Positions 1-64,000 of a stretch of 64,000 nucleotides of DNA are shown one piece after another. The position numbers and the translations under genes were made by a program. Position 1 is the first letter of the stretch; every line of letters begins with the position of its first letter. The notes under the pieces are model-generated. The model searched no databases, was not told where the DNA came from, and saw only the letters and a program-made list of their open reading frames with translations. Source of the DNA: Microcoleus sp. AS-A8. Lineage in GTDB: Bacteria > Cyanobacteriota > Cyanobacteriia > Cyanobacteriales > Coleofasciculaceae. The stretch lies in the NCBI GenBank assembly GCA_039962225.1, contig JAMPKV010000013.1, positions 1 through 64,000 on the forward strand, in the 5' to 3' direction.

Positions 1-121
1 CACCGCTAGAAATTGTGAAACAATATATTAACGGTCAACAAAAACCATCCTGACCGCCATTCATCCCCGCCCTAACTTCGCTTCGCTGCGTTTGAGGAAG
101 GGGAATTCTGACGAAAGAAGG
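1..121. other. window edge, no gene seen
   Basis: No reading frame with a start signal is visible here. Around 74-95 there is a short stretch built from cttcg/ctgcg units that resembles the small palindromic repeats found elsewhere in this window. It lies just beyond the 3' end of the minus-strand glycosyltransferase gene. Confidence 0.4.
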
Positions 122-1636
122 TTAAATCCAGGAGCGGAACCACATCCGGAGTTGATAATTGGGCATCGGTAGAGGAAGACCCAAATAGATAGGTAACCAG
201 AAAACAAACGCCGCAACAACGACACACAGAATCGTTAGGCTTGCACTTTTATACTGAGTTTGGTCACTGCGTAGCCAGCGATCCACCAACCAAGCCAGTG
301 CTAAGCCGGAAAAAACTGAGGCTCCCATGTAATGGTAGAGAAATGTGCAGCGCGTCACTTTCACCCAAGGCAATAAATTGGCCAGCCAACCCAGAACCAG
401 GAAGAGTGCAATCCAGGTGGAGGACGTTAGAGAAAATTTCCACCCGTCTCCTGCGATAAAGCGTTGAGCCAAACGGCACAACAGCCATAAGATGGCCGCC
501 GTTGAGAGCCACCACAAAAAAGGATTGCCAATCGCGTGAACATCATAAACATATTTCCCAGTTCCCGCCGGTAAGGGGGGATAGGCGGGGACTTGCTCGA
601 TCGGGTTACGAGCGGTTTGATAAAAGTAGGCCACTGGACGCCACATCAACAGCCAACTGAACCATCGAGAACAGTAAGGATGAACTTTGGGGCCATCCCC
701 AATTTTTTCGTGAAAGGTCAAAATATCATGCTGCGCTTGCCAGAACCCAGGCTCTGGATTCATTTGTAGATGCGGAATCCACAACAGGCTGTAAGTCAAA
801 ACGGGAATGATTGCCAAATTCCAGACAAACTGGACAAGCTTTAACTGGGTGAGGTTTTGCAGGGGAGTTCTCACTCCTTCTGAATCCTGTAAAGGCGATA
901 CTTCTGTGTCTTCCCGAAAGCCAGCGTGGGGGGGGAGAAACTTTTTAGATCGTTCCCTGGCTCGTTTTAACAGCCACCGCATCCACTGCATCACCCAAGC
1001 CGCCGCCCAAATCATATAAACGCCCATCAGGAACCATAATCCGTTCCACTTGATGCAAGCTGATGCCCCAAAAAACACACCCGATAGGGCAAGATTGAGC
1101 CAACGTCGCTGTTTTTGTGCCAAGGCTTTGAGAAAAAACAACTGACCCAATAACCCCAGGATGACTAAATAGACGTTGTTCAGGGCGTAGCGAGACTCAA
1201 CCAGGAACAGGCCGTCGGTGGCTGCAAATAGCGCGGCAATCAAAGCAAAACTCTTACGTCGATTGAGTGCATAAGCCAGTGCCCCCACCACTAAGGGAAT
1301 AAAGGAACCGGTTAAGGCATTCAGCCAACGGTAACTCCAAGAGGTACGTAGGGAACCCGTCAAACTGTTGAGGTTATCTTGCCCGATGGGAAGGTGAGTG
1401 CCAATCCACATGCCAATGGCGATAATGTACTGGCTCAAGGGGGGATGAGCATTAAAGAAATGCGTCCCTGTCAAGTAGTTGTTAGCAAACTTAGCGTAAT
1501 AAACCTCATCAAACACCAGAGTATTAAATCGACCCAGTCCCCAAAAGCGCAGGGCAACTGAGCAGATAAAGATAGCGCTCATGCCGAGGCCAAACCAAGG
1601 GATAGACGAGTTGGATAGCTTTTTAGACCAAGTCAT
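122..1636 (-). CDS. PMT-family (GT39-like) membrane glycosyltransferase
   Basis: A polytopic membrane protein of 504 aa resembling dolichyl-phosphate-mannose protein mannosyltransferases, which transfer a sugar from a polyprenyl phosphate to an extracytoplasmic acceptor. The first luminal loop carries the acidic pair of the family, FDEVYYAKF (D43, E44), followed by HPPLSQ, and the C-terminal third has the PMT_4TMC-like segment with many hydrophobic helices. Roughly residues 232-262, in a cytoplasmic-looking loop, form a hydrophilic insert containing two similar PLQ-type units; it looks like a repeat captured in frame. The gene stands alone, divergent from the purine permease. The acceptor is unknown; a role in glycosylating secreted proteins is inferred from the family. 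Confidence 0.82.
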   Translation of the reverse strand: MTWSKKLSNSSIPWFGLGMSAIFICSVALRFWGLGRFNTLVFDEVYYAKFANNYLTGTHFFNAHPPLSQYIIAIGMWIGTHLPIGQDNLNSLTGSLRTSWSYRWLNALTGSFIPLVVGALAYALNRRKSFALIAALFAATDGLFLVESRYALNNVYLVILGLLGQLFFLKALAQKQRRWLNLALSGVFFGASACIKWNGLWFLMGVYMIWAAAWVMQWMRWLLKRARERSKKFLPPHAGFREDTEVSPLQDSEGVRTPLQNLTQLKLVQFVWNLAIIPVLTYSLLWIPHLQMNPEPGFWQAQHDILTFHEKIGDGPKVHPYCSRWFSWLLMWRPVAYFYQTARNPIEQVPAYPPLPAGTGKYVYDVHAIGNPFLWWLSTAAILWLLCRLAQRFIAGDGWKFSLTSSTWIALFLVLGWLANLLPWVKVTRCTFLYHYMGASVFSGLALAWLVDRWLRSDQTQYKSASLTILCVVVAAFVFWLPIYLGLPLPMPNYQLRMWFRSWI

Positions 1637-1744
1637 AAAACCCTGCTTTTTAGCTCAAAGCTGTTGAAGGAAATGTGTCGCCTCATTCCAAACGTTTCTT
1701 CCTGAGACCTTAATCTTAGGTTTAGAGTGTGTTGGGCTACAGCC

Positions 1745-3199
1745 ATGAGTAATAGTGAAATCAATCAGTTGAGTCATCGCGAAGCCAATTCGAGTCCCGA
1801 TCCGTCTGGTCAACCACCCCCTACTGGGTGGCAAGGTGCGATCGCCCGGTTCTTCAAATTTCAAGAATACCGGACAACGATCCGCACAGAAGTCTTGGCA
1901 GGTATTACCACCTTTATGACGATGGCATATATTTTGGCAGTTAATCCGAGCATTTTGTCGAATGCCATTTTTTTGCAACAGCCACAGGATTTGTTCGGGG
2001 AACTGGTCATTGCTACGGCCATATCGGCGGCGATCGCATCCCTACTAATGGGCGTGGTGTCTAATTACCCCTTTGCTATGGCTCCTGGAATGGGACTGAA
2101 TGCCTTTTTTGCCTTCTCCATCGTCAAGGGACTGGGAATTAGTTGGCGCGTTGCCCTGACGGCGGTGTTACTGGAGGGACTCTTGACCATTGCTCTAACG
2201 GTATCCAATGTTCGCACCTACGTTGTCAATGCGGTTCCAGAATGCCTCAAACAAGCAACCGCTGCGGGAATTGGCTTGTTTCTGGCCTACATCGCCTTAT
2301 CTGGCGATCCCAAGACGGGAGGTGCGGGTCTAATTGTTGCTAATCCAGCGACGAAAACCGCTTTGGGCGACTTGAGTCAACCACCAACTTGGATGGCAAT
2401 GACAGGGATTCTCATTACCTGTGCATTAGTTGCTCGACGCATCAAAGGAGCGCTGCTATGGGGAATTTTAGCCACTGCCTTACTGGGATGGATTCTCGGC
2501 ATCGCACCCTCGCCTCAGGCAATTATCGCTTTCCCCCAGTGGCCTGGGGATTTACTGGGACAATCTGTGATCGGACTCGGTCAACTCGGCTCAACGAATC
2601 TGTGGGATTTACTAGCCATCGTCTTTGTTTTGGCGTTTGTGGATTTATTCGATACGGTTGGCACCTTGTCGGGAATCGGTATCCAAGGGGGATATATTGA
2701 CGAAAAGGGTGAACTCCCTCGTGTTGGTAAAACGCTGATTGCCGATGCCTGTGGTACCACAATTGGAGCTGTACTTGGAACTTCGCCCGTCACCACCTAT
2801 ATTGAGTCAGCCGCAGGAGTCGCCGAGGGGGGACGCACGGGATTTACCTCTGTCATTGTCGCGGCCTTATTCATGCTTTCGGTGTTTTTTATCCCCGTGC
2901 TAGCTGCCGTTCCTGCCTTTGCTACGGCACCAGCGCTGATTATTGTGGGTGTTTTGATGGCAGGGAATGTTCGGCTGATTCGTTGGGATGACCCGGCAGA
3001 GTCGATTCCCTCATTTTTGACCATCCTGATGATGCCATTGACGTACTCGATCGCGGAAGGTTTAGCGATCGGGTTTATTACTTACCCTTTAATTAAGACT
3101 TTTCAGGGCAAAACCCATGAAACCTCTGTTGCCGTATGGGTTCTGGCTGGAATTTTTGTCTTGCGATTTGTGATGATGGCGTTGAAATTTGGCGGCTAA
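1745..3199 (+). CDS. NCS2-family purine permease (AzgA-like)
   Basis: An integral membrane transporter, probably carrying guanine, hypoxanthine or adenine by proton symport. Family landmarks are PGMGLNAFFAF in an early helix, GIGLFLAYIALSG, DLFDTVGTLSGIG, and TSPVTTYIESAAGVAEGGRTG, the last being characteristic of the AzgA branch of NCS2. About twelve or more hydrophobic segments span the protein. The ATG at 1745 (MSNSEIN) is preferred over a GTG six codons upstream. The conserved FFKFQEYRTTIRTE, the usual N-terminus of AzgA-like proteins, begins about 35 residues in. The substrate is inferred from the family, not visible in the sequence. Confidence 0.88.
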   Translation: MSNSEINQLSHREANSSPDPSGQPPPTGWQGAIARFFKFQEYRTTIRTEVLAGITTFMTMAYILAVNPSILSNAIFLQQPQDLFGELVIATAISAAIASLLMGVVSNYPFAMAPGMGLNAFFAFSIVKGLGISWRVALTAVLLEGLLTIALTVSNVRTYVVNAVPECLKQATAAGIGLFLAYIALSGDPKTGGAGLIVANPATKTALGDLSQPPTWMAMTGILITCALVARRIKGALLWGILATALLGWILGIAPSPQAIIAFPQWPGDLLGQSVIGLGQLGSTNLWDLLAIVFVLAFVDLFDTVGTLSGIGIQGGYIDEKGELPRVGKTLIADACGTTIGAVLGTSPVTTYIESAAGVAEGGRTGFTSVIVAALFMLSVFFIPVLAAVPAFATAPALIIVGVLMAGNVRLIRWDDPAESIPSFLTILMMPLTYSIAEGLAIGFITYPLIKTFQGKTHETSVAVWVLAGIFVLRFVMMALKFGG

Positions 3200-3202
3200 T
3201 TC

Positions 3203-3235
3203 GATTTTGGATTTTGGATATTGGATTTTGGATTC
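3203..3235. repeat. short tandem heptamer-type repeat (GATTTTG units)
   Basis: Degenerate tandem copies of a GATTTTGG-like unit lie directly after the permease stop codon. Heptameric repeats of this kind are common in filamentous cyanobacterial spacers. A similar TTTTAGA series is found near 52473-52490. Confidence 0.6.
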
Positions 3236-3274
3236 TAAGCTTGAGAGTGTTGGCAAAGCTTGGAGATTCAGGCC

Positions 3275-4123
3275 ATGGAAATTAGGGTAATGAGCTTCAA
3301 TTTGCGCTATGACAAGCCTGATCCCGGTGACCATGCCTGGAAGGTGCGGAAACAGGCCGTGGCAGCATTGATTACCCATTATTCACCGGATATTATTGGC
3401 ACCCAAGAAGGACAAGCCCACCAGTTGCTGGACTTACATCGGTTGCTGCCGGATTACCAGAGTGTTGGGAGCGATCGCACGGGAACCGATACGGGTGAGT
3501 ATTGTGCTATCTTCTACCGAACTGAGCGGCTCAGGTGCCTAAGGATGCAGGATTTTGTTTTGAGCGATACCCCGGAAATCCCAGGGAGTATTAGCCCAGC
3601 TTGGGGCAATCCCATCCCGCGCATGGCTAGCTGGGCTGAATTTGCCGTTGCGGGGGAAGCCAGAACGATAACTCTTTTAAATACTCATCTCGACTACAAA
3701 AGTGTTCAGGCACGAGAATTAGGGGTAAAGCTGATCCGCGATCGGCTTTGCCGGTGCGCGGAGCGCAATCGCATCAGGCGTTCAGAGTTGGCTGAGTCTT
3801 ATCTGTTCCTCACGGGTGACTTTAACGCTGATCCGGGCACGGTTCCCAGGGAGATGTTGAAATCTCCTTTATCCAATGGTGTCACCCTGCACGACGCCTT
3901 GACGGGTATTGAATTAGAGCATCAACTCAGCTTTCACGACTTCACGGGTAAAGCAAGCGCTGCTATTGATACGATTTATTATGACAGCCGCATTAGTTTG
4001 CAAAATGTATGCATCGACGCTGAGCAATGGCTGGGACTTTGGCCTTCCGATCACTTTCCGGTCGTTGCCAATTTTGTCTCTACAGAACTCAACCCTGACA
4101 TACAGAGGAATAATAAGGATTAA
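3275..4123 (+). CDS. endonuclease/exonuclease/phosphatase family hydrolase
   Basis: A metal-dependent hydrolase of the EEP (DNase I-like) fold, about 283 aa. The conserved blocks are in order: MSFNLRYD at the N-terminus, GTQEG (metal-binding Glu), NTHLDY, TGDFNADP (Asp/Asn pair) and SDHFPV at the C-terminus (catalytic His). Proteins of this layout act on phosphodiester or phosphomonoester bonds in nucleic acids, inositol phosphates or lipids; the substrate cannot be told from the sequence. The ATG at 3275 (MEIRVMSFN) places the start just before the first motif; a TTG at 3260 and an ATG at 3290 are alternatives. No signal peptide is visible, so a cytoplasmic location is likely. Confidence 0.82.
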   Translation: MEIRVMSFNLRYDKPDPGDHAWKVRKQAVAALITHYSPDIIGTQEGQAHQLLDLHRLLPDYQSVGSDRTGTDTGEYCAIFYRTERLRCLRMQDFVLSDTPEIPGSISPAWGNPIPRMASWAEFAVAGEARTITLLNTHLDYKSVQARELGVKLIRDRLCRCAERNRIRRSELAESYLFLTGDFNADPGTVPREMLKSPLSNGVTLHDALTGIELEHQLSFHDFTGKASAAIDTIYYDSRISLQNVCIDAEQWLGLWPSDHFPVVANFVSTELNPDIQRNNKD

Positions 4124-4213
4124 AAGGATTGGAGCAGATGCCAAAAACGGTTCTCCCACCCTTGCAGTGCATAACCCCTATTTTCAGGTTAGTGAGGTCA
4201 TCGACGTAGTCCC

Positions 4214-5332
4214 ATGAAGGAATCCATCAGCAAGCTTCCTCGCCAGCTCAGTATTGGGTTAATCTTCCCGCTCCTTTTTCTCAATGGCTGGCTTCTGCTT
4301 CTGTTGGTTCAGATGCTACAGCCTTTGCCCAGCATTTTAATTACAGCTACCCTGATTGCATTTTTGCTCGATTACCCCATTCGCTTCCTCCACGAACGTG
4401 GAGTCAATCGAGGCATAGCGATGGGAGTAGTAGTCCTATTATTTTTGATGATTTTAGTCACTTTAGGACTGTTCTTGGTGCCAATCATTCTGCAACAGGC
4501 CAATGAATTGTTGACTCGCCTACCCGATTGGCTGAAGTCGGGTCAACAGCAACTGCAAAGCCTAGAAACTTGGGCGATCGCTCAACAGTTACCGATTGAT
4601 TTGAGTGGCACTTATAGTCAGATCATTGAACGAATAACGAGTCTACTGCGCTCTCTAACCAGTCAAGTCTTCAGTTTGATCTTTAATACCATTGGCAGTA
4701 TCGTCAATGTTTTCTTGACACTGGTGTTTTCTTTCTTCCTGGTTTGGAGAGGGGAACGATTGTGGAATGGCATCCTCAGCTGGTTTCCGGATCAGTGGGA
4801 TCAGCTCATCCGTCAATCCCTGCCCTACAATTTCGAGCGGTTTATTGCCGGTCAAGTCATTCTGGCGGTAATCATCAGTATTGCTCAGACAACAGCTCAG
4901 TTGATTTTGGGTGTGCCTTTAGCTCAACTCTTTGGCTTCGGTATCGGAGCCGCGAGTCTGATTCCCTTTGGTGGCACTACAGCTATTGTGATCGTGAGCT
5001 TGCTCCTAGCACTGAATAACTTTTGGTTAGGGGTTAAAGTTTTGGTAATAGCAGTCGTGATTAATCAAATCGTCGAGAATGTTTTGGGCCCGCGTATTGT
5101 TGGCGAACTAACCGGATTGAATCCCGTATGGATGCTAATTTCTCTGGATATTGGAGTTAAAACTGGAGGCGTTTTAGGATTGCTGGTAGCCGTGCCAATT
5201 GCGAGTTTTATCAAAGTAACCTTTGATACGATTCGCTCTTCCACACTCACGATCCAAATTGTATCGAGTACAGCAGAAATTCCTCCGACTCCTCAAGAGA
5301 ATGAGCAATCCCCATATTCAGCCCGTAAATAA
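4214..5332 (+). CDS. AI-2E family transporter (UPF0118/PerM-like)
   Basis: A membrane protein of 372 aa with the AI-2E exporter family layout: two N-terminal helices, a long amphipathic stretch with LFLVPIILQQANELLTRLPDWL, then a block of helices including the conserved LIPFGGTTAIVIVSLLLAL and NQIVENVLGPRIVG. Members have been linked to autoinducer-2 efflux, sodium/proton exchange or organic acid export, so the substrate is open. The C-terminal tail after about residue 345 is hydrophilic. The gene begins 90 bp after the EEP hydrolase on the same strand and may be co-transcribed. Confidence 0.85.
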   Translation: MKESISKLPRQLSIGLIFPLLFLNGWLLLLLVQMLQPLPSILITATLIAFLLDYPIRFLHERGVNRGIAMGVVVLLFLMILVTLGLFLVPIILQQANELLTRLPDWLKSGQQQLQSLETWAIAQQLPIDLSGTYSQIIERITSLLRSLTSQVFSLIFNTIGSIVNVFLTLVFSFFLVWRGERLWNGILSWFPDQWDQLIRQSLPYNFERFIAGQVILAVIISIAQTTAQLILGVPLAQLFGFGIGAASLIPFGGTTAIVIVSLLLALNNFWLGVKVLVIAVVINQIVENVLGPRIVGELTGLNPVWMLISLDIGVKTGGVLGLLVAVPIASFIKVTFDTIRSSTLTIQIVSSTAEIPPTPQENEQSPYSARK

Positions 5333-5731
5333 GAAGTTTGGCGGCGGCATTGGTCGGTTTCAAAACTATCTTCTACTCAGCGGGTCGCCATCCATTGCAT
5401 CACATTAAACTGTTCGGTAAAAATTGATGAAAGGGAGCGATCGCTTCCCTTTCCTTTCAAACTATGCAAATCACAAAACAGCCATACTACATTGCAGAGG
5501 CATAGCTTGCACTAGAAGAGGCGGCTGATACCCTCCGTTTCGATAACCCTCTTATTCCACAAAGAAGGGGGGTTGAATCAGAGGGGAATTCGATTAATTT
5601 TGAGGATGTTGGTTGAAGCTGATATCTATCTTGAATATGGGCAATCGATAATGGGAAAAATGTTCCAATTACCGATTACCATCCTTTGTCGTTTTCACGA
5701 ATTCAGGCGAGACTCAACCCCCCTATGAGAA
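5333..5731. other. intergenic spacer, no gene seen
   Basis: A 399-bp spacer between convergent genes. It contains one hairpin with HIP1 in its loop, annotated separately, and low-complexity runs of C and G near 5543-5585. No coding potential was recognised. Confidence 0.5.
5429..5453. terminator. hairpin with HIP1 loop, possible terminator
   Basis: GAAAGGGA at 5429-5436 pairs exactly with TCCCTTTC at 5446-5453, leaving a 9-nt loop that contains GCGATCGC. It follows the AI-2E transporter gene by about 100 bp. There is no long T-run, so termination is inferred from the stem and position only. Confidence 0.4.
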
Positions 5732-6355
5732 CTAGTCAATAATTTGTGGGCTGGGAGGTTGGGCATTGACATCTGCCTGAGACAAGTTAGGAATTGTCCA
5801 ATTGGTTTCACCCGCTTTAAACACATGAGCAGGAGCCACATTCAATTCAATTGCACCCGTCGCAGGATTTGTTCTGACAATCGACTGAGTTCCGTCTACA
5901 AACTTGACGGCAAGGGGTTCCGTCAACGCTTGTGCTTCCGCAGTGGGGCCGAGCACAACCTGAGTTCCCGCAGGTAGATAATATCCATCGCAATCCCAAT
6001 CATCATCCGTTTCCTCACCCGCCGCCAGGTAGTAGAGTTGTGTCGGAGATTTCTTTGGCTTGTTGGCATACACAGCCAGTGTCCCGGTGGTTTCGTTATG
6101 GCACTGCGCCCGCTTTCGAGCCGTTTCGATCACGTATTTCTGCTGTTGCAACTGGCTGAGCCTTTGCTGATAAGCTTCGGGCGTGTAACCCGCTTGTTCT
6201 GGATTGTCCTTAGCTTGCACTAATTGATTGATGGCTTGCGTGACTTCTGCGTAATCCGTTCCTTTCGTGAAGTCCTTACCTGCCCAAGAGGGAGGGGCAA
6301 TAATCAGGTTGACCAGAAGCACAATCGCGACGAGAGCAATTTTGAGAAATTTCAT
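5732..6355 (-). CDS. small secreted protein of unknown function (paralogue of 8492-9103)
   Basis: A 207-aa protein with a clear signal peptide: a basic start (MKFLK), a hydrophobic core and a PPSWAG cleavage region. The mature part shares several blocks with the protein at 8492-9103: an N-terminal helix with YAEVTQAINQL, an internal QCHNETTGTLAVY segment, YYLAAGEETDDDWDCDGYY (a W-D-C-x-G core), and a C-terminal IPNLSQADV. Each protein has one Cys in QC.NET and one in WDC, which could form a disulphide in the periplasm. No known domain was recognised. It is the last gene on the minus strand before a large spacer. Confidence 0.75.
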   Translation of the reverse strand: MKFLKIALVAIVLLVNLIIAPPSWAGKDFTKGTDYAEVTQAINQLVQAKDNPEQAGYTPEAYQQRLSQLQQQKYVIETARKRAQCHNETTGTLAVYANKPKKSPTQLYYLAAGEETDDDWDCDGYYLPAGTQVVLGPTAEAQALTEPLAVKFVDGTQSIVRTNPATGAIELNVAPAHVFKAGETNWTIPNLSQADVNAQPPSPQIID

Positions 6356-6484
6356 GGAATACTCCTTGTTTTGAGATTACTGGACATTCCAACTAAAAAT
6401 GTGAGGCAAAAGTTGGAAATAAGCTTCAAACTTAAGTGAGATATGAGCGAAGGAAACATCGTTAGGGAACCCCATACCGCTTGT

Positions 6485-7213
6485 CTACTTCAGAACTTTG
6501 AAAACTGGTGTTTGGGCTTGTAGCGTTTGACTAATCGTTGTTACTAGCTTCAACAGGTAAAGACCACTGATTACGAGCGTCAGTACTGCCAATCCGGGAT
6601 TTTCTAAAGTGCGGCTATCAACGAGAATTAACGTGCCCAAACTAATGAGTACAAAGGGCACCAGATAATTGCCGTAACGAGTGAGATTGTCTGCGATCGC
6701 AGGAACTTGAGTCAATCTGTAGGCGGCAAAACACCACACACCCACCAGTGAGAAAAACACAGCGAGAATGATTGCTAGATTTTGCCAATTGCAGCTTGCA
6801 AACAGCGGCATGTAGATTCCAATGTTATCACCGCCATTAGCAAAGGTTACCGCTGCCACACTATACGCTTGGGGTGAGATGAAGCTGCTAAACCAAGAAG
6901 GCTGCGCTGGTGTTTCGTCTGGTTCAGCATCATTTTCTTCAGCGGAATTCACTAAGCGGCTGAGGCCGATTGCAATGGGAACCAATCCTAACAGGCCAAT
7001 ATAGGGACGCGGCAACAACAAACTACCAAAGAAACTGGGAAGGCTGGCTGCAACTAGAGCGGCAAAGCCAAGATACTGTCCGGCAACGATGTGGCGTTTG
7101 CGAAAGATGGCATTGACCTGGGAAAAGAACAACATCAGAATCAAAATGTCATCCAGGTTGGTTGCCGTGAAGGCGGTAAAGCCCGTTGAAATTGCCGTCA
7201 GAAATCCATTCAT
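6485..7213 (-). CDS. CadD-family cadmium-resistance-type transporter
   Basis: A membrane protein of 242 aa similar to the CadD family of cadmium or cation efflux proteins. The signature is at the N-terminus, FTATNLDDILILMLFFSQV, containing the membrane Asp pair; a second conserved segment is TFANGGDNIGIYMPLFA in the middle. Six or so hydrophobic helices are visible. The loop around residues 82-105 is acidic and variable. Many cyanobacterial members have no known metal, so cadmium transport is only an inference. It lies on the same strand between a secreted protein and a DUF1003 gene. Confidence 0.78.
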   Translation of the reverse strand: MNGFLTAISTGFTAFTATNLDDILILMLFFSQVNAIFRKRHIVAGQYLGFAALVAASLPSFFGSLLLPRPYIGLLGLVPIAIGLSRLVNSAEENDAEPDETPAQPSWFSSFISPQAYSVAAVTFANGGDNIGIYMPLFASCNWQNLAIILAVFFSLVGVWCFAAYRLTQVPAIADNLTRYGNYLVPFVLISLGTLILVDSRTLENPGLAVLTLVISGLYLLKLVTTISQTLQAQTPVFKVLK

Positions 7214-7455
7214 TTCAGTTCATGCTCCAAATTCTGTTGTGCCTAAAGTCCGGACTTTTGGGCGACGCTGTAACAATCCTGTGTAGAGTGTGAGAAATGT
7301 CTTGAAGGGAATGCTTCTCACAACTTCCTCTTTGATTTACGTATAACTGAAGGATTGCTGATCAGTCACGAGACTACTAAAGGCGTTAAGAGTATTTTTA
7401 GTTGTTGACCGTTAATTCGACATCATCCAGATTCTTGCCAGATTCTTGACAAAAT

Positions 7456-8049
7456 TCACGAAGCGTGTTTCTTAGAGTGGGTATTGAGAACAGGCATCGT
7501 TGCAATCTTGTGGGAGTGATGCTCAAACTCATTCATGGAGTGAGTGGGTACCAACACAACTTTAACTTCGCTGGTGGCTTGCTGTTGCTTAATTAACACA
7601 GTTAGTTCATCTAGTTTTTTGGCATACTGAGCATCCAACTTTTCGTGCAGCAATTCGAGGTTTTGAGCCGCTTGTAAAGTCACTTGGTAATTGTGATTGG
7701 CGCTTTCCCGGTCTTCTTCAGACTGGCGATTCTGGCTCATCAAGACAACCGGAGCCGTGTAGGCAGAGGCAAACGAGAACACCAAGTTTAGCAGAATAAA
7801 GGGAGACTCATCCCAGTGAGGCACTCCGGGCATCAGATTTAAGCCAACCCATCCAGTCAGAATCGTTGATTGTCCAATCAGAAACGCCCAAGAACCCACT
7901 TTAGTTGCCATTTTGTCTGCCACTTTTTGACCAAAGGTTAAGGGCTTCTTCTCAGGGGGTTTAATTTTTCCAGCTTGTGGCTGTTTCAGAACGACAGGGG
8001 CTTGTTGCGATTCGTTGATACCGGGTTGAGTAGATGGAGCTGAGTTCAT
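7456..8049 (-). CDS. DUF1003 membrane protein
   Basis: A 197-aa protein with the DUF1003 core: a helix with VGSWAFLIGQSTILTGWVGL, a short loop with DESPFILLNLVFSFASAYTA, then VVLMSQNRQSEEDR followed by an amphipathic helix (NYQVTLQAAQNLELLHEKLD). Two transmembrane segments are predicted. The N-terminal 40 residues are rich in Gln, Pro and Lys. The function of the family is unknown. A purine-rich AAGAGG lies just upstream of the ATG. The gene is divergent from the paralogous secreted protein at 8492. Confidence 0.83.
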   Translation of the reverse strand: MNSAPSTQPGINESQQAPVVLKQPQAGKIKPPEKKPLTFGQKVADKMATKVGSWAFLIGQSTILTGWVGLNLMPGVPHWDESPFILLNLVFSFASAYTAPVVLMSQNRQSEEDRESANHNYQVTLQAAQNLELLHEKLDAQYAKKLDELTVLIKQQQATSEVKVVLVPTHSMNEFEHHSHKIATMPVLNTHSKKHAS

Positions 8050-8491
8050 GGGTTACCTCTTGGAATTTCAAATTCGTCTAATGCCTTTATCAGAGTGCGC
8101 TCCTGCATCTCTTCTATTGGTGCTGCACTCCTTATAGTTTCACAGTACGTGGCTTAACCAATAAGAGCAAATAGTTTTTATTGTCGAATTAATAACTTGA
8201 AGTGATTGATTAGGTCAAGCGTTATGCTCTGGACTTTTCAAAGCCTGCTACCCCTAACAGCATTGCTGGGATTTGCGGCTCCTTTCAATCCCAGTAAAGA
8301 ACTGTTCCCTGTTCCCCCTTTAATAAACTGAGTTTATCCATTCGACAAAAAAGAGTATTTGCTCTGATAAGCCGTGATTAATAGGATGAACTAATGTTTC
8401 TGTAATGAATTCTTGTCAAGCCGGAACGGCACTCTGGAGGAAAGACAGAAGCCCATTCAAAAACCATTTGTGGTTATCACAGGAGAAAGAT
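8050..8491. other. divergent promoter region with one hairpin
   Basis: A 442-bp spacer between divergent genes (DUF1003 on minus, secreted protein on plus). A perfect 8-bp stem, ctgggatt at 8266-8273 with aatcccag at 8287-8294, is the only clear structure. The spacer must contain promoters in both directions, but no convincing -35/-10 pair was identified. In-frame codons upstream of 8492 lack coding character. Confidence 0.45.
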
Positions 8492-9103
8492 ATGAAGAGT
8501 CTGTTCAAAATTGCGCTCGTTTTACTTGTATTTGTGGTGAATCTAGCGATCGCCCAACCCTCTCTAGCCGATCGACCCAAGGTATCCAAAAATCCTGACT
8601 ATATTCAGGTGACAAAAACGCTGAACGGTTTATCAGCACTCCAGGAAACTCAGGATGTCACTCCAGAAGTGCAACAGCGAATTGACGAGTTGACCTTGCA
8701 AAAAGCCGCGATCGAGTCGGGTGTCACCTGGGGACAATGCAGTAATGAAACCGGGAACACTATCGCCATCTTGGGTCCCGCCTCTGAGGAATCGAAGACT
8801 GGTGATAACAGTCTCTACTTCCTGGCAGACGGTGAGACAACTCCTGAAGGCTGGGATTGCCAGGGAATTTACCTACCGAGTGGCATCAACGTTGCAGGCA
8901 TTGAGTCAACACCTGCCACATTTACAATTCTGGATGGTACCCGTTTAATCGCCCGCCTTAATTCTGATACCTCTGCGATTGAGTTTAATGTTCCAGCACT
9001 CAAGTCTTCTCAGGAGAATAAGCTGACAATTCCCAACGTATCGCAGGCATTTATTGAATCTCGCATTCCCAGTACGTTCTCAGCCGTGGAAGTTGACGAT
9101 TAA
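8492..9103 (+). CDS. small secreted protein of unknown function (paralogue of 5732-6355)
   Basis: The ATG at 8492 is chosen because AGGAGA sits at 8481-8486 and because the signal peptide (MKSLFKIAL, hydrophobic core, QPSLAD cleavage region) begins there. The 203-aa product aligns by eye with the protein at 5732: YIQVTKTLNGL, GQCSNETGNTIAI, LYFLADGETTPEGWDCQGIY and IPNVSQAFI all have counterparts. The two Cys positions (QC and WDC) are conserved. The family was not recognised. The paralogues point away from each other across the CadD and DUF1003 genes, suggesting duplication and inversion or a functional linkage. Confidence 0.75.
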   Translation: MKSLFKIALVLLVFVVNLAIAQPSLADRPKVSKNPDYIQVTKTLNGLSALQETQDVTPEVQQRIDELTLQKAAIESGVTWGQCSNETGNTIAILGPASEESKTGDNSLYFLADGETTPEGWDCQGIYLPSGINVAGIESTPATFTILDGTRLIARLNSDTSAIEFNVPALKSSQENKLTIPNVSQAFIESRIPSTFSAVEVDD

Positions 9104-9361
9104 TCGGATGGGTACAGGTGGGTTGACGCGATGATTTAACGAATTGACCTGCAAGCTCTTCGGGTCAACTCACCGTACAAAGAATGGAAAGCTATTGAAT
9201 CGGACAATAACAATGATTGGAGTGCTGTTTGCTTGGGGATTCTCAAGACGAACAGAGGCTCAAATGTCAGCTCATTCGCCCACATTTTTAGTAGAGCCAG
9301 CCACGTTCAATCACTTTGATTAACTCCCTCATCGTTACTCACTCATTAGGCATTTTGGACT

Positions 9362-9634
9362 ATGGATTCTTTAATTGGGTCAGTAGATTCGCAGACTGTG
9401 TTAGTAGTTGCGGCGATCGCCGTGTCCCTCTTGCTGGTTACGCTGCTGGTTAGAATCTTAAAAGCTGGTTTAGGGTTGATTTTGACGATTTTGGCGCTGG
9501 TGGTGGGATTGCAGTACGTTTTTGGCATCACCCCCGGACAGTTGTGGAGTGAGATCAGAAATTTACCCCAAGATGCACTCCAACTGGTGAACAGCCTCGA
9601 CTTGAATTCTCTAATGTCTAGCTTCAATGGCTGA
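9362..9634 (+). CDS. small membrane protein, unknown function
   Basis: A 90-aa protein with two adjacent hydrophobic helices (about residues 12-30 and 33-52) followed by a polar C-terminal helix with FGITPGQLWSEIRNLP. Small cyanobacterial membrane proteins of this size and order are common, but no named family was recognised. The frame is open with a codon pattern like its neighbours. It may belong to a short + strand series with the secreted protein and DUF202 gene. Confidence 0.55.
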   Translation: MDSLIGSVDSQTVLVVAAIAVSLLLVTLLVRILKAGLGLILTILALVVGLQYVFGITPGQLWSEIRNLPQDALQLVNSLDLNSLMSSFNG

Positions 9635-9757
9635 GTACAGGATTCAATCACTTCTAGTTATTCATTTAACAAAAAAGACTATTTGATTCTATGAGGTAAG
9701 CCTCATAAAGTGAAATTAAGCCAATTCCAGTTCATCTAAGCATCTAAGGCTATTTCA

Positions 9758-10192
9758 ATGCAGCTAACGTTCAATCCTCCTACAAAGAGTGCCTCACCCT
9801 CCCAACAAACTGCCACAAAACGTCGTTCTGATCGCGTTCGAGATCATCTTGCGAATGAGCGCACGTATTTAGCCTGGATGCGGAGTGCAATCTCGTTAAT
9901 GGGATTTGGCATCGTGATTGTGCGGATTCGGATGTTTCAACCGCCTCTGATGCCATCAACTGGAATGAGTTGGAAACTTGGGTTAGCTTTTGCAGTAGTA
10001 GGACTGTTGACCGTGTGGCTCTCCACGCAACACTATTTTGGAGTACGGCGTGATATTGACGAAGATACGTATGAACCGTCTGATCGCTGGGTAAAGCTAT
10101 TCAGTTTGGCCGTCCTGCTCTTAGGCACAGGCATCATCTACTACGTTTTTGCGGCTCCTGGGCAACTGATAGCGGGTGCGATGTTTGAGTAA
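9758..10192 (+). CDS. DUF202 (YidH-like) membrane protein
   Basis: A 144-aa protein with the DUF202 signature near the N-terminus, RVRDHLANERTYLAWMRSAISLMGFGIVI, and three hydrophobic segments: about 45-60, 75-92 and 118-138. The first 20 residues are polar and Ser/Thr rich. The family includes E. coli YidH and the membrane part of eukaryotic VTC complexes; its function in bacteria is not known. It stands 123 bp downstream of the small membrane protein gene on the same strand. Confidence 0.85.
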   Translation: MQLTFNPPTKSASPSQQTATKRRSDRVRDHLANERTYLAWMRSAISLMGFGIVIVRIRMFQPPLMPSTGMSWKLGLAFAVVGLLTVWLSTQHYFGVRRDIDEDTYEPSDRWVKLFSLAVLLLGTGIIYYVFAAPGQLIAGAMFE

Positions 10193-10349
10193 TGTCTTGC
10201 TATGGCAATGATTGGCTAAGGGTATAGGTGATGATATCCTCTCCAGTCAACCAATGCCTCATCAGGAATATTACCAGCCATTGAGAGTTGGCGACGATAT
10301 CATGACGAATGAACCTCTGCTTAGCGCCCTCTAACCCGTCGCAACTTCG

Positions 10350-12989
10350 ATGAACGTCAATCGCACGCCCCTTCCCCAACCCACCTCACCCACCTTTGGG
10401 CGACCAGAACTCCTTGCCCCAGCAGGACATTGGGATTGTGCCAAAGCGGCTGTCGAAAATGGTGCAGATGCCATTTACTTCGGTTTGGAGCGGTTTAATG
10501 CGCGGATGCGGGCGCAAAATATTACGGAGGCAGAGTTACCGCGATTGATGGAATTCCTGCACCGTCGGGGTGTGAAAGGTTATGTCACCCTGAATACGTT
10601 GGTCTTTCCTCAGGAACTCGCAGAAGCAGAGCAATATCTCCATACCATTATTGCGGCGGGTGTGGATGCGGTCATTGTTCAGGATGTGGGAATTTGCCGC
10701 CTAATTCGTCATCTCTCACCCGATTTTCCCATTCATGCCTCCACGCAGATGACCATCACCAGTGCGGCTGGGGTGGAATTTGCCCAATCCCTGGGTTGTG
10801 AGTTGGTTGTCCTAGCGCGAGAATGCTCTCTGCCAGAAATCAACAAAATCAAGACGCAGATTGCACAACAAAATATCTCACTTCCCCTAGAAGTTTTTGT
10901 TCACGGTGCCTTGTGCGTGGCCTATTCCGGTCAATGTTTGACCAGTGAATCCCTAGGGGGACGTTCTGCCAACCGAGGAGAATGTGCCCAAGCTTGCCGG
11001 ATGCCCTATGAGCTGATTAGTGATGGGAAAGAGGTCGATTTGGGGAATTGCAAATACCTACTGAGTCCCCAAGATTTGGCAGGGTTAGAGGTACTCCCAG
11101 ATTTGGTCAAGGCGGGGGTAAGTTGTTTGAAAATCGAAGGTCGTCTCAAAACTCCAGAATACGTCGCTAATGTGACCCGTGTGTATCGCCAAGCGCTGGA
11201 TCGGGTGATGATGGAGTTGGTGAAAGATGATACAACAACTTCGATCCCCCCGACGCCCCCTGCAAAAGGGGGGAACAGGAAAGCCCCCCTTGTTAAGGCA
11301 GGTTGGGGGGATCTATCCAACCCGCATCAAGTTACCGACCAAGAACGCTACAACCTAGAAATGGCCTTTTCGCGGGGACTCTATCCAGGCTGGTTTCGTG
11401 GGATTAATAATCAGGAATTGGTTCATGCCCGTTTTGGCAAAAAACGCGGGGTTTATCTGGGCGAAGTGACTCGCATCCATAAAGATCAAGTCACAGTGCA
11501 ATGTAGGGGCATGGCAATGCCATGCCCTATCAAACCTGGGGATGGAGTGGTTTTCGACGGCGGTCACCCGGAAGCCAAGGAGGAAGGCGGTCGAGTCTAT
11601 GCCGTAGAAAAACGCGGTCAGGAGGTTGTTTTGACCTTTGGACGACGTGACCTAAACCTGCGCCAGGTACATGTGGGGGATAAGCTGTGGAAAACCAGCG
11701 ACCCAGAACTGGATCGGCAACTGCGCCAGAGTTTTGCTGGAGAGAATCCCCAATTTCAGCGTCCTATTCAGGTTGAAGTTTATGGTGAAGTGGGTCAGCC
11801 CCTAATTGCCATTGCTCGTGACGAACTGGGTCATGTTGTCCAAGTAGAGTCCTCTGTGCCCCTCGAAACGGCTCATACCAAACCCCTGACCACAGAACGC
11901 TTGCAGGAACAATTGGGTCGTCTCGGCAATACTCCTTTATGTTTGGGTAACTTGACAAATCACCTGAAATGTGAAGCAATGCTGCCCGTGAGTGAGTTGA
12001 ACCGAATGCGGCGCGACCTGGTGACGCAGTTGGAAGCGTTGAGAGCGCAACCCAAGCGCTGGCAACTCAACTCAAGCGCTTCCCTTCAAGACTTACTTCC
12101 CTCCCCCTGTACTCAAAATTCCCTTTCCCCTTCTCTCATCGTGTTGGTGCGGAACCTGAAGCAATTGCAAGCCGCACTCCAAGCAGGCATTGAAACCCTC
12201 TACTGCGAATTTGAAGACCCTCGTGCCTACCGAAAAGCCGTACAGTTAGTGCGTGACGGGCAGAGTGTCCCGGATCAAACCATCTGGGTTGCACCCCCTC
12301 GCATTACGAAACCTGGAGAGAACTATATTTTGCAACAAGTCCGCTCTTGTGAAGCGGATGGCTATTTAGTGCGAAACTATGACCATCTTCAGTTCTTCGC
12401 CGCAGACCGTTGTATTGGGGATTTCTCTCTCAACGTTGCCAATCCCTTAACAGCCGATTATTTTAAGCAACAATTTGGACTGGAACGGCTCACGGCATCT
12501 TACGATTTGAACATCAACCAACTCGAAGACTTACTCACCCTTTGCCCTGCTCACTGGTTCGAGGTGACTATCCATCAACATATGCCGATGTTCCACATGG
12601 AGCATTGTGTGTTCTGCGCCTTCCTCTCGACGGGGACAGACTACACCAACTGTGGACGCCCTTGCGAGAAGCATGAGGTGAAATTGCGGGATCGGGTGGG
12701 TACGGAACATATCCTGCAAGCGGATGCAGGCTGTCGCAATACCGTGTTTAACGGTACCGCCCAAACTGGGGCAGAATATGTGCAACATCTGATAGAACTG
12801 GGTGTTCGCGACTTCCGGCTTGAATTCCTGAATGAAACACCACAGCAAGTAACTCAAACGATTCAGCGCTACCGCCAACTGCTGCAAGGGGAGATTACAG
12901 GTTCCCAACTCTGGCGACAACTCAAGCTACAAAATCAGCTTGGTGTTACTCGTGGGCCTTTGGGACGACCGACATCTGTGATCCACTGA
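10350..12989 (+). CDS. U32 family peptidase, RlhA-like
   Basis: A large U32 protein of 879 aa. The N-terminal U32 domain starts ELLAPAGHWDCAKAAVENGADAIYFG and continues through CVAYSGQC, NRGECAQACRMPY and LKIEGRLKTPEYV. The C-terminal part, DUF3656-like, ends with the Cys cluster CVFCAFLSTGTDYTNCGRPC. E. coli RlhA, with the same layout, is needed for hydroxylation of 23S rRNA C2501; other U32 members modify tRNA or ubiquinone. An rRNA-modifying role is inferred by similarity. Between about residues 293 and 330 an in-frame insert is encoded by a palindromic repeat (11243-11313), between the conserved RVMMEL and RYNLEMAFSRGLYPGWF blocks. Confidence 0.85.
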   Translation: MNVNRTPLPQPTSPTFGRPELLAPAGHWDCAKAAVENGADAIYFGLERFNARMRAQNITEAELPRLMEFLHRRGVKGYVTLNTLVFPQELAEAEQYLHTIIAAGVDAVIVQDVGICRLIRHLSPDFPIHASTQMTITSAAGVEFAQSLGCELVVLARECSLPEINKIKTQIAQQNISLPLEVFVHGALCVAYSGQCLTSESLGGRSANRGECAQACRMPYELISDGKEVDLGNCKYLLSPQDLAGLEVLPDLVKAGVSCLKIEGRLKTPEYVANVTRVYRQALDRVMMELVKDDTTTSIPPTPPAKGGNRKAPLVKAGWGDLSNPHQVTDQERYNLEMAFSRGLYPGWFRGINNQELVHARFGKKRGVYLGEVTRIHKDQVTVQCRGMAMPCPIKPGDGVVFDGGHPEAKEEGGRVYAVEKRGQEVVLTFGRRDLNLRQVHVGDKLWKTSDPELDRQLRQSFAGENPQFQRPIQVEVYGEVGQPLIAIARDELGHVVQVESSVPLETAHTKPLTTERLQEQLGRLGNTPLCLGNLTNHLKCEAMLPVSELNRMRRDLVTQLEALRAQPKRWQLNSSASLQDLLPSPCTQNSLSPSLIVLVRNLKQLQAALQAGIETLYCEFEDPRAYRKAVQLVRDGQSVPDQTIWVAPPRITKPGENYILQQVRSCEADGYLVRNYDHLQFFAADRCIGDFSLNVANPLTADYFKQQFGLERLTASYDLNINQLEDLLTLCPAHWFEVTIHQHMPMFHMEHCVFCAFLSTGTDYTNCGRPCEKHEVKLRDRVGTEHILQADAGCRNTVFNGTAQTGAEYVQHLIELGVRDFRLEFLNETPQQVTQTIQRYRQLLQGEITGSQLWRQLKLQNQLGVTRGPLGRPTSVIH
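11243..11313. repeat. palindromic repeat inserted in frame in the U32 gene
   Basis: An imperfect palindrome with ends GATCCCCCC and GGGGGGATC and a central run cccctgcaaaagggggg / ccccccttgttaagg. This is the layout of the GATCCCCC...GGGGGATC elements common in filamentous cyanobacteria. It is translated as PPTPPAKGG...GWGD within the U32 protein without interrupting the frame. Confidence 0.75.
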
Positions 12990-13293
12990 GCCAGGAGATG
13001 GGTAGGAGGAGTAGGGCTCACCCCCACGATTCAAGCTTGGAAATATTTCTGATTTTTCGGAGTCGTGGTTCTTTAAAGCCTTCGCCTTCCCTTCGTCCCA
13101 TGTTCTTGTCTGGAATTAGCTCCAGGGGTAAGGTGCGATCTGTTTCCTGCGTGCGTTGACATTTGACTCACGCCGCTCCTTATTTGAAAAATTTTTTAAC
13201 AATCTTACGAAAGATAGTGGCACTTTCCTCATAATATGGGTTGTATTTGCTAGCGTGGATTGGCAATACTTGACATATAACAATATTTATAGT
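12990..13293. other. intergenic spacer, no gene seen
   Basis: A 304-bp spacer between the U32 gene and the PPIase gene. An open frame reaches upstream of 13294 to a TTG at 13156, but the residues it would add (rich in Phe and hydrophobic aromatics) do not look like the family N-terminus. The spacer probably holds the promoter of the export operon. No clear promoter was identified. Confidence 0.4.
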
Positions 13294-14034
13294 ATGGATG
13301 CCATTTTGCGAATTGGCGATCGCACGATTACAGCAGAAGAAATTCTTCCCCTGTTGGCAGGATATCAACTGCTCGCCCCATTACTGCGCGAACTGATCAT
13401 TGATCAGGCGATTAGGGAGATCGACTGCACACCTGAAGAGGCCGCCCAAGCCCGTAAGCAGTTCTTTGAGCAAAATCAAATTACGAGTGAAGAAGCTCAT
13501 CAAGCATGGATGCAGCAGCGTAAAATGACGCCCGAACAACTCGAAACCTTAGCAATTCGGGGGGTAAAGATTGAAAAGTTCAAACAAACCACTTGGGGGA
13601 ACAAACTAGAATCCTATTTCCTCAGCCGCAAGGGTCAATTGGATCGGGTGATATATTCTCTGATTCGCTCTCAAGATCAAGGGATTATCCAAGAACTCTT
13701 TTTCCGAGTCCAAGAAGGAGAACAGTCTTTTGCTGACTTAGCACGAGAGTATTCCCAAGGGCCTGAGGCAGAAACCGGCGGATTGATAGGCCCTGTTGAG
13801 CTCAGTACGCCACATCCTGCGATCGCCCAAATCCTGCGTTTAAGTAAACCCGGTCAACTTGCCCCACCCACACGGCTGGGAGAATGGTTAGTGATTGTAC
13901 GCTTAGAAAAGTTTATTCCAGCTCAGCTCGATGCTCCCATGCGTCAGCGGTTGCTGAATGAGTGTTTTTCAACATGGCTGACTGAACAACTGAACCAGCA
14001 GTTAGCCGTTTTGAATGAGTCCTCAATGGTTTAA
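13294..14034 (+). CDS. parvulin-type peptidylprolyl isomerase of an export operon
   Basis: About 246 aa from the ATG at 13294 (MDAILRIGDRTITAEEILP), which matches the usual start of cyanobacterial proteins of this type. Residues 1-110 are a SurA/trigger-like helical domain with LLRELIIDQAI. The C-terminal part is a parvulin rotamase domain with FADLAREYSQGPEAETGGLIGPV and a final GEWLVIVRLEKF. There is no signal peptide. Such isomerases sit immediately before C39-like ABC exporter and HlyD genes in many cyanobacteria, and the same order is seen here. The role inferred is folding or presentation of the exported peptide or protein on the cytoplasmic side. Confidence 0.82.
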   Translation: MDAILRIGDRTITAEEILPLLAGYQLLAPLLRELIIDQAIREIDCTPEEAAQARKQFFEQNQITSEEAHQAWMQQRKMTPEQLETLAIRGVKIEKFKQTTWGNKLESYFLSRKGQLDRVIYSLIRSQDQGIIQELFFRVQEGEQSFADLAREYSQGPEAETGGLIGPVELSTPHPAIAQILRLSKPGQLAPPTRLGEWLVIVRLEKFIPAQLDAPMRQRLLNECFSTWLTEQLNQQLAVLNESSMV

Positions 14035-14334
14035 TCTCCGTGAAAACTGGGGCGATCAATCAAGCTTACAGCCCAAAAATTTTGTCCTGAGATTAAGAAA
14101 AATTACGCCAATAAATCTTGATTTTAAATAGTCTAAGTTAACAGATAAGGATTGACTCCTGTTCGGAGCAAAAATCCTCTTGCATAAGTTGTCATACCCA
14201 GGGAGATATATAAGATAGCTAGTTAGTTTAAATCGCCCTGGACAAGAGATACCGATCTCCCAACTCAAAGACCCCGGAACATCGATTGCTGCACTCAACC
14301 TCCCTGCATCAGGACTAATTTCAAGTGAATTGAA
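14035..14334. other. spacer between PPIase and exporter genes
   Basis: A 300-bp AT-rich spacer. A TTGCAT (14180-14185) and GATATA (14205-14210) with 19-bp spacing might be a weak promoter, but this is not convincing. The spacer is long enough for the exporter to have its own promoter. Confidence 0.3.
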
Positions 14335-17316
14335 ATGACCTATACGACCTCACTACAAGAATTTCTAGCTGGTATCTATCCGTTTGATCAGTTATCCCCC
14401 TCAGCACGAGCCAAACTGTCAAGTCAGGGGCAGTTGCTGCGCTATCGCATGGGTCAACCCCTTGTGATCCGGGAGAAAATGCCCCCCCACATTTCCATTC
14501 TGTTTCAGGGGCAAGCCCGTCTCCTGGGATACGACCCTCGCGATAGTGCACCCATAACGTTGAAATTATTGCAGCCGGGAGAAGTTATAGGCTGGGTGAG
14601 TGTACTCAGGGGCATCCCCTGTGAAACGGCGATCGCCTCCACCGAATCCATTTGTTTCACCCTCAGCATCGCTGATTTTTTGCGCTGGTTGGACTCTGAA
14701 CCGGTTCTGGCGTCCGCCTTCCGCTCTCGTTGTGCTCTGGTAGAAATTTTCGAGCTTTTAGGAACAGAACTGGCACGACGCGCCGAGACAGAAGCAAATC
14801 TCAAAGAACTGGCTCTTCAAACGTTGCCCAATGCCCTCATCCTGAATGTGGCTCAGGGTAAGCAGCTATCCAGCCAACTCGACACCAGTCGGCTATGGAT
14901 CGTCAGTGGAGGAGCATCAGCAAATGTACCCGTTGGTTCATGCCTCAATTCGCAATCCGTAACAAGCCTCATCGTCAACGGTTCCGGTTCAACTCGCCTA
15001 GTGGGAATTCCCTCGGACTTACTCTCCCCTAGTACGCCAACCACACCCGAATTATCAACAAATCTAGGCGAGAGCAGTAGCGTCACGACTCTAGACGACA
15101 TTCCTTATGCTGATGCTCAAATCGTTACGACCTCAGGCAGCTACCTGTCGGAAGAAAAAGCAGGCAAGCGAAACTATCCCTTTGTTCGCGGCAGAGGTTC
15201 CGTTGAGGCAACCTCAGCGTGCTTCCAGATGCTCTCGCAATATTTTGGAATGCCCTTCCGTCGGGATATTATCCGCCGGGTGATTACCACCCAAGAATCG
15301 CGTTCTGGCAACCTTTCCCTGATGCACTGTGGTGCGATCGCAGAATTAATGGGACTGAGCGTTCAACTGGTGAACGTCCCAGCAGTAGCGGTGAACCGCC
15401 TGCCAACCCCAGCATTGCTTAGTTGGCAAGACAACTTTGCCATCCTCTACGAAAGCAGCGAGCGGGAACTCGTGCTCGCAGTGCCCGAAAGTGGAATTAA
15501 GCGCATTAAACCCTCACGTTTCATTGAAGACTGGGGTGATGAAGGGCAAGCGCTCCTACTCAAAGCGACCAAATCAACGCCTCAAGAGCGGTTTGGGCTG
15601 AACTGGTTTATCCCGTCGATCATTCGCTATCGCCGAGTTTTGACGGAAGTTCTCATTGCTTCCTTCTTCGTGCAACTGTTTGGTCTGGCTAATCCCTTGA
15701 TGATCCAGTTGATCATCGACAAGGTGATTGTGCAAAACAGTATCGATACCCTGCACGTCCTAGGGTTCTTGCTGTTTGTGCTGGCGGTTTTTGAAGCCCT
15801 GTTAACCAGTCTGCGTACCTACTTATTTGTGGATACAACGAACCGGATTGACATGGCGCTGGGTTCGGAAATTATTGACCACTTGTTGCGCCTGCCTTTG
15901 CGCTATTTTGAACGACGACCGGTTGGGGAATTAGCCACCCGGATTGGTGAGCTGGAAAATATTCGTCAGTTTCTGACAGGCACAGCGCTGACTGTGGTGC
16001 TAGATGCGGTTTTTTCCGTTGTCTACATCGTCGTTATGTTCATCTACAGTTGGCTGTTGACGTTGGTGACATTGGCGGTGATTCCCTTGTTTGTGGCGCT
16101 TACCGTTGTCTTTTCCCCAATTATGCGGCGACAGCTACGCACCAAGGCGGAACGTCAGGCAGAAACTCAATCCTATTTGGTGGAAGTTTTATCCGGAATT
16201 TCTACCGTGAAAGCCCAAAATATTGAGTTGCGCGCTCGTTGGAAATGGCAGGAACGCTATGGTCGTTATGTGAGTGATGGATTTAAGAATGTTCTGACTT
16301 CAACCGCCGCGAGTTCAGCTAGCAATTTCTTGAACAAACTCTCTGCTTTGCTGGTGCTTTGGGTGGGAGCCTATTTGGTGTTGGATGGGCAATTAAGTTT
16401 GGGTCAGTTGATTGCCTTTCGCATTATTTCAGGGTACGTGACTGGTCCCTTGTTGCGGTTAGCCCAAATTTGGCAAAACTTCCAGCAAACCGCACTATCT
16501 TTGGAACGCCTCAGTGATATCGTCGATTCTCCCCAAGAAGCGGACGAAACCGATCGCTATAATATAGCCCTCCCGCCAGTACAGGGAACGGTGAAGTATG
16601 AGAACCTCTCGTTTCGCTTTGGCACAACTGGCCCTTTGCAGTTGAACAATATCAATATAGAAATTCCTGCGGGTACGTTTGTTGGGATTGTCGGTCAAAG
16701 TGGTTCGGGTAAAAGTACTTTAACCAAGCTATTGCCTCGACTGTACGATCCCCTCTCAGGGCGGATTATTGTGGATGGTTACGATATCAATAAGGTAGAA
16801 CTGTATTCTCTACGGCGTCAAATTGGTATTGTTCCTCAGGAAACCCTGCTGTTTGATGGCACTGTACAAGAAAATATTGCCTTAACCAATCCCGATGCGA
16901 GCTCTGAAGAGATTATCGAAGCGGCAAGGGTGGCGGTCGCCCACGACTTTATTATGGAGTTACCGAGTGGCTACAACACACGAGTTGGGGAGCGGGGTTC
17001 GGCTTTATCGGGGGGACAACGGCAGCGAATTGCGATCGCCCGGACGATTTTACAAAGCCCCCAACTGCTGATTCTAGATGAAGCAACCAGTGCTTTGGAT
17101 TACAACACGGAACGGCAGGTGTGTTTGAATTTAGCCCAAGTCTATAAAGGACGCACAGTCTTTTTCATCACCCATCGCCTGACAACGATTCGCAACGCTG
17201 ACCTGATTTTGATGATGGATCAAGGGGCTGTAGTGGAACAAGGCACTCATGAGCAATTAATGGCTCAAAAAGGTCGCTACTATTGCCTCTACCTCCAACA
17301 AGAAGCGCAACTATAA
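14335..17316 (+). CDS. type I ABC exporter with CNB-like and degenerate C39 (CLD) domains, HetC-like
   Basis: A 993-aa half-transporter. Residues about 15-150 form a cyclic-nucleotide-binding-like fold with PGEVIGWVSVLRGIP, but the usual Arg of the phosphate-binding cassette appears replaced (PCETA). A Ser/Thr-rich linker follows (200-260). Residues 284-410 are peptidase-C39-like, but the catalytic triad seems lost: alignment of SVEATSACFQML puts Ala292 at the Cys position, SWQDNFAIL puts Asn367 at the His position and LAVPESG puts Val383 at the Asp position. This is therefore a C39-like docking domain rather than a protease. Six transmembrane helices follow, then an ATPase with GQSGSGKST (about 787-795), LSGGQRQRIAIARTI, LLILDEATSALD and THRL. 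The operon adds an HlyD adaptor 45 bp downstream. Substrate unknown. Confidence 0.88.
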   Translation: MTYTTSLQEFLAGIYPFDQLSPSARAKLSSQGQLLRYRMGQPLVIREKMPPHISILFQGQARLLGYDPRDSAPITLKLLQPGEVIGWVSVLRGIPCETAIASTESICFTLSIADFLRWLDSEPVLASAFRSRCALVEIFELLGTELARRAETEANLKELALQTLPNALILNVAQGKQLSSQLDTSRLWIVSGGASANVPVGSCLNSQSVTSLIVNGSGSTRLVGIPSDLLSPSTPTTPELSTNLGESSSVTTLDDIPYADAQIVTTSGSYLSEEKAGKRNYPFVRGRGSVEATSACFQMLSQYFGMPFRRDIIRRVITTQESRSGNLSLMHCGAIAELMGLSVQLVNVPAVAVNRLPTPALLSWQDNFAILYESSERELVLAVPESGIKRIKPSRFIEDWGDEGQALLLKATKSTPQERFGLNWFIPSIIRYRRVLTEVLIASFFVQLFGLANPLMIQLIIDKVIVQNSIDTLHVLGFLLFVLAVFEALLTSLRTYLFVDTTNRIDMALGSEIIDHLLRLPLRYFERRPVGELATRIGELENIRQFLTGTALTVVLDAVFSVVYIVVMFIYSWLLTLVTLAVIPLFVALTVVFSPIMRRQLRTKAERQAETQSYLVEVLSGISTVKAQNIELRARWKWQERYGRYVSDGFKNVLTSTAASSASNFLNKLSALLVLWVGAYLVLDGQLSLGQLIAFRIISGYVTGPLLRLAQIWQNFQQTALSLERLSDIVDSPQEADETDRYNIALPPVQGTVKYENLSFRFGTTGPLQLNNINIEIPAGTFVGIVGQSGSGKSTLTKLLPRLYDPLSGRIIVDGYDINKVELYSLRRQIGIVPQETLLFDGTVQENIALTNPDASSEEIIEAARVAVAHDFIMELPSGYNTRVGERGSALSGGQRQRIAIARTILQSPQLLILDEATSALDYNTERQVCLNLAQVYKGRTVFFITHRLTTIRNADLILMMDQGAVVEQGTHEQLMAQKGRYYCLYLQQEAQL

Positions 17317-17361
17317 CTTCTCCTTACTGAACCAGTGAACTAGCAGGAATTAATAAGAGCA

Positions 17362-19011
17362 ATGAACACACATAACGGGTCTAAACTAGACCAAAACAAC
17401 AAAATTGCACTCAAGCCTCCTTCCCCTCCCAGCCAATCCATTCCAGTAGCACTCACCCCCGCTAATGGTAATGGTGGAACCTCCAATGGGAATGGGAATG
17501 GTAACGGCAAAAGTAACGGCAATCACTCCAAGGGACAGGCCGAATTTGATCAACCTGTCATTCTACGACAACCTCACCATTGGTCACGGGGCATTCTGTG
17601 GGCGATTATGGGTGTAACGACCTTTGGAGTGATCTGGGCTAGTTTTGCCAAAATCGAGGAAGCTGTTCCCGCTCAAGGTAAACTGGAGCCACAAGACAAG
17701 GTTCAGGATATCCAAGCTCCTGTTGCCGGGGTGGTTAAAGAACTCTATGTGCAGGATGGGCAGTCGGTGAAAAAAGGGGATGTGTTGCTCAGACTTGATC
17801 CAACCGCTGATAAAGCTAAACTCGCTTCCCTCAATCAAATCCGTACTAAGTTAGTTCAAGAAAACCAATTTTATCGCTCAGCCCTCCGCAATCCGACTTT
17901 TCCGCTTAATCCACCGCCAGAAACCCAAGTGGAACTGTCCTCAGAACTTCCTTCTCTGATTAAAAGTCGAGATGCTTTAGTGGCTGAGAATCAGTTTTAT
18001 CAAAATCGAATTAATGATAACCCTCAAGGCGCTAACCTCAACTCCGAGCAACGACAACGAATGCGGTTTGCCACAGCAGAACTCAATTCTCGTGTTGCGG
18101 CGGCTGAGTCAGAAATTGAACAACTCCAAAAACGGCTCGCTCAGAGCCAATCTCAACTGGCTAATGCTCAAGAGAGGTTGACAACTGAGCAAAAGATTCT
18201 TAATGATCTGGAGCCTCTTGTGCGTGTGGGGGGGTTTTCCCGTATTCAGTACACCAAGCAGCAAAGTGAGGTGGGAACAAGAAACGCTGAAGTTCAACAG
18301 TTAACGGCTGAAAAATTGCGCCTAGAATTAGATATTGCCCAGGCGAAAGAACAGCTAGAAAATACCAAAGCTCTGACTAAAAAAGAGTTAACCGATCTAA
18401 TGGCTGGGAATTCCAAGCAAATTAACGACATTGATTCCAGGCTGGACTCCCTTAAACGTCAGTTGAGGGAAACCATTGTCGCTAATGATAAAAAAATTGC
18501 GGAAATTGATAGCCAGTTGAAGCAGGCGGAAGTCACTCTCAATTATCAAGAGCTACGTGCGCCTGTTGGCGGGACAGTGTTTGATTTGAAACCTGCTGCT
18601 CCCGGTTTTGTCACCAATTCAACAGAACCCATTCTGAAAATTGTTCCTGATGATGTCCTAGTGGCGAAGGTTGATATCACCAATAAAGATATTGGGTTTG
18701 TCAAAGTAGGAATGCCTGTTGATGTGAGGATCGACTCGTTTCCTTTTAGTGAGTTTGGGGATGTTAAAGGGGAGTTAGTCGGGATTGGTTCTGATGCTCT
18801 ACCCCCTGATGAAATTCATCGCTTTTATCGGTTCCCAGCAAAAATCAAGTTAAAGAAACAGTCACTGTTCATTAAGAACCGTAAAGAACCTCTTAAATTG
18901 CAAACGGGGATGTCAGTCAGCGTCAATATTCGAGTGCGCGATCGCACAGTGTTGAGCATTTTCACGGATCTATTTTCTTCCAAAGCGGATAGCCTGAAAA
19001 ACGTTCGTTAG
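17362..19011 (+). CDS. HlyD-family membrane fusion protein of type I secretion
   Basis: A 549-aa periplasmic adaptor that would link the inner membrane ABC exporter to an outer membrane TolC-type channel. The first 55 residues are a cytoplasmic Gly/Asn-rich, low-complexity tail (NGNGNGNGKSNGN). One transmembrane helix follows (about 76-96). A lipoyl half (VQDIQAPVAGVVKELYVQDG, QSVKKGDVLLRLDP) flanks a long coiled coil of about 200 residues with regular Gln/Leu heptads. The second lipoyl half is VTLNYQELRAPVGGTVFDL, and a beta-barrel region contains GMPVDVRIDSFPFSEFG. No TolC homologue is encoded nearby. Confidence 0.9.
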   Translation: MNTHNGSKLDQNNKIALKPPSPPSQSIPVALTPANGNGGTSNGNGNGNGKSNGNHSKGQAEFDQPVILRQPHHWSRGILWAIMGVTTFGVIWASFAKIEEAVPAQGKLEPQDKVQDIQAPVAGVVKELYVQDGQSVKKGDVLLRLDPTADKAKLASLNQIRTKLVQENQFYRSALRNPTFPLNPPPETQVELSSELPSLIKSRDALVAENQFYQNRINDNPQGANLNSEQRQRMRFATAELNSRVAAAESEIEQLQKRLAQSQSQLANAQERLTTEQKILNDLEPLVRVGGFSRIQYTKQQSEVGTRNAEVQQLTAEKLRLELDIAQAKEQLENTKALTKKELTDLMAGNSKQINDIDSRLDSLKRQLRETIVANDKKIAEIDSQLKQAEVTLNYQELRAPVGGTVFDLKPAAPGFVTNSTEPILKIVPDDVLVAKVDITNKDIGFVKVGMPVDVRIDSFPFSEFGDVKGELVGIGSDALPPDEIHRFYRFPAKIKLKKQSLFIKNRKEPLKLQTGMSVSVNIRVRDRTVLSIFTDLFSSKADSLKNVR

Positions 19012-19048
19012 GTTCTTTCCTTTTTGGGAAAAACCTGATAGTATTTTT

Positions 19049-19070
19049 TGCTACTCTCCTGAGAGTAGCA
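19049..19070. terminator. perfect 10-bp inverted repeat after the export operon
   Basis: TGCTACTCTC and GAGAGTAGCA with a 2-nt loop. It lies 38 bp after the HlyD stop codon. A T-run precedes rather than follows it on the + strand, so it may be a factor-dependent terminator or an RNA-stability hairpin. Confidence 0.5.
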
Positions 19071-19296
19071 TCTGCGTGTAGCGGGTCAGCAGAAGAAACC
19101 TCAGTCTTTCTGCGTAAAGCTTTCGGAAGGGCACTTAACTCCACATCTACGTCCCGTCATACTGTGCCAGTTCCAGGTTCAGGAACTTAAAGGGATCTAC
19201 CAGGTACACCCAAGGTACCAGAGGAAACTAACCGACAAACAGGGGAAATCGAGTACTGATTACCCCCTTTTTTTGTAAAAACTCAACTTATCGGCA

Positions 19297-20295
19297 ATGG
19301 CAAATCCTACAATTTTGGTAACGGGCGGCGCAGGTTACATTGGTTCCCATGCTGTTCTGGCTCTGCGAGAGACGGGCTATGAAGTCGTAATCTTAGACAA
19401 TTTGGTTTATGGTCATCGCGACATCGTAGAGACGGTACTTAAGGTAGAACTGATCCAAGGTGATATTGCAGACCGGGCACTGCTAGACCAGATCTTTAAA
19501 ACACGGGAATTTGCGGCTGTGATGCATTTTGCCGCCTATGCCTATGTGGGTGAGTCAGTGGGTCAGCCCGCCAAGTACTATCGCAATAATGTGACAGGTA
19601 CTCTGACGCTGCTGGAAGCGATGTGTGATGCCGGAATCAAGAACTTTGTGTTTTCATCCACCTGTGCGACTTACGGTGTCCCCGAACAAATTCCGGTTTT
19701 GGAAGACCAGCCTCAGCAGCCGATTAATCCCTACGGCATGAGTAAGTTGATGGTGGAGCACATCCTCGATGATTTTGACCGTGCTTATGGTCTACGGTCT
19801 GTGCGCTTCCGGTATTTTAACGCGGCGGGTGCTGACCCCCAAGGACGTTTGGGAGAAGATCATAGTCCCGAAACTCACATTCTTCCTCTGGTGCTGTTGA
19901 CGGCAATGGGCAAGCGGGAGAGTATTTCGATTTATGGCACTGACTACGACACCCCAGATGGGACTTGCCTGCGGGACTACATCCATGTCACTGACCTGGC
20001 ACAGGCACACATTTTGGGTCTGGAGTACTTACTCAATGGGGGGAGTACGGAGGTGTTTAATTTGGGTAATGGACAAGGATTCTCCATTCGGGAGGTGATT
20101 GAAGCAGCCCGTGTTGTTACTAGTCGCCCCATTGCTGTGACTCTGGCTGACCGTCGTCCGGGAGACCCACCCATTCTTGTGGGTAGTGGGGAAAAGGCTA
20201 AGCAAGTCTTAGGTTGGAACCCCCAGTATGCCGAGTTAGAAACTATCCTCAAACATGCTTGGCAGTGGCATCAGAAGCGACATGGGGATGCTTAA
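19297..20295 (+). CDS. galE: UDP-glucose 4-epimerase
   Basis: A 332-aa extended SDR that interconverts UDP-glucose and UDP-galactose. The NAD-binding motif is VTGGAGYIGSHAV at residues 8-20, followed by VILDNLVYGH. The catalytic residues are Ser/Thr in FSSTCATYG and Tyr-x-x-x-Lys in PYGMSKLMVE. The family motifs RYFNAAGADP and DYIHVTDLAQAH are present. The length is normal. It is placed at the edge of the polysaccharide locus, so a supply of UDP-galactose for the exopolysaccharide is a reasonable inference. Confidence 0.95.
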   Translation: MANPTILVTGGAGYIGSHAVLALRETGYEVVILDNLVYGHRDIVETVLKVELIQGDIADRALLDQIFKTREFAAVMHFAAYAYVGESVGQPAKYYRNNVTGTLTLLEAMCDAGIKNFVFSSTCATYGVPEQIPVLEDQPQQPINPYGMSKLMVEHILDDFDRAYGLRSVRFRYFNAAGADPQGRLGEDHSPETHILPLVLLTAMGKRESISIYGTDYDTPDGTCLRDYIHVTDLAQAHILGLEYLLNGGSTEVFNLGNGQGFSIREVIEAARVVTSRPIAVTLADRRPGDPPILVGSGEKAKQVLGWNPQYAELETILKHAWQWHQKRHGDA

Positions 20296-20366
20296 TCTGA
20301 GGCTAAGTAAGCTATAACAGATTTGGTTAGGGTTAATTAGATGCTTTGCAAGAGCCAGGTTACACA

Positions 20367-21191
20367 ATGATGGATAGTCAATTAGATACTCTTCAAAAGC
20401 CAGGTCCGATCACAACGGACAAAGTCAGGATATTGAATGTAGACATTGATAATGTCACAGAGTTAGAGGTTCTAAAGCAGTTAGACCGGGGCGTGGTGTT
20501 CACCCCGAATGTTGATCACCTACTTTTGCTAGAAAACGACTCAGAGTTTTTGAGTATTTACGATACGGCTGACTATAAATTGTGTGATAGCAAAATTCTC
20601 TATTATGTCTCTCGATTTTTGGGGACACCCATAAAAGAGAAAATTTCTGGCTCTGATTTTTTCCCTTCTTTTTGTAACTATCACAAAGAGAATGAAACGA
20701 TTAAAGTCTTCCTTTTAGGAGCCAAAGAAGGAGTGGCGAGCCAGGCTCAAGAAAATTTGAATACTAAATTAGGTAGAGAAATTGTGGTTGGGGCGCATTC
20801 CCCCTCTTTCGGATTTGAAAAGAATGAAGAAGAATGCCAAGAAATTATTGAAGAAATTAACAAATCCGGCGCAACAGTTTTAGCTATAGGGGTAGGTGCG
20901 CCCAAACAAGAAAAGTGGATAAATAAGTATAAAGAGCAGTTGCCCAATATTAAGATATTTTTGGCGATCGGAGCAACGATTGATTTTGAGGCGGGTAATA
21001 AAAAACGTGCTCCCAAGTGGGTAACTGAGATTGGTTTGGAATGGTTACATCGGTTGGTGTCTGAGCCTAAACGGTTATGGAAGAGGTACTTGATTGGGGG
21101 ACCGATCTTCTGCTGGTTGATTTTCAAGCAGAAGCTCCATCTCAAGAGCGTTAACAGTCGTCGTGTACTACAGTCAATCCCTGATTTGTAA
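20367..21191 (+). CDS. WecG/TagA/CpsF family glycosyltransferase (GT26)
   Basis: A GT26 enzyme of about 274 aa that adds a sugar, often N-acetylmannosamine or its uronate, to a lipid-linked acceptor. The motifs are FTPNVDHLLLL near the N-terminus, KVFLLGAKEGVA, and ATVLAIGVGAPKQEKWI with the C-terminal region RAPKWVTEIGLEWLHRL. ATG codons at 20367 and 20370 are both possible starts; the TTG at 20346 is less likely. The stop is only 25 bp from the convergent GH74-like gene. It probably acts early in assembly of the polysaccharide repeat unit. Confidence 0.88.
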   Translation: MMDSQLDTLQKPGPITTDKVRILNVDIDNVTELEVLKQLDRGVVFTPNVDHLLLLENDSEFLSIYDTADYKLCDSKILYYVSRFLGTPIKEKISGSDFFPSFCNYHKENETIKVFLLGAKEGVASQAQENLNTKLGREIVVGAHSPSFGFEKNEEECQEIIEEINKSGATVLAIGVGAPKQEKWINKYKEQLPNIKIFLAIGATIDFEAGNKKRAPKWVTEIGLEWLHRLVSEPKRLWKRYLIGGPIFCWLIFKQKLHLKSVNSRRVLQSIPDL

Positions 21192-21216
21192 CGTGCAAAG
21201 TTGGGGAATGGATTAC

Positions 21217-23538
21217 TCAAAAACTAGCGAAAGTGAACCTTGATTTCTGCTGCGCTGCACTGGTCAATTGCCCATAAATAAATCCATTCCCACCTGTTCC
21301 GAGAAAAATCCGTCCAAATACATTCATGTCTCCAACTATGACACGGGGTTTTCCAAAATAACCTTTTGGATAGTCAGCAATCTTAACCCACTTCGCACCT
21401 AGATCAATCGAGCGGAAGACTCCGAGTTCACCTTTGACCTTACCCTGAATAAAGACAGTTGGATGGCTCACTCCTGATGCTGTTTTGCCAAATCCAAAGG
21501 CTTGAGCTTCGTCAACCATTGCCATTTTGACAAAGTCTTTTCCAAAGTTGCTGGAGCGGTATAACCCTTTCTCTTTTAGACTTAGCCAGACCTCGCCCGC
21601 CATAGCCGGAGCTGTTTTAAGATTAGCTCCATCCCACACTCCTGCGGGGAGTGCTTTGTTGACGATTTGCCAGGTTTCGCCTCCGTCGTCGGTTCGGAGC
21701 AACAGCCCTTTTTCATGGTGGTAAATGTAAAATGTGCCACCTTTAACAGTATCAGCGGCTAAAGCCTGCTGTCGATTCCATAAATCTGGATGTGCTCCCC
21801 TACCAATTTCCTTCTGTTCAAAAAAGGTAATTCGTTTCCAGGTGGTTCCACCATCTTTTGTGAAATAGGGTGGCGTACTATTGCTGGGTTGCCAGACGAT
21901 ATTTTGAGTGTTTGTGGCGGAGACTGCAACATTGCCAAATACTAGGTCGTTAGGATGGGTTTTCTTTTCAATGGAAGGAAAGATTTGCCAAGTTCTAGCA
22001 TTGTCTCTGGAAAATCCCGCTCTCATGACTTTAGGGTCATGATGACTGGCTCCCACTGAAACTACAAAGTTAGGATTTCCACTACTATAGGCGAGACTTG
22101 TTGTTGTAACGAAAACTCCATTCCCATGGCTATGGCGAGGGAAGGCATCTAAGGAGTCATGTCTGAACCCGTCAAAATCTGCGATCGCACTAATCAAGCT
22201 TGCCCCATTGGGGGTGCTGATGGCATCAAAAGTAACGGTTTCCTCTATACCATTAACAGTTGGTGACCATTTAACCTCATTACCGTAGCCGTCTTCTGTC
22301 TTCCAGACACCAATGCCGTTGGTAAGCCAGACTTGCCCTGGATGGAAGGGAGACACGGCAATACCCCCGGTCAAACTCCAAAAACTCCAGTCGGGCCACC
22401 ACGAAAGCTTGTCTACGATATTGTTTAACTTTATCCAGTTTGCGCCCCCATTATCGGAACGATAGATCCCAGCGGGACTCATGGGATAAGTAACGACAAA
22501 GATGGTGTCCGGTTTGTTTGGGTCAACGGCTACGGCGGAGTAATTCTTGCCGTTTTTTGGAGTAATATTATGCCAACCTGCTGAATTGAATTTCCAGACA
22601 GCACCTTGAGGGTCTTTTTCTTGTTTGTAGAATGTCGCGAACAGTTCCCCTTTACTTGTCACTACACCCTGTTGGGGAACCAGTTCAGTAGCAGGGCCAC
22701 CGCTCAACAGTTGCCAGGTAGTACCTGCGTCGGTGGTGCGGTAAATCCCTTTTCCAGATACGCCAGCGTAAATAATTTTTGTGTTGCCATCAATAGTGCC
22801 TGATGATGAGTCAAAGACGACGTATGTCACTCCTGCACGCTGGGGGACTTCTGGGTGAGATTCTCCCACGGGAACGATTGATGGCTTAAATTGCGACCAC
22901 TCTTTTCCGCCGTCAAAGCTTCTCCATAACCCATCCAAGCGAGAGCCAAAATACACGACATTACTATTGTTGGGGTCTACAGCAAGCCGTTCTCCTGCCC
23001 AACGCCAAGGTTCATTACCACCCATTGGGAGTTTGAGGTTGAGGGTTTGCCAGGTATTGCCGCGATCTGTGGATTTGAGTAAGGTTCCAGGGGTTACACC
23101 TTTTTCATCAATTTTGGTGTAGGCTCCTGTAGCGGTGTAGAGGATGTTGGGGTCACTGGGTGCGATCGCTACACTTTCAATGTTGATTGGCGTCTCATGA
23201 GGTACATTATCTGCTCGTAGCAACTGCTTCCACGTTTGGTTAGCTGGGTTCCAGCGAAACAATCCGCCTACGTCAGTGCGAGTATAAACAATGTCCTCAG
23301 CTTTAGGATGGATGACGATACCAGTTACAAAGCCACCTGCCCCCATCTTGACATCGCTCCATTCGTATAATTCGCCATTTGATGCAGTGAATCTAGTTTT
23401 GTCAGTCGGTAGAGCAGATATTGTTGTTTCAGCCGTTACAGTGAATAGGCTTTTGGCGTAAATAGCAATACAAAAGGTGATAATTGCTATTGCCAGGTAA
23501 GCCAAATTAGCTTTAGTTAGATATTGAATACGTCTCAT
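21217..23538 (-). CDS. GH74-like beta-propeller glycosidase, secreted or membrane-anchored
   Basis: A 773-aa protein with an N-terminal hydrophobic segment (residues 12-29) acting as a signal peptide or anchor. The rest is built of beta-propeller blades with several Asp-box motifs (STDRGNTWQ, SFDGGKEW, TTDAGTTWQ, SDNGGANW, TKDGGTTWK, TDDGGETWQ). Opening residues YEWSDVKMGAGGFVTGIVIHP followed by YTRTDVGGLFRW match the start of GH74 xyloglucanases, where the Asp of RTD.GG (D89 here) is catalytic. A second block, IADFDGFRHDSLD (D454), matches the other catalytic region. GH74 enzymes cut beta-1,4-glucan backbones. Position at the end of the polysaccharide operon suggests trimming of the exopolysaccharide; that role is inferred. 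Confidence 0.8.
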   Translation of the reverse strand: MRRIQYLTKANLAYLAIAIITFCIAIYAKSLFTVTAETTISALPTDKTRFTASNGELYEWSDVKMGAGGFVTGIVIHPKAEDIVYTRTDVGGLFRWNPANQTWKQLLRADNVPHETPINIESVAIAPSDPNILYTATGAYTKIDEKGVTPGTLLKSTDRGNTWQTLNLKLPMGGNEPWRWAGERLAVDPNNSNVVYFGSRLDGLWRSFDGGKEWSQFKPSIVPVGESHPEVPQRAGVTYVVFDSSSGTIDGNTKIIYAGVSGKGIYRTTDAGTTWQLLSGGPATELVPQQGVVTSKGELFATFYKQEKDPQGAVWKFNSAGWHNITPKNGKNYSAVAVDPNKPDTIFVVTYPMSPAGIYRSDNGGANWIKLNNIVDKLSWWPDWSFWSLTGGIAVSPFHPGQVWLTNGIGVWKTEDGYGNEVKWSPTVNGIEETVTFDAISTPNGASLISAIADFDGFRHDSLDAFPRHSHGNGVFVTTTSLAYSSGNPNFVVSVGASHHDPKVMRAGFSRDNARTWQIFPSIEKKTHPNDLVFGNVAVSATNTQNIVWQPSNSTPPYFTKDGGTTWKRITFFEQKEIGRGAHPDLWNRQQALAADTVKGGTFYIYHHEKGLLLRTDDGGETWQIVNKALPAGVWDGANLKTAPAMAGEVWLSLKEKGLYRSSNFGKDFVKMAMVDEAQAFGFGKTASGVSHPTVFIQGKVKGELGVFRSIDLGAKWVKIADYPKGYFGKPRVIVGDMNVFGRIFLGTGGNGFIYGQLTSAAQQKSRFTFASF

Positions 23539-23619
23539 TTTTGTAATAAACTTACGGCTTCGATTAAGATAAAATTCTAAATTTTATGCCTAGTTTCCGT
23601 AAGTCTTGGAATGCTCAGG

Positions 23620-24501
23620 TTAACTGTGCGAAAAAGTATTTTCCATCTCTTCCAAAATAGGCTTGTATCTTTCTAATGGCATATCCGATTTAGCCGATAT
23701 GCTAACAGCGATATGTTCGGGACGAATTTCGTCCAGAAAGGTTTTTAACTGTTCATCAGAAAGAGGCTGGGGAAACCAGTAGTTATGACAAATATTGTGT
23801 TCTTCGTAGTAATGTCCTGAGTGTTCTTGCAAAATGCGATCAATAAAGATACCGTATAAAACGCATTCACCAAGATGCCAGGAATTGCCCAATGTTTCAA
23901 TCCATGATCGTCCTGAACGCTGCTCGATATGTTGGCATAATTGCAAAACGTGTTCGCGCCTCCAAGTGATAATATGACCGACATAATCAGGAATGGTCAT
24001 ATCTACATCGGGTAGACCGAGTAAACGACTAGCTGATTGATGCCATTTAAAATGCATTTTTCGTTGAATATCGTTTCCCTTCGGATTACGGAACAGTCGA
24101 ACCTGATCGTTGCGGACGAACTTATGAAGGTCAAAGTCACGTATAAATACTACATCCGAATCAATCAAGACGGAAACGTCTGCATCAATCTGTTGAGCTG
24201 CGGCAATTTTGATAATTTGCTGAATAATCCAGCCTCGTAAGGGAGGGGTTTTTAGGCTCAACCAAACCTGAGGGAAGGAATGTATACTTTTAATCCACCA
24301 GGGAAGGATTGATTGTTTGGTAATAATTTGCCGATTAGGTGATTCTAGTTGGCGAAATAGGGGTAAATCAATTTGATCTACAATTACGTAATGTTTGACT
24401 GGAGGTGAGATAAATTTTTCTATGCTCCGGCACAAGAGTTGACATCGTTCAAAATCTAGAGCATAGCTAGGAGTAATGAGACAAAAATCAGCATTTTTCA
24501 T
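23620..24501 (-). CDS. DUF6492-family protein, probable glycosyltransferase-like
   Basis: A 293-aa protein whose start, DFCLITPSYALDFERCQLLCRSI, and internal VLIDSDVVFIRDFD resemble DUF6492 proteins found in polysaccharide loci. The D-S-D motif, with surrounding beta-strand pattern, is like the DxD of GT-A glycosyltransferases. HIITWRREHVLQLCQHIE and ECVLYGIFID are further conserved-looking blocks. No membrane segment is seen. It is located among glycosyltransferase genes on the minus strand. Enzymatic activity is inferred, not established. Confidence 0.7.
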   Translation of the reverse strand: MKNADFCLITPSYALDFERCQLLCRSIEKFISPPVKHYVIVDQIDLPLFRQLESPNRQIITKQSILPWWIKSIHSFPQVWLSLKTPPLRGWIIQQIIKIAAAQQIDADVSVLIDSDVVFIRDFDLHKFVRNDQVRLFRNPKGNDIQRKMHFKWHQSASRLLGLPDVDMTIPDYVGHIITWRREHVLQLCQHIEQRSGRSWIETLGNSWHLGECVLYGIFIDRILQEHSGHYYEEHNICHNYWFPQPLSDEQLKTFLDEIRPEHIAVSISAKSDMPLERYKPILEEMENTFSHS

Positions 24502-24669
24502 TAAAAAAAATTGGTAGTGACCTCGTTTTTTAGAAATGCCTGAAAAGTCAATCAGATAACCCCAGCTACAGGGATTAAATTAATGTATTCCTGCAAGAAT
24601 GAGATGCACCAATTTGTTGAAATTCATCTTTTTCGGTTGTGCTATCACTCTTATGAAAATGACATTAAC

Positions 24670-25749
24670 CTACTTAGCTTGTTTACCCCAATAACCAATT
24701 CCTGCTCCCTGGTGTAATTCAAGATTAGCCTGGAAGGATAGTACAAGGTCTGCTATAAATGAAATTGTGGCTAGTGGAAGTAGTGCAATTGCCTGCTGTG
24801 GAGCTTTATGCAGAAGACTTTGGAAACGGCGAATTAATACAAAGTGGGGAATTAACCACCAGCCCTTTTCCTTGACTGCCGCTTGGATGAGTTTATTCAG
24901 CCATAAGGGGTCTTGTTCATTTCTTTGCTTAATCAATAAACCAGCATCTTGCTGTTGATTAGCGTTGGCTAGAAGGTCGCTATAGATCAACTCGTTGAGC
25001 GTGCTGCCACGGATCAGCCACTTCTCGTGACGCAGTAGGCGACTGATGCTGGTGTAAGCTTCAAAAACGTGTGATGCCGATTTGGCAAGAATTACTCGAT
25101 TAGGCTCTTTGGGTGACTTTAATCCATCTGTAACAATCATGGTGTACAGAAAAGCGTCTTGAGTGGGTAACTTAGTGGGTAACCAGATTCTGCGTAACAC
25201 TTCGGCTTTAGCACAGTAAAGCTGACCACAAATCCAACCTGCACCCCCCTCAACTGCCTTACCCCCCGACAATCCGGACACAGAAGCAGAAAGCCGTTCC
25301 ATAAGGTTCTTATTTTCTTTAATGGTCACGTCTTTGATGGGTTTATCCACAGCGACCCTAGCTTCAGGCATAGTTTCCAATATATGAAGCATGGAGCGAA
25401 GAGTTTGGGTATCAAGCAGTTGAATGTCAGAGTCCATCAGAAAAAGGTAGTCAGCTATGGGGTTGGATAACTGATGGACATATACGTTCCAAGCATTAGA
25501 CTTTCCTTGTTGTTCAATCTCACACACCCGCCATTGGACATTGCTATGAAGAGAAGGTTTGACCAATTCCTTTAGTGTGTTTTCAGCAACAAGTGCCGTG
25601 TCATCGGTGCAGCCATTGGGTACCACCACAATCTCAATCACGGTGTTAGAGTCAGGTTCGTGGAATAGACTCTGCTGGAATAGAGAATGTAGCATTTTGC
25701 TAATTAAGGCTGATTCATTGTAGGCAACGATGCCAAGGCTGAGCTTCAT
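24670..25749 (-). CDS. family 2 glycosyltransferase
   Basis: A GT-A fold transferase of about 359 aa from the ATG at 25749 (MKLSLGIVAYNESALISKML), which has a purine-rich GAGAGAAAA just upstream and starts directly at the family N-terminal strand. IEIVVVPNGCTDDTALVAENTL and a DSDIQ motif (DxD, metal/sugar nucleotide binding) follow. The C-terminal part has two or three hydrophobic helices (LLPLATISFIADLVLSF), consistent with membrane attachment. An upstream in-frame ATG at 25815 would add a poorly conserved segment. Donor and acceptor sugars are unknown. Confidence 0.83.
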   Translation of the reverse strand: MKLSLGIVAYNESALISKMLHSLFQQSLFHEPDSNTVIEIVVVPNGCTDDTALVAENTLKELVKPSLHSNVQWRVCEIEQQGKSNAWNVYVHQLSNPIADYLFLMDSDIQLLDTQTLRSMLHILETMPEARVAVDKPIKDVTIKENKNLMERLSASVSGLSGGKAVEGGAGWICGQLYCAKAEVLRRIWLPTKLPTQDAFLYTMIVTDGLKSPKEPNRVILAKSASHVFEAYTSISRLLRHEKWLIRGSTLNELIYSDLLANANQQQDAGLLIKQRNEQDPLWLNKLIQAAVKEKGWWLIPHFVLIRRFQSLLHKAPQQAIALLPLATISFIADLVLSFQANLELHQGAGIGYWGKQAK

Positions 25750-25908
25750 TTTTTCTCTCGTTACAAGAAATATTAGGTAGGTGCTGGTGGCTAACCTGAA
25801 GATAGAAAAATGCATGTAAATTATTGCATTGAAGCTCCATCTTTTAAATCCCTCAAATATTCAATCAGAAGTTTTCCAAAAAATTCTCTTGTAAATACAA
25901 TAGTTACC

Positions 25909-26502
25909 TTAGCTAATAAGAGCTTCATGTGAAGGAATTTTCCCCGGATCATCAATAAAATCTTGAGAGCCTTTATAGCTAATGATCTTAGCTGGAACAC
26001 CTACTGCTACGGCATTATCTGGTAAATCTTTCGTAACAACAGCATTTGCACCAATAGCCACATTATTACCGATGGTAATAGCTCCAAATATGCAAGCTCC
26101 TGGACCTACATAAACTCGATTTCCAAGCTGAGGAGTTCCTCTGTTTTCTCCTCGTCCGCCCACCCCGATAGTAACATGTTGGCTTAAGTTACAGTTTTCA
26201 CCGAGCTTTGCATCAATATGAATAGTAATTCCAACAGCATGAGGCATGAAAAGTCCTTTTCCAATTTCAGCTCTATTGGGAAATTCACAACCCGTGAGAA
26301 TTTCAATTAGTTTTTGCCAGATAGCACAAAATATTTTTAAAATCTGTCTAATCACAGGAAAATGAACCTGATAGTGAACCCAGCGGCTAAATCTGTATTG
26401 AGTCATAATCCATAATCCTTGCTTCGTTAGGAAGGTAATGAACCAGAGATTTGTACCTGAAAATACATATCGCTTTATGTCAGCCCTCAATTCTTCTAAC
26501 AT
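25909..26502 (-). CDS. serine-acetyltransferase-like hexapeptide acyltransferase
   Basis: A 197-aa left-handed beta-helix protein resembling serine O-acetyltransferases. Hexapeptide repeats run from about residue 75 to 165: HAVGITIHIDAKLGENCNL, HVTIGVGGRGENRGTP, RVYVGPGACIFGAITIGNN, VAIGANAVVTKDLPDNAVAVG. The HxxxH-like layout with His in MPHAVGI and LSQHVTIG matches CysE-type enzymes. Members found in polysaccharide loci usually O-acetylate sugars rather than serine. The N-terminal 70 residues are hydrophobic and aromatic. The context favours a polysaccharide-modifying role. Confidence 0.8.
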   Translation of the reverse strand: MLEELRADIKRYVFSGTNLWFITFLTKQGLWIMTQYRFSRWVHYQVHFPVIRQILKIFCAIWQKLIEILTGCEFPNRAEIGKGLFMPHAVGITIHIDAKLGENCNLSQHVTIGVGGRGENRGTPQLGNRVYVGPGACIFGAITIGNNVAIGANAVVTKDLPDNAVAVGVPAKIISYKGSQDFIDDPGKIPSHEALIS

Positions 26503-26581
26503 CTTGTATAACCTCGTGTATAACTTAGTTGTCTTTCTGTCAAATTAAATGAATAAAAGATGATTTTTGAGTAGGGACATT

Positions 26582-27751
26582 TTATGAAGTTGATTTTTCA
26601 ACTAATGCCCTTTTCTTATACTGCCCTCTGATAAAGTTCATGGCTGGTTGCTCAACAAAAAACGTCATTGTAGTAGCCAAAAGGATTGATATACAAATAG
26701 CAAGAAAAATACTAATATAGGGATTAAAGTTGTACTGGTATAGCATTCTAATAAGCGCGTAGCCAATATTCTGATGAGTAAGATAAAGACTATAAGAAAT
26801 TGTTCCCATAAAAATCAGAGGTTTGAGATTAATAAAGCGGAGATAACCTTGTAAAGCTAAATAAAAGAGTAAAATACAGCCAGCTACAATCAGGGTTGTC
26901 TGCCATGAATTTTCCCAGGAATAAGCAACTCTCTGTTTTAAAACACAAGCCCCAATAAGAAGCCATCTATATGCGGAAAAACCTTGCTGCTTTTCTCTAT
27001 ATAACATCATGCCAGCTATAAAAAGATGGGCGAATTTAAGAACCAAAATAGTTACCAATAAATTCCCAAATATTTTAATCAAGCCTGAATAATGGTTTCC
27101 AAACCCTGTTGTCATTAATGGATAATCAACCGATACCTGCGAGATGCTTGCATAATGAACTTCGGGATTCATTCCTGAAAACCATCCCCAGTGAAACGCA
27201 TAGCTTGTCAGAGAATAGCACAGAGCAATGACAAACCAACCGGTTGCAATCACCTCAATATATTTAAGAAGCTTAGCCCTATAGACAACAAACATAGTAA
27301 TATAAAAACAAAGTTCAACTGTAAGTGTCCAGTAAACTCCATCTACATGGGGGATTTTAAAGAATCCCTGAAGCATTGTTAAGTTAAATAATGCTTCTCC
27401 AAAACTAACAGATGGCTTGATAGGTAATTGAGTAATTTTAACAACTGTAAATGTTAAAATTATAGCCGCCCAATAAGGTGGATAAAGTCGAGAAAAGCGG
27501 CCAACCATAAAATCAAGGCTTGTTTTTGTTCTTTCCAGCGTTAATAACATAACAAAACCGCTGATCAGAAAAAAGAGTTCGACTCCCTGGTGTCCTAATG
27601 GAAAATAAAAATGAAGTTCCGACGAGTGTTTATAGTTAACGTCATACCAAGTTGTGTAGTGATAGAGAACAACCGCAAAAGCAGCAATTCCTCGAAAAAC
27701 ATCAAGTTCAAAAAATCTATTTGAGGCTTTATGCATCTTCTCTAATCCCAT
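26582..27751 (-). CDS. acyltransferase 3 (OafA/YrhL-like) membrane protein
   Basis: A 389-aa integral membrane acyltransferase with about ten helices. The start ELDVFRGIAAFAVVLYHYTTWYD contains the family Arg-Gly and the essential His-Tyr; GVELFFLISGFVMLLTL and RFSRLYPPYWAAIILT follow. It would O-acylate sugar residues using cytoplasmic acyl-CoA. A second in-frame ATG at 27736 is an alternative start with better GAGAAG placement. Together with the hexapeptide acyltransferase it implies an acylated exopolysaccharide. Confidence 0.85.
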   Translation of the reverse strand: MGLEKMHKASNRFFELDVFRGIAAFAVVLYHYTTWYDVNYKHSSELHFYFPLGHQGVELFFLISGFVMLLTLERTKTSLDFMVGRFSRLYPPYWAAIILTFTVVKITQLPIKPSVSFGEALFNLTMLQGFFKIPHVDGVYWTLTVELCFYITMFVVYRAKLLKYIEVIATGWFVIALCYSLTSYAFHWGWFSGMNPEVHYASISQVSVDYPLMTTGFGNHYSGLIKIFGNLLVTILVLKFAHLFIAGMMLYREKQQGFSAYRWLLIGACVLKQRVAYSWENSWQTTLIVAGCILLFYLALQGYLRFINLKPLIFMGTISYSLYLTHQNIGYALIRMLYQYNFNPYISIFLAICISILLATTMTFFVEQPAMNFIRGQYKKRALVEKSTS

Positions 27752-27814
27752 CTTTAATTGGTTTAAATTCTGAATTCAGCCAAGTTGAAGTCAGAATTAC
27801 TCTAATAGCCTGTA

Positions 27815-28963
27815 TTACTTAATAGGCAATAACTGCTGATATTGTGTAAGAGCTTTGTCTAATGAAAATTCATCTGCTCTTTCTTGTAGCAACTTGGAGT
27901 CTGGAGCTTCCTCTAAGGTTTGGGCGATCGCTTTTGCCATCCCCTCGCTATCTCCCACAGCGACTAATTTCCCGTACTGCCCGTTTGCCAAAATTTCAGC
28001 CGGTCCACTTTCACAATCAGTAGAAACAACTGGAGTTCCTGCCGCCATAGCTTCCACCAGGACATTGCCAAAACCCTCCCAAGCCGAGGAGAGAACAAGT
28101 ACAGTAGCTCGCGCCATGTAGGCATAGGGGTTAGCAACAAAGCCGCCGAAAACCACATCCTCCGTCAAACCCAGTTCCTGCACCAGAGATTCCAGATGAG
28201 AACGTTCACCTCCTTCACCCAAAATCATCAATCGGGCTTGGTGCTGTTGCCTTACTCTGGCAAAGGCATGGATTAGAGTCGGAAAATCCTTTTGTTTTTC
28301 CAGGCGTCCCACTCCTAAAATCACGGGAGGTTGACTCGGTGAAAACCACGGGTGAGCAATAGATTCCTGAAGTTTTTCACTTAACTCTGGGGTGACGATG
28401 GGATTGTAGATGGCTTTGATCTTTACTGAGGGCAAACCCATATCTACCAGGTTCTCAGCTACACCCTGCGACACAGCCACAATCGTATCGGCCCAAGGGT
28501 AAAACCACTTAACAAATTGGGGTGTGAATCGCCGCTTGAGCGTAGTAGCATTTTTGGCTTCACGGGAAAGATGATTGTGTACAGTCACAACCACTTGAGT
28601 AGAGATACCTGCCAATTTCTTTGCCCAAAGAGCCACCATATTTGTGTCTTCTAGAGCAGAAATTAGGACTGGAGGTTGCTCTTGTTTGAGATAGCGTGCT
28701 AGAGCAGGAAGGCTGAAAATCAGTCGGGAACTGTCCAACTTTACAACTCGCACGTTTGGGGGAAGCTGGGACAGATAGGGACCTTCTACCTTAACTAAAA
28801 CTAGGTCTACTTTTAGCCCCTGTCCGCTAAAACCACGAGCTAAATTAATCATAACTCTCTCAGCTCCACCGCCGTCAAGATCCATCAAGAAAATTGCTAC
28901 ATCAGTCATTCGACTTGAGATTATCGATGGGGGATTTGGTATTGATCTTAAGGTTAAATTCAT
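27815..28963 (-). CDS. family 4 glycosyltransferase
   Basis: A GT-B transferase of 382 aa. The N-terminal domain has FLMDLDGGGAERVMINLARGF, the usual glycine-rich start. The C-terminal donor-binding domain has VILGVGRLEKQKDFPTLIHAF, GEGGERSHLESLV, and the acidic motif SSAWEGFGNVLVEAMAAGTPVV (E-x7-E). An in-frame ATG at 28909 (MTDVAIFL) is an equally likely start, since conserved sequence starts there. It is placed directly downstream of the O-antigen ligase-like gene. Sugar specificity is unknown. Confidence 0.87.
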   Translation of the reverse strand: MNLTLRSIPNPPSIISSRMTDVAIFLMDLDGGGAERVMINLARGFSGQGLKVDLVLVKVEGPYLSQLPPNVRVVKLDSSRLIFSLPALARYLKQEQPPVLISALEDTNMVALWAKKLAGISTQVVVTVHNHLSREAKNATTLKRRFTPQFVKWFYPWADTIVAVSQGVAENLVDMGLPSVKIKAIYNPIVTPELSEKLQESIAHPWFSPSQPPVILGVGRLEKQKDFPTLIHAFARVRQQHQARLMILGEGGERSHLESLVQELGLTEDVVFGGFVANPYAYMARATVLVLSSAWEGFGNVLVEAMAAGTPVVSTDCESGPAEILANGQYGKLVAVGDSEGMAKAIAQTLEEAPDSKLLQERADEFSLDKALTQYQQLLPIK

Positions 28964-28982
28964 GGGCTAATAATGTAACTTT

Positions 28983-30272
28983 TTAAATAGGTTCAACGAG
29001 TCTTTTATATTCGGGATAGGTGGCACTTTCTTCGGGGTGAATCCGCCTTACACGCTTCATAGACAGAGCCACCGCGACCAATAAAGCCCAAAAGAGGGAG
29101 TTATGCTCAACTATTGTGTTCTCACTGTGGTTGTACATAAAAAAGAAGGTGACGTAAAAGATTGGCCATAGTTCTACAGTCGTTTTACCAGTTCTTAACC
29201 AAGCGATTGCTCGAAAATAGGTTACAGCAATAGTCAAGAGAAAAAGGAACAGCCCTATCAGACCTAAATCAAGCGTTATATTGACAAAACCGTTATGAGC
29301 ATGAGGTGGCTTATACCCTTCTGCTTTCCAAATAATCTCAGCCCCTCCTCCTGTTTGCCAGAAGCCCTGATATCCATAACCTAGCGCAGGGCGTTCTGAA
29401 ATCAATTCAATTGCCAATTCCCAAAGATCGGTACGACCGCTAAGGGTTGGATCTCGTCCCATACCGAGCAGTATGTTTTCCCAGTTACCTGTAACCAAGA
29501 CCGCAAGACTTCCTGCTACCAAAATCAGGGTAATGATTAGAGGAATTACTTTTGTGTCTCTCCACCGCAAAGCCTTGTAGAGGGGCAGAAGAAGTACTAT
29601 CAATAAAAAGAGCAGTAAAGCCGTTTTGGAGCCTGTCAAGAGAATAAGAAGAACACAAAGACCGAAGCCACCCAATAACCAGTAACGATGTCTGCGACTG
29701 TCTAAAGCAAGCAGTAAGAAAACGATTGCTCCAAGCACCACAATGCGGGCTAGGACATTTTTCTGCACAAATGGTCCCCGCCAAGCTCCTGCATTCGCCC
29801 CAGCTTCTACAGCAGCACCGTGAAACGCGAAGGTAAACAGTAGAGAAAATACAGCGATAATGCCCAAAGCCCATCCCAACATCTGTAGCTGCTGCTTCAA
29901 GGTGAAACGTGACGCCATGTACAGCCCAAAGTAGACTGTTTGCAATGTAGTGATGCCCTTGGCTAGTGACCAAGAGGAGAAATCAGACCAGAGGAATGAC
30001 AGCATGGCAGTTCCCGTTAAGAGCCAAACGAGTGGGTCTCTTAAAGCCGTACGAATGGAACCCTGCCATCGAGCAAGAAGTAGGAGTAATGTAACTACAT
30101 AAATTCCATGCTGGAACAGTGACATCACAGGATCTAAAGGATTAGATGCGCCAGTAGCATCAGCTTTGGGATCTGGGTCACTGAATAAGCTTTGGCAGCG
30201 CAAAACTCCTGATAAAAAGAGCAGGGCAAAAATTGTAAATCTCTTTTCCAGAAAATTTAACAGTGGGTTCAT
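28983..30272 (-). CDS. O-antigen ligase/polymerase-like (Wzy/WaaL) membrane protein
   Basis: A polytopic protein of 429 aa with about ten to twelve hydrophobic helices and a large periplasmic loop, carrying the Wzy_C/O-antigen ligase signature GRTDLWELAIELISERPALGYGYQGFW and HAHNGFVNITLDLGLIGL, where the His is usually functionally important. In a Wzx/Wzy pathway it would polymerise the repeat units. The start codon overlaps the stop of the upstream GT2 gene in an ATGA arrangement (30269-30272), suggesting translational coupling. Ligase versus polymerase cannot be decided from the sequence; polymerase is favoured by the nearby flippase and tyrosine kinase. Confidence 0.85.
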   Translation of the reverse strand: MNPLLNFLEKRFTIFALLFLSGVLRCQSLFSDPDPKADATGASNPLDPVMSLFQHGIYVVTLLLLLARWQGSIRTALRDPLVWLLTGTAMLSFLWSDFSSWSLAKGITTLQTVYFGLYMASRFTLKQQLQMLGWALGIIAVFSLLFTFAFHGAAVEAGANAGAWRGPFVQKNVLARIVVLGAIVFLLLALDSRRHRYWLLGGFGLCVLLILLTGSKTALLLFLLIVLLLPLYKALRWRDTKVIPLIITLILVAGSLAVLVTGNWENILLGMGRDPTLSGRTDLWELAIELISERPALGYGYQGFWQTGGGAEIIWKAEGYKPPHAHNGFVNITLDLGLIGLFLFLLTIAVTYFRAIAWLRTGKTTVELWPIFYVTFFFMYNHSENTIVEHNSLFWALLVAVALSMKRVRRIHPEESATYPEYKRLVEPI

Positions 30273-31177
30273 GGCTTTAGGCGGTAGTAGGAAGCCCTCC
30301 CATAAATCTCAAAGATTTCTAATGGGGTTGCTGATGATAGATAGCTTTTGACAAGCTTCTGGTCTTCGGCGTCAATACCTCCACTGCACCAATAAAGGTT
30401 AATTCCTGTTGCAAAGAGATTATTTGTAAATTTAGATAATATTGGAAAATTAACCTTCATCCAGTACGCTGTAAGGACGTGTATTTTAGCTCTGAGTTTT
30501 TGCTTATCACTTCTGAAGGTATAGGCATTGTTATCATGTATTCTCTGGAAAGCTAAGTCTTTCAATGCTATAAAACCTGGACTCACCCCGAAAGCAATGT
30601 ATTTAATGTAATCATCGCTAGTGATTCTAATAACTTCTGGCATGGGAAGAATTTGATTTAATAGCGAACGATTAAAGCACATGCCCGAAGTTGCAAAATT
30701 GAATTGAGGAATTTTATTTTTTAATTTTCCTCGCTTCATATAAGTACTTAAATCGTATTTTCCAGATGTTCCTTTATAGGGGATTTGAGATATTTTTTGA
30801 GGGCTTGAATTAATAAATTCTATAGAATGAAAACACCATCCAATGTCTGAATGCTCGGCAAAAGCTTTAACAACTTCTGCCACTTTTTCAGGTTTCCAAA
30901 TATCATCGGAGTCTAAAAAACAGATAATTTCTCCCCGACTAGCTGCAAATCCTGCATTGAAAGCCGAAGCCTGACCACCGTTTTGCTTTAGGATTGGTAT
31001 AACTCGCTCTCCGTAACTTTTGATAATTTCTTGGGAATTATCAGTGGAGCCGTCATCAACTACAATAACCTCAACATTAGAGTAAGTCTGGTTCAAAGCA
31101 CTATCAATGGCTTCAGGAAGAAAACGACCGTAGTTGTAATTGTTTATCAGAATGCTAACTAAAGGGTTATTAGGCAA
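30269..31177 (-). CDS. family 2 glycosyltransferase
   Basis: A 302-aa GT-A transferase. PLVSILINNYNYGRFLPEAIDSAL and VIVVDDGSTDNSQEIIKSYG form the nucleotide-binding half; GEIICFLDSDDIWKPEKV contains the DxD. No membrane segment is seen, so it probably acts at the cytoplasmic face. Its stop codon overlaps the start of the ligase/polymerase gene by four bases. Sugar specificity is unknown. Confidence 0.88.
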   Translation of the reverse strand: MPNNPLVSILINNYNYGRFLPEAIDSALNQTYSNVEVIVVDDGSTDNSQEIIKSYGERVIPILKQNGGQASAFNAGFAASRGEIICFLDSDDIWKPEKVAEVVKAFAEHSDIGWCFHSIEFINSSPQKISQIPYKGTSGKYDLSTYMKRGKLKNKIPQFNFATSGMCFNRSLLNQILPMPEVIRITSDDYIKYIAFGVSPGFIALKDLAFQRIHDNNAYTFRSDKQKLRAKIHVLTAYWMKVNFPILSKFTNNLFATGINLYWCSGGIDAEDQKLVKSYLSSATPLEIFEIYGRASYYRLKP

Positions 31178-31312
31178 AATTCGCTACCTCAACTTTTTGA
31201 GTTTGTCAGTTAACTTCTTGGTAGATGGCTACTCTGTTTTACTGTATTTTCTCAGGTATAAACTTTAGAGTTGCTTGAAAATTGATGAATTGGTAAACTT
31301 TACTGAATTACC

Positions 31313-32647
31313 TTAAGCTTTACCTTTCATCATCATAGTAATTCCATTTAATCCTATAGCTTTAGTCATTACCCAAGCAAACTTACGCGCTGGTGGATAG
31401 AGAAAACACATCACGTAATCCGCACATCCATAGGAAATAACTGTTGCGATCGCAGCACCTATTCCCTGATATCTAGGTATTAGCAATATATTAAGTACAA
31501 TATTCATTGCAGCACCAAGAGTACTAGCAGCTACAGCAAATCCAGTTAACTCCTCTGTCGCTATCCAAATGTTTTTGACATAACCCAAAAAAACAAATAG
31601 TGATGACCATATATGGATTGACAATATTCCTCCGGCAGGAGCATACTCTTGACCAAAAATTAAGACTACTAGAGGGGTTGAAAAAAAAGTCATAGGGATA
31701 GCTATTGAATAGACTAGCAATTCTAGAAAATTACAAACTTTTTGAATTTTTTCGTAGTAAAGTGTTTCGCTAACCTGCTTTGCGGCAATGATAGAAGGAG
31801 CTGCTGAGGATACAATTGCCGTTGCCATAAAAGGCCAAGTTTCGGATAACCGCACCGCTGCTGCATACACACCAACAGCCTTATTATCTGCTAATTGCCC
31901 TAACATGATTTGGTCAATGTATAAATAAACCATGATGGCTAAGTTAGAAAATATTAGCGGCCAGCTTACCTTCATCAGGTTTTTGGCACGCAACCACTTG
32001 CCACGCCAAGCCTGAATTTTTTGTCCACTCACTTGATAAGCAATCACTAAACCAATAACAGTTAAAGCACTTTCTATCGAATATGCCAAAGCAAAGCCTA
32101 TCAAGGGAGCTTTGCTTTGGATCAAGATAACCCTAACCAGCGTCATGATGATGAAAGCAGTGTTCCTTGCTGAAACTGCATATTTTGATTGAACCTGGGA
32201 TTGAAACCAATCATCTATAACGTTAAATTCTTGAAACAGTAGAGTTGCTGCAACAATGACTACTACAATGCGACTCAATTGATCATCAGGGCGTAGGAAA
32301 AAAATGATTCCAGTTACTAATAAGAAAGCTGCTATTCCACTCATCAACCGCAATAAAAAAGCAGTCCCTAGGATTTCATCCTTCCTAGAGGGTTCACTCA
32401 CAGAGTCACGCACCACAAAATGGTTTAAACCCAAATGAGCAATAGTGGCAAAAATTATGACAAAAGAAATCGCGTAGTTTAAAAGCCCAAACTCATCCAC
32501 TCCCAAATAACGAGCCATCCAGGCAAGGATAAAAAAACCTACAGCCATACGTAAGACTCGCTCAGCGATTAACCAACTAGCGTTGCTGAGAATTTTACGT
32601 AAATTAGGGCTGAAATTTTGAATGGTTAGACTGATTTTTTTTTGCAT
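31313..32647 (-). CDS. Wzx-type polysaccharide flippase
   Basis: A MOP-superfamily membrane protein with about twelve to fourteen helices that would flip lipid-linked repeat units. The start region NASWLIAERVLRMAVGFFILAWMARYLG is characteristic, with WPLIFSNLAIMVYLYIDQIMLGQ in the middle. The ATG at 32647 (MQKKISLTIQ) is preferred; a TTG nine codons upstream is also open. It completes a Wzx, Wzy and Wzc-like set on this strand. The spacer upstream contains a duplicated A8/T8 tract. Confidence 0.87.
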   Translation of the reverse strand: MQKKISLTIQNFSPNLRKILSNASWLIAERVLRMAVGFFILAWMARYLGVDEFGLLNYAISFVIIFATIAHLGLNHFVVRDSVSEPSRKDEILGTAFLLRLMSGIAAFLLVTGIIFFLRPDDQLSRIVVVIVAATLLFQEFNVIDDWFQSQVQSKYAVSARNTAFIIMTLVRVILIQSKAPLIGFALAYSIESALTVIGLVIAYQVSGQKIQAWRGKWLRAKNLMKVSWPLIFSNLAIMVYLYIDQIMLGQLADNKAVGVYAAAVRLSETWPFMATAIVSSAAPSIIAAKQVSETLYYEKIQKVCNFLELLVYSIAIPMTFFSTPLVVLIFGQEYAPAGGILSIHIWSSLFVFLGYVKNIWIATEELTGFAVAASTLGAAMNIVLNILLIPRYQGIGAAIATVISYGCADYVMCFLYPPARKFAWVMTKAIGLNGITMMMKGKA

Positions 32648-32678
32648 ACAATTAAATTTAAATCTCTTGCTCAATTGC

Positions 32679-32718
32679 CATTTTTTTTCTAAAATCCAGC
32701 CATCATTTTTTTTCTAAA
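32679..32718. repeat. duplicated 15-bp unit with T8 tract upstream of the flippase gene
   Basis: The sequence cattttttttctaaa occurs at 32679-32693 and again at 32704-32718. It looks like a slippage or small duplication event. It lies in the leader of the flippase gene. Confidence 0.65.
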
Positions 32719-32721
32719 GAA

Positions 32722-34932
32722 TTAAGATTTAAATAGAGAGCTTAACTGCTGCTTAGTATCTCCATCAGAATATGCCTTTGCATGATGGAAATAACTATCA
32801 GGTTCATTCTCAACGATGACACCGTTAATCACTAAACCTAGAACATTTTGACTAGATTGATCCAAGGCTTCTTTAGCCGCTTTGGCACTGGCACTGTCAG
32901 TAACTCCTGGTCGAGCCACTAACAAAATCCCATCACTCATTTTGGATAAAGTTAGAGCATCGGCTACAAGCAACAGAGGAGACGTATCGACAATCACCAA
33001 ATCATAAGTCTTGGAAAAATCCTCAATTAATGAGTTCATTCGCTTAGATCCAAGCAGAGCCAAAGAGTTAGGTGGAATGACTCCAGAAGGAAGGACATCC
33101 AGGTTAGGAATTACTTCTTTCACTGCTTTCTTTAAGTCAGCCTGACCAACAATGACTTCACTCAGTCCTACTTCATTAGTCAGCTCCCAAATATGATGTT
33201 GTTGTGGATGATGTAAATCAGCATCAATTAATAAAACTCGACTTCCCAGTTGAGCGAGTGCAACAGCCACATTGGTCGAGACTGTAGACTTACCTTCTTT
33301 CGGAACAGAACTTGTTACGACAATAACTTTCAATTGTCGGTCTGGGCTCAAAAATTTTAGATTTGCCTGAAGCATTCTGTAAGCTTCACTAATGATTGAA
33401 GTAGGTAGATTTCTAACCTGGCGTTCCGGTACAGCCTGTACGGTTTTTTGCCCACCAAGCTTAACTTTTTTCTTGGAAGCAGGAATCATACCTAGTAATG
33501 TATACCTAAATATATTTCGCAACTCTTTAGTCGTTTTGATAGATGGGTCAGTCAGTTCCACAATAAATGTAGTAACTACATAAAGTAGGCTACCCACTAC
33601 AATACCTGCTATTAAAATTACCTTTTTACTGCTAGAAGCCGCAGATTTTGGAGCTACAGCAGGGCTAACGATTTGAGCATTACCCACATTTTGATTTTCA
33701 GCCAGTTGTACTTGTCCGCGATTTTTCAGAAGAAGCTCGTAGTTCGATTGAGCAATATCTAATTTTCGTTGCAGCTCCCGCTGAGTTTGTTCAAGTTGAG
33801 GCAATAAATTTAGGCGTTCTTTGTAAGCGTATCTGCTACGAATGAGAGAGGATAACTGATTGATTAAAGCTTTGCGTTCTGCTTCCGAACTGACTAAGGA
33901 TTCAGTTAATGTTTCCTGAAGCTTTCCTCCTTGCTGCTTATCGCCTTTCTGAAGACTCTGATATGAAATTTGTGTCTGGTCACCAATAACTTGCTTTGTC
34001 CGTTCTTCTAAAATACTCTTAAGAGCCGCTTGCTTACTTTTCAAGCTAATAATAGTAGGATGTTCTTCCCAAAAGCGGGTGCGCTCAATAGCTAACTGAT
34101 CTTCTACCTGTTTTAGCTTCTCAAATACCTGTTGGACTGCAACAGATTGATTTAGGGAATTCCTGGCTAAGGCTTCCTCAGAAGTCATTCCCATTTTTTT
34201 CTGTAGCTCTGTAGCTCGCCCTGTGAATTTTTCAATCTCAGCTTGATTGGTTGCAATTTGCTTATCTAAAGTATCAATAGCTGCTACAGCCGCTTTAGTT
34301 TCCTCCTCAAGGTTGGCGATATTATTTCGTTGCTTAAAGATACGTAATTCTGCGTCAGCTTGATGAACAGTTGCTTCAACTTTTGGTAACTGGTCATTGA
34401 TAAATCTGCCAGCAGCAGCAGCCTCAGATCGGTTAGACAGAATGTTGGTTTTTATGTAGATCTCTATGAGCTTATTCACGACATTGACCGCCTCTTCGCG
34501 ATCAGTGCTTTCGTAGGTAATGCCCAATACATCTGTGCCTCGCACCGTTCCTACCTTAAGCTTTTTGAGAAAACTGTCATAAGTTAGTGGTTCTCCTTTG
34601 GCATTTTTTAGCTTCAAATCTGCGATAGTTTGATTTACAATTGGTGAAGATTTAAGTACCTCAGCCTCCGTGTCGAGAGGAGTATCTTTGCTATTTAAAG
34701 CATCGAGCTGGCCAATTTTTTCTCCGGTTTGTGTGACTAAAGCAGAAGTGGTATTTTGTTTTTTAAACCGAAGCTTGCCCGCTGCTTCATAAGTAGGTTT
34801 TTGTGACAAGGCTATAGAGGTAGCTACCGCGACAATCGTGCCCCATACAACCGCACCTTGTAGCCAATGCCGTTTAAGAATCAGCCAGTATTTTTGTAAG
34901 TCAATGTCTTCTGGATACTCTTTGTATTCCAT
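32722..34932 (-). CDS. polysaccharide co-polymerase with tyrosine kinase domain (Wzz/Wzc-like)
   Basis: A 736-aa BY-kinase that controls polysaccharide chain length. The N-terminal Wzz domain (DIDLQKYWLILKRHWLQG, helix to about residue 44) is followed by a long coiled-coil periplasmic region of about 400 residues and a second helix (VILIAGIVVGSLLYVVTTF). The C-terminal kinase has Walker A VTSSVPKEGKST (about 537-548), Walker A' VLLIDADLHH and Walker B VIVDTSPLLL. The final tail, SYFHHAKAYSDG, contains just two Tyr instead of the usual Tyr-rich cluster. It is the second gene of the minus-strand run, directly after a GT4 gene. Confidence 0.9.
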   Translation of the reverse strand: MEYKEYPEDIDLQKYWLILKRHWLQGAVVWGTIVAVATSIALSQKPTYEAAGKLRFKKQNTTSALVTQTGEKIGQLDALNSKDTPLDTEAEVLKSSPIVNQTIADLKLKNAKGEPLTYDSFLKKLKVGTVRGTDVLGITYESTDREEAVNVVNKLIEIYIKTNILSNRSEAAAAGRFINDQLPKVEATVHQADAELRIFKQRNNIANLEEETKAAVAAIDTLDKQIATNQAEIEKFTGRATELQKKMGMTSEEALARNSLNQSVAVQQVFEKLKQVEDQLAIERTRFWEEHPTIISLKSKQAALKSILEERTKQVIGDQTQISYQSLQKGDKQQGGKLQETLTESLVSSEAERKALINQLSSLIRSRYAYKERLNLLPQLEQTQRELQRKLDIAQSNYELLLKNRGQVQLAENQNVGNAQIVSPAVAPKSAASSSKKVILIAGIVVGSLLYVVTTFIVELTDPSIKTTKELRNIFRYTLLGMIPASKKKVKLGGQKTVQAVPERQVRNLPTSIISEAYRMLQANLKFLSPDRQLKVIVVTSSVPKEGKSTVSTNVAVALAQLGSRVLLIDADLHHPQQHHIWELTNEVGLSEVIVGQADLKKAVKEVIPNLDVLPSGVIPPNSLALLGSKRMNSLIEDFSKTYDLVIVDTSPLLLVADALTLSKMSDGILLVARPGVTDSASAKAAKEALDQSSQNVLGLVINGVIVENEPDSYFHHAKAYSDGDTKQQLSSLFKS

Positions 34933-35054
34933 GAAACCTCAAAAGGAGTAGCGGTTTAGTACTGTAAGTCAGCCAAAAGTTCGGTCATCAGTAGTTGGTT
35001 TAGGTAGACGCGGAGACGACTTCTCCAGAACCCCCGCGCCTTTATGCCTCTATC

Positions 35055-36206
35055 CTATTGGCACCGACTGTTTGTAACTACACCCGTCAACGTCGGTTCA
35101 AAATTCCTATTTTGATTAGTTCTTAATGATGAGCAATATAGCTCAGACAGAGAGCGACTGTAGATTCTTATATCAAGGGGAGCTACTCGCTGCTTAGCAG
35201 CACTTCCTAGCTCTAATCTTAAAGATTTATTTTCAATCAAAGATTGCAACGCTTTTGCTAACTGCTGCACATCTCCTGGGTTTACTAACAAGCCCGTTTC
35301 ATTGTGAGTAATTACCTCAGGAATCCCTCCCACTGGCGTAGTAATCACGGGTAATCCCCAACTCATTGCCTCAAGTAAGGCCATGGGTAGACCTTCATTA
35401 TAGGAAGGCAGCAGGAATACATCAGCTTTGGCTAACAGCTCACTACGCTTGGCCGGCTCTACCCAACCAGCAAAAGTAACATGCTCCTTTAAAGATAGCT
35501 TTTCAGCTAAGTGATTGGCTTGCTCCACTTGCCCAATTCCTGCCAGAATTAATTCTGATTGTTCTCTCTGTTCGGGTGTAATCTTGGCAAAAGCTTCAAG
35601 TAAATCAAAGACTCCCTTCCGTTTGCCAATCCGTCCAAGAAAGACAATATTAATCTTCTGCTGAGAGTTAGTACGATCAGGAACATTTTCAGGAATTTCC
35701 ACGGGATTAGGAAGCACCACGACCTGTTCTTCTGTCAAATCACAATTATTTATGTAGAACTCTTTCCAACTCTCTGACAAAGCGATCAGATAAGTACATT
35801 TTTGCAACATCCAATTCAGGATTTGCTTAATAGCTTGAGGTTGGCTGGCGTGAAATGTATGAAACTCACAGCCATGAGCGTGCATAATGACTGGCTTACG
35901 AAATGCCATACCTATGAGGGTTAAGATAGACAATCGCAACGTGCTCCCCCGTTCAGAGAAATGGATATGAAGGATATCAACTTGGCCTTTTAACAATTTT
36001 CCCAAAAAGATTATCAGCGCCCATGTAAACACTTTTAACCGATGTTTACTTGATTGTCTGCTTGGTTCCCCATCCCAAGTAGTAAGGTGTTGAATCTGAA
36101 GCTCAGCTGGAGAACTATCGAGAATAAGGCTTTCTACTGATCCCATTCCACCCTTCTCTTCTAAGCTAGGACCGAGCATCAGAACGTTTAGTTTTTTCAT
36201 GGTCAA
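35055..36206 (-). CDS. family 4 glycosyltransferase
   Basis: A 383-aa GT-B transferase. The N-terminal LNVLMLGPSLEEKGGMGSVESLILD is the glycine-rich acceptor-side start. The C-terminal domain has INIVFLGRIGKRKGVFDLLEAF, ILAGIGQVEQANHL and the acidic motif PSYNEGLPMALLEAMSWGLPVITTPVGGIPEVI. This is the first gene of the long minus-strand polysaccharide run; the operon promoter should lie in the 1.3-kb spacer upstream. An ATG two codons downstream is an alternative start. Confidence 0.88.
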   Translation of the reverse strand: MTMKKLNVLMLGPSLEEKGGMGSVESLILDSSPAELQIQHLTTWDGEPSRQSSKHRLKVFTWALIIFLGKLLKGQVDILHIHFSERGSTLRLSILTLIGMAFRKPVIMHAHGCEFHTFHASQPQAIKQILNWMLQKCTYLIALSESWKEFYINNCDLTEEQVVVLPNPVEIPENVPDRTNSQQKINIVFLGRIGKRKGVFDLLEAFAKITPEQREQSELILAGIGQVEQANHLAEKLSLKEHVTFAGWVEPAKRSELLAKADVFLLPSYNEGLPMALLEAMSWGLPVITTPVGGIPEVITHNETGLLVNPGDVQQLAKALQSLIENKSLRLELGSAAKQRVAPLDIRIYSRSLSELYCSSLRTNQNRNFEPTLTGVVTNSRCQ

Positions 36207-36843
36207 TAATGGCTAGTGCAATGAAATAGATGGCCAATGCAGCGAAAAGGACAGCAAGGGCAACATTGAAGGTGTTTATAGTCTCCAGAACCTTGCTTGA
36301 CCGACAACTTTGAGAAGCGACAGTGATTAAATTTTTAGCACTCCTGCCGGAGGAACAATTTCAGCAGCAAAATCGACATAATCTTAGAAGGCTCTCTAGA
36401 CAATAGTTTTACGAAATTTTTAGGTCTTTAAGAGTTAGTGGCTGTAGGAAGACTTGCTGGTCAGTTCTGACTTGTTCCATCATCGTGCCAAGCAAAATTA
36501 GACGAACAGTAGATTACAGGAGCCTGCTTAAACTGCCACTTGCAAACTTGATGAGTAGGGGGAACTAGAGTCTTATCTCTTCTGGGATATCCCAATTTTG
36601 TAAATATATCCTCTGAGGTAAGCGCGGAATGAAGTTTATAGGTTTGCTTAACTGTATCCTTGGAACTTTGAAATGCACCGATCTCTTTTGTTACTCTAGC
36701 CAGCTCAACAGAGCATTTCGGAAAGAGCTTCGATGAAGCACAGCCTTTGCACAGCTTACTTTCTCAACCTTTTCCAGGTTTTTGGCTACGAATGCTTCAC
36801 CTTGAAAAATAATCTCTAAGACATTCAGCCGTCAGTAGATTTT

Positions 36844-37182
36844 TTAGCCCCAGATGAAAAGTTTGGAGTACTCGCTAGCAGAACCGAAGTCTTCAGTTAG
36901 TAGATCGCAAATCCCTGGTACTGCACTTTCCTGAAATTCTAAGAGGACAGGCCAAAGGGAATACATTCTAGTATCTTTTTTTAGGTTTTGGCTTGTCTCT
37001 TGAGTATAAGCGTACTCAATGCTGGAAATCACACAGGACTCGATACACCCTTGAGTAACCTGTGGAGGTAAAAAAATACTGCTATCTATTCTAGAGCAAC
37101 TCTGAGTGGGTTTGACGATTTGAATGAGATAACAGTTAATTTGGGCTAGTGTTTTATCTTTGTCTTTAGTAGATTTGCACAT
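36844..37182 (-). CDS. uncertain small hypothetical protein
   Basis: A 112-aa frame with an ATG start, moderately Cys/Ser rich, with no recognisable motif, no signal peptide and no clear ribosome-binding site. It is the only sizeable frame in the spacer upstream of the polysaccharide operon. The amino-acid composition is plausible but not diagnostic, and it could be a chance frame. Confidence 0.22.
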   Translation of the reverse strand: MCKSTKDKDKTLAQINCYLIQIVKPTQSCSRIDSSIFLPPQVTQGCIESCVISSIEYAYTQETSQNLKKDTRMYSLWPVLLEFQESAVPGICDLLTEDFGSASEYSKLFIWG

Positions 37183-37446
37183 CCCACCATAAAAAATATC
37201 TTACGTAGGTAGGAGATTGCAATAAAGTTTACATGAAGATTTTGAGTTATTTTAGAGACTTCTTATAAGCTATCCTTAAAAAGCTTTATCAATAGCCATT
37301 AAAACAATTCTACCAGTGCAAAATTTAACTTAATCACTCCTCAGTAATGTTATGCACAGAGAATACCCTAATTGAGTACGCAACGCAGGCTAATGTATTC
37401 GCTTTTCTTTCAAGAGCTACCTATATAGCTGTCTAATAACCTGACT

Positions 37447-37500
37447 CTTTCAACTTAACTTGACAGTTTTTGCTTAAGTTGAAAGTTTATCAACTTAAGC
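37447..37500. promoter_or_regulatory. three-arm alternative hairpin (possible attenuator or operator)
   Basis: CTTTCAACTTAA (37447-37458) is an exact inverted repeat of TTAAGTTGAAAG (37474-37485). The same middle arm, read as GCTTAAGTTGA (37472-37482), is also an exact inverted repeat of TCAACTTAAGC (37490-37500). The two hairpins share the middle arm and exclude each other. The element lies 69 bp downstream of the hisC stop on the minus strand and upstream of the polysaccharide run. Confidence 0.55.
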
Positions 37501-37568
37501 TTAGGCTCTCGCATCTTTATACAACTCCCATTGCTGAGTTTGTTCTCTGAGTGGTAAAGGCCCGAAAG

Positions 37569-38654
37569 TCAGGACAGGCTAGGACTGACTGGTTTGGACA
37601 TCTCCGATGTCAGCACTTCACCCAGCACCTTGATAAGAGCTTCATTCTGCTGGGGTGTCCCAACCGTAATCCGTAACTTATCCGTTAGCTGGGGCTGATT
37701 GAAGTATCGAACTAATATCCCCTGTTCCTTAAGACTTTTGTAAAGGCACTCTGCATTACCCCCAGGGGACTGCGCTAGCAGAAAATTCGCTTGTGATGGC
37801 AAGACATGAAACCCCAATTTCTGGAGTTCATCTGCCATCTGGGCACGCGAAACCTTAATCATATTTGCATTGGTATTTTTGTGGTCTTGATCTGCGATCG
37901 CCGCTGCACCCACTGCACCAGCCACCGCATCCACGTTATAACTATCTTTGACTTTAATCAATCCCTCCAGCAGTGCCGGGTTAGCCACACCAAATCCCAA
38001 TCTCAATCCAGCTAATGAATACCCCTTCGAGAGTGTTCTCAAGATAATCACGTTGTCGTACTTCTTCACGACTTCTAGGGCGTCTGTTTCCGCAAAATCT
38101 ACATACGCCTCATCAATCACCAGCACACCCGATAAATGTGTCGCCAGTTTCTCCAACTCCTCCACGGATGCCACCGTACCCGATGGGCTATTGGGAGAGG
38201 CAACAAAGGTTACGGCACCTTGAGTTTCAATTAACGGTTCAACGGGTAGAGTGTAGTTCTCCTGATAGGGAACTTCCACAAATTCGGCTCCCTGGATCTG
38301 CGTCAGAGTGCGGTATAGGACATAAGTCGGCATGGGATAGACAACGCGTTGCCCTGGCTCCGAACAGGCACGGATAATCATGGTTAAGAGATCATCGCTA
38401 CCATTGCCCACCAAAATCCAGTCAGCAGGTACTCCCAACACCTGACTCGCCGCTGCACGGAAAGCACCCGCCATCGGATCGGGATAGCGGCGCAACAGTT
38501 CTCCATCAAGTTCCTGTAGCACCTTCAACGCCGCAGGTGATGGGGGATAGGGATTTTCATTCGTGTTTAACTTAATCACTTGGGTGCCTGGTAGCGGCTG
38601 CTCACCAGGCACATAACCAGACATGGCGTTGATATTGGGTCTAAAGAAAGTCAT
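37569..38654 (-). CDS. hisC: histidinol-phosphate aminotransferase
   Basis: A PLP-dependent class II aminotransferase of 361 aa. The N-terminal KLNTNENPYPPSPA motif is typical of HisC; LVGNGSDDLL, VASPNSPSGT, VLVIDEAYVDFAE and RTLSKGYSLAGLRLGFG follow, with Lys210 as the PLP Schiff-base residue. It converts imidazole-acetol phosphate to histidinol phosphate. No other histidine genes are adjacent, as is usual in cyanobacteria. A hisC paralogue with a different amino-acid substrate cannot be excluded. Confidence 0.93.
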   Translation of the reverse strand: MTFFRPNINAMSGYVPGEQPLPGTQVIKLNTNENPYPPSPAALKVLQELDGELLRRYPDPMAGAFRAAASQVLGVPADWILVGNGSDDLLTMIIRACSEPGQRVVYPMPTYVLYRTLTQIQGAEFVEVPYQENYTLPVEPLIETQGAVTFVASPNSPSGTVASVEELEKLATHLSGVLVIDEAYVDFAETDALEVVKKYDNVIILRTLSKGYSLAGLRLGFGVANPALLEGLIKVKDSYNVDAVAGAVGAAAIADQDHKNTNANMIKVSRAQMADELQKLGFHVLPSQANFLLAQSPGGNAECLYKSLKEQGILVRYFNQPQLTDKLRITVGTPQQNEALIKVLGEVLTSEMSKPVSPSLS

Positions 38655-38815
38655 GGAACGACAAATTCACTGAGCGGTGGTTACAAATTGGTAGCGGATA
38701 TTACATTTTTATTTAGATGTATGTCAACTCCATAATGGACTATTTTTGATCAAGTCACCACCCTTGCCGCCGTTTTGTTAAGATTAGTGAAGTCAAAGGA
38801 ACAACACTTGCATTA

Positions 38816-39601
38816 ATGGCTACTGCTCTGATTACTGGTGCTTCCTCAGGTATTGGTGCCGCCTTCGCCAAGGCACTAGCGGCAAGCCAAACGAATTTGA
38901 TTTTAGTGGCTCGTTCCCAAGACAAACTTAACTCGCTCGCTAAACAATTGCAGCAGCAGTACCCGATTCAGGTAGAAGTCTGCGTGCAAGACTTGGCTAT
39001 ACCGGGGGCTGCCACGAGTGTATTTGAAGCCATCACTCAAAAGAACTTAGCCATCGACTTACTCATCAACAATGCGGGCTTTGGTGACTATGGCATGTTT
39101 AGCGAAAGCTCACTCGCTACGCAACTAGAGATGATACAAGTCAACATCTCAGCTTTAGTAGAGCTGACTTATCAATTTTTACCGCAGATACAGCAGCGAC
39201 GTGGCACTATCATCAATATCTCTTCGATCGCGGGTTTCCAACCCCTGCCTTACATGTCTGTCTACGCCGCCACAAAAGCGTTTGTATTAAGTTTCAGCGA
39301 AGCCCTCTGGGCTGAGAATCGGGAAAAAGGCGTAAAAATTCTCGCTGTTTGCCCAGGCCCCACTAAGACTGACTTTTTTGAGCGGGCTGGATTCGCTCAA
39401 CTCTCCACTGGCACTTCAGAAAATCAACGTTCCGCTTCCGCTGAAGACGTGGTGCAAGAAACGCTCAAAGCTTTGCAAATAGACACGTCCAACGTCGTTA
39501 CGGGTGGATTAAGAAAGAAAATCATCGTTAATCTGCCGCGATTCTTTCCCAGAGATATGCTCTTGAAGCTTGTAGAACAGCAGTTTCGTCCCAGTCGGTA
39601 A
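38816..39601 (+). CDS. short-chain dehydrogenase/reductase
   Basis: A classical SDR of 261 aa. The cofactor motif is TGASSGIGAAFAKAL (TGxxxGxG) at residues 7-21; ARSQDKL after the second strand suggests NADP. LLINNAGFGDYG is the NAG motif; the catalytic Ser and YAATK are in INISSIAGFQPLPYMSVYAATK. The C-terminal FFPRDMLLKLVEQ resembles the DltE-like/YqjQ group of reductases. Substrate unknown. The gene is divergent from hisC and convergent with the CCG protein. Confidence 0.88.
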   Translation: MATALITGASSGIGAAFAKALAASQTNLILVARSQDKLNSLAKQLQQQYPIQVEVCVQDLAIPGAATSVFEAITQKNLAIDLLINNAGFGDYGMFSESSLATQLEMIQVNISALVELTYQFLPQIQQRRGTIINISSIAGFQPLPYMSVYAATKAFVLSFSEALWAENREKGVKILAVCPGPTKTDFFERAGFAQLSTGTSENQRSASAEDVVQETLKALQIDTSNVVTGGLRKKIIVNLPRFFPRDMLLKLVEQQFRPSR

Positions 39602-39699
39602 CATGCCCAGCCCAAAAATATTAGGATAAGTCCTTGGGAAGACGCTACATAAACCCAACGCAGCCACAGGCAATTACAGCAGTGCTATGACAAATTTTT

Positions 39700-39743
39700 G
39701 AGTCCTGAGTCGCTAAGAAAGAATTCCTCACAACTCAGGACTC
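39700..39743. terminator. bidirectional terminator candidate
   Basis: GAGTCCTGAGT (39700-39710) and ACTCAGGACTC (39733-39743) are exact inverted arms with a 22-nt loop. The element lies between convergent genes. A T-stretch precedes it and TTT follows it on the + strand, so it could serve both directions. Confidence 0.6.
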
Positions 39744-39758
39744 TTTAGGTGGATTGAC

Positions 39759-40664
39759 TTAAAACCCTAATTTTTCCAAAAGAGGTCGTGTCGAAACAAT
39801 ATGTTTGCTTAAACCCAACTGTTTTGGACTAATACCCAGCGCTAAAGCCACCAACTGAGGTAAGTGCAGCACTGGCAGACCCAGTTTTTGCCCGATCGCA
39901 CTTTCGACTTCTGGTTGACGGGAATCCAGGTTAAGGTGACACAAGGGACAGGGGGTCACCATGCAATCGGCACCCGCCTCCATCGCTTCCTGAATATGCG
40001 TCCCTGCCATCTTAAAGGCTTGCTTGGTGGCATAGCTAGAAATCGGCCAACCACAACACTGAGTCCGACCTCGATAATAAACGGGTGTCGCCCCCACCGC
40101 CCGAAATAAATTCTCCATCGACTCTGGGTTAAAGGGGTCGTCAAAGGGAATCGTCGTTTGTCCCCTCAACAAATAACAGCCATAAAATGCGGCACACTTT
40201 AGCCCGCTCAGTTTACGGGTAACCCGTTCTTGAAGGGCTTCGAGTCCGTAATCCCCAACTAACGCCCACAGCAAATGCTTGACTTCGGTACTTCCTTTGT
40301 AAGGAGAACAGCCCTCTTTCTTGAGAAATCCATTAACCTCGTCAATATAGCCTGGGTCTTTTTGCTGAAATTCCTTTAATCGCTCATCCACATGACCAAT
40401 CACGCCCTGACAGGTGCTGCAATGGGTGAGAAGCGGCAGATTCAGTTCCTCGGCTAGGGCAATGTTACGAGCATTAACAGTGTCTTCGAGTAACTGCGAA
40501 TCTTCTTTAAAGGTGCCGGAACCACAACAGGACGCTTTTTTCAGTTCAATCAGTTCAATGCCAAGTGCCTGGGTGAGTACGGATGTAGAGAGATAAAGCT
40601 CCCGACAGGCTCCTTGAGCCACACATCCGGGAAAGTAAGCGTATTTGAGCGTGCTAGATGCCAT
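39759..40664 (-). CDS. heterodisulfide reductase subunit B-like (CCG-domain) protein
   Basis: A 301-aa protein with two CCG domains: ASCCGSGTF...LTHCSTCQG and RTQCCGWPISS...TPCPLCHLN, each of the type that binds a noncubane [4Fe-4S] cluster. The N-terminal YAYFPGCVAQGACRELYLS matches HdrB/SdhE. In cyanobacteria this protein has been related to the membrane subunit of an atypical succinate dehydrogenase or to electron-transfer Hdr-like complexes. No partner subunit is adjacent, so the complex cannot be named from this window. Confidence 0.85.
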   Translation of the reverse strand: MASSTLKYAYFPGCVAQGACRELYLSTSVLTQALGIELIELKKASCCGSGTFKEDSQLLEDTVNARNIALAEELNLPLLTHCSTCQGVIGHVDERLKEFQQKDPGYIDEVNGFLKKEGCSPYKGSTEVKHLLWALVGDYGLEALQERVTRKLSGLKCAAFYGCYLLRGQTTIPFDDPFNPESMENLFRAVGATPVYYRGRTQCCGWPISSYATKQAFKMAGTHIQEAMEAGADCMVTPCPLCHLNLDSRQPEVESAIGQKLGLPVLHLPQLVALALGISPKQLGLSKHIVSTRPLLEKLGF

Positions 40665-41092
40665 AGCAATTGATGTATTAGGCTCTGTTAATCTGAGGTA
40701 ATTCTTCGATCTTCAAGGATATTGGCTGATCACTGCCCGATAACTCCTATTTTTTTAAACTCTGGACATTCATGACCCGTTAAAAGGTATTGTCCTGGAT
40801 GTCTACCTCAATCTCTGATAACTCAAATCAATTTAGAGCATGTTACTGTATCAGGTCTTATTATAACAAAGCTCTATAAATCTCCGGTTTGAGTAACTAA
40901 TCTGTGCACTCGCATATTGAACAAATCGCTGCTTTTTTTAATGAACAATATGCTGTTCTGAAAGCTCAGTTAAACTCCTAGATAACCTATGCAGATAATG
41001 AGAGTTCTCCCAAAATTGTAGTTGTAAGATAATCTGAGTTTTGTTGGCTTTCCTCGAATTACAAACATGGACGCCTCTCAACACTGACGAAA
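40665..41092. other. spacer with a 25-codon orphan frame
   Basis: A 428-bp spacer. From the GTG at about 40902 a frame reads as HIEQIAAFFNEQYAVLKAQL before a stop, which has a helical, protein-like character and could be a gene remnant; no ribosome-binding site is seen. The rest appears non-coding. The promoter of the phosphatase-like gene is expected near its 3' end. Confidence 0.35.
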
Positions 41093-41692
41093 GTGCCCGT
41101 GCCACTCGCTAACTCGCCCAAGATACAAGTGAATACAAATCAAATTGAACAGATTTACAACTATCTGAAACTATCAGACTCTGTAGCAACAGGGGGACAA
41201 CCGACTGAAGCGCAATTCTCGCTCATTAAAGAAGCTGGTTACCAAGTGGTTGTTAATCTTGCACGTCCAGATTCCCCTAAGGCTATACCTAACGAGCAAG
41301 CCCTTGTCGAATCTCTGGGAATGGGATACGCTTCTATCCCTGTGGATTGGGAAAATCCCACTCTTGAGGACGTTGCTCGTTTTTTTAGCGTCATGGAAGC
41401 GATCTGCGCTTCTCCCAAGGGGAGACGCCAAAGGCGAACGCAGCAGCGCTTCGCTATCGCAACTCAACCTGTGTTCGTCCATTGTGCGGCTAATATGAGA
41501 GTCTCGGCGTTCATGTATCTTTATCGCCTGATTTACGAAGGCATAAGTGACGAGCAAGCCAAAAGCGATTTACAGAAAATTTGGACTCCCAATGATACCT
41601 GGCAGGCTTTTATCCAGCAGGTGATCGAGCATTACCAGCTCCTCTCCCAACATCAAGAGGTGGACGCTGCCCATCCTACCTCTGGTGATTAA
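41093..41692 (+). CDS. protein tyrosine phosphatase-like protein
   Basis: A 199-aa protein starting at a GTG. The N-terminal DSVATGGQPTEAQFSLIKEAGYQVVVNLARP is typical of the bacterial PTP-like family. The P-loop is VFVHCAANMRVSAF with Cys131 and Arg136; only four residues separate them, instead of five as in the classical CX5R. Residues about 106-124 (SPKGRRQRRTQQRF) are an insert encoded by a palindromic repeat. The protein is followed by infC at 322 bp. Function unknown; activity on phosphotyrosine is not shown. Confidence 0.78.
   Translation: MPVPLANSPKIQVNTNQIEQIYNYLKLSDSVATGGQPTEAQFSLIKEAGYQVVVNLARPDSPKAIPNEQALVESLGMGYASIPVDWENPTLEDVARFFSVMEAICASPKGRRQRRTQQRFAIATQPVFVHCAANMRVSAFMYLYRLIYEGISDEQAKSDLQKIWTPNDTWQAFIQQVIEHYQLLSQHQEVDAAHPTSGD
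41410..41460. repeat. palindromic repeat translated within the phosphatase-like gene
   Basis: Two adjacent hairpins: TCTCCC/GGGAGA (41411-41416 and 41420-41425) and CGCC/GGCG (41426-41429 and 41433-41436), followed by a cagcagcgcttcgctatcgc tail. Similar small repeats occur in the spacer at about 46525-46555. Confidence 0.65.
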
Positions 41693-42013
41693 GGGTTGGG
41701 TAGCACGGTTGTCTGGTTATGTGATCGCCCTTTTAGACTCTGATGGTATAAAAAGCCGTTGACTCAGGCGTTCCCAGGATTGCCCGGTCAGGTGCGGCCT
41801 CACAATTTTAAAAAATGTATGATGTGGACACAGGAGACTGGAAGAATATAATAAAATTAGTCATAAGCTGCTAACCCTTTAATTTGGCTACTTAAAGTCA
41901 GTACAGCTCAACTAGCAAAGCGTTTCGGATTCTCAAGTAGGCCAGTTAAATGCCAAGCCGCTTAGAACTTGCTCAATTCCTCAGTTCCTATACTTAAGTT
42001 CTTGCAGTCATTC
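41693..42013. other. leader region upstream of infC, no gene seen
   Basis: A 321-bp spacer, AT-rich in its second half. An open in-frame extension of infC up to a TTG at 41969 is possible but lacks the expected residues. No confident regulatory hairpin was identified. Confidence 0.35.
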
Positions 42014-42550
42014 ATGCCTGTCGAACAAAAAACAGCCAATCGCAACCTACCCCTGATCAACGAACAAATCCGCTTTCCTCAAATTCGAGTGATCGATACT
42101 GACGGGACTCAACTGGGGATTATGTCCTCTAGGGATGCCTTGCAGATCGCACAAGATAAAGAAATGGATCTCGTGCTGGTGGGTGACAACAATGAGTTAC
42201 CTGTTTGCCGAGTGATGGACTATGACAAGTGGAAGTATCAGCAGTCCAAAAAAATTGGCAAAGCGCGACCCACGGTTCTCAAAGAAGTGAAGATGAGTTA
42301 TAACATCGCAGAACACGACTACCAAGTGCGTGTCGCTCAATCTGAACGTTTTCTCAAAGGCGGAGATAAAGTCAAGACCACCATTCTACTTAAAGGACGA
42401 GAAATTCAACACATTGACTTAGCTGAGGCGCGGCTCAAGCAGATGTCTGTAGATTTGCAGGAAGTCGCCGATCTTGAGCAACAACCTAAACGAGAAGGGA
42501 ACAGAATGACGATGCTTCTTTCCCCGAAAACATCCAAGAAAAAACGATAG
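42014..42550 (+). CDS. infC: translation initiation factor IF-3
   Basis: The ATG at 42014 (MPVEQKTANRNLPLINEQIR) gives 178 aa, the normal IF-3 length. The N-terminal domain has INEQIRFPQIRVIDTDGTQLGIM and VLVGDNNELPVCRVMDYDKWKY, followed by the linker helix with KKIGKARPTVLKEVKMSYNIAEHDYQVR and the C-terminal domain (KGGDKVKTTILLKGREIQH, MTMLLSPK). IF-3 binds the 30S subunit and checks the start codon. An upstream TTG (41969) is in frame but unlikely. Confidence 0.96.
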   Translation: MPVEQKTANRNLPLINEQIRFPQIRVIDTDGTQLGIMSSRDALQIAQDKEMDLVLVGDNNELPVCRVMDYDKWKYQQSKKIGKARPTVLKEVKMSYNIAEHDYQVRVAQSERFLKGGDKVKTTILLKGREIQHIDLAEARLKQMSVDLQEVADLEQQPKREGNRMTMLLSPKTSKKKR

Positions 42551-42614
42551 ATTTTGTCAGGCTCTCAATCCCCTTAAGGGAGTCGGGTGTTTTTGGCAAA
42601 TTACCCTAACTTAT

Positions 42615-42643
42615 GGGTGCGTTACGCTACGGCTAGCGCACCC
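42615..42643. repeat. REP-like imperfect palindrome
   Basis: GGGTGCG at the left pairs with CGCACCC at the right, with gttacgctacggctag between. Repeats of this form (gggtgcgttacgctacg...cgcaccc) are dispersed in many cyanobacterial genomes. It follows infC by about 65 bp and could help to end its transcript. Confidence 0.6.
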
Positions 42644-42761
42644 TACTCGTATTTAGAGATTTGCTCTCAGTCAATCTAGTTAAATTTACTTGACGCTGAA
42701 TCAGTTTAGTGCTAGGTTATTTACGTATAGCTGAGGCATCAGTATCAAGCGCAAAACGTGG

Positions 42762-42918
42762 GCTGCTGTCTCATGTACAGTATATGTATATTCACTTATA
42801 GGTGGGTATCACGTATGTATACTTTGTTAGGCAACTAATCGATAGCCTAACTATTTGTTTAGCTAACTATATAGCTAGAGAGGTGTATGCAAACACATAC
42901 TGTACGTGAGACATCAGC
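42762..42918. ncRNA. long-stem, multi-hairpin element (structured RNA or MITE)
   Basis: Outer arms 42762-42787 and 42893-42918 are complementary at 23 of 26 positions by eye, one of the exceptions being a G-U pair on the + strand. Inside are a perfect 7-bp hairpin GTTAGGC/GCCTAAC (42826-42832 with 42845-42851) and a perfect 6-bp hairpin TAGCTA/TAGCTA (42860-42865 with 42872-42877). The total of about 157 nt thus folds as a closed stem with a multi-branch loop. It could be a non-coding RNA, a cis-regulatory leader of the HNH gene, or a miniature mobile element. No target-site duplication was confirmed. Confidence 0.5.
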
Positions 42919-43162
42919 TCACACCTAATAACACATAAAAAGTGTTTGTAGAGTGTGAGTTGTTCTCATTGTATGGACTTCCAGGGAAAAGATTATCTCA
43001 AGCTAATGATCGAGTTGGGAGTAGCATTAATCGCTACTTCTGACTCATTTTCGTTTGGGAATCTTGACCTATTGGAACTCCCTTGAGCGACATTACGTGT
43101 GCGCTGGATGCTTGATGTTCCCGTGTTTTTGTAAATACTGAACAGAAAGGAACGAAAGCAGC

Positions 43163-43399
43163 ATGAATCCAAGGCAGAAGCAAAGTAAGAAACGGAAACT
43201 CATTGAATTATATGGGCATTACTGTTGGTGGTGTGGTCAATGTCTACCACCAGAAAAACTAACCATTGAGCATCTGCTTCCTCGGAGTCATCGCGGGACT
43301 AACTCTTTTGAAAATCTACGAATCTCTTGTTTCCCATGCAACAATTCTCGTGGAAACAGTCTCTACCCTCCCGGTTGGAAAAAGGGTAACTGTTTCTAA
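43163..43399 (+). CDS. small HNH endonuclease
   Basis: A stand-alone HNH protein of 78 aa. The zinc pairs are CWWCGQ near residue 22 and CFPCNN near residue 56; the nuclease core is TIEHLLPRSHRGTNSFENLRISC, with the His-Asn-His/Asn pattern of McrA-type domains. The N-terminus is basic (RQKQSKKRK). An AAGGAACGA lies about 10 bp before the ATG. Such small HNH proteins occur singly in cyanobacterial genomes; no intron, intein or phage gene is nearby. Confidence 0.82.
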   Translation: MNPRQKQSKKRKLIELYGHYCWWCGQCLPPEKLTIEHLLPRSHRGTNSFENLRISCFPCNNSRGNSLYPPGWKKGNCF

Positions 43400-43415
43400 G
43401 TAAAATCTCAAGTCA

Positions 43416-43444
43416 GAACCCGGTTGCTTAAATAAACCGGGTTC
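43416..43444. terminator. hairpin between HNH and rnc genes
   Basis: GAACCCGGTT (43416-43425) and AACCGGGTTC (43435-43444) form a perfect 10-bp stem with a 9-nt loop. It follows the HNH stop by 17 bp and precedes rnc by 41 bp. No T-run follows, but stem strength and position suit a terminator. Confidence 0.55.
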
Positions 43445-43485
43445 CTTCAATACAATTAATTTCCGTAACAAGTAAAAAGATAAAA

Positions 43486-44169
43486 ATGCCTAAACTTCCA
43501 ACTATTAAAGATGAAAAACTTCGGCTGCAAGCCCTCACCCACCGTTCCTATGTAAACGAACACCCTGACGCAGGTGAACATAACGAGCGTTTAGAATTCT
43601 TGGGTGATGCCGTGCTGGGGTTTCTGATTGGCGAACTTCTCTACAAACGCTATCCAGAAATGAGCGAAGCCCAATTGACACGTCTACGCTCTAACTTGGT
43701 GGATGAGAAGCAATTAGCCAAGTTTGCGACTCAGCTAGGTATAGGTGATTTGATTCAATTAGGGAAAGGTGCAATTAAAGAAGGAGGCCGTGAAAATCCA
43801 TCGTTGCTCAGTGATACCTTTGAAGCTTATATTGCCGCCTATTTTATAGAGTCGGGGATTGAAGCTGTCCAGCAATTTGTTCAACCCCTATTTACTAAAG
43901 TTGCTGACAGCATCGTTTTTCCTCAATCCGACACTAACCCTAAAAACCTTGTAGACTCCAAGGGTCAGTTTCAGCAATGGGCGCTGGCGAAGTTTGTCCA
44001 AAATCCTGAATATTTCATTATCGATGAGTCTGGCCCAGACCATGCGAAGGAGTTTACGGCGGAAGTTCGTGTTAATGGCAAGGTTTATGGTGTTGGCATA
44101 GGTCGGCGCAAACAAGATGCTGAGAAATGTGCTGCTGAAGTCGCACTCAAAAAAGTTGGACTAGTTTAG
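43486..44169 (+). CDS. rnc: ribonuclease III
   Basis: A 227-aa RNase III that cleaves double-stranded RNA. The N-terminal RNase domain contains the signature HNERLEFLGDAVLGFLIGE with the catalytic Glu/Asp residues, and LSDTFEAYIAAYFIESG provides the second acidic pair. The C-terminal dsRNA-binding domain begins NPKNLVDSKGQFQQWALAKF and ends RRKQDAEKCAAEVALKKVG. The start at 43486 gives the normal length. Cyanobacteria often have more than one RNase III-like gene; this is the full-length type. Confidence 0.95.
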   Translation: MPKLPTIKDEKLRLQALTHRSYVNEHPDAGEHNERLEFLGDAVLGFLIGELLYKRYPEMSEAQLTRLRSNLVDEKQLAKFATQLGIGDLIQLGKGAIKEGGRENPSLLSDTFEAYIAAYFIESGIEAVQQFVQPLFTKVADSIVFPQSDTNPKNLVDSKGQFQQWALAKFVQNPEYFIIDESGPDHAKEFTAEVRVNGKVYGVGIGRRKQDAEKCAAEVALKKVGLV

Positions 44170-44661
44170 ACTAATCCAATTCTGTGAAAAGAATCTCAAC
44201 GGTCAACAATACAATTTCCCTAAATGCGATCGCCTGACCATCCTCACATAACTTCACAAAAAGTCTCCCCTGTGATTACTGACATAAATTTCTGTTAAAC
44301 CCTAGAACTAAAAACTCAGGGTTACTGTAAGCTTTGGTTAAGTTGAATACAACCAAGAGTCGCTATTACTGGTTAGCTCTACAGCATTCAAAGCTCTCTG
44401 CTCTGAGTATCAATTCCATGAATGCATTAATACTCTTAATCCTAATTCAGTAGCTATCTAGTCAAAGCGAACTCGACCGTCCAATCATTGCAAGTTGCTC
44501 GGGAAGTTTGACTCGGTGTTCGGTGTGAGGTGAGGCTTTTCCATTAATCAATAACGCGGCTGAGGGGATATTTATCTGACACAAAGCCATTAGATTCTGA
44601 TACCAACAAAAATTTCCCCAATCAACGCCGCCTACAAGAAAAAAACAGGGGACTCAAAATT
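44170..44661. other. intergenic spacer, no gene seen
   Basis: A 492-bp spacer between rnc and the pentapeptide gene. It contains one gcgatcgc core and AT-rich stretches, with no reading frame of coding character. Nothing else was recognised. Confidence 0.4.
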
Positions 44662-45210
44662 ATGAAAGCACAAGACCTTTTAAATCAATATGCAGCTAGA
44701 GAATGGAATTTTCAAGAAGCGAACCTAGCTAGTATTGCTCTGAGTGGAGTCAATCTAAGCCGGGCTGATTTAAGTAAAGCTGATTTAAGTAGAGCTGATT
44801 TAAGTCGGGCTGAACTGAGTGGAACGTCTTTCCACTGCGCCAACTTAACAAATGCTGACTTGAGCGGAGCGGACTTAACAGGTGCGAACTTAACGCAAGT
44901 TAATTTTATTGGCACTGACTTGACTGGGGCAAACCTGAGTGGTGCAGACCTTAGTAGCGCTGATATGCGCTGTGCCAATCTTCATGGAGCCAATCTAACA
45001 GGTGCTAATCTAAGTGATGCAGACCTCAGTGGTGCCGATTTAAGTGGGGCTTGCTTGAAGAATGCTACTCTAGCTGGAGCTTGCCTAGTAGGTACTGATT
45101 TGATTGGTGTTGATGTAAGTGGAACCGATTTACAAGAAGAACAAATTAACGGAGAAATCACGCCCACTGGCATCTCTCACAAATGGGTTAGTTGGAACGG
45201 TAGTTGCTAA
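44662..45210 (+). CDS. pentapeptide-repeat protein
   Basis: A 182-aa protein in which residues about 18-155 are successive pentapeptides of the A(D/N)LSx type (ADLSKADLSRADLSRAEL, ANLTGANLSDADLSGADL). This forms a right-handed quadrilateral beta-helix of about seven coils. The N-terminus QDLLNQYAAREWNFQEANL is a common cap in cyanobacterial members. The C-terminal 30 residues are non-repetitive. AGGGGA lies about 9 bp upstream of the ATG. Roles of single-domain members are mostly unknown. Confidence 0.9.
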   Translation: MKAQDLLNQYAAREWNFQEANLASIALSGVNLSRADLSKADLSRADLSRAELSGTSFHCANLTNADLSGADLTGANLTQVNFIGTDLTGANLSGADLSSADMRCANLHGANLTGANLSDADLSGADLSGACLKNATLAGACLVGTDLIGVDVSGTDLQEEQINGEITPTGISHKWVSWNGSC

Positions 45211-45341
45211 GCTTTCGCTCATTGAACATGCAATTTCATAGGTAGGCGTTTTCTGGTGGGATGGGCATCCTGCCCGTCCAGACTATGCTTACTTAGATGT
45301 ACAGCAGCTTAAAAACGGATAGGCAAGTTGCATCAACCATA

Positions 45342-45371
45342 GATAAGGGCACGACATATCGTGCCCTTATC
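45342..45371. terminator. strong bidirectional hairpin terminator
   Basis: GATAAGGGCACGA (45342-45354) and TCGTGCCCTTATC (45359-45371) make a perfect 13-bp stem with a 4-nt loop. It sits between convergent genes (pentapeptide and TPR) and is the strongest intrinsic hairpin in the window. Confidence 0.75.
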
Positions 45372-45396
45372 GGTTCTGTTTCACTCAATTAGTCTT

Positions 45397-46404
45397 CTAG
45401 GACTCACGTCCATTTCGCTGACCAAGGAATGGGTCAAAAACCAAGGCATTAAACTGTTCATTTCCCCGCAAGCTATTAAAATCTGAGTCAGTTTTAGCGA
45501 GTTCTTGATATTCTTCGGCATTCAGATCAATGGCTTCCCGCAAGCTAGCGATCGCTGGTTTCCCATTACCCAACAACGCATAACAACACGCTTGGTTGTA
45601 CCAGGCATATTCATCATCTGGCGCATTGTCCAGCGCCCTGTCGTAGCTGGTAATCGCCTCCTGATATTGACCCAGTTGCCGCAGGATTTCCCCTCGCTGA
45701 TACCAACCCCAGTAATCTTCTGGCTTAGCCTCCACCGCTTTGCCATAGCTGGTAAGCGCTTCTTCGAGTTTTCCCCAGTGGCGCAGGGCATCTCCCCGAC
45801 GATACCATGCCCAATAGTCCCGTGGTCGTTGGTCAAGGGCTTGGTCGTAGCAGGCGATCGCTGCCTCATAATCTTCCAACTGACGCAGAGCATCCCCTTT
45901 ACGGTACCAACTCCAGTACTCATCAGGGCGTTCCGCCAGCGCTTTGTCGAAACAGGCGATCGCCTCTTCGTACCAGTCCAAATCTTCCAAAGCGACACGC
46001 CCCTTGTTATACCAAGCCCAGTAGTCCCAAGGACGGGCTTCTAAGGCTTTGTCATAACTAGCGATCGCTTCCTCATAACGCTCCAGTTGTCGTAGCACTA
46101 GACCCCGCTTGCACCACGCCCAGTAGTCTTTCGGTTGAGTTTTTAACGCTTTGTCATAGCTAGCCAGCGCGTCTTCATAGCATCCCAAAGCATCTAGAAC
46201 ATCACCTCGTCCGTACCAAGCCCAATAATCTTCTGGCTTGTACTCTAAAGCTCTTTCATAGCTGGCGAGGGCTTCTTCGTAGCGCTCCTGGTCGAACAAC
46301 GCATTCCCCTGCTGGTACCAATCCTCAAAGCTATCAGGTCGGCACTCCAGGGTTCTGTAGATAGCATGGGTTGAACCCCGTCGCCGATGCATCACTCTAC
46401 TCAT
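45397..46404 (-). CDS. tetratricopeptide-repeat protein
   Basis: A 335-aa protein composed of about eight TPR units of 34 residues, each with the motif DYWAWYxRGDxLxxLxxYEEAIASYDKALExxP. The Trp/Tyr-rich form (YWAWY) is a cyanobacterial variant. The basic N-terminus (MHRRRGST) and the last 60 residues (DLNAEEYQELAKTDSDFNSLRG) are less regular; the latter ends with a typical non-repeat cap. There is no signal peptide. It is divergent from the Bax1-like gene. It is a scaffold for protein binding, partner unknown. Confidence 0.9.
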   Translation of the reverse strand: MSRVMHRRRGSTHAIYRTLECRPDSFEDWYQQGNALFDQERYEEALASYERALEYKPEDYWAWYGRGDVLDALGCYEDALASYDKALKTQPKDYWAWCKRGLVLRQLERYEEAIASYDKALEARPWDYWAWYNKGRVALEDLDWYEEAIACFDKALAERPDEYWSWYRKGDALRQLEDYEAAIACYDQALDQRPRDYWAWYRRGDALRHWGKLEEALTSYGKAVEAKPEDYWGWYQRGEILRQLGQYQEAITSYDRALDNAPDDEYAWYNQACCYALLGNGKPAIASLREAIDLNAEEYQELAKTDSDFNSLRGNEQFNALVFDPFLGQRNGRES

Positions 46405-46637
46405 CGTCCATCACCCTCCTTCAATGACCTCTGTGTAAGCTTCCCCGCAAATTACAGCGACAGGGCTTTCAGTAGCCCTAATTTCCCAAAGTTGATAGAG
46501 CAACTCAAGGTTTCTAAACCTCGTTTGCGAAGCATGCGCGAAGCGCGTAGCAGGCTTACAACTGCTCCAATAGCCACGATATTCATCGACTTGCACTACT
46601 ACTATGACTATTATTGGCTCAAAGAATAAAGTAATTC
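46405..46637. promoter_or_regulatory. divergent spacer with a small palindromic repeat
   Basis: The spacer separates the divergent TPR and Bax1-like genes and must hold both promoters. Around 46525-46555 lies a cgaagcatgcgcgaagcgcg palindromic repeat similar to the one inside the phosphatase-like gene. Confidence 0.4.
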
Positions 46638-47852
46638 ATGCTACCAACTGAGTTGTTAATTAATCGACAAAATGGGGAAACAATTATTCCCAAACGGTTG
46701 CCGATCAACTCCGAAATCTGTGCGATCGCCACAGAGTTAATCGCCTGCTTCCAAAACGCCGTAGGTAGCACCCAAGGTGACCTGGATCGACAGTTGTTGG
46801 AGTTTGAAGGCGATAGTCCTGATTATCGGATCAAACGGGGTCTTGCTCATATCCTCAAAAGCAGCTTCTGCACCTTTGAAGTCGTCAGTCCCCTCGAACC
46901 GAAAGAACTGCGGCAGCGCGTCTTCACCCTTGCCGCCCAAGCTGTGCCCAGTTATCAGGCGTCCGAGGCAACTCTGGAAACCCTCAGCATTGCCCTCAGC
47001 AAAGAGTTAAACCACGAAGTCTTGCCCCAGCAAATTCGTGTTGGTCTTTATGCAGATTTACAGGAAAATCGGATTCTGACCGAGTTTGATGACCCCGCAC
47101 CGGAGGCGCTCATACATCGCTACAACTTATCTCAAGTGCAGGGAATCTTTTACCGAGCAAGTCAGATGGCGCTCAATGCTCATCGGAATGTCCCTGGTGA
47201 GTACAAGCTGTTATTCCGCTATTTGAAGCTATTTCAGTTGATGACTTACGTTGAAGGGGATGCCGATCATGGCTTCACCATTACGATTGATGGCCCGACC
47301 AGTTTATTTAAACCCAGTACCCGTTATGGTTTAGCGATCGCCAAACTTTTGCCCGCTTTACTCCACGTTACCAAATGGAGTCTCACGGCAACCTTACAAA
47401 GCCGCGACCCTTATAGCGGCACTCCGAAAACCGGGCGTTTCAGCCTAAATGATCATTGTGGTTTAGTGACCCACTATCCCCCCGGTAAGACCTATGACAG
47501 TATGTTAGAAGCCGCCTTTGCTAACCGTTGGGAAGCCCTAAAAACGGAATGGATACTAGAGCGAGAAGTGGATCTAATTCCTATTCCTGGAAGTGTGATG
47601 ATTCCTGATTTCCGCCTTGTCCATCCCGATGGGCGTATCTTCTTACTAGAAATTATCGGCTTCTGGCGTCCAGAATACTTACAAAAGAAATTTGCCCAGG
47701 TGCGTCGCGCTGAATGCGATAACTTAATTATTGCTATTTCTGAGCGGCTGAATTTGGAGAAAGCAGGGGTCAAAGTGGCGAATGTACCGGCTAAAGTGAT
47801 TTGGTTTAAGGATAAGCTTTCGCCTAAAGCAGTGCTGGAAGTTTTAGAATGA
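46638..47852 (+). CDS. Bax1-like nuclease (DUF790)
   Basis: A 404-aa DUF790 protein. In archaea this family (Bax1) is a structure-specific nuclease that binds the XPB helicase. The N-terminus MLPTELLINRQNGETIIPKRL matches family starts. The nuclease core is near the C-terminus: MIPDFRLVHPDGRIFLLEIIGFW, giving a PD-x(n)-E-x-I arrangement of the PD-(D/E)XK type, followed by KFAQVRRAECDNLIIAIS. The helicase partner, often the adjacent gene, is not next to it here. DNA repair is inferred from the family. Confidence 0.82.
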   Translation: MLPTELLINRQNGETIIPKRLPINSEICAIATELIACFQNAVGSTQGDLDRQLLEFEGDSPDYRIKRGLAHILKSSFCTFEVVSPLEPKELRQRVFTLAAQAVPSYQASEATLETLSIALSKELNHEVLPQQIRVGLYADLQENRILTEFDDPAPEALIHRYNLSQVQGIFYRASQMALNAHRNVPGEYKLLFRYLKLFQLMTYVEGDADHGFTITIDGPTSLFKPSTRYGLAIAKLLPALLHVTKWSLTATLQSRDPYSGTPKTGRFSLNDHCGLVTHYPPGKTYDSMLEAAFANRWEALKTEWILEREVDLIPIPGSVMIPDFRLVHPDGRIFLLEIIGFWRPEYLQKKFAQVRRAECDNLIIAISERLNLEKAGVKVANVPAKVIWFKDKLSPKAVLEVLE

Positions 47853-47863
47853 TATCGAATCTG

Positions 47864-47941
47864 TTTGCATTGGAATCATATTTTTTAACGCTCCAGAGCG
47901 CAGACGGTGACGCTGAGGTTTTTGAGTAATTCCGATGCAAA
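47864..47941. terminator. inverted repeat between convergent genes
   Basis: TTTGCATTGGAAT (47864-47876) and ATTCCGATGCAAA (47929-47941) match at 12 of 13 positions. A smaller cgctccagagcg palindrome lies in the loop. The element is between the stops of the Bax1-like gene and the hybrid kinase operon, so a bidirectional terminator is likely. Confidence 0.5.
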
Positions 47942-47970
47942 TGGAAATGATATGAATCCACCCGCAGGAT

Positions 47971-50313
47971 TTATTGATGCCTCGCTAGATTCGCCACCAC
48001 TGTCGCCAGTTCCGTCGGTTCCACAGGTTTGGCAATGTGGATCTGAAAACCAGAGGCGAGCGCTCTGGTTCGGTCTTCAGCTCTAGCATAGGCGGTTAGG
48101 GCGATCGCTGGAATCTGTCCCCCCTGTTCTGACGAAAGTTGCCGGACTTTACGAATTAAACTGTAGCCGTCCTCTAAAGGCATCCCAATATCGCTCACCA
48201 AGACATCTGGCTTCAACTGGGATACAGCTGCCAATGCCTCGCTCGCAGAGGCAAACGCAAAGACTTTAGCCTCACACTGTTCCAGTGCAGCAACCAGAAG
48301 ATCCCGCGAATCCGGTTCATCATCAACAATTACAACCCGTACCCCCTTGAGTGCTGGCGGGTTGTCGAATGGCATTGATAGACCAATGGTGCAAGGGGAG
48401 TGTTCACCTGGGGGAGCCGCGACGACGATGGGGAGGAGTGGCAGCTTAACGGTAAAGGTCGCTCCCTTGTCTTCACCTTCACTCTGAGCACGTACTGTAC
48501 CGCCGTGCAGTTCAACTAAGTGTCGGACAATTGCCAGTCCCAATCCTAAACCACTATAGACCCTGGTGCTAGAACTATCGGCTTGGCGAAAGCGCTCAAA
48601 CACATAGGGCACAAACTCCGGGTCAATTCCTTTACCGGTATCCGTTACAGTAATCTCAACATTAGAGTCTACCCTTTCTAATCGCACCTGAACGCATCCA
48701 CCTTTGGGCGTAAACTTGATGGCATTCGATACCAAATTCCAGATGACTTGCTGCAAGCGGTCAGAGTCACCCGCCACGGGGCCTGCTGCTGGGTTAAGCA
48801 CACATTGGAGGTCAATCTCCTTGGCTTCAGTGGCGGGACGCACTGTCTCAATTGCCGCCTCTATGACTGAAACCAATTCAACCGGACGGGTATTTAAGCG
48901 CAGCTTACCCTGAATAATCCGCGAGACATCCAGCAAATCCTCCACGAGTTGCGCCTGGGACTTGGCACTGCGCTCAATCGTCTGTAGCGCCCGCGTCGTC
49001 GTCGCTTCGTCAAACTTCCGACTATTGAGTAAGCGTGTCCATCCCAGCATCGCATTCAGGGGCGATCGCAGTTCGTGGGAGAGGGTTGCCAAAAACTCAT
49101 CCTTCAAGCGGTTAGCGGCTTCGGCGGCAGCGCGTGCCTCTTGTTCACGGGCGAGTAGCTGGTTGCGTTCATCTTCGGCTCGCTTACGTTCAGTAAAGTC
49201 ACGCATGATTTTAGCAAAGCCTCGTAGCTGCCCCGCCTCATTTCTTAAGGGCGTGACGATGCTACTCGCCCAGAACCACCTACCATCTTTACGGATGTGC
49301 CAGCGTTCATCCTCAGCTCGACCTTCCGTCACTGCTGTTTCCAGTTCTTGCTTGTCTGCACCGTGTTCAAGGTCTTCAGGTGTAAAGATGATTGAACTTG
49401 GCTTTCCCAAGATTTCTGGTTCTTGATAGCCCAAAATGCTTTCTGCTCCCAGGCTCCAACGGATAACACACGCTTGGGTGTCGAGGAAGAAAATTGCATA
49501 GTCCGTCACATTCTCTAATAACAGGCGAAACCGCTCTTCACTAATCCGAAGTGCTTCCTCCGCCTGTTTACGGTGTGTAATGTCAGCCAGAGTATAAACG
49601 GCACCGATGAACGTTCCCCCCTCCTTGAAGATCGGGTCTACCGTGACAGAAAACCAGCGGCTACCGCACTGAAGCTCTTGGCTCTCACGTTGGCGAGTTT
49701 CCTGGACACGAGTGAAGGGACTTGCCTCAACAGAACCCAAGGTCGATGGCATTAGCTCTTGATGCAGGCAACTAATGAGTTCGCTAAAGGGTTTGTGTAA
49801 AAGCTCCGTCATCGCACTATTACAGCGCATAATTCTTCCTTCCTGGTTGAGAAGGCAAACCCCATCGTTCATGGCATCAAAGGTACTTTGCCACTCTTGC
49901 GCCAAGGTTAGGGCGGACTCCTCTGCCTGCCGAATGCGAAGCAAAGCTCTAACCGTGGCAATTAATTCAATCGGTTCTACAGGCTGCGCCAGGTAGCCAT
50001 CTGCACCGCTGTCTAACCCCTGTGCCTTGTCCCGACTTTCCACAAAACTGGCAGATAGATGGAGTACGGGAATAAAGGCCGTAGCTGGGTTGGCTTTGAG
50101 GCGGCGGCAGACTTCAAATCCATTGATACCAGGGAGCCTCACGTCCAGAATAATTAAGTCGGGTCTCGCTTGAGCGACTATTTGCAGCGCGGCTTCACCC
50201 GTAGCCGCTTCAATTACATCAAACCCTGCACGTCTTAACATGCGGTTGGTAGTGTAACGATTGGTTTCGTTATCGTCTACATGCAAGATTGTGATTAACT
50301 GCTGCTCAAACAT
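47971..50313 (-). CDS. hybrid sensor histidine kinase (REC-PAS-PAS-HisKA-HATPase-REC)
   Basis: About 780 aa from the ATG at 50313, with GAGAGGG just upstream; it overlaps the preceding gene by 8 bp. An N-terminal receiver (ILHVDDNETNR, LIILDVRLPGINGF, phosphoacceptor Asp57) is followed by two PAS domains (about 140-245 and 255-380, with FMNDGVCL-like and DYAIFFLDTQ cores). The kinase has FLATLSHELRSPLNAM (His413), NLVSNAIKFTPKGG, DTGKGIDP and YSGLGLGLAIVRH. A C-terminal receiver has VVIVDDEPDSR and VLVSDIGMPLEDGY. It is the last gene of the stressosome-type operon. A receiver at both ends allows phosphate to be received from the preceding hybrid. Confidence 0.9.
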   Translation of the reverse strand: MFEQQLITILHVDDNETNRYTTNRMLRRAGFDVIEAATGEAALQIVAQARPDLIILDVRLPGINGFEVCRRLKANPATAFIPVLHLSASFVESRDKAQGLDSGADGYLAQPVEPIELIATVRALLRIRQAEESALTLAQEWQSTFDAMNDGVCLLNQEGRIMRCNSAMTELLHKPFSELISCLHQELMPSTLGSVEASPFTRVQETRQRESQELQCGSRWFSVTVDPIFKEGGTFIGAVYTLADITHRKQAEEALRISEERFRLLLENVTDYAIFFLDTQACVIRWSLGAESILGYQEPEILGKPSSIIFTPEDLEHGADKQELETAVTEGRAEDERWHIRKDGRWFWASSIVTPLRNEAGQLRGFAKIMRDFTERKRAEDERNQLLAREQEARAAAEAANRLKDEFLATLSHELRSPLNAMLGWTRLLNSRKFDEATTTRALQTIERSAKSQAQLVEDLLDVSRIIQGKLRLNTRPVELVSVIEAAIETVRPATEAKEIDLQCVLNPAAGPVAGDSDRLQQVIWNLVSNAIKFTPKGGCVQVRLERVDSNVEITVTDTGKGIDPEFVPYVFERFRQADSSSTRVYSGLGLGLAIVRHLVELHGGTVRAQSEGEDKGATFTVKLPLLPIVVAAPPGEHSPCTIGLSMPFDNPPALKGVRVVIVDDEPDSRDLLVAALEQCEAKVFAFASASEALAAVSQLKPDVLVSDIGMPLEDGYSLIRKVRQLSSEQGGQIPAIALTAYARAEDRTRALASGFQIHIAKPVEPTELATVVANLARHQ

Positions 50314-52468
50314 ACCCTCTCTCGCCAACCTTCAGTGCTATCCCCGCCCTGACCAGTGCTTCCCTAACTCGCGCGATCGCTATTTCTTGGGAGGCTGCTT
50401 CTTTAGAAAGAATCGCCACCGTATTTTGTGCAAGGGTCTTTTGCTCTTCTGTTTCAAGTGACTCTGAGGTATTAATAATGACCGGGATATCGTTAGTTTT
50501 ACTGTCACTTTTGAGCAACGATAACACCTTTTCTCCGCTCATTTCTGGCAGAGAAAGATCGAGAATGATACAGTCAGGCTTTTCGGCTTGAGCCAGCTCA
50601 ATACCCTCGCGCCCATCGACGGCCTCACTAATATTAAGGTCAGTGTCACTTAAAAGTTGCTTCAACACATATTGGGATGCCGGGTCATCGTCAATGAGCA
50701 AGAGCTTTTGTGGTGTATTCCGCTTTATTAGCGTATTGATTTGGTTCAAAAGTGACCATCTATCCACAGGCTTAATTAAGAAGGCATTAGCGCCTAACGC
50801 CTTGGCTTGCTTTTCGTTATCAATCACCGTGACAACGAGAATCGGAATCTCTTGCGTGGCTGGATTCTCTTTCAATTCAGCAATAAATCCCCAGGTGTTT
50901 CGCTCCTCCAGCAAAATATCTAACATAATCGCCGTGGGAGTAAACAACGTCAGTGCCTGTTCGGCCTCGTAAAGTGTCCGTGCTAAGAAGGGCTGATAAA
51001 TGGAACCCTGGAAATACTTCTCGTAAGTGAAAAGGGTTTCAGCATTGTCCTCAACCACCAGTATGGGTAAGCGTTGGGGGTCTAGCTCCCAGGAGACGGG
51101 CGACAACGCTGACTCTTGATGAGAACCCGGATAGACAAGCGGGATGGAGGCAAAAAAGGTAGAGCCAACTCCCACAGTACTGGTCACCCAGACACTTCCG
51201 CCTAATAAGCCCGCGAGTTTACGCGACAGTGGTAGCCCCAACCCTGTACCTTTGACCTGCCGTTGCAGGGGAGAATCCACCTGAACAAATTCTTCAAAGA
51301 TGCGCTCCCTATCTTCCGGTGCAATGCCAATGCCGGTGTCGGCGACGGAGAAGGTGATCGTATTGCCAACCCGTACAGCGGATACTCGCACCTCATCGGT
51401 GGGTGTGAATTTGAGCGCATTAGAAATAAAGTTTCTCAGAATCTGGGCAACTTTTCCCTCGTCGGTGTAAAGCATTGGAATATCACGGGGTTCTTCAAAC
51501 ACCAGAGCAATGGAGGAGTTGTGAGCCAGTAGAGGGCGCAGCATTCCCCGCAGGGTTCCGAACAGTTCGCTCACGTCAAAGTTGTCCGGCTGCACGACAA
51601 TTTTTCCCGCCTCCACTTTGGCTAGGTCTAACAGGTCATTCACTAACTCTGAAAGCCCTTCAGCGGCTTTACTGATAAACTTCACCTGCTTTTCCTGCTC
51701 TGGTGTTAATTCACCATCCATCCGGTCTAACAACATCCGAGATAGAGAAATCACGGAGTTAAGCGGCGTGCGAAACTCATGGCTCATGTTTGAGAGGAAG
51801 CGAGTTTTGAGTTCGTTGGCTCGTTTTAAGGAATCGGCTTTTTCGTCCAACTCGGCATACAATGCCACAACACCCCGATTGGTATCTTCTAGTTCACGGT
51901 TGAGGTGAATTAAGGCTTCCTCTCGCTTTTGCAGTTCTGCTAAAGCACGCAGGAGTTCTTGGTTTTGCTGCTGGATTTCTTCCAACGGATTACTGGGCGA
52001 TCGCTGAACCAACTCATCCGCTATCTGTGCCAATCGATGCCCATTCACCACAGGTGCACGCTTCGGCAAGGGTTTTCCCATCTGCACCATGGTTCCGTGA
52101 CCGGGCGAAGATTCAATCTCGAACCGATCCATGAGTCGCTTGGAACCAATAATCCCTAACCCCAGTCCAGTTGCCGATGTGTACCGTCCCTCTAGAATAG
52201 AGTTCAGATTGGCAATGCCCGCTCCCTTGTCACGAATGCAGATTAGAAGGTTTTGAGGCGATTCACCTTCCACTCGAAACTCAACTCTTCCTCCCTGGGC
52301 ATATTGAAAGGCATTACGGGCGATTTCCGAAACAGCCGTAGCAATGCGCGTCTGATCCTGAGCGTCAAAACCCAATAGTTCAGCAATCTGGCGTGCTCGC
52401 TGACGGGTCATCACGACATCTTGTTCAAAGCGTATTTCTATGGTAATAATCGTTGCACTTATTGCCAT
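50306..52468 (-). CDS. RsbT-like domain/histidine kinase/double receiver hybrid
   Basis: A 720-aa signalling protein. Residues about 8-135 are an RsbT/SpoIIAB-type HATPase (AVSEIARNAFQYAQGG, DKGAGI, ATGLGLGIIGSKRLMD), as in anti-sigma serine kinases. A coiled coil (160-215) leads to HisKA FLSNMSHEFRTPLNSV (His230), then HATPase NFISNALKFTPTDE, DTGIGIAPEDR and GTGLGLPLSRKLAG. Two receivers follow: ILVVEDNAETLF with LDILLEE (Asp517), and LLLIDDDPASQY with IILDLSLPEMSG (Asp637). There is no membrane segment. It follows the fused phosphatase gene across a G-rich tract and shares 8 bp with the next kinase gene. Confidence 0.9.
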   Translation of the reverse strand: MAISATIITIEIRFEQDVVMTRQRARQIAELLGFDAQDQTRIATAVSEIARNAFQYAQGGRVEFRVEGESPQNLLICIRDKGAGIANLNSILEGRYTSATGLGLGIIGSKRLMDRFEIESSPGHGTMVQMGKPLPKRAPVVNGHRLAQIADELVQRSPSNPLEEIQQQNQELLRALAELQKREEALIHLNRELEDTNRGVVALYAELDEKADSLKRANELKTRFLSNMSHEFRTPLNSVISLSRMLLDRMDGELTPEQEKQVKFISKAAEGLSELVNDLLDLAKVEAGKIVVQPDNFDVSELFGTLRGMLRPLLAHNSSIALVFEEPRDIPMLYTDEGKVAQILRNFISNALKFTPTDEVRVSAVRVGNTITFSVADTGIGIAPEDRERIFEEFVQVDSPLQRQVKGTGLGLPLSRKLAGLLGGSVWVTSTVGVGSTFFASIPLVYPGSHQESALSPVSWELDPQRLPILVVEDNAETLFTYEKYFQGSIYQPFLARTLYEAEQALTLFTPTAIMLDILLEERNTWGFIAELKENPATQEIPILVVTVIDNEKQAKALGANAFLIKPVDRWSLLNQINTLIKRNTPQKLLLIDDDPASQYVLKQLLSDTDLNISEAVDGREGIELAQAEKPDCIILDLSLPEMSGEKVLSLLKSDSKTNDIPVIINTSESLETEEQKTLAQNTVAILSKEAASQEIAIARVREALVRAGIALKVGERGYV

Positions 52469-52496
52469 TTTAGGTTTTAGATTTTAGATTAAGAAT

Positions 52497-52573
52497 CCTC
52501 CCTATCCCCCTATCTCCCCATCCCCCCATCTCCCCATCCCCCATCCCCCACTCCCCCACTCCCCTATTCCCCC
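52497..52573. repeat. G-run tract on the coding strand between two signalling genes
   Basis: On the + strand this is a series of CCCC(C) runs separated by AT, ATCT or ACT; on the transcribed sense strand it reads as more than ten runs of three to six G with spacers of two to five bases. Two overlapping groups of four runs could fold as G-quadruplexes. It starts in the last codons of the phosphatase gene and ends about 29 bp before the start of the next gene. Confidence 0.7.
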
Positions 52574-53574
52574 TCGCGAACAACCAAAACGGCTACATCA
52601 TCACGACCTCGGTTGAAATCTCGGTACAAAACTCCCGCGATCAGGCTGGGATGTTTGGCTACTAAGCCAGGATAGCGGTCTAAGCGCCACTGGGTACCCA
52701 ATCCATCAGAGTGCATGACCAAAAGTCCGCCTTTGGGCCAGGGATAGACAAACTCATGAATCTTGCGAACTTCATGCCCAACGGTTCCGTTGTAGGAAAC
52801 CAGGTTGTTGGTTTTTTCCTGAGCCAGAATCGTACCAGAAATGTTTCCGACTCCAGCAAAACGCACGGTAAGCTGTTCAAAATTAACTTCTGCGATCGCT
52901 AAAGCCGCGCCGCGTGTACTCCGCAATGCCGCGTGTGCCGCCTCAACAATCTCTTTGGGACTTTTGCCCAAATTCGCTCGAAATATTCTCACCGCTTCAC
53001 GGGATGCCTGGGCGGCTTGTGGGCCGTGACCCAAACCATCGGCGACTAGCAGCAAGGTGCGACCGGAATTTTGGTCGGTTGCCCAAGCATCTCCCGAAAT
53101 CTCCTCACCGATTTTGGGCAAGCACACCACGCCCCTGTCTAAATCACTCTCTACCGGCTTTACGGGTGGGGAGTTTGCCCAGAGTTGAGCTAAACAGGCA
53201 CTTCCCAGCTTGGGCACCGAATAAATATCAAAAAAAGCCGAGAGACGACTCATGGCTCCCAAACCCGTTCCTGAAGTTCCTGCGGTAGAAAAGCCATCTC
53301 GTAGGCACTCGTTGATATTGCTGATTCCTGGCCCTTTGTCTAAGGCTAAGATTTCAATTCCCTCAATCTCGTTCCGGGTCAAAGGTTGTAGCACTAATTC
53401 GCCGTCTTTTGCGTGCCGAACCAGGTTATTAGCCGCTTCGGTCACCACAATCCCGACTTTTCCTCGTTCCGTCTCGTTGAATCCCAAACGACTCGCCAGA
53501 GCTAGCGCCATCCGTCGCGCTTCACCTGCCTGACTAGACTCTACCATCGGTAAGGCAACAGCTTCTATCATCAT
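52564..53574 (-). CDS. HATPase-SpoIIE phosphatase fusion
   Basis: About 336 aa from the ATG at 53574 (MMIEAVALPMV), 5 bp from the upstream stop. Residues 1-130 are an RsbT-like HATPase (VVTEAANNLVRHAKDGE, LDKGPGI, AGTSGTGLGAMSRLS). Residues 140-336 are a PP2C-type SpoIIE domain with GEEISGDAWA and LLLVADGLGHGPQAA, then LLVMHSDGLGTQW and RDDVAVLVV; the Asp residues bind metal. Alone, the C-terminal half resembles RsbX, the phosphatase that dephosphorylates RsbS and RsbR. The fusion of kinase-like and phosphatase modules on one chain is seen in some cyanobacterial and actinobacterial regulators. An in-frame TTG at 53619 is unlikely. Confidence 0.9.
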   Translation of the reverse strand: MMIEAVALPMVESSQAGEARRMALALASRLGFNETERGKVGIVVTEAANNLVRHAKDGELVLQPLTRNEIEGIEILALDKGPGISNINECLRDGFSTAGTSGTGLGAMSRLSAFFDIYSVPKLGSACLAQLWANSPPVKPVESDLDRGVVCLPKIGEEISGDAWATDQNSGRTLLLVADGLGHGPQAAQASREAVRIFRANLGKSPKEIVEAAHAALRSTRGAALAIAEVNFEQLTVRFAGVGNISGTILAQEKTNNLVSYNGTVGHEVRKIHEFVYPWPKGGLLVMHSDGLGTQWRLDRYPGLVAKHPSLIAGVLYRDFNRGRDDVAVLVVREGE

Positions 53575-53578
53575 TAAG

Positions 53579-53983
53579 TCACTTCCATTTTGTAATTGTG
53601 ACGCAGGTGCCTTGTCCAACGTGAGAAACGATCTGGAATTCGTTTACCAGCCGTTTTGTACCACTTAGCCCTAGACCCAGTCCGCTGCCAGTCGTGAATC
53701 CGTCTTTGAGCGCCAGATCAATATCTGGAATCCCTGGCCCCTTGTCTTCAAAGGTCAGTCGCAAGCCTCGACGGATTCCTTCTTGTAGGGCTTCCAGCTT
53801 GACTGTACCGCCACCGCCATAATCCAGAGTGTTGCGTGCCAACTCACTGGCTGCCGTGACAATCTTGGTCTGGTCTACCAGACTAAAACGTAGTTCCACA
53901 GCCCACTGACGCACGGATTGTCGGACTAAGACAACGTCGGCGGAGGACTGGATGCTCATCGTTTCAGACCTCACTATGTCCAT
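53579..53983 (-). CDS. rsbT: RsbT-like anti-sigma-type serine kinase
   Basis: About 134 aa from the ATG at 53983 (MDIVRSETM), with GAGAGA upstream; the ATG at 53959 is also possible. A GHKL ATPase with ADVVLVRQSVRQWAVELRF, AASELARNTLDYGGGG, FEDKGPGIPDI and GSGLGLGLSGTKRLVNEF. In the stressosome, RsbT is held by RsbR/RsbS and on stress phosphorylates both, is released, and activates a downstream partner. The chosen start overlaps the RsbS stop by 20 bp, and the stop is 5 bp from the next start, so translation is tightly coupled. Confidence 0.88.
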   Translation of the reverse strand: MDIVRSETMSIQSSADVVLVRQSVRQWAVELRFSLVDQTKIVTAASELARNTLDYGGGGTVKLEALQEGIRRGLRLTFEDKGPGIPDIDLALKDGFTTGSGLGLGLSGTKRLVNEFQIVSHVGQGTCVTITKWK

Positions 53984-54359
53984 CCGCGTTCTCTCTAGCA
54001 GAAGCTGCCAACGAGGCACGCAGGCGAGCCATTCCTTTCTCAACATTTAAGGCGGTGCGAATACCGGTCAGGGAAAGTCCCAACTCAACTAGAGTGATGG
54101 CAACCGCAGGCTGCATTCCCACCACAACGGTTTCGGCATCTAGTACCTGCGACATCTTGGCAATGTTCCCTAGTATTCGCCCAATGAAGGAATCCACGAT
54201 TTCCAAGGCTGAGATATCAATCAGCACACCACGAGCACTGATTTGGACAATCCGGTTGGTTAGGTCGTCCTGCAAGGTCATGGCTAGGCGGTCATGCATA
54301 TCGACTTGGATCGTCACTAACAGGAATTCACCCATTTGCAGGATGGGGATACGTTCCAT
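53964..54359 (-). CDS. rsbS: RsbS-like STAS stressosome scaffold
   Basis: A single STAS domain of 131 aa. The start IPILQMGEFLLVTIQVDMHD and GVLIDISALEIVDSFIGRIL, with VGMQPAVAITLVELGLSLTGI, closely resemble Bacillus RsbS. Ser57 in VDSF corresponds to Ser59 of B. subtilis RsbS, the RsbT phosphorylation site. RsbS is the conserved STAS core of the stressosome. The C-terminus after about residue 118 is extended (SAREN). It is 19 bp downstream of rsbR and overlaps rsbT. Confidence 0.9.
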   Translation of the reverse strand: MERIPILQMGEFLLVTIQVDMHDRLAMTLQDDLTNRIVQISARGVLIDISALEIVDSFIGRILGNIAKMSQVLDAETVVVGMQPAVAITLVELGLSLTGIRTALNVEKGMARLRASLAASARENADGHSEV

Positions 54360-54378
54360 ATAAATAAATCTCCTGACC

Positions 54379-55248
54379 CTATACCATACCGCGAGTGGTA
54401 CGACTAATCGACGCCCCAGTTCGCTTGAGAGCTAGCGCAAAGGCATCCGCCAGCGACGCTTTCGTCACCATATCCGCCAGATCGACGCCCAGATATACAA
54501 TGGTTTGGGCAATCTGAGGACGAATCCCACTTAGGATGCAATCAGCACCCATCAGACGAGCGGCTGTAACTGTTTTGAGTAAGTGCTGAGCCGTCAGAGT
54601 ATCGACGGTTGGCACACCTGTAATGTCGATAATGGCGACTTCCGAACCCGTCTCAACAATTTTCTGCAACAGAGACTCCATCACCACTTGGGTTCGGGCA
54701 CTATCCAGGGTGCCAATAATGGGTAGAGCTAAAATGCCGTCCCATAGTTTTACCACTGGCGTTGACAGCTCCATCAGCTCCTCTTGCTGGCGCATAATCA
54801 CTTCTTCGCGAGTTTTTTGATAGATCTCAGTCGTCCAGAGTCCCAGCTCGTCGAGCAGGTTACTGGCTAGCACAATTTCCTCAATCAGGGTGGCACCATC
54901 CTGCGCGAGTTCGGAGCGCAGACGGGTGAAGAGGGGTTGCTTAAACGAGAAAACAAAGGTTGCCGTTTCCGAGGGCGTAAAGCCTTTTTGGGAACGAGTC
55001 CGGGAAACACTCGCCAACATTTCTCGCACCCCCTTCCACTCTGGTGTGTGAGTATCACTCAAGTCACTCTGCTGTACGGCATTTTTGAACAGCTCCAGGA
55101 ACTCTCTGCACTCCTCTCGCAACTCCGTCTCTTTGTGCAAACCTTGGCGGGTACCATCGGTTATTTGCTGTTGCAGCCAATCCTCCAACAGTTGGACTTG
55201 ATAATTTTTGAGAATCTCTGGAATTTTACTTTTGCCGCTCAAGCTCAT
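54379..55248 (-). CDS. rsbR: RsbR-like stressosome sensor with RsbRD N-terminus
   Basis: A 289-aa protein. The N-terminal helical domain (PEILKNYQVQLLEDWLQQQI, KGFTPSETATFVFSFKQPLF) resembles the RsbRD sensor domain. A linker (EIYQKTREEVIMRQQEELMEL) leads to a C-terminal STAS domain with PVVKLWDGILALPIIGTLDSART and IIDITGVPTVDTLTAQHLL. Thr217 in VDT is at the position of Thr205 in B. subtilis RsbR, and Ser183 in LDS at about Thr171; both are RsbT targets. It is the first gene of the operon. The signal sensed is unknown. The RsbRD domain, not the globin fold of B. subtilis RsbRA, is used here. Confidence 0.88.
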   Translation of the reverse strand: MSLSGKSKIPEILKNYQVQLLEDWLQQQITDGTRQGLHKETELREECREFLELFKNAVQQSDLSDTHTPEWKGVREMLASVSRTRSQKGFTPSETATFVFSFKQPLFTRLRSELAQDGATLIEEIVLASNLLDELGLWTTEIYQKTREEVIMRQQEELMELSTPVVKLWDGILALPIIGTLDSARTQVVMESLLQKIVETGSEVAIIDITGVPTVDTLTAQHLLKTVTAARLMGADCILSGIRPQIAQTIVYLGVDLADMVTKASLADAFALALKRTGASISRTTRGMV

Positions 55249-55704
55249 CTAACGGCTCCTTCGCTTAGCCGGAATTTTAAAGAGTCATTGTACAGGTCAA
55301 TCATTAACTAGGCTTTTTGGTTCACTAGCTCGGATGGTGGCGCTGAACACTGAAGTGTCTGGAAATTTCCTGAGTGCACTTAAAGTTTCTCAAGAGGATA
55401 ATGTTGCCGATGACTGGAGGTAGTCCCTTAAAGGCTGATTGACTTACTCATTATAGGGACAAAGTGAGACAAAATTTACCAACTTCGCTATGATAAAAAT
55501 TTTGTCCTAATTTTTGAGATTTTTAAACCCTACATTTAGGATATATTTAGAAGATAAACAAACTTTTTAAACGCTTGAATAAATACTCATGCTAGTTTAA
55601 TTTAGCACTGCATTTAGCGGTAAATTGGTGTCAAATAATTTTCATTTTTTAACGGCAGATGCAGGGACGCCGTTACTAATCAGCTCTATCTTCAGTTACA
55701 GGGA
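55249..55704. other. upstream region of the stressosome operon
   Basis: A 456-bp AT-rich spacer. It contains the candidate promoter and inverted repeat annotated at 55450-55506; no gene was recognised in the rest. Confidence 0.45.
55450..55506 (-). promoter_or_regulatory. candidate promoter/operator of the stressosome operon
   Basis: On the minus strand a perfect TATAAT (plus 55450-55455) lies about 200 bp upstream of the rsbR start. Directly upstream of it are the exact inverted arms GACAAAATTT (55468-55477) and AAATTTTGTC (55497-55506), which would occupy the -35 and upstream region. No good -35 element is seen, so regulation by a bound activator or repressor is an inference. Confidence 0.35.
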
Positions 55705-55911
55705 TTACAAGGAATTGACAATCAGAGTATCTTGAGGAGTTACGGTAGGCTTAATCGTTATCCACTGACCCGTTTGGGGGTCTCGATAAAGTGGTGCTTC
55801 AACCAGGGCTTCCTCAACGGATTCAGATGACGGAATCGTTATCCATCGACCCGTTTGGGGGTCTCGATAGGTGGTGAAGGGTTGTTGTCGAGGTTGCTTC
55901 CAAAGTGCCAT
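55705..55911 (-). CDS. small protein with duplicated YRDPQTGxWITI motif
   Basis: A 68-aa protein from the ATG at 55911 (MALWKQPRQQP), with GGAG about 8 bp upstream. It contains two copies of TYRDPQTGRWITI / LYRDPQTGQWITI about 25 residues apart, with a short acidic spacer (SSESVEEALVEAP). The two copies are also nearly identical as DNA (cccgtttgggggtctcgat twice), so the repeat may be recent. No known domain was recognised. An upstream TTG at 55971 is unlikely. Confidence 0.6.
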   Translation of the reverse strand: MALWKQPRQQPFTTYRDPQTGRWITIPSSESVEEALVEAPLYRDPQTGQWITIKPTVTPQDTLIVNSL

Positions 55912-56162
55912 ACAATTATCTCCATCGATCAGAATGGCTTGTCCTGATAAAAATATCCTAGTCTGCCCCAAAATAGAGTTTCGTGATTGGTAGCTCTATA
56001 ATCCGGTGAAGAAGGTCACTGGAAACAGCGATCGCTGACCCTAAAAAGTAGGATGTAAATTACAATTCAAGAGTGATAATTTAGCTTATTATTTGTGATG
56101 GCGATCGCAGGACAATTGGAAATCTGTCACACCGATAAATTGTAGTCTGAAGTTGTTAAATA
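55912..56162. other. spacer upstream of the acylase gene, HIP1-rich
   Basis: The spacer contains GCGATCGC twice (around 56029 and 56102). The two divergent genes probably have promoters here. No further structure was identified. Confidence 0.35.
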
Positions 56163-58247
56163 GTGATTAGACAACGCTTATTATGGATTTTTTCCTTACT
56201 GTTTTGCCTAGTTCTAGTTTTAGTTGTGAGTATTCGTAATCCAGCAGCCGGTTCAGACCGCACAGAAATTCTTTGGGATACTTGGGGTGTCCCCCATATC
56301 TATGGCAAAAGTGATGGAGAACTCTTCCACGCATTCGGCTGGGCGCAGATGCACAGCCATGGTGACTTGATTGTGCGCTTGTACGCTCAAGCACGAGGAC
56401 GAGCGGCTGAGTATTTGGGTGAAAGTTACCTGGATTCGGATAAATATGTCAGAACCATGGGCATTCCGGAACGAGCCAGGGAATGGTATCAGGCACAAAA
56501 TCCAACCATGCGCGGCTACCTGGATGCGTTTGCGGCGGGAATGAATGCTTATGCCCAAGAACATCCCGACCAAATTAACAATGAGCTCAAGTCGGTGTTA
56601 CCGGTGGATGGGGTGGATGTGCTGGCTCACGTTCAGCGGGTGATTCATTTTAACTTTATGATTAACCCGCAGAGTGTGGCGGCGCTGAGTTCTCGTCCCA
56701 GTTCGGCGGGTTCCAATGCTTGGGCGATCGCACCCTCTAAATCAGCCAGTGGGAACGCCATGCTACTGGCTAACCCTCATTTACCTTGGTCAGATTTTTA
56801 TCTGTGGTATGAGGCGCAGCTTAGCGCACCTGGAATGGATGCTTACGGGGTGACTTTGGTGGGAATGCCAATCCTGGCGATCGCATTTAATGAGTCTCTG
56901 GGTTGGACAGTGACAGTGAACACCCATGATGGCTGGGATGCTTACGAACTGACACTAGCCGATCAGGGCTATCGTTGGGATGGAAAAGTTCGTCCATTTG
57001 AAACCGAAACCCAAACCCTGAAAGTCAAACAGGCAAACGGTACACTACGGGAAGAACCGTTTGTTGTGACGCGATCGCTTCATGGCCCCATTGTCGCCCA
57101 ACAGGATGGGAAAGCCGTTGCCGTGCGCGTGGTGGGATTAGACCAGCCGAATATGATGGAACAATTGTGGGGCATGGCACGGGCAAGCCAGTTGAGCGAG
57201 TTTGAGGCGGCATTAGAGCGCTTGCAGTTGCCGATGTTCAACATCCTCTACGCCGACCATCAGGGTCATATCTTATATGTATTCAACGGTCAGGTGCCCA
57301 TACACCCAAAAGGAAATTGGAACGACTGGCAGGGTATTGTACCCGCAGATACATCAGCGACGCTGTGGACGAAAACCCACCCCTATCAAGACTTACCTCG
57401 TGTCCTCGACCCTCCATCCGGCTGGTTACAGAATGCCAACGATCCACCCTGGACAGTCACATTTCCCCTAGCACTCAATGCTAATGAGTATCCCTCAGAT
57501 ATGGCACCCCGTTTCATGCATTGGCGGGCGCAGCGTTCAGCCAAGCTGCTGATGGAGAAAGAAAAAATCAGCTTTGAGCAGATGATTGCGGATAAGTTCT
57601 CGTCCCGCATGGAATTAGCAGATCGAGTTCTGGATGACTTAATTGGGGCGGCGCGTCAGTCAGGTAGCGAGTTAGCGAATCAGGCGGCTGATGTCTTGCA
57701 AGCTTGGGATCGCAACGCGGATGCCGAGAGTCGGGGAACCGCACTCTTCGCCGCTTGGGCACGAACCATGCCTGCTCAAAACCGATACGCCAATCCCTGG
57801 AACGAAAATTCTCCCCTCACCACACCGAACGGTTTGGCTGACCCTGAAGCTGCCGTCAAGGTGCTGGAAACTGCCGCAACCACGGTAAAATTACTCTACG
57901 GAGCTATGGATGTGCCATGGGGTCAGGTGGCTCGGCTACGGTATGGGAAGGTGGATTTACCGGCGAGTGGTGGCCCAGGCATGTTTGGCATTTTTCGGGT
58001 GATCGATGTAATCCCTTCTTCAGCGGATGGACGCTTCCAATCCTTTGCGGGTGATACTTATATTGCCGCCATTGAGTTTGCTAATCCTATCCGGGCAAAA
58101 GTTCTGAACACTTACGGGAATGCGACTCAGCCAAATTCACCACATGTTGGCGATCAACTGGCTTTGTATGCCCGCAATGAAATGCGACCCGTTTGGCGTA
58201 CCCGCAAGGAAATAGAAGAACATTTGGAATCGCGCCAAGTTTTTTAG
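56163..58247 (+). CDS. penicillin acylase family Ntn hydrolase
   Basis: A 694-aa precursor starting at a GTG, with a hydrophobic signal segment (residues 6-23). The small subunit has EILWDTWGVPHIYG and FHAFGWAQMHSHGDLIVR. The autocatalytic cleavage site is PSSAGSNAWAIAP: Ser184 would become the N-terminal nucleophile of the large subunit. PHLPWSDFYLWYEAQL, MGMPILAIAFNESLGWTVT-type and NILYADHQGHILYVFNG blocks follow. The family includes penicillin G acylases, cephalosporin acylases and AHL-degrading acylases. Substrate unknown; quorum-signal degradation is a possibility, not evidence. Probably periplasmic. Confidence 0.88.
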   Translation: MIRQRLLWIFSLLFCLVLVLVVSIRNPAAGSDRTEILWDTWGVPHIYGKSDGELFHAFGWAQMHSHGDLIVRLYAQARGRAAEYLGESYLDSDKYVRTMGIPERAREWYQAQNPTMRGYLDAFAAGMNAYAQEHPDQINNELKSVLPVDGVDVLAHVQRVIHFNFMINPQSVAALSSRPSSAGSNAWAIAPSKSASGNAMLLANPHLPWSDFYLWYEAQLSAPGMDAYGVTLVGMPILAIAFNESLGWTVTVNTHDGWDAYELTLADQGYRWDGKVRPFETETQTLKVKQANGTLREEPFVVTRSLHGPIVAQQDGKAVAVRVVGLDQPNMMEQLWGMARASQLSEFEAALERLQLPMFNILYADHQGHILYVFNGQVPIHPKGNWNDWQGIVPADTSATLWTKTHPYQDLPRVLDPPSGWLQNANDPPWTVTFPLALNANEYPSDMAPRFMHWRAQRSAKLLMEKEKISFEQMIADKFSSRMELADRVLDDLIGAARQSGSELANQAADVLQAWDRNADAESRGTALFAAWARTMPAQNRYANPWNENSPLTTPNGLADPEAAVKVLETAATTVKLLYGAMDVPWGQVARLRYGKVDLPASGGPGMFGIFRVIDVIPSSADGRFQSFAGDTYIAAIEFANPIRAKVLNTYGNATQPNSPHVGDQLALYARNEMRPVWRTRKEIEEHLESRQVF

Positions 58248-58685
58248 TCTGTCCTTGTATTTGTTGGTATAGCCGCGTTTTCCAACATGGTGTTGGCGAA
58301 TTCGGATAAATTCTGTAGGGGCACCCCTTGTGAATGCGCTGATTGTGGGTGCCCTAGATCTCGGTATAGGTAGGGCAGGCACAAGACCTGCCCCTACAGC
58401 CCCTAATTTTGTGGCGCTTAGGGTCTGACCCCTCGTGAATTGACCAACAGCTTCTTTCTCATCCCTAGGGCTTAGTGCAAGATCTGAGTCGATTAACTTT
58501 CTTTTCTCCATCAAAACCTCGCACTGTTCCACCCCATCTGAGGATTTTGGGTAAGCAACCGCTGAAGAATTAGCGGGATTATTCCCTTGAAGCCGAAAGA
58601 ATTAATACAGCCGTCCAAGTCATGAACCTGTGCCGCAGAAGATGAATGATTCAGGCGTGATTTATTTTATGAGGAGAGATAAATA
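58248..58685. other. spacer with a MITE-like element
   Basis: A 438-bp region with one inverted-repeat element (58313-58399). The remainder has no recognisable gene. Confidence 0.45.
58313..58399. repeat. MITE/REP-like element with 11-bp terminal inverted repeats
   Basis: CTGTAGGGGCA (58313-58323) and TGCCCCTACAG (58389-58399) are exact inverted ends of an 87-bp element. Inside, GGTAGGGCAGG and CCTGCCCCTAC form a second hairpin with a cacaaga loop. Repeats of the gtaggggcaggtcttgtgcctgccc type are common across cyanobacteria. Confidence 0.65.
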
Positions 58686-58901
58686 ATGACGATTAATTTT
58701 AACCCCAATCTTCTTCCTAACGATGGTCCTAGTGATGAACTGATTGCTGAAAAATTAGGAGCTTTATTGCTGGGCGACCCCGATGCATTTCAGGAGGAGA
58801 CCGAGTTGCCAGCAACTAGAGGATGGGATGCAGCAACCTTTAACTTGATTTTTGACGAAGATGAAGATGAGGATGAGGAAATAGAAGTGGAAGCGGCATG
58901 A
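58686..58901 (+). CDS. small acidic protein, unknown function
   Basis: A 71-aa protein with AGGAGAGA about 8 bp before the ATG. The first half (MTINFNPNLLPNDGPSDELI) is polar with a short helix (AEKLGALLLGDPDAF); the C-terminal third is almost wholly Asp and Glu (IFDEDEDEDEEIEVEAA). No Cys or RiPP-type core was seen. A highly basic mini-protein is encoded 135 bp downstream. Function unknown. Confidence 0.6.
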   Translation: MTINFNPNLLPNDGPSDELIAEKLGALLLGDPDAFQEETELPATRGWDAATFNLIFDEDEDEDEEIEVEAA

Positions 58902-59036
58902 CTCTACCCCCAGAGAGTGGCTTGTTTCCAGTGAAAGCATTATCTTTCAGGATAATGGGTTAATACTGATGGTAGATACAATCCCCATCTGCCTAGGCGG
59001 TGGGGGAGTTGAAGTCGTCGCTATTGGAGAATCGTT

Positions 59037-59141
59037 ATGTCAAAAGAGAAAAAGAGCAACAAAGAAACTAAAAAGCCTAAAAAAGAAACTGATGGGAGTA
59101 AAAAACAAAAGAAAGACCCCAAAAGATATGATGGGCTGTAA
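59037..59141 (+). CDS. small Lys-rich protein, unknown function
   Basis: A 34-aa frame with GGAGA 6 bp before the ATG. It reads MSKEKKSNKETKKPKKET and ends KDPKRYDGL; nearly half the residues are Lys. The ribosome-binding site and the bias are better than chance. It follows a strongly acidic small protein on the same strand, so an electrostatic partnership or a nucleic-acid-binding role is conceivable but not shown. Confidence 0.5.
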   Translation: MSKEKKSNKETKKPKKETDGSKKQKKDPKRYDGL

Positions 59142-59252
59142 CACGCTGAGCTAGACAAAAGTACACCCTTTCACAAGAAGCAGGTAGCAGGAAAGAAGCG
59201 CGATTAGCTGTCATCCAGCGTTCAAGGGGCGATCGCACAACTGGGAACAAGA

Positions 59253-59366
59253 GCGATCGCCTTCCCCAATTCGGTAGGATGAGCATAGGTTTACCCGAAC
59301 TGCGGCTGTATGGTTAAAACACCCTCTCAGCATTGGACAATTCCTCCCCTGGAAAATGGGGATTAA
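59253..59366 (+). pseudogene. Uma2 remnant: upstream region plus first 18 codons
   Basis: This stretch repeats the sequence upstream of the intact Uma2 gene (60603-60659) and its first codons (MVKTPSQHWTIPPLENGD), then ends in a TAA at 59364. It runs into the 3' end of the convergent histidine kinase gene. It is best read as a leftover of a second Uma2 copy whose body was lost or replaced. Confidence 0.7.
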
Positions 59367-60460
59367 CAGGGTAATTTAGGCAACTTAACGATAAAGCTTG
59401 TCCCCTTGCCCTCCTCACTTTCCACTTCAATCGTCCCTTGATGCGCCTCAATAATACTCTTTACTAAAAATAATCCTAATCCCCATCCCGTTTGATCCTC
59501 CGCAGAGGTGGTTCGACGAAATTGTTGAAATAGGATGGATTGAGCATCTGAGGCTATCGGATTGCCTTCATTATGGATAGTAAGGCTGATCTGCGTTTCA
59601 GTTTGCTGGAGCGTGAGTGTAATCGGCGTGCTAGGAGCACCATATTTCACAGCGTTAATTGCTAAATTTTCAATCACCCGCCGTATTTCTTTACGGCTGC
59701 AATAGCTCCTGATATCAGAATCACAGACTACAACAAACCGCTCTCCATAAGTGAAGCTCAAATCCTCCACTACGTCTTGGACTAGCCTGTCTAAATAGCA
59801 TTCTTCAAATTCAAGCTTTAAGCCCTGTCCTGCCCGCAGCCGACTCGCATCGAGCAGATTTTGAATCATCGAATCCAGCCGATCGATCGAACTGATCATC
59901 CTCGCTGCCACATCAACGTGGGTATCTCCTCGTTCAAGCCGACGCAGAATCAGTTGAGTTCCCATTTTTACAACATTAAGGGGGCCTCTCAGATCGTGAG
60001 TTAACGTCACCATAAATAACTCTTGAATATCTTGCAGCGTCTGGGAGAATTGAGTGGCAGCGTCGTTAACGGCTTGCTCAATGGAGCCGATAATGATGTC
60101 TCGTTCCCTCACTCCTAAAGGTGCTTCTTCCTCTAAAACTTGAAAGATTACTTGACGGAGGATGTGGTACTCGAAAATGAGTTGACTCATGGAGTAGTCA
60201 GCATAGCCCGCCCGTTCATGCCCATGCTGCTTGCCAATGCGAGTGCTTTGTGCCTTATCGGCTTCTATTCGGACAGGTGTCCTGACAATCCTGTTTGAGA
60301 GTTCATCTACCAGTTGGTTTAAGTACTTAGGTAGTGAATTTTGCAAGACAAGAGAGTCCTGATGCATCGATGCAGCAACTTCATCACGCGCCCGCCGCTC
60401 CCACAGTTGCATAATTCTTTCACCATTTTGCTTAAGACGGTCAGAAGCAGCGTTAGACAT
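59363..60460 (-). CDS. sensor histidine kinase with RsbRD-like N-terminus
   Basis: About 365 aa from the ATG at 60460 (MSNAASDRLKQNGERIM). The N-terminal 150 residues (QLWERRARDEVAASMHQ, LPKYLNQLVDEL, FEYHILRQVIFQVLEEEAP) form a helical RsbRD-like sensor domain. HisKA: LFMVTLTHDLRGPLNVVKMG (His in THDLRGPL). HATPase: NLAINAVKYGAPS, HNEGNPI and GWGLGLFLVKSIIEAHQG. There is no membrane segment and no receiver. No response regulator is adjacent. Similarity of the sensor domain to the RsbR protein encoded 4 kb away suggests a shared signal or module. Confidence 0.85.
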   Translation of the reverse strand: MSNAASDRLKQNGERIMQLWERRARDEVAASMHQDSLVLQNSLPKYLNQLVDELSNRIVRTPVRIEADKAQSTRIGKQHGHERAGYADYSMSQLIFEYHILRQVIFQVLEEEAPLGVRERDIIIGSIEQAVNDAATQFSQTLQDIQELFMVTLTHDLRGPLNVVKMGTQLILRRLERGDTHVDVAARMISSIDRLDSMIQNLLDASRLRAGQGLKLEFEECYLDRLVQDVVEDLSFTYGERFVVVCDSDIRSYCSRKEIRRVIENLAINAVKYGAPSTPITLTLQQTETQISLTIHNEGNPIASDAQSILFQQFRRTTSAEDQTGWGLGLFLVKSIIEAHQGTIEVESEEGKGTSFIVKLPKLPC

Positions 60461-60659
60461 AGATTGCAGGAGAACCAAAACGAGGAAAGAGTCAGCTTTA
60501 AGCTCCCTGAGATTGTAACAATATCTTGATTCAATTCCAGCCAGACTTAACCAGCATTGAAGCTTGTTGCATCAGCATGGCGGGAGGTAGCTGTGAAGAA
60601 GCGCGATCGCCTTCCCCAATTCGGTAGGATGAGCATAGGTTTACCCCAACTGCGGCTGT

Positions 60660-61346
60660 ATGGTTAAAACCCCTTCCCAGCATTGGACAATTCCCCCTTT
60701 AGAAAATGGCGATCGCTTAAACCGTTACGAATTCGAGCGCCGCTACAATGTCATGCCCAACTTGAGAAAAGCCGAGTTAATCGAAGGGATTGTCTACATA
60801 CCTGCTGCTGTGCGCTTCAAGAGTCACAGTCAACCTCATGGTTGGATTGTGGCATGGCTAGGAACCTACGAAGCTATGACTCCCGGTGTTGCTTTGGGAG
60901 TCCAACCAACGGTGCGTCTCGATATCGACAACGAACCACAACCTGATGCTGTACTCCTAATCATGCCAGAAGTCGGTGGGCAGTCACGACTGAGTGAGGA
61001 TGATTATATTGAAGGTGTTCCAGAGTTGGTTGTGGAAATTGCCGCTAGCAGTGTAGCCATCGACCTTCACGCTAAAAAACAAGCCTATCGCCGTAATGGT
61101 GTCAAGGAATATATCGTCTGGCAAGTGTTCGATCAAACAATTAGCTGGTTCTATTTAGAAAAGGGTGAGTATCTTGATTTACCCACTGATACCGATGGAA
61201 TTATCAGGAGTCGAGTCTTTCCTGGGTTGTGGTTAGCGGTTTCAGAGTTATTAGCTGGGAATATGCAGCATGTCTTGGCAGTTTTACAAGAGGGAATAAA
61301 ATCTCCTGAACATGGGGCATTTGTCCAGAAATTAGCTAGCGATTAA
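60660..61346 (+). CDS. Uma2 family (DUF820) putative endonuclease
   Basis: A 228-aa Uma2 protein, with a PD-(D/E)XK-like core: AELIEGIVYIP (Glu42), NEPQPDAVLLI (Asp96), PELVVEIAASS (Glu126) and LHAKKQAYRRNGVKEYIVWQV. This is one of the most expanded families in cyanobacteria; its function is unknown, though the fold suggests nuclease activity. The N-terminal 20 residues and the upstream DNA are repeated at 59253, and a deleted copy is found at 63497. The intact copy lies directly before the restriction-modification cassette. Confidence 0.88.
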   Translation: MVKTPSQHWTIPPLENGDRLNRYEFERRYNVMPNLRKAELIEGIVYIPAAVRFKSHSQPHGWIVAWLGTYEAMTPGVALGVQPTVRLDIDNEPQPDAVLLIMPEVGGQSRLSEDDYIEGVPELVVEIAASSVAIDLHAKKQAYRRNGVKEYIVWQVFDQTISWFYLEKGEYLDLPTDTDGIIRSRVFPGLWLAVSELLAGNMQHVLAVLQEGIKSPEHGAFVQKLASD

Positions 61347-61462
61347 TCAGCCAATTGTGAGGTAATTTTGATGGGTCTTTCTTGCCAAACTTGAGTGACG
61401 CTTGAGGGTGCAGTAAGTAAAAAACTTATTTTTGGGATTTCAGGAATTTTCAATCTATCGTT

Positions 61463-61711
61463 ATGACAAACTTCAGTTCAAATGACAGCACCGAATTACT
61501 CTCTATAGCCCAAACTGCAAAGCTACTAAGTGTTACTCGTCAGCGAGTTCACGACTTAATTAAAAATGGTCAGGTTATAGCTCGTAAACTTGGACGTTAT
61601 TATTATATAGAGGCTGGTGAAGTAGAGAGATACAAAAATCAGCCTACCGGAAAACCTTATCAACCACGTCGTACAACTTCTCAAGAAAACTCTATTGACA
61701 ACTGTCAATAG
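61463..61711 (+). CDS. helix-turn-helix (excisionase-like) DNA-binding protein
   Basis: An 82-aa protein with a MerR/excisionase-type HTH: LLSIAQTAKLLSVTRQRVHDLIKNGQVIARKLGRYYYI, residues about 11-50, followed by a polar tail. It lies 45 bp before the methyltransferase gene on the same strand. Given that place it could regulate the restriction-modification genes, although it is not of the classical C-protein family. A strong inverted repeat (61691-61712) overlaps its stop codon. Confidence 0.78.
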   Translation: MTNFSSNDSTELLSIAQTAKLLSVTRQRVHDLIKNGQVIARKLGRYYYIEAGEVERYKNQPTGKPYQPRRTTSQENSIDNCQ

Positions 61712-61723
61712 AATTCGTAGACT
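61691..61723 (+). promoter_or_regulatory. operator/promoter candidate upstream of the methyltransferase
   Basis: TCTATTGACA and TGTCAATAGA are exact inverted arms separated by AC (61691-61712). The left arm contains a perfect TTGACA (61695-61700), and a TAGACT (61718-61723) follows with 17-bp spacing, a plausible -35/-10 pair. A protein bound to the repeat would cover the -35 element. Confidence 0.5.
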
Positions 61724-61755
61724 CAAGCTATACTAAGGTAATCAAGGTTCAATGA

Positions 61756-62742
61756 ATGCTCCCTTTTCAACTGATTGCAACTAATGTTGCCACTCAACAA
61801 GGGCTAAAACAGGTTTATACAAGTGAGTATGGCGTTTTATATCAGGGAGACTGCCTTAAACTGCTGTTAGCACTACCTGATGAGTCTGTGGATCTCGTAT
61901 TTGCTGACCCACCCTTTAATCTTGGCAAAGAATATGGTGAAGGTGTCAGCGATCAGATGGAGACAGATAGATACTTAATCTGGTCACAACAATGGTTGAG
62001 TGAGAGTATTCGGGTACTAAAAGAAGGTGGCAGTCTATTTGTATTCAACTTGCCTAAGTGGTGTATAGAGTACGGTGCATACCTCAATCAGCAAGGAATG
62101 TTGTTTAGGCATTGGATTGCTTGCAGAATGCCGAAAGCTTTTCCTAGAGGTAAAAAGATGTCTCCTGCTCATTACGGACTACTCTATTACACCAAGGGGC
62201 AACCAGCAGTTTTCAACAAAGTTTACACACCTATTCAAGTTTGTCGGCATTGCGGCGGAGAAATTCGTGACTATGGTGGTCATCGAAAAAAACTCAATGA
62301 GAAAGGGATTAATTTGATGGATGTTTGGGATGCGCCAGAAGATGTTTGGGAGGATGCTCATGAAGCTGATCCTACTGAAGTTTTATGGGCGTTGGCAGAA
62401 GAAATGTGGGCTGATATTCCACCAGTTCGGCATCGTCGGCACAAAAAACGAGTTCCAAACGAACTCGCTCCCATTATGCTAGAGCGAATTATTGCAATGG
62501 CATCTAATTCAGGGCAAATTGTAGTTGATCCGTTTGGGGGTTCAGGTACTACATTTTATGCAGCAGAAAAACTACATCGTTATTGGATTGGTTCAGAAAT
62601 TGGAGACATAGATCCAGCCGTAGAACGACTGACTGATCTAGCTAACGGAATTATGGAGCAATGGGAATCGGCAAGGGGAAGTAAGAAATTGAAGCCATGC
62701 AAAGCAACGGCATCACAACTGCAAATTCCTTTCTCTACATAG
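61756..62742 (+). CDS. Type II DNA methyltransferase, beta class
   Basis: A 328-aa site-specific methyltransferase. The catalytic motif IV is FADPPFNLGKEYG (residues 51-54, DPPF) and precedes the AdoMet-binding motif VVDPFGGSGTTFYA (about 258-266), the order of beta-class enzymes. DPPF suggests N6-adenine as the product. A middle segment with VCRHCGGEIRDYGGHRKKL (Cys pair and His) may be part of the target-recognition region. The stop is 18 bp from the convergent endonuclease gene. Recognition sequence not predictable from this window. Confidence 0.88.
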   Translation: MLPFQLIATNVATQQGLKQVYTSEYGVLYQGDCLKLLLALPDESVDLVFADPPFNLGKEYGEGVSDQMETDRYLIWSQQWLSESIRVLKEGGSLFVFNLPKWCIEYGAYLNQQGMLFRHWIACRMPKAFPRGKKMSPAHYGLLYYTKGQPAVFNKVYTPIQVCRHCGGEIRDYGGHRKKLNEKGINLMDVWDAPEDVWEDAHEADPTEVLWALAEEMWADIPPVRHRRHKKRVPNELAPIMLERIIAMASNSGQIVVDPFGGSGTTFYAAEKLHRYWIGSEIGDIDPAVERLTDLANGIMEQWESARGSKKLKPCKATASQLQIPFST

Positions 62743-62760
62743 CTTTTCTTTTAGACAAAC

Positions 62761-63354
62761 TCAGACCAATGCACGACCGTCTGTTCCCTTGGTAATCGTT
62801 GGTACATTGTTGTCTACCCGATCGTGTTCAATCACAAAGATTGCCAGGAAACCTGCTTCAATCCGAACTGCCCGCCAAACATCAAAGTATGGCTCTAGTT
62901 CTTCATAGTTACCGATTCGATCCGTTAGGTAAGGATAAATTTTTCTACTGGGGAGTACTAACGCAGCACCCAGAAAAACACCCCGTAGTAATCCAAGCAT
63001 TATTTTATTAACAGATCGATGGCTTGAGGAAATATTCCCAGTTTCCCACTCAAGAGCGAAAAGATGATTATCAATAACCTTTGTTGCATCTACTTTTCCT
63101 GGCGATTTGGTTGCATAGTTAATTGAAGTTTCAAGTCCCCACGCAAATCGATCCTTCAACGCAGTCATGCAAGCTGCTTTAATGGGTTTAACACCATTTC
63201 CATGCTTTTTGGGATTGATTGTAAAGTCGGATGTCCCAGGAGGATGCACAATCAAAGAGATAGCATCACGAATTTCAGCACGAATGATAGACCAATCGCT
63301 TGATTCTTCAAAACTGCCAACACTGATTAAAGAAACCTCTTGAACAATCTTCAT
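62761..63354 (-). CDS. Type II restriction endonuclease, BamHI/BglII-like
   Basis: A 197-aa protein convergent with the methyltransferase. The core GKVDATKVIDNHLFALEWETGN gives Asp89 and Glu102-x-Glu104, the ExE variant of PD-(D/E)XK used by BamHI-type enzymes, and SSHRSVNKI follows as in that group. INPKKHGNGVKPIK and the C-terminal RAVRIEAGFLAIFVIEHDRVDNN are additional conserved-looking stretches. Pairing with the methyltransferase makes the endonuclease assignment likely. If the BglII/BstYI branch is correct, the site would contain GATC; this is an inference. Confidence 0.78.
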   Translation of the reverse strand: MKIVQEVSLISVGSFEESSDWSIIRAEIRDAISLIVHPPGTSDFTINPKKHGNGVKPIKAACMTALKDRFAWGLETSINYATKSPGKVDATKVIDNHLFALEWETGNISSSHRSVNKIMLGLLRGVFLGAALVLPSRKIYPYLTDRIGNYEELEPYFDVWRAVRIEAGFLAIFVIEHDRVDNNVPTITKGTDGRALV

Positions 63355-63496
63355 ACTGACTACTTACCTAACTTCGCTACGCAAGAGTAGTGCAGTTTTG
63401 CCTGTTTATTCTGAGAGTTAAGCTTAGTTTCTACATTGTTCTACAGATTTACGGTGGTTTCCGGTGGTCTCTTTCTTACCCTCACCCTCCTTTGAT

Positions 63497-63708
63497 TTCG
63501 GTAGGATGAGCATAGGTTTACCCCAACTGCGGCTGTATGGTTAAATGTACTCCTGATCATGCCAGAAGCTGGTGGGAAGTCGCGACTGAGTGAGGATGAT
63601 TATATTGAAGACGCTCCAGAGTTGATCGTCGAAATTGCCGCTAGCAGTGTAGCCATCGACCTTCACGCTAAAAAACAAGCCTATCGCCGTAATGGTGTCA
63701 AGGAATAT
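63497..63708 (+). pseudogene. Uma2 pseudogene with internal deletion
   Basis: The sequence repeats the intact gene's upstream region and its first three codons (63537-63545), then jumps to the segment matching 60950 onward. About 281 bp (equivalent of 60669-60949) are missing, which shifts the frame. Homology runs to 63708 (GVKEY) and stops, so the C-terminal third is absent. By eye the shared 163-bp part differs at about 11 positions, and its last 85 or so bases are identical to the intact copy. Confidence 0.8.
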
Positions 63709-63734
63709 GAAGAATTAGCCTCAGCCTTCAGGAG

Positions 63735-63998
63735 TCACAAGGGCACTTGAAGACTGGAGTGACCTATTTTCTGACCTTTTCTTTGCCAAGAGGCAGCCTT
63801 CATCACGCCACGATTACTCATTTCCTTGCTGATAGTTGAAGGATTGGCCAAGCCTTGCAACGGCTGGGAACGTCTCTTGGTGGATTGCCATTTCTCCTTA
63901 CATCGGTGGTTGCCTGATAGTAGAAAAGCCCTGACAACTTCTGTTAAGTCAGTGAAACAGAGAGTTTTGAAAATGTAGGCGATCGCGCCTAAGTTCAT
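63735..63998 (-). CDS. uncharacterised protein, at the window edge
   Basis: An 87-aa frame with an ATG two bases from the window end (MNLGAIAYIFKTLCF). The middle is basic (KEKWQSTKRRSQPLQGL) and the end is SNRGVMKAASWQRKGQ. The Lys/Arg-rich composition is compatible with a transposase fragment, but no family motif was recognised. The gene could begin beyond the window. It overlaps nothing else. Confidence 0.3.
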   Translation of the reverse strand: MNLGAIAYIFKTLCFTDLTEVVRAFLLSGNHRCKEKWQSTKRRSQPLQGLANPSTISKEMSNRGVMKAASWQRKGQKIGHSSLQVPL

Positions 63999-64000
63999 GG

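Follow-up and report, generated by a model that had tools for sequence, protein, structure and literature searches.

The coupling of stressosomes to two-component signalling is already known. In the available part of its text, Heinz 2022 describes eleven architectures downstream of stressosome modules, HisKA/REC proteins included, with RsbU_N on some of them, and proposes a transient RsbT contact for signal transfer (PMC9237108). For the Vibrio pair RsbT-VvD1 the same part gives no positive interaction. According to the accessible portions of the respective papers, deletions of RSTX and of D1 give similar phenotypes (Cutugno 2023, PMC10014275), RsbU_N has been proposed as an input that can be exchanged among phosphatases, kinases and cyclases (eLife 2025, PMC12143880), and RsbT was not modelled in the map of the Listeria stressosome (PMC6614362). 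The original prediction for the locus described here took RsbU plus an anti-sigma cascade as the output of known stressosomes, which is too narrow, because two-component, c-di-GMP and HisKA/REC genes are already on record downstream of RSTX modules (PMC9237108, PMC10014275, both in part). The locus bears on signal transfer from stressosomes that have neither RsbU nor a sigma factor: from sequence comparison, the RsbT-like domain (T domain) on one of its kinases is most likely a portable module at the input end by which effectors are coupled to the stressosome.

The predicted operon comprises six minus-strand genes of Microcoleus (Table 1) and lies in the window, i.e., the whole 64-kb stretch of DNA that was analysed. 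All six open reading frames were recovered where they had been predicted, and the junctions overlap or nearly abut, except that X and T-HK (the hybrid kinase with the T domain) are separated by 95 bp (52469-52563) containing a G-rich repeat. The true start of X is probably the ATG at 53574 or 53571, and that of the last gene probably the ATG at 50313, which would give an 8-bp overlap with T-HK.

Table 1. Positions and features of the six operon genes in the window
Gene	Product	Position	Strand	Remarks
RsbR	RsbRD_N sensor domain + STAS	54379..55248	-	Ser183 and Thr217 at the two phosphosite positions
RsbS	STAS, phosphosite Ser57	53964..54359	-	Pfam, solved-structure sequence comparison
RsbT	Switch kinase	53579..53983	-	Longest ORF reaches 54046; likely start 53983 (134 aa), from sequence and homologues
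X	RsbT-related HATPase fused to SpoIIE/PP2C phosphatase	52564..53619	-	Pfam
T-HK	RsbT-like domain (about 1-133), helical linker, HisKA with His230, HATPase, receivers with Asp517 and Asp637	50306..52468	-	
Last gene	REC-PAS-PAS-HisKA-HATPase-REC hybrid kinase	47971..50328	-	

The predicted identities of all six products were confirmed by Pfam, and those of RsbS and RsbR also by comparison with the sequences of solved structures. Pfam assigns RsbRD_N and STAS to RsbR, STAS to RsbS, HATPase to RsbT, HATPase_c_2 and SpoIIE to X, HATPase_c_2, HisKA, HATPase_c and two Response_reg domains to T-HK, and two Response_reg, two PAS, HisKA and HATPase_c domains to the last protein. In that comparison the closest matches of RsbS are RsbS entries (best 6qcm, E 4.1e-32), and those of the STAS region of RsbR are RsbR-type entries from stressosomes (best 7o0i, E 2.5e-33). 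The RsbR, RsbS and RsbT genes are adjacent, as in the stressosome RSTX module; X is an RsbX-type PP2C with metal-site Asp and an extra HATPase domain, and T-HK has the parts of a hybrid histidine kinase (acceptor His, ATP-binding domain, receiver Asp). The sighting of an RsbT-like domain on this kinase was borne out and is the part of the original prediction that is of most interest. In the host genome, a 7.75-Mb assembly of 54 contigs, an RsbT query retrieved at E <= 1e-3 the operon's T, T-HK and X and one weak match elsewhere (E 7.5e-4).

Neither a sigma factor nor an RsbV/RsbW-type protein, RsbS and RsbT themselves aside, was found by Pfam among the six operon proteins, in line with the prediction of an operon without a sigma branch, and none of the six genes encodes a DNA-binding regulator. 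The predicted multi-step phosphorelay is not complete within the operon: Pfam finds no Hpt domain in the six proteins, and the genome's 23 Hpt matches all fall outside the 64-kb window (the nearest at C13:75775). It is possible that one of these 23 acts in trans; with none in the operon or window, transfer from T-HK straight to the first receiver of the protein encoded next would be the simpler path. RsbU_N was not found above the Pfam cut-off in the host genome (best 21.2 bits, cut-off 25.5) or in the operon's T-HK, and a hidden RsbU_N in the latter was ruled out by Pfam together with a local RsbU_N profile.

Gene order was compared across 93 T-HK loci, consisting of the host window, 12 further loci and the best 80 of 210 relatives from a T-domain alignment scan of an 84,980-species collection; since only these 80 were taken, the set leans to close relatives, and the kinases of L042 and L081 are identical. 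The arrangement R-S-T-X-T-HK is complete in 83 of the 93 loci, in one order and on one strand in all 83. Eight of the ten incomplete loci lie at contig ends, and the other two, from Rhizonema (L086, L097), are without RSTX despite the presence of upstream sequence. In a survey of the phylum, an RsbT match at E <= 1e-15 occurs in 16 of 386 genomes, 13 of which also have T-HK (G038, G041 and G044 have RsbT without it); T-HK without RsbT was found in none of the 386, the best candidates of each genome, up to a limit, being scored. The association thus exceeds chance: adjacency by coincidence is ruled out by the conserved order and the co-occurrence within the phylum, and the comparison of gene order, a check that had been proposed for cyanobacteria, lends strong support to the claim of a stressosome core beside His-Asp signalling genes.

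Of the 91 loci with sequence beyond T-HK, 79 continue on the same strand with an ORF that begins with a REC domain. The 12 exceptions comprise five genomes of one cyanobacterial genus (g11), two loci whose T-HK has no receivers (L121, L129), one with the partner on the opposite strand (L044), one with a 74-aa REC ORF only (L111), and L095, L069 and L108. In the five genomes of the genus the gene after T-HK encodes an MBOAT acyltransferase (Pfam, one tested), which was taken as unrelated.

According to their record titles, the T-HK loci come from Cyanobacteriota, Nitrospira, Rokubacteria, Acidobacteriota, Planctomycetota, Pseudomonadota and single Chloroflexi and Anaeromyxobacter bins; many of the records are metagenome bins, some of which may be mis-binned (L090, titled Nitrosospira, adjoins Nitrospira in the tree). 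Among the matches listed, the T-HK nearest by sequence to that of the host is from a Symplocastrum bin, and no natural STAS-HATPase fusion occurs among the T-HK loci listed. When the T-HK profile was run at E <= 1e-10 on six genomes from other phyla, the sole matches were the T-HK, T and, in 5/6, X of one contig stretch. Core and kinases might merely share a neighbourhood, with the stressosome acting via an unlinked partner-switching pathway and the kinases forming a separate system. Other STAS and HATPase_c_2 proteins do exist in the genome (7 and 14 matches, respectively, the operon's own included), but the order is conserved across several phyla, RsbU_N stays below the cut-off in the genome, and the T-like domain alternates with RsbU_N as described below; we regard a mere shared neighbourhood as very improbable.

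In a tree of 94 HATPase domains, the 30 T-HK domains form one clade (100/100) and the 31 X domains another (100/99); T and T-HK group together against X (100/99), with few columns and an unsettled bootstrap, and monophyly of T is unsupported. An RsbW-like origin of the T domain was rejected: with filters off, none of the four best other HATPase_c_2 proteins (of 14 matches) exceeded 13.0 bits for the T, T-HK or X profile, and with filters on they gave no match, as against 67-219 bits for the operon's own proteins. The predicted fold of the T domain alone (pLDDT 92, pTM 0.87) has SpoIIAB as its top PDB match, followed by RsbW entries and then histidine-kinase domains. SpoIIAB and RsbW are kinases solved with STAS partners; given this shared fold and the kinship with RsbT, docking on STAS is the natural reading, and by analogy the T domain perhaps docks on the RsbS/RsbR core. 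In the AlphaFold model of 448 residues of T-HK (pTM 0.45), the linker is predicted as one helix (161-247) containing His230. The spacing between Lys132 and His230 is 98 residues in 78 of the 83 complete loci, and so near-fixed a length is as expected if helix phase transmits the signal.

Within the 83 complete loci, the predicted phosphosites Ser57 of RsbS and Thr217 of RsbR are invariant, as are the five metal-site Asp of X and His230 of T-HK (each 83/83). The receivers of T-HK vary more in coverage, Asp517 being present in 68 loci (13 gaps, 2 Glu) and Asp637 in 74 (9 gaps). A second RsbR site, Ser183, was absent from the original prediction; it is Ser in 82 of the 83 loci (one gap) and lies 34 residues upstream of Thr217, probably at the position of B. 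subtilis T171.

The T (83), T-HK (83) and X (82) domains all keep the N-box Glu, the N-box Asn and one Arg without exception. This Arg (T R42, HK R22, X R35) aligns with SpoIIAB R20 and is presumably the equivalent of R19 in B. subtilis RsbT; RsbT R42 and R46, kept in 83/83, would be the positions of two RsbU contacts. In B. subtilis, R19 of RsbT is an RsbU contact (PMC12143880, available part). The invariant Arg may instead be kept for the fold or for nucleotide binding. Furthermore, Glu48 and Asn52 of T-HK are invariant and its five ATP-site glycines are 96-100% conserved (83 T-HKs); with an ATP site so nearly always intact, the T domain may serve not for docking but as a working kinase. As an active Ser/Thr kinase, it would phosphorylate RsbS or RsbR, so that the histidine kinase would feed back on the stressosome, and a fold nearest to SpoIIAB and RsbW agrees with such an activity. 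This is nevertheless improbable in our estimation, as the domain is placed at the kinase's input end, followed by a linker of near-fixed length, and two homologues (L157, L169) have lost the ATP site: neither the N-box Asn nor any recognisable glycine box is left in the T domain of the kinase, which keeps the invariant Arg.

The input ends of effectors were compared in an Acidobacteriota sample, in which 27 of 247 genomes have RsbT and an RST region was read in all 27. A T-like effector is present in 11 of these (G390, G398, G453, G499 (cut), G525, G559, G597, G612, G620, G626, G636), an RsbU_N effector in 12 (G414, G461, G487, G490, G514, G532, G548, G564, G583, G596, G603, G610) and neither type in four (G520, G523, G572, G637, the last three cut by a contig end). 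Three more loci of the RsbU_N class (L045-L047) are found in G041 and G044, which belong to other classes of the window's phylum. No effector of the 27 genomes or of G041 and G044 has both a T-like domain and RsbU_N at its input end; the T-HK profile matches four of the RsbU_N effectors weakly, in the catalytic ATPase domain. RsbU_N is above the Pfam cut-off in 13 of the 15 effectors tested (L165 is just below it, 23.7 vs 25.5, and L045 has no match), and 11 of the 15 were picked, or also matched, by a local profile built from the other four, which matched 0 of the 93 T-HKs. At L168 and L174, RsbT alone is visible beside the RsbU_N effector. The phosphatase also differs between the classes: a PP2C with fused HATPase occurs in 10/10 T-like-effector loci (7 X-type and 3 RsbT-PP2C fusions, the fusion locus L164 having a cut effector) vs 0/13 RsbU_N loci with a visible PP2C (Fisher p 8.7e-7, the rows being related). 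The type of RsbR was considered as a further correlate and rejected (L157, L164 and L169 have no RsbRD_N match, L046 and L047 have one).

The T-like domain also occupies the same operon slot on a GGDEF protein (L179) and on a HisKA_2 kinase (L184). In three other phyla, matches to the T-like profile occur in 33/251, 41/398 and 12/246 genomes, more than half of them in frames of less than 300 aa; 18 regions from 17 of these 86 genomes, chosen mostly for long frames, were read. T-domain proteins were seen without RST nearby (L189 with HisKA, L190 with Hpt) and beside a lone RsbR-like gene (L186). Conversely, a kinase of the T-HK family without T domain but with the linker kept adjoins RsbT and a HATPase-PP2C X (L153), so the T domain on the kinase and the HATPase-PP2C X are separable. 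The T-less kinase and the orphan T-domain proteins argue against a strict rule.

The T-less kinase, which has the linker and RsbT beside it, would also fit RsbT itself as the messenger, freed from the core and binding or phosphorylating the kinase via the T domain or linker, as with RsbU_N effectors. RsbT is present in 83/83 complete loci with both arginines kept, it is established that RsbT controls RsbU, and kinases with RsbU_N have been described (PMC12143880, in part), and phosphorylation of a downstream kinase by RsbT has been proposed (Heinz 2022, PMC9237108, in part). RsbU_N, however, is absent from 93/93 T-HKs, and an acceptor for RsbT need not resemble RsbT; a messenger role of RsbT is possible but rather unlikely.

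The reading we favour, with somewhat more confidence than doubt, is that the histidine kinase is a client of the stressosome and that the RsbT-like domain couples T-HK to the core, preferably by docking on STAS, otherwise via RsbT. The input-end position, the alternation with RsbU_N and the swapping between output enzymes make the T domain the most probable coupling element. Serine/threonine phosphorylation feeding into a His-Asp relay, as originally predicted, is one option; the RsbT-like domain of the kinase points to itself as the route of coupling. By orthology to known systems, RsbR and RsbS would form the STAS core, RsbT would phosphorylate Ser57 of RsbS as well as RsbR, and X would reverse this phosphorylation. 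The T domain would dock on the RsbS/RsbR STAS surface as RsbT does (or couple through RsbT), and altered core phosphorylation would alter this contact. The change would pass along the near-fixed-length helix to the kinase dimer and affect phosphorylation of His230, of the T-HK receivers and of the first receiver of the last protein, which we infer as a target because the genes are adjacent. A fuller version is offered tentatively, falling short of an even chance: one RsbR/RsbS core would recruit RsbT, X and the effector via an RsbT-type domain and hold or release the kinase, controlling His phosphorylation directly with no free messenger or sigma factor. The RsbT-type domain would then be a portable client module, with a histidine kinase as effector here and a diguanylate cyclase in a relative. 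As gene order points to an RsbT-like fusion module alternating with RsbU_N, the coupling step is directly testable with purified proteins, and outputs of the His-Asp or c-di-GMP kind would be expected in many bacteria yet to be characterised.

The lack of a positive RsbT-VvD1 interaction in Vibrio weighs against the favoured reading, and so do the two Rhizonema species, in which a genome-wide RsbT search finds T-HK only and RSTX is absent. Their T domain is still constrained (dN/dS 0.16 vs 0.20 for the kinase core, a small difference based on few sites). Either RSTX was lost recently or T-HK has a role independent of RST.

We found no description of an RsbT-like input domain on a histidine kinase in the passages of the literature covered, the likeliest places (Pane-Farre 2005, 2017) being outside the coverage. 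The term 'RsbT-like' occurs in two papers. The element not found in print is the wiring, i.e., an RsbT-like domain fused to an effector and alternating with RsbU_N. Compared with the Bacillus/Listeria stressosome (RsbRST-UVW-SigB), the Microcoleus operon shares RsbR, RsbS and RsbT orthologues with their phosphosites, whereas RsbU, RsbV, RsbW and SigB are found there and not here; the stressosome is a megadalton RsbR:RsbS particle, and by orthology the core described here may assemble likewise. The B. cereus RsbK-RsbY system, in the available account, likewise has a hybrid histidine kinase in stress control but has SigB as output. Vibrio vulnificus RSTX with VvD1/VvD2 is alike in having rsbRSTX followed by two-component genes and no rsbU/V/W/sigB (PMC9237108, PMC10014275, in part). 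It differs, in the same portions, in a globin-coupled RsbR and a single-domain X, as opposed to the RsbRD_N RsbR and HATPase-PP2C X found here, and those portions mention no RsbT-like domain on its two-component kinase, whereas T-HK has one. The RsbU_N effectors (RsbU, the Moorella RsbU_N-GAF-GGDEF protein and RsbU_N histidine kinases) share with T-HK an N-terminal module, a helical linker, an output enzyme and RST genes; RsbU_N, however, is an acceptor for RsbT (PMC12143880, available part), and in T-HK a homologue of RsbT itself takes its place.

The RsbT-like domain is carried by proteins other than T-HK, the hybrid histidine kinase in which it is N-terminal. At L179 (6366-7496, minus strand) the T-HK slot of the RsbR-RsbS-RsbT operon is occupied by a GGDEF protein consisting of an RsbT-like domain, a helical linker and GGDEF, and at L190 (5506-6792, plus strand), a locus away from the stressosome genes, an Hpt domain is fused to an orphan RsbT-like domain.

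Direct fusions of an RsbT-type domain to a PP2C phosphatase were found at the loci listed in the table and likewise at L164, L188, L192 and L193, and no separate RsbT was seen adjoining any of these fusions. Such a protein perhaps holds the kinase and the phosphatase for the same substrate in one chain. The stand-alone HATPase of L046 clusters with the HATPase domains of fused X (the HATPase-SpoIIE phosphatase), and this gene and the adjoining PP2C gene possibly represent the state before fusion into X.

Positions of the features (L-numbers, loci in other genomes)
Feature	Location	Strand	Context
RsbT-type domain-PP2C fusion	L157 8148-9323	-	
RsbT-type domain-PP2C fusion	L169 671-1783	-	
RsbT-type domain-PP2C fusion	L187 3829-4872	+	
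Stand-alone HATPase adjoining PP2C gene	L046 5961-6368	-	RsbU_N-class operon (effector with RsbT acceptor RsbU_N)
REC-kinase-REC partner of T-HK	L044 5854-8430	+	
Uma2-family gene	window 60660-61346		likely restriction-modification cluster
N6/N4 DNA methylase	window 61756-62742		likely restriction-modification cluster
BamHI-family endonuclease	window 62761-63354		likely restriction-modification cluster

In the window, the only sizeable gap of the six-gene operon is the 95 bp between X and T-HK (52469-52563), which contain a short G-rich repeat; positions 60660-63354 are likely a restriction-modification cluster. At L044 the partner kinase gene lies on the strand opposite T-HK, convergent with it and overlapping its end by 4 bases. 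Two Rhizonema loci (L086 and L097) keep T-HK and the partner kinase and lack RsbR, RsbS, RsbT and X, and their flanking genes resemble those of L067 and L068, where these four genes are present, X being broken into two ORFs at L068.
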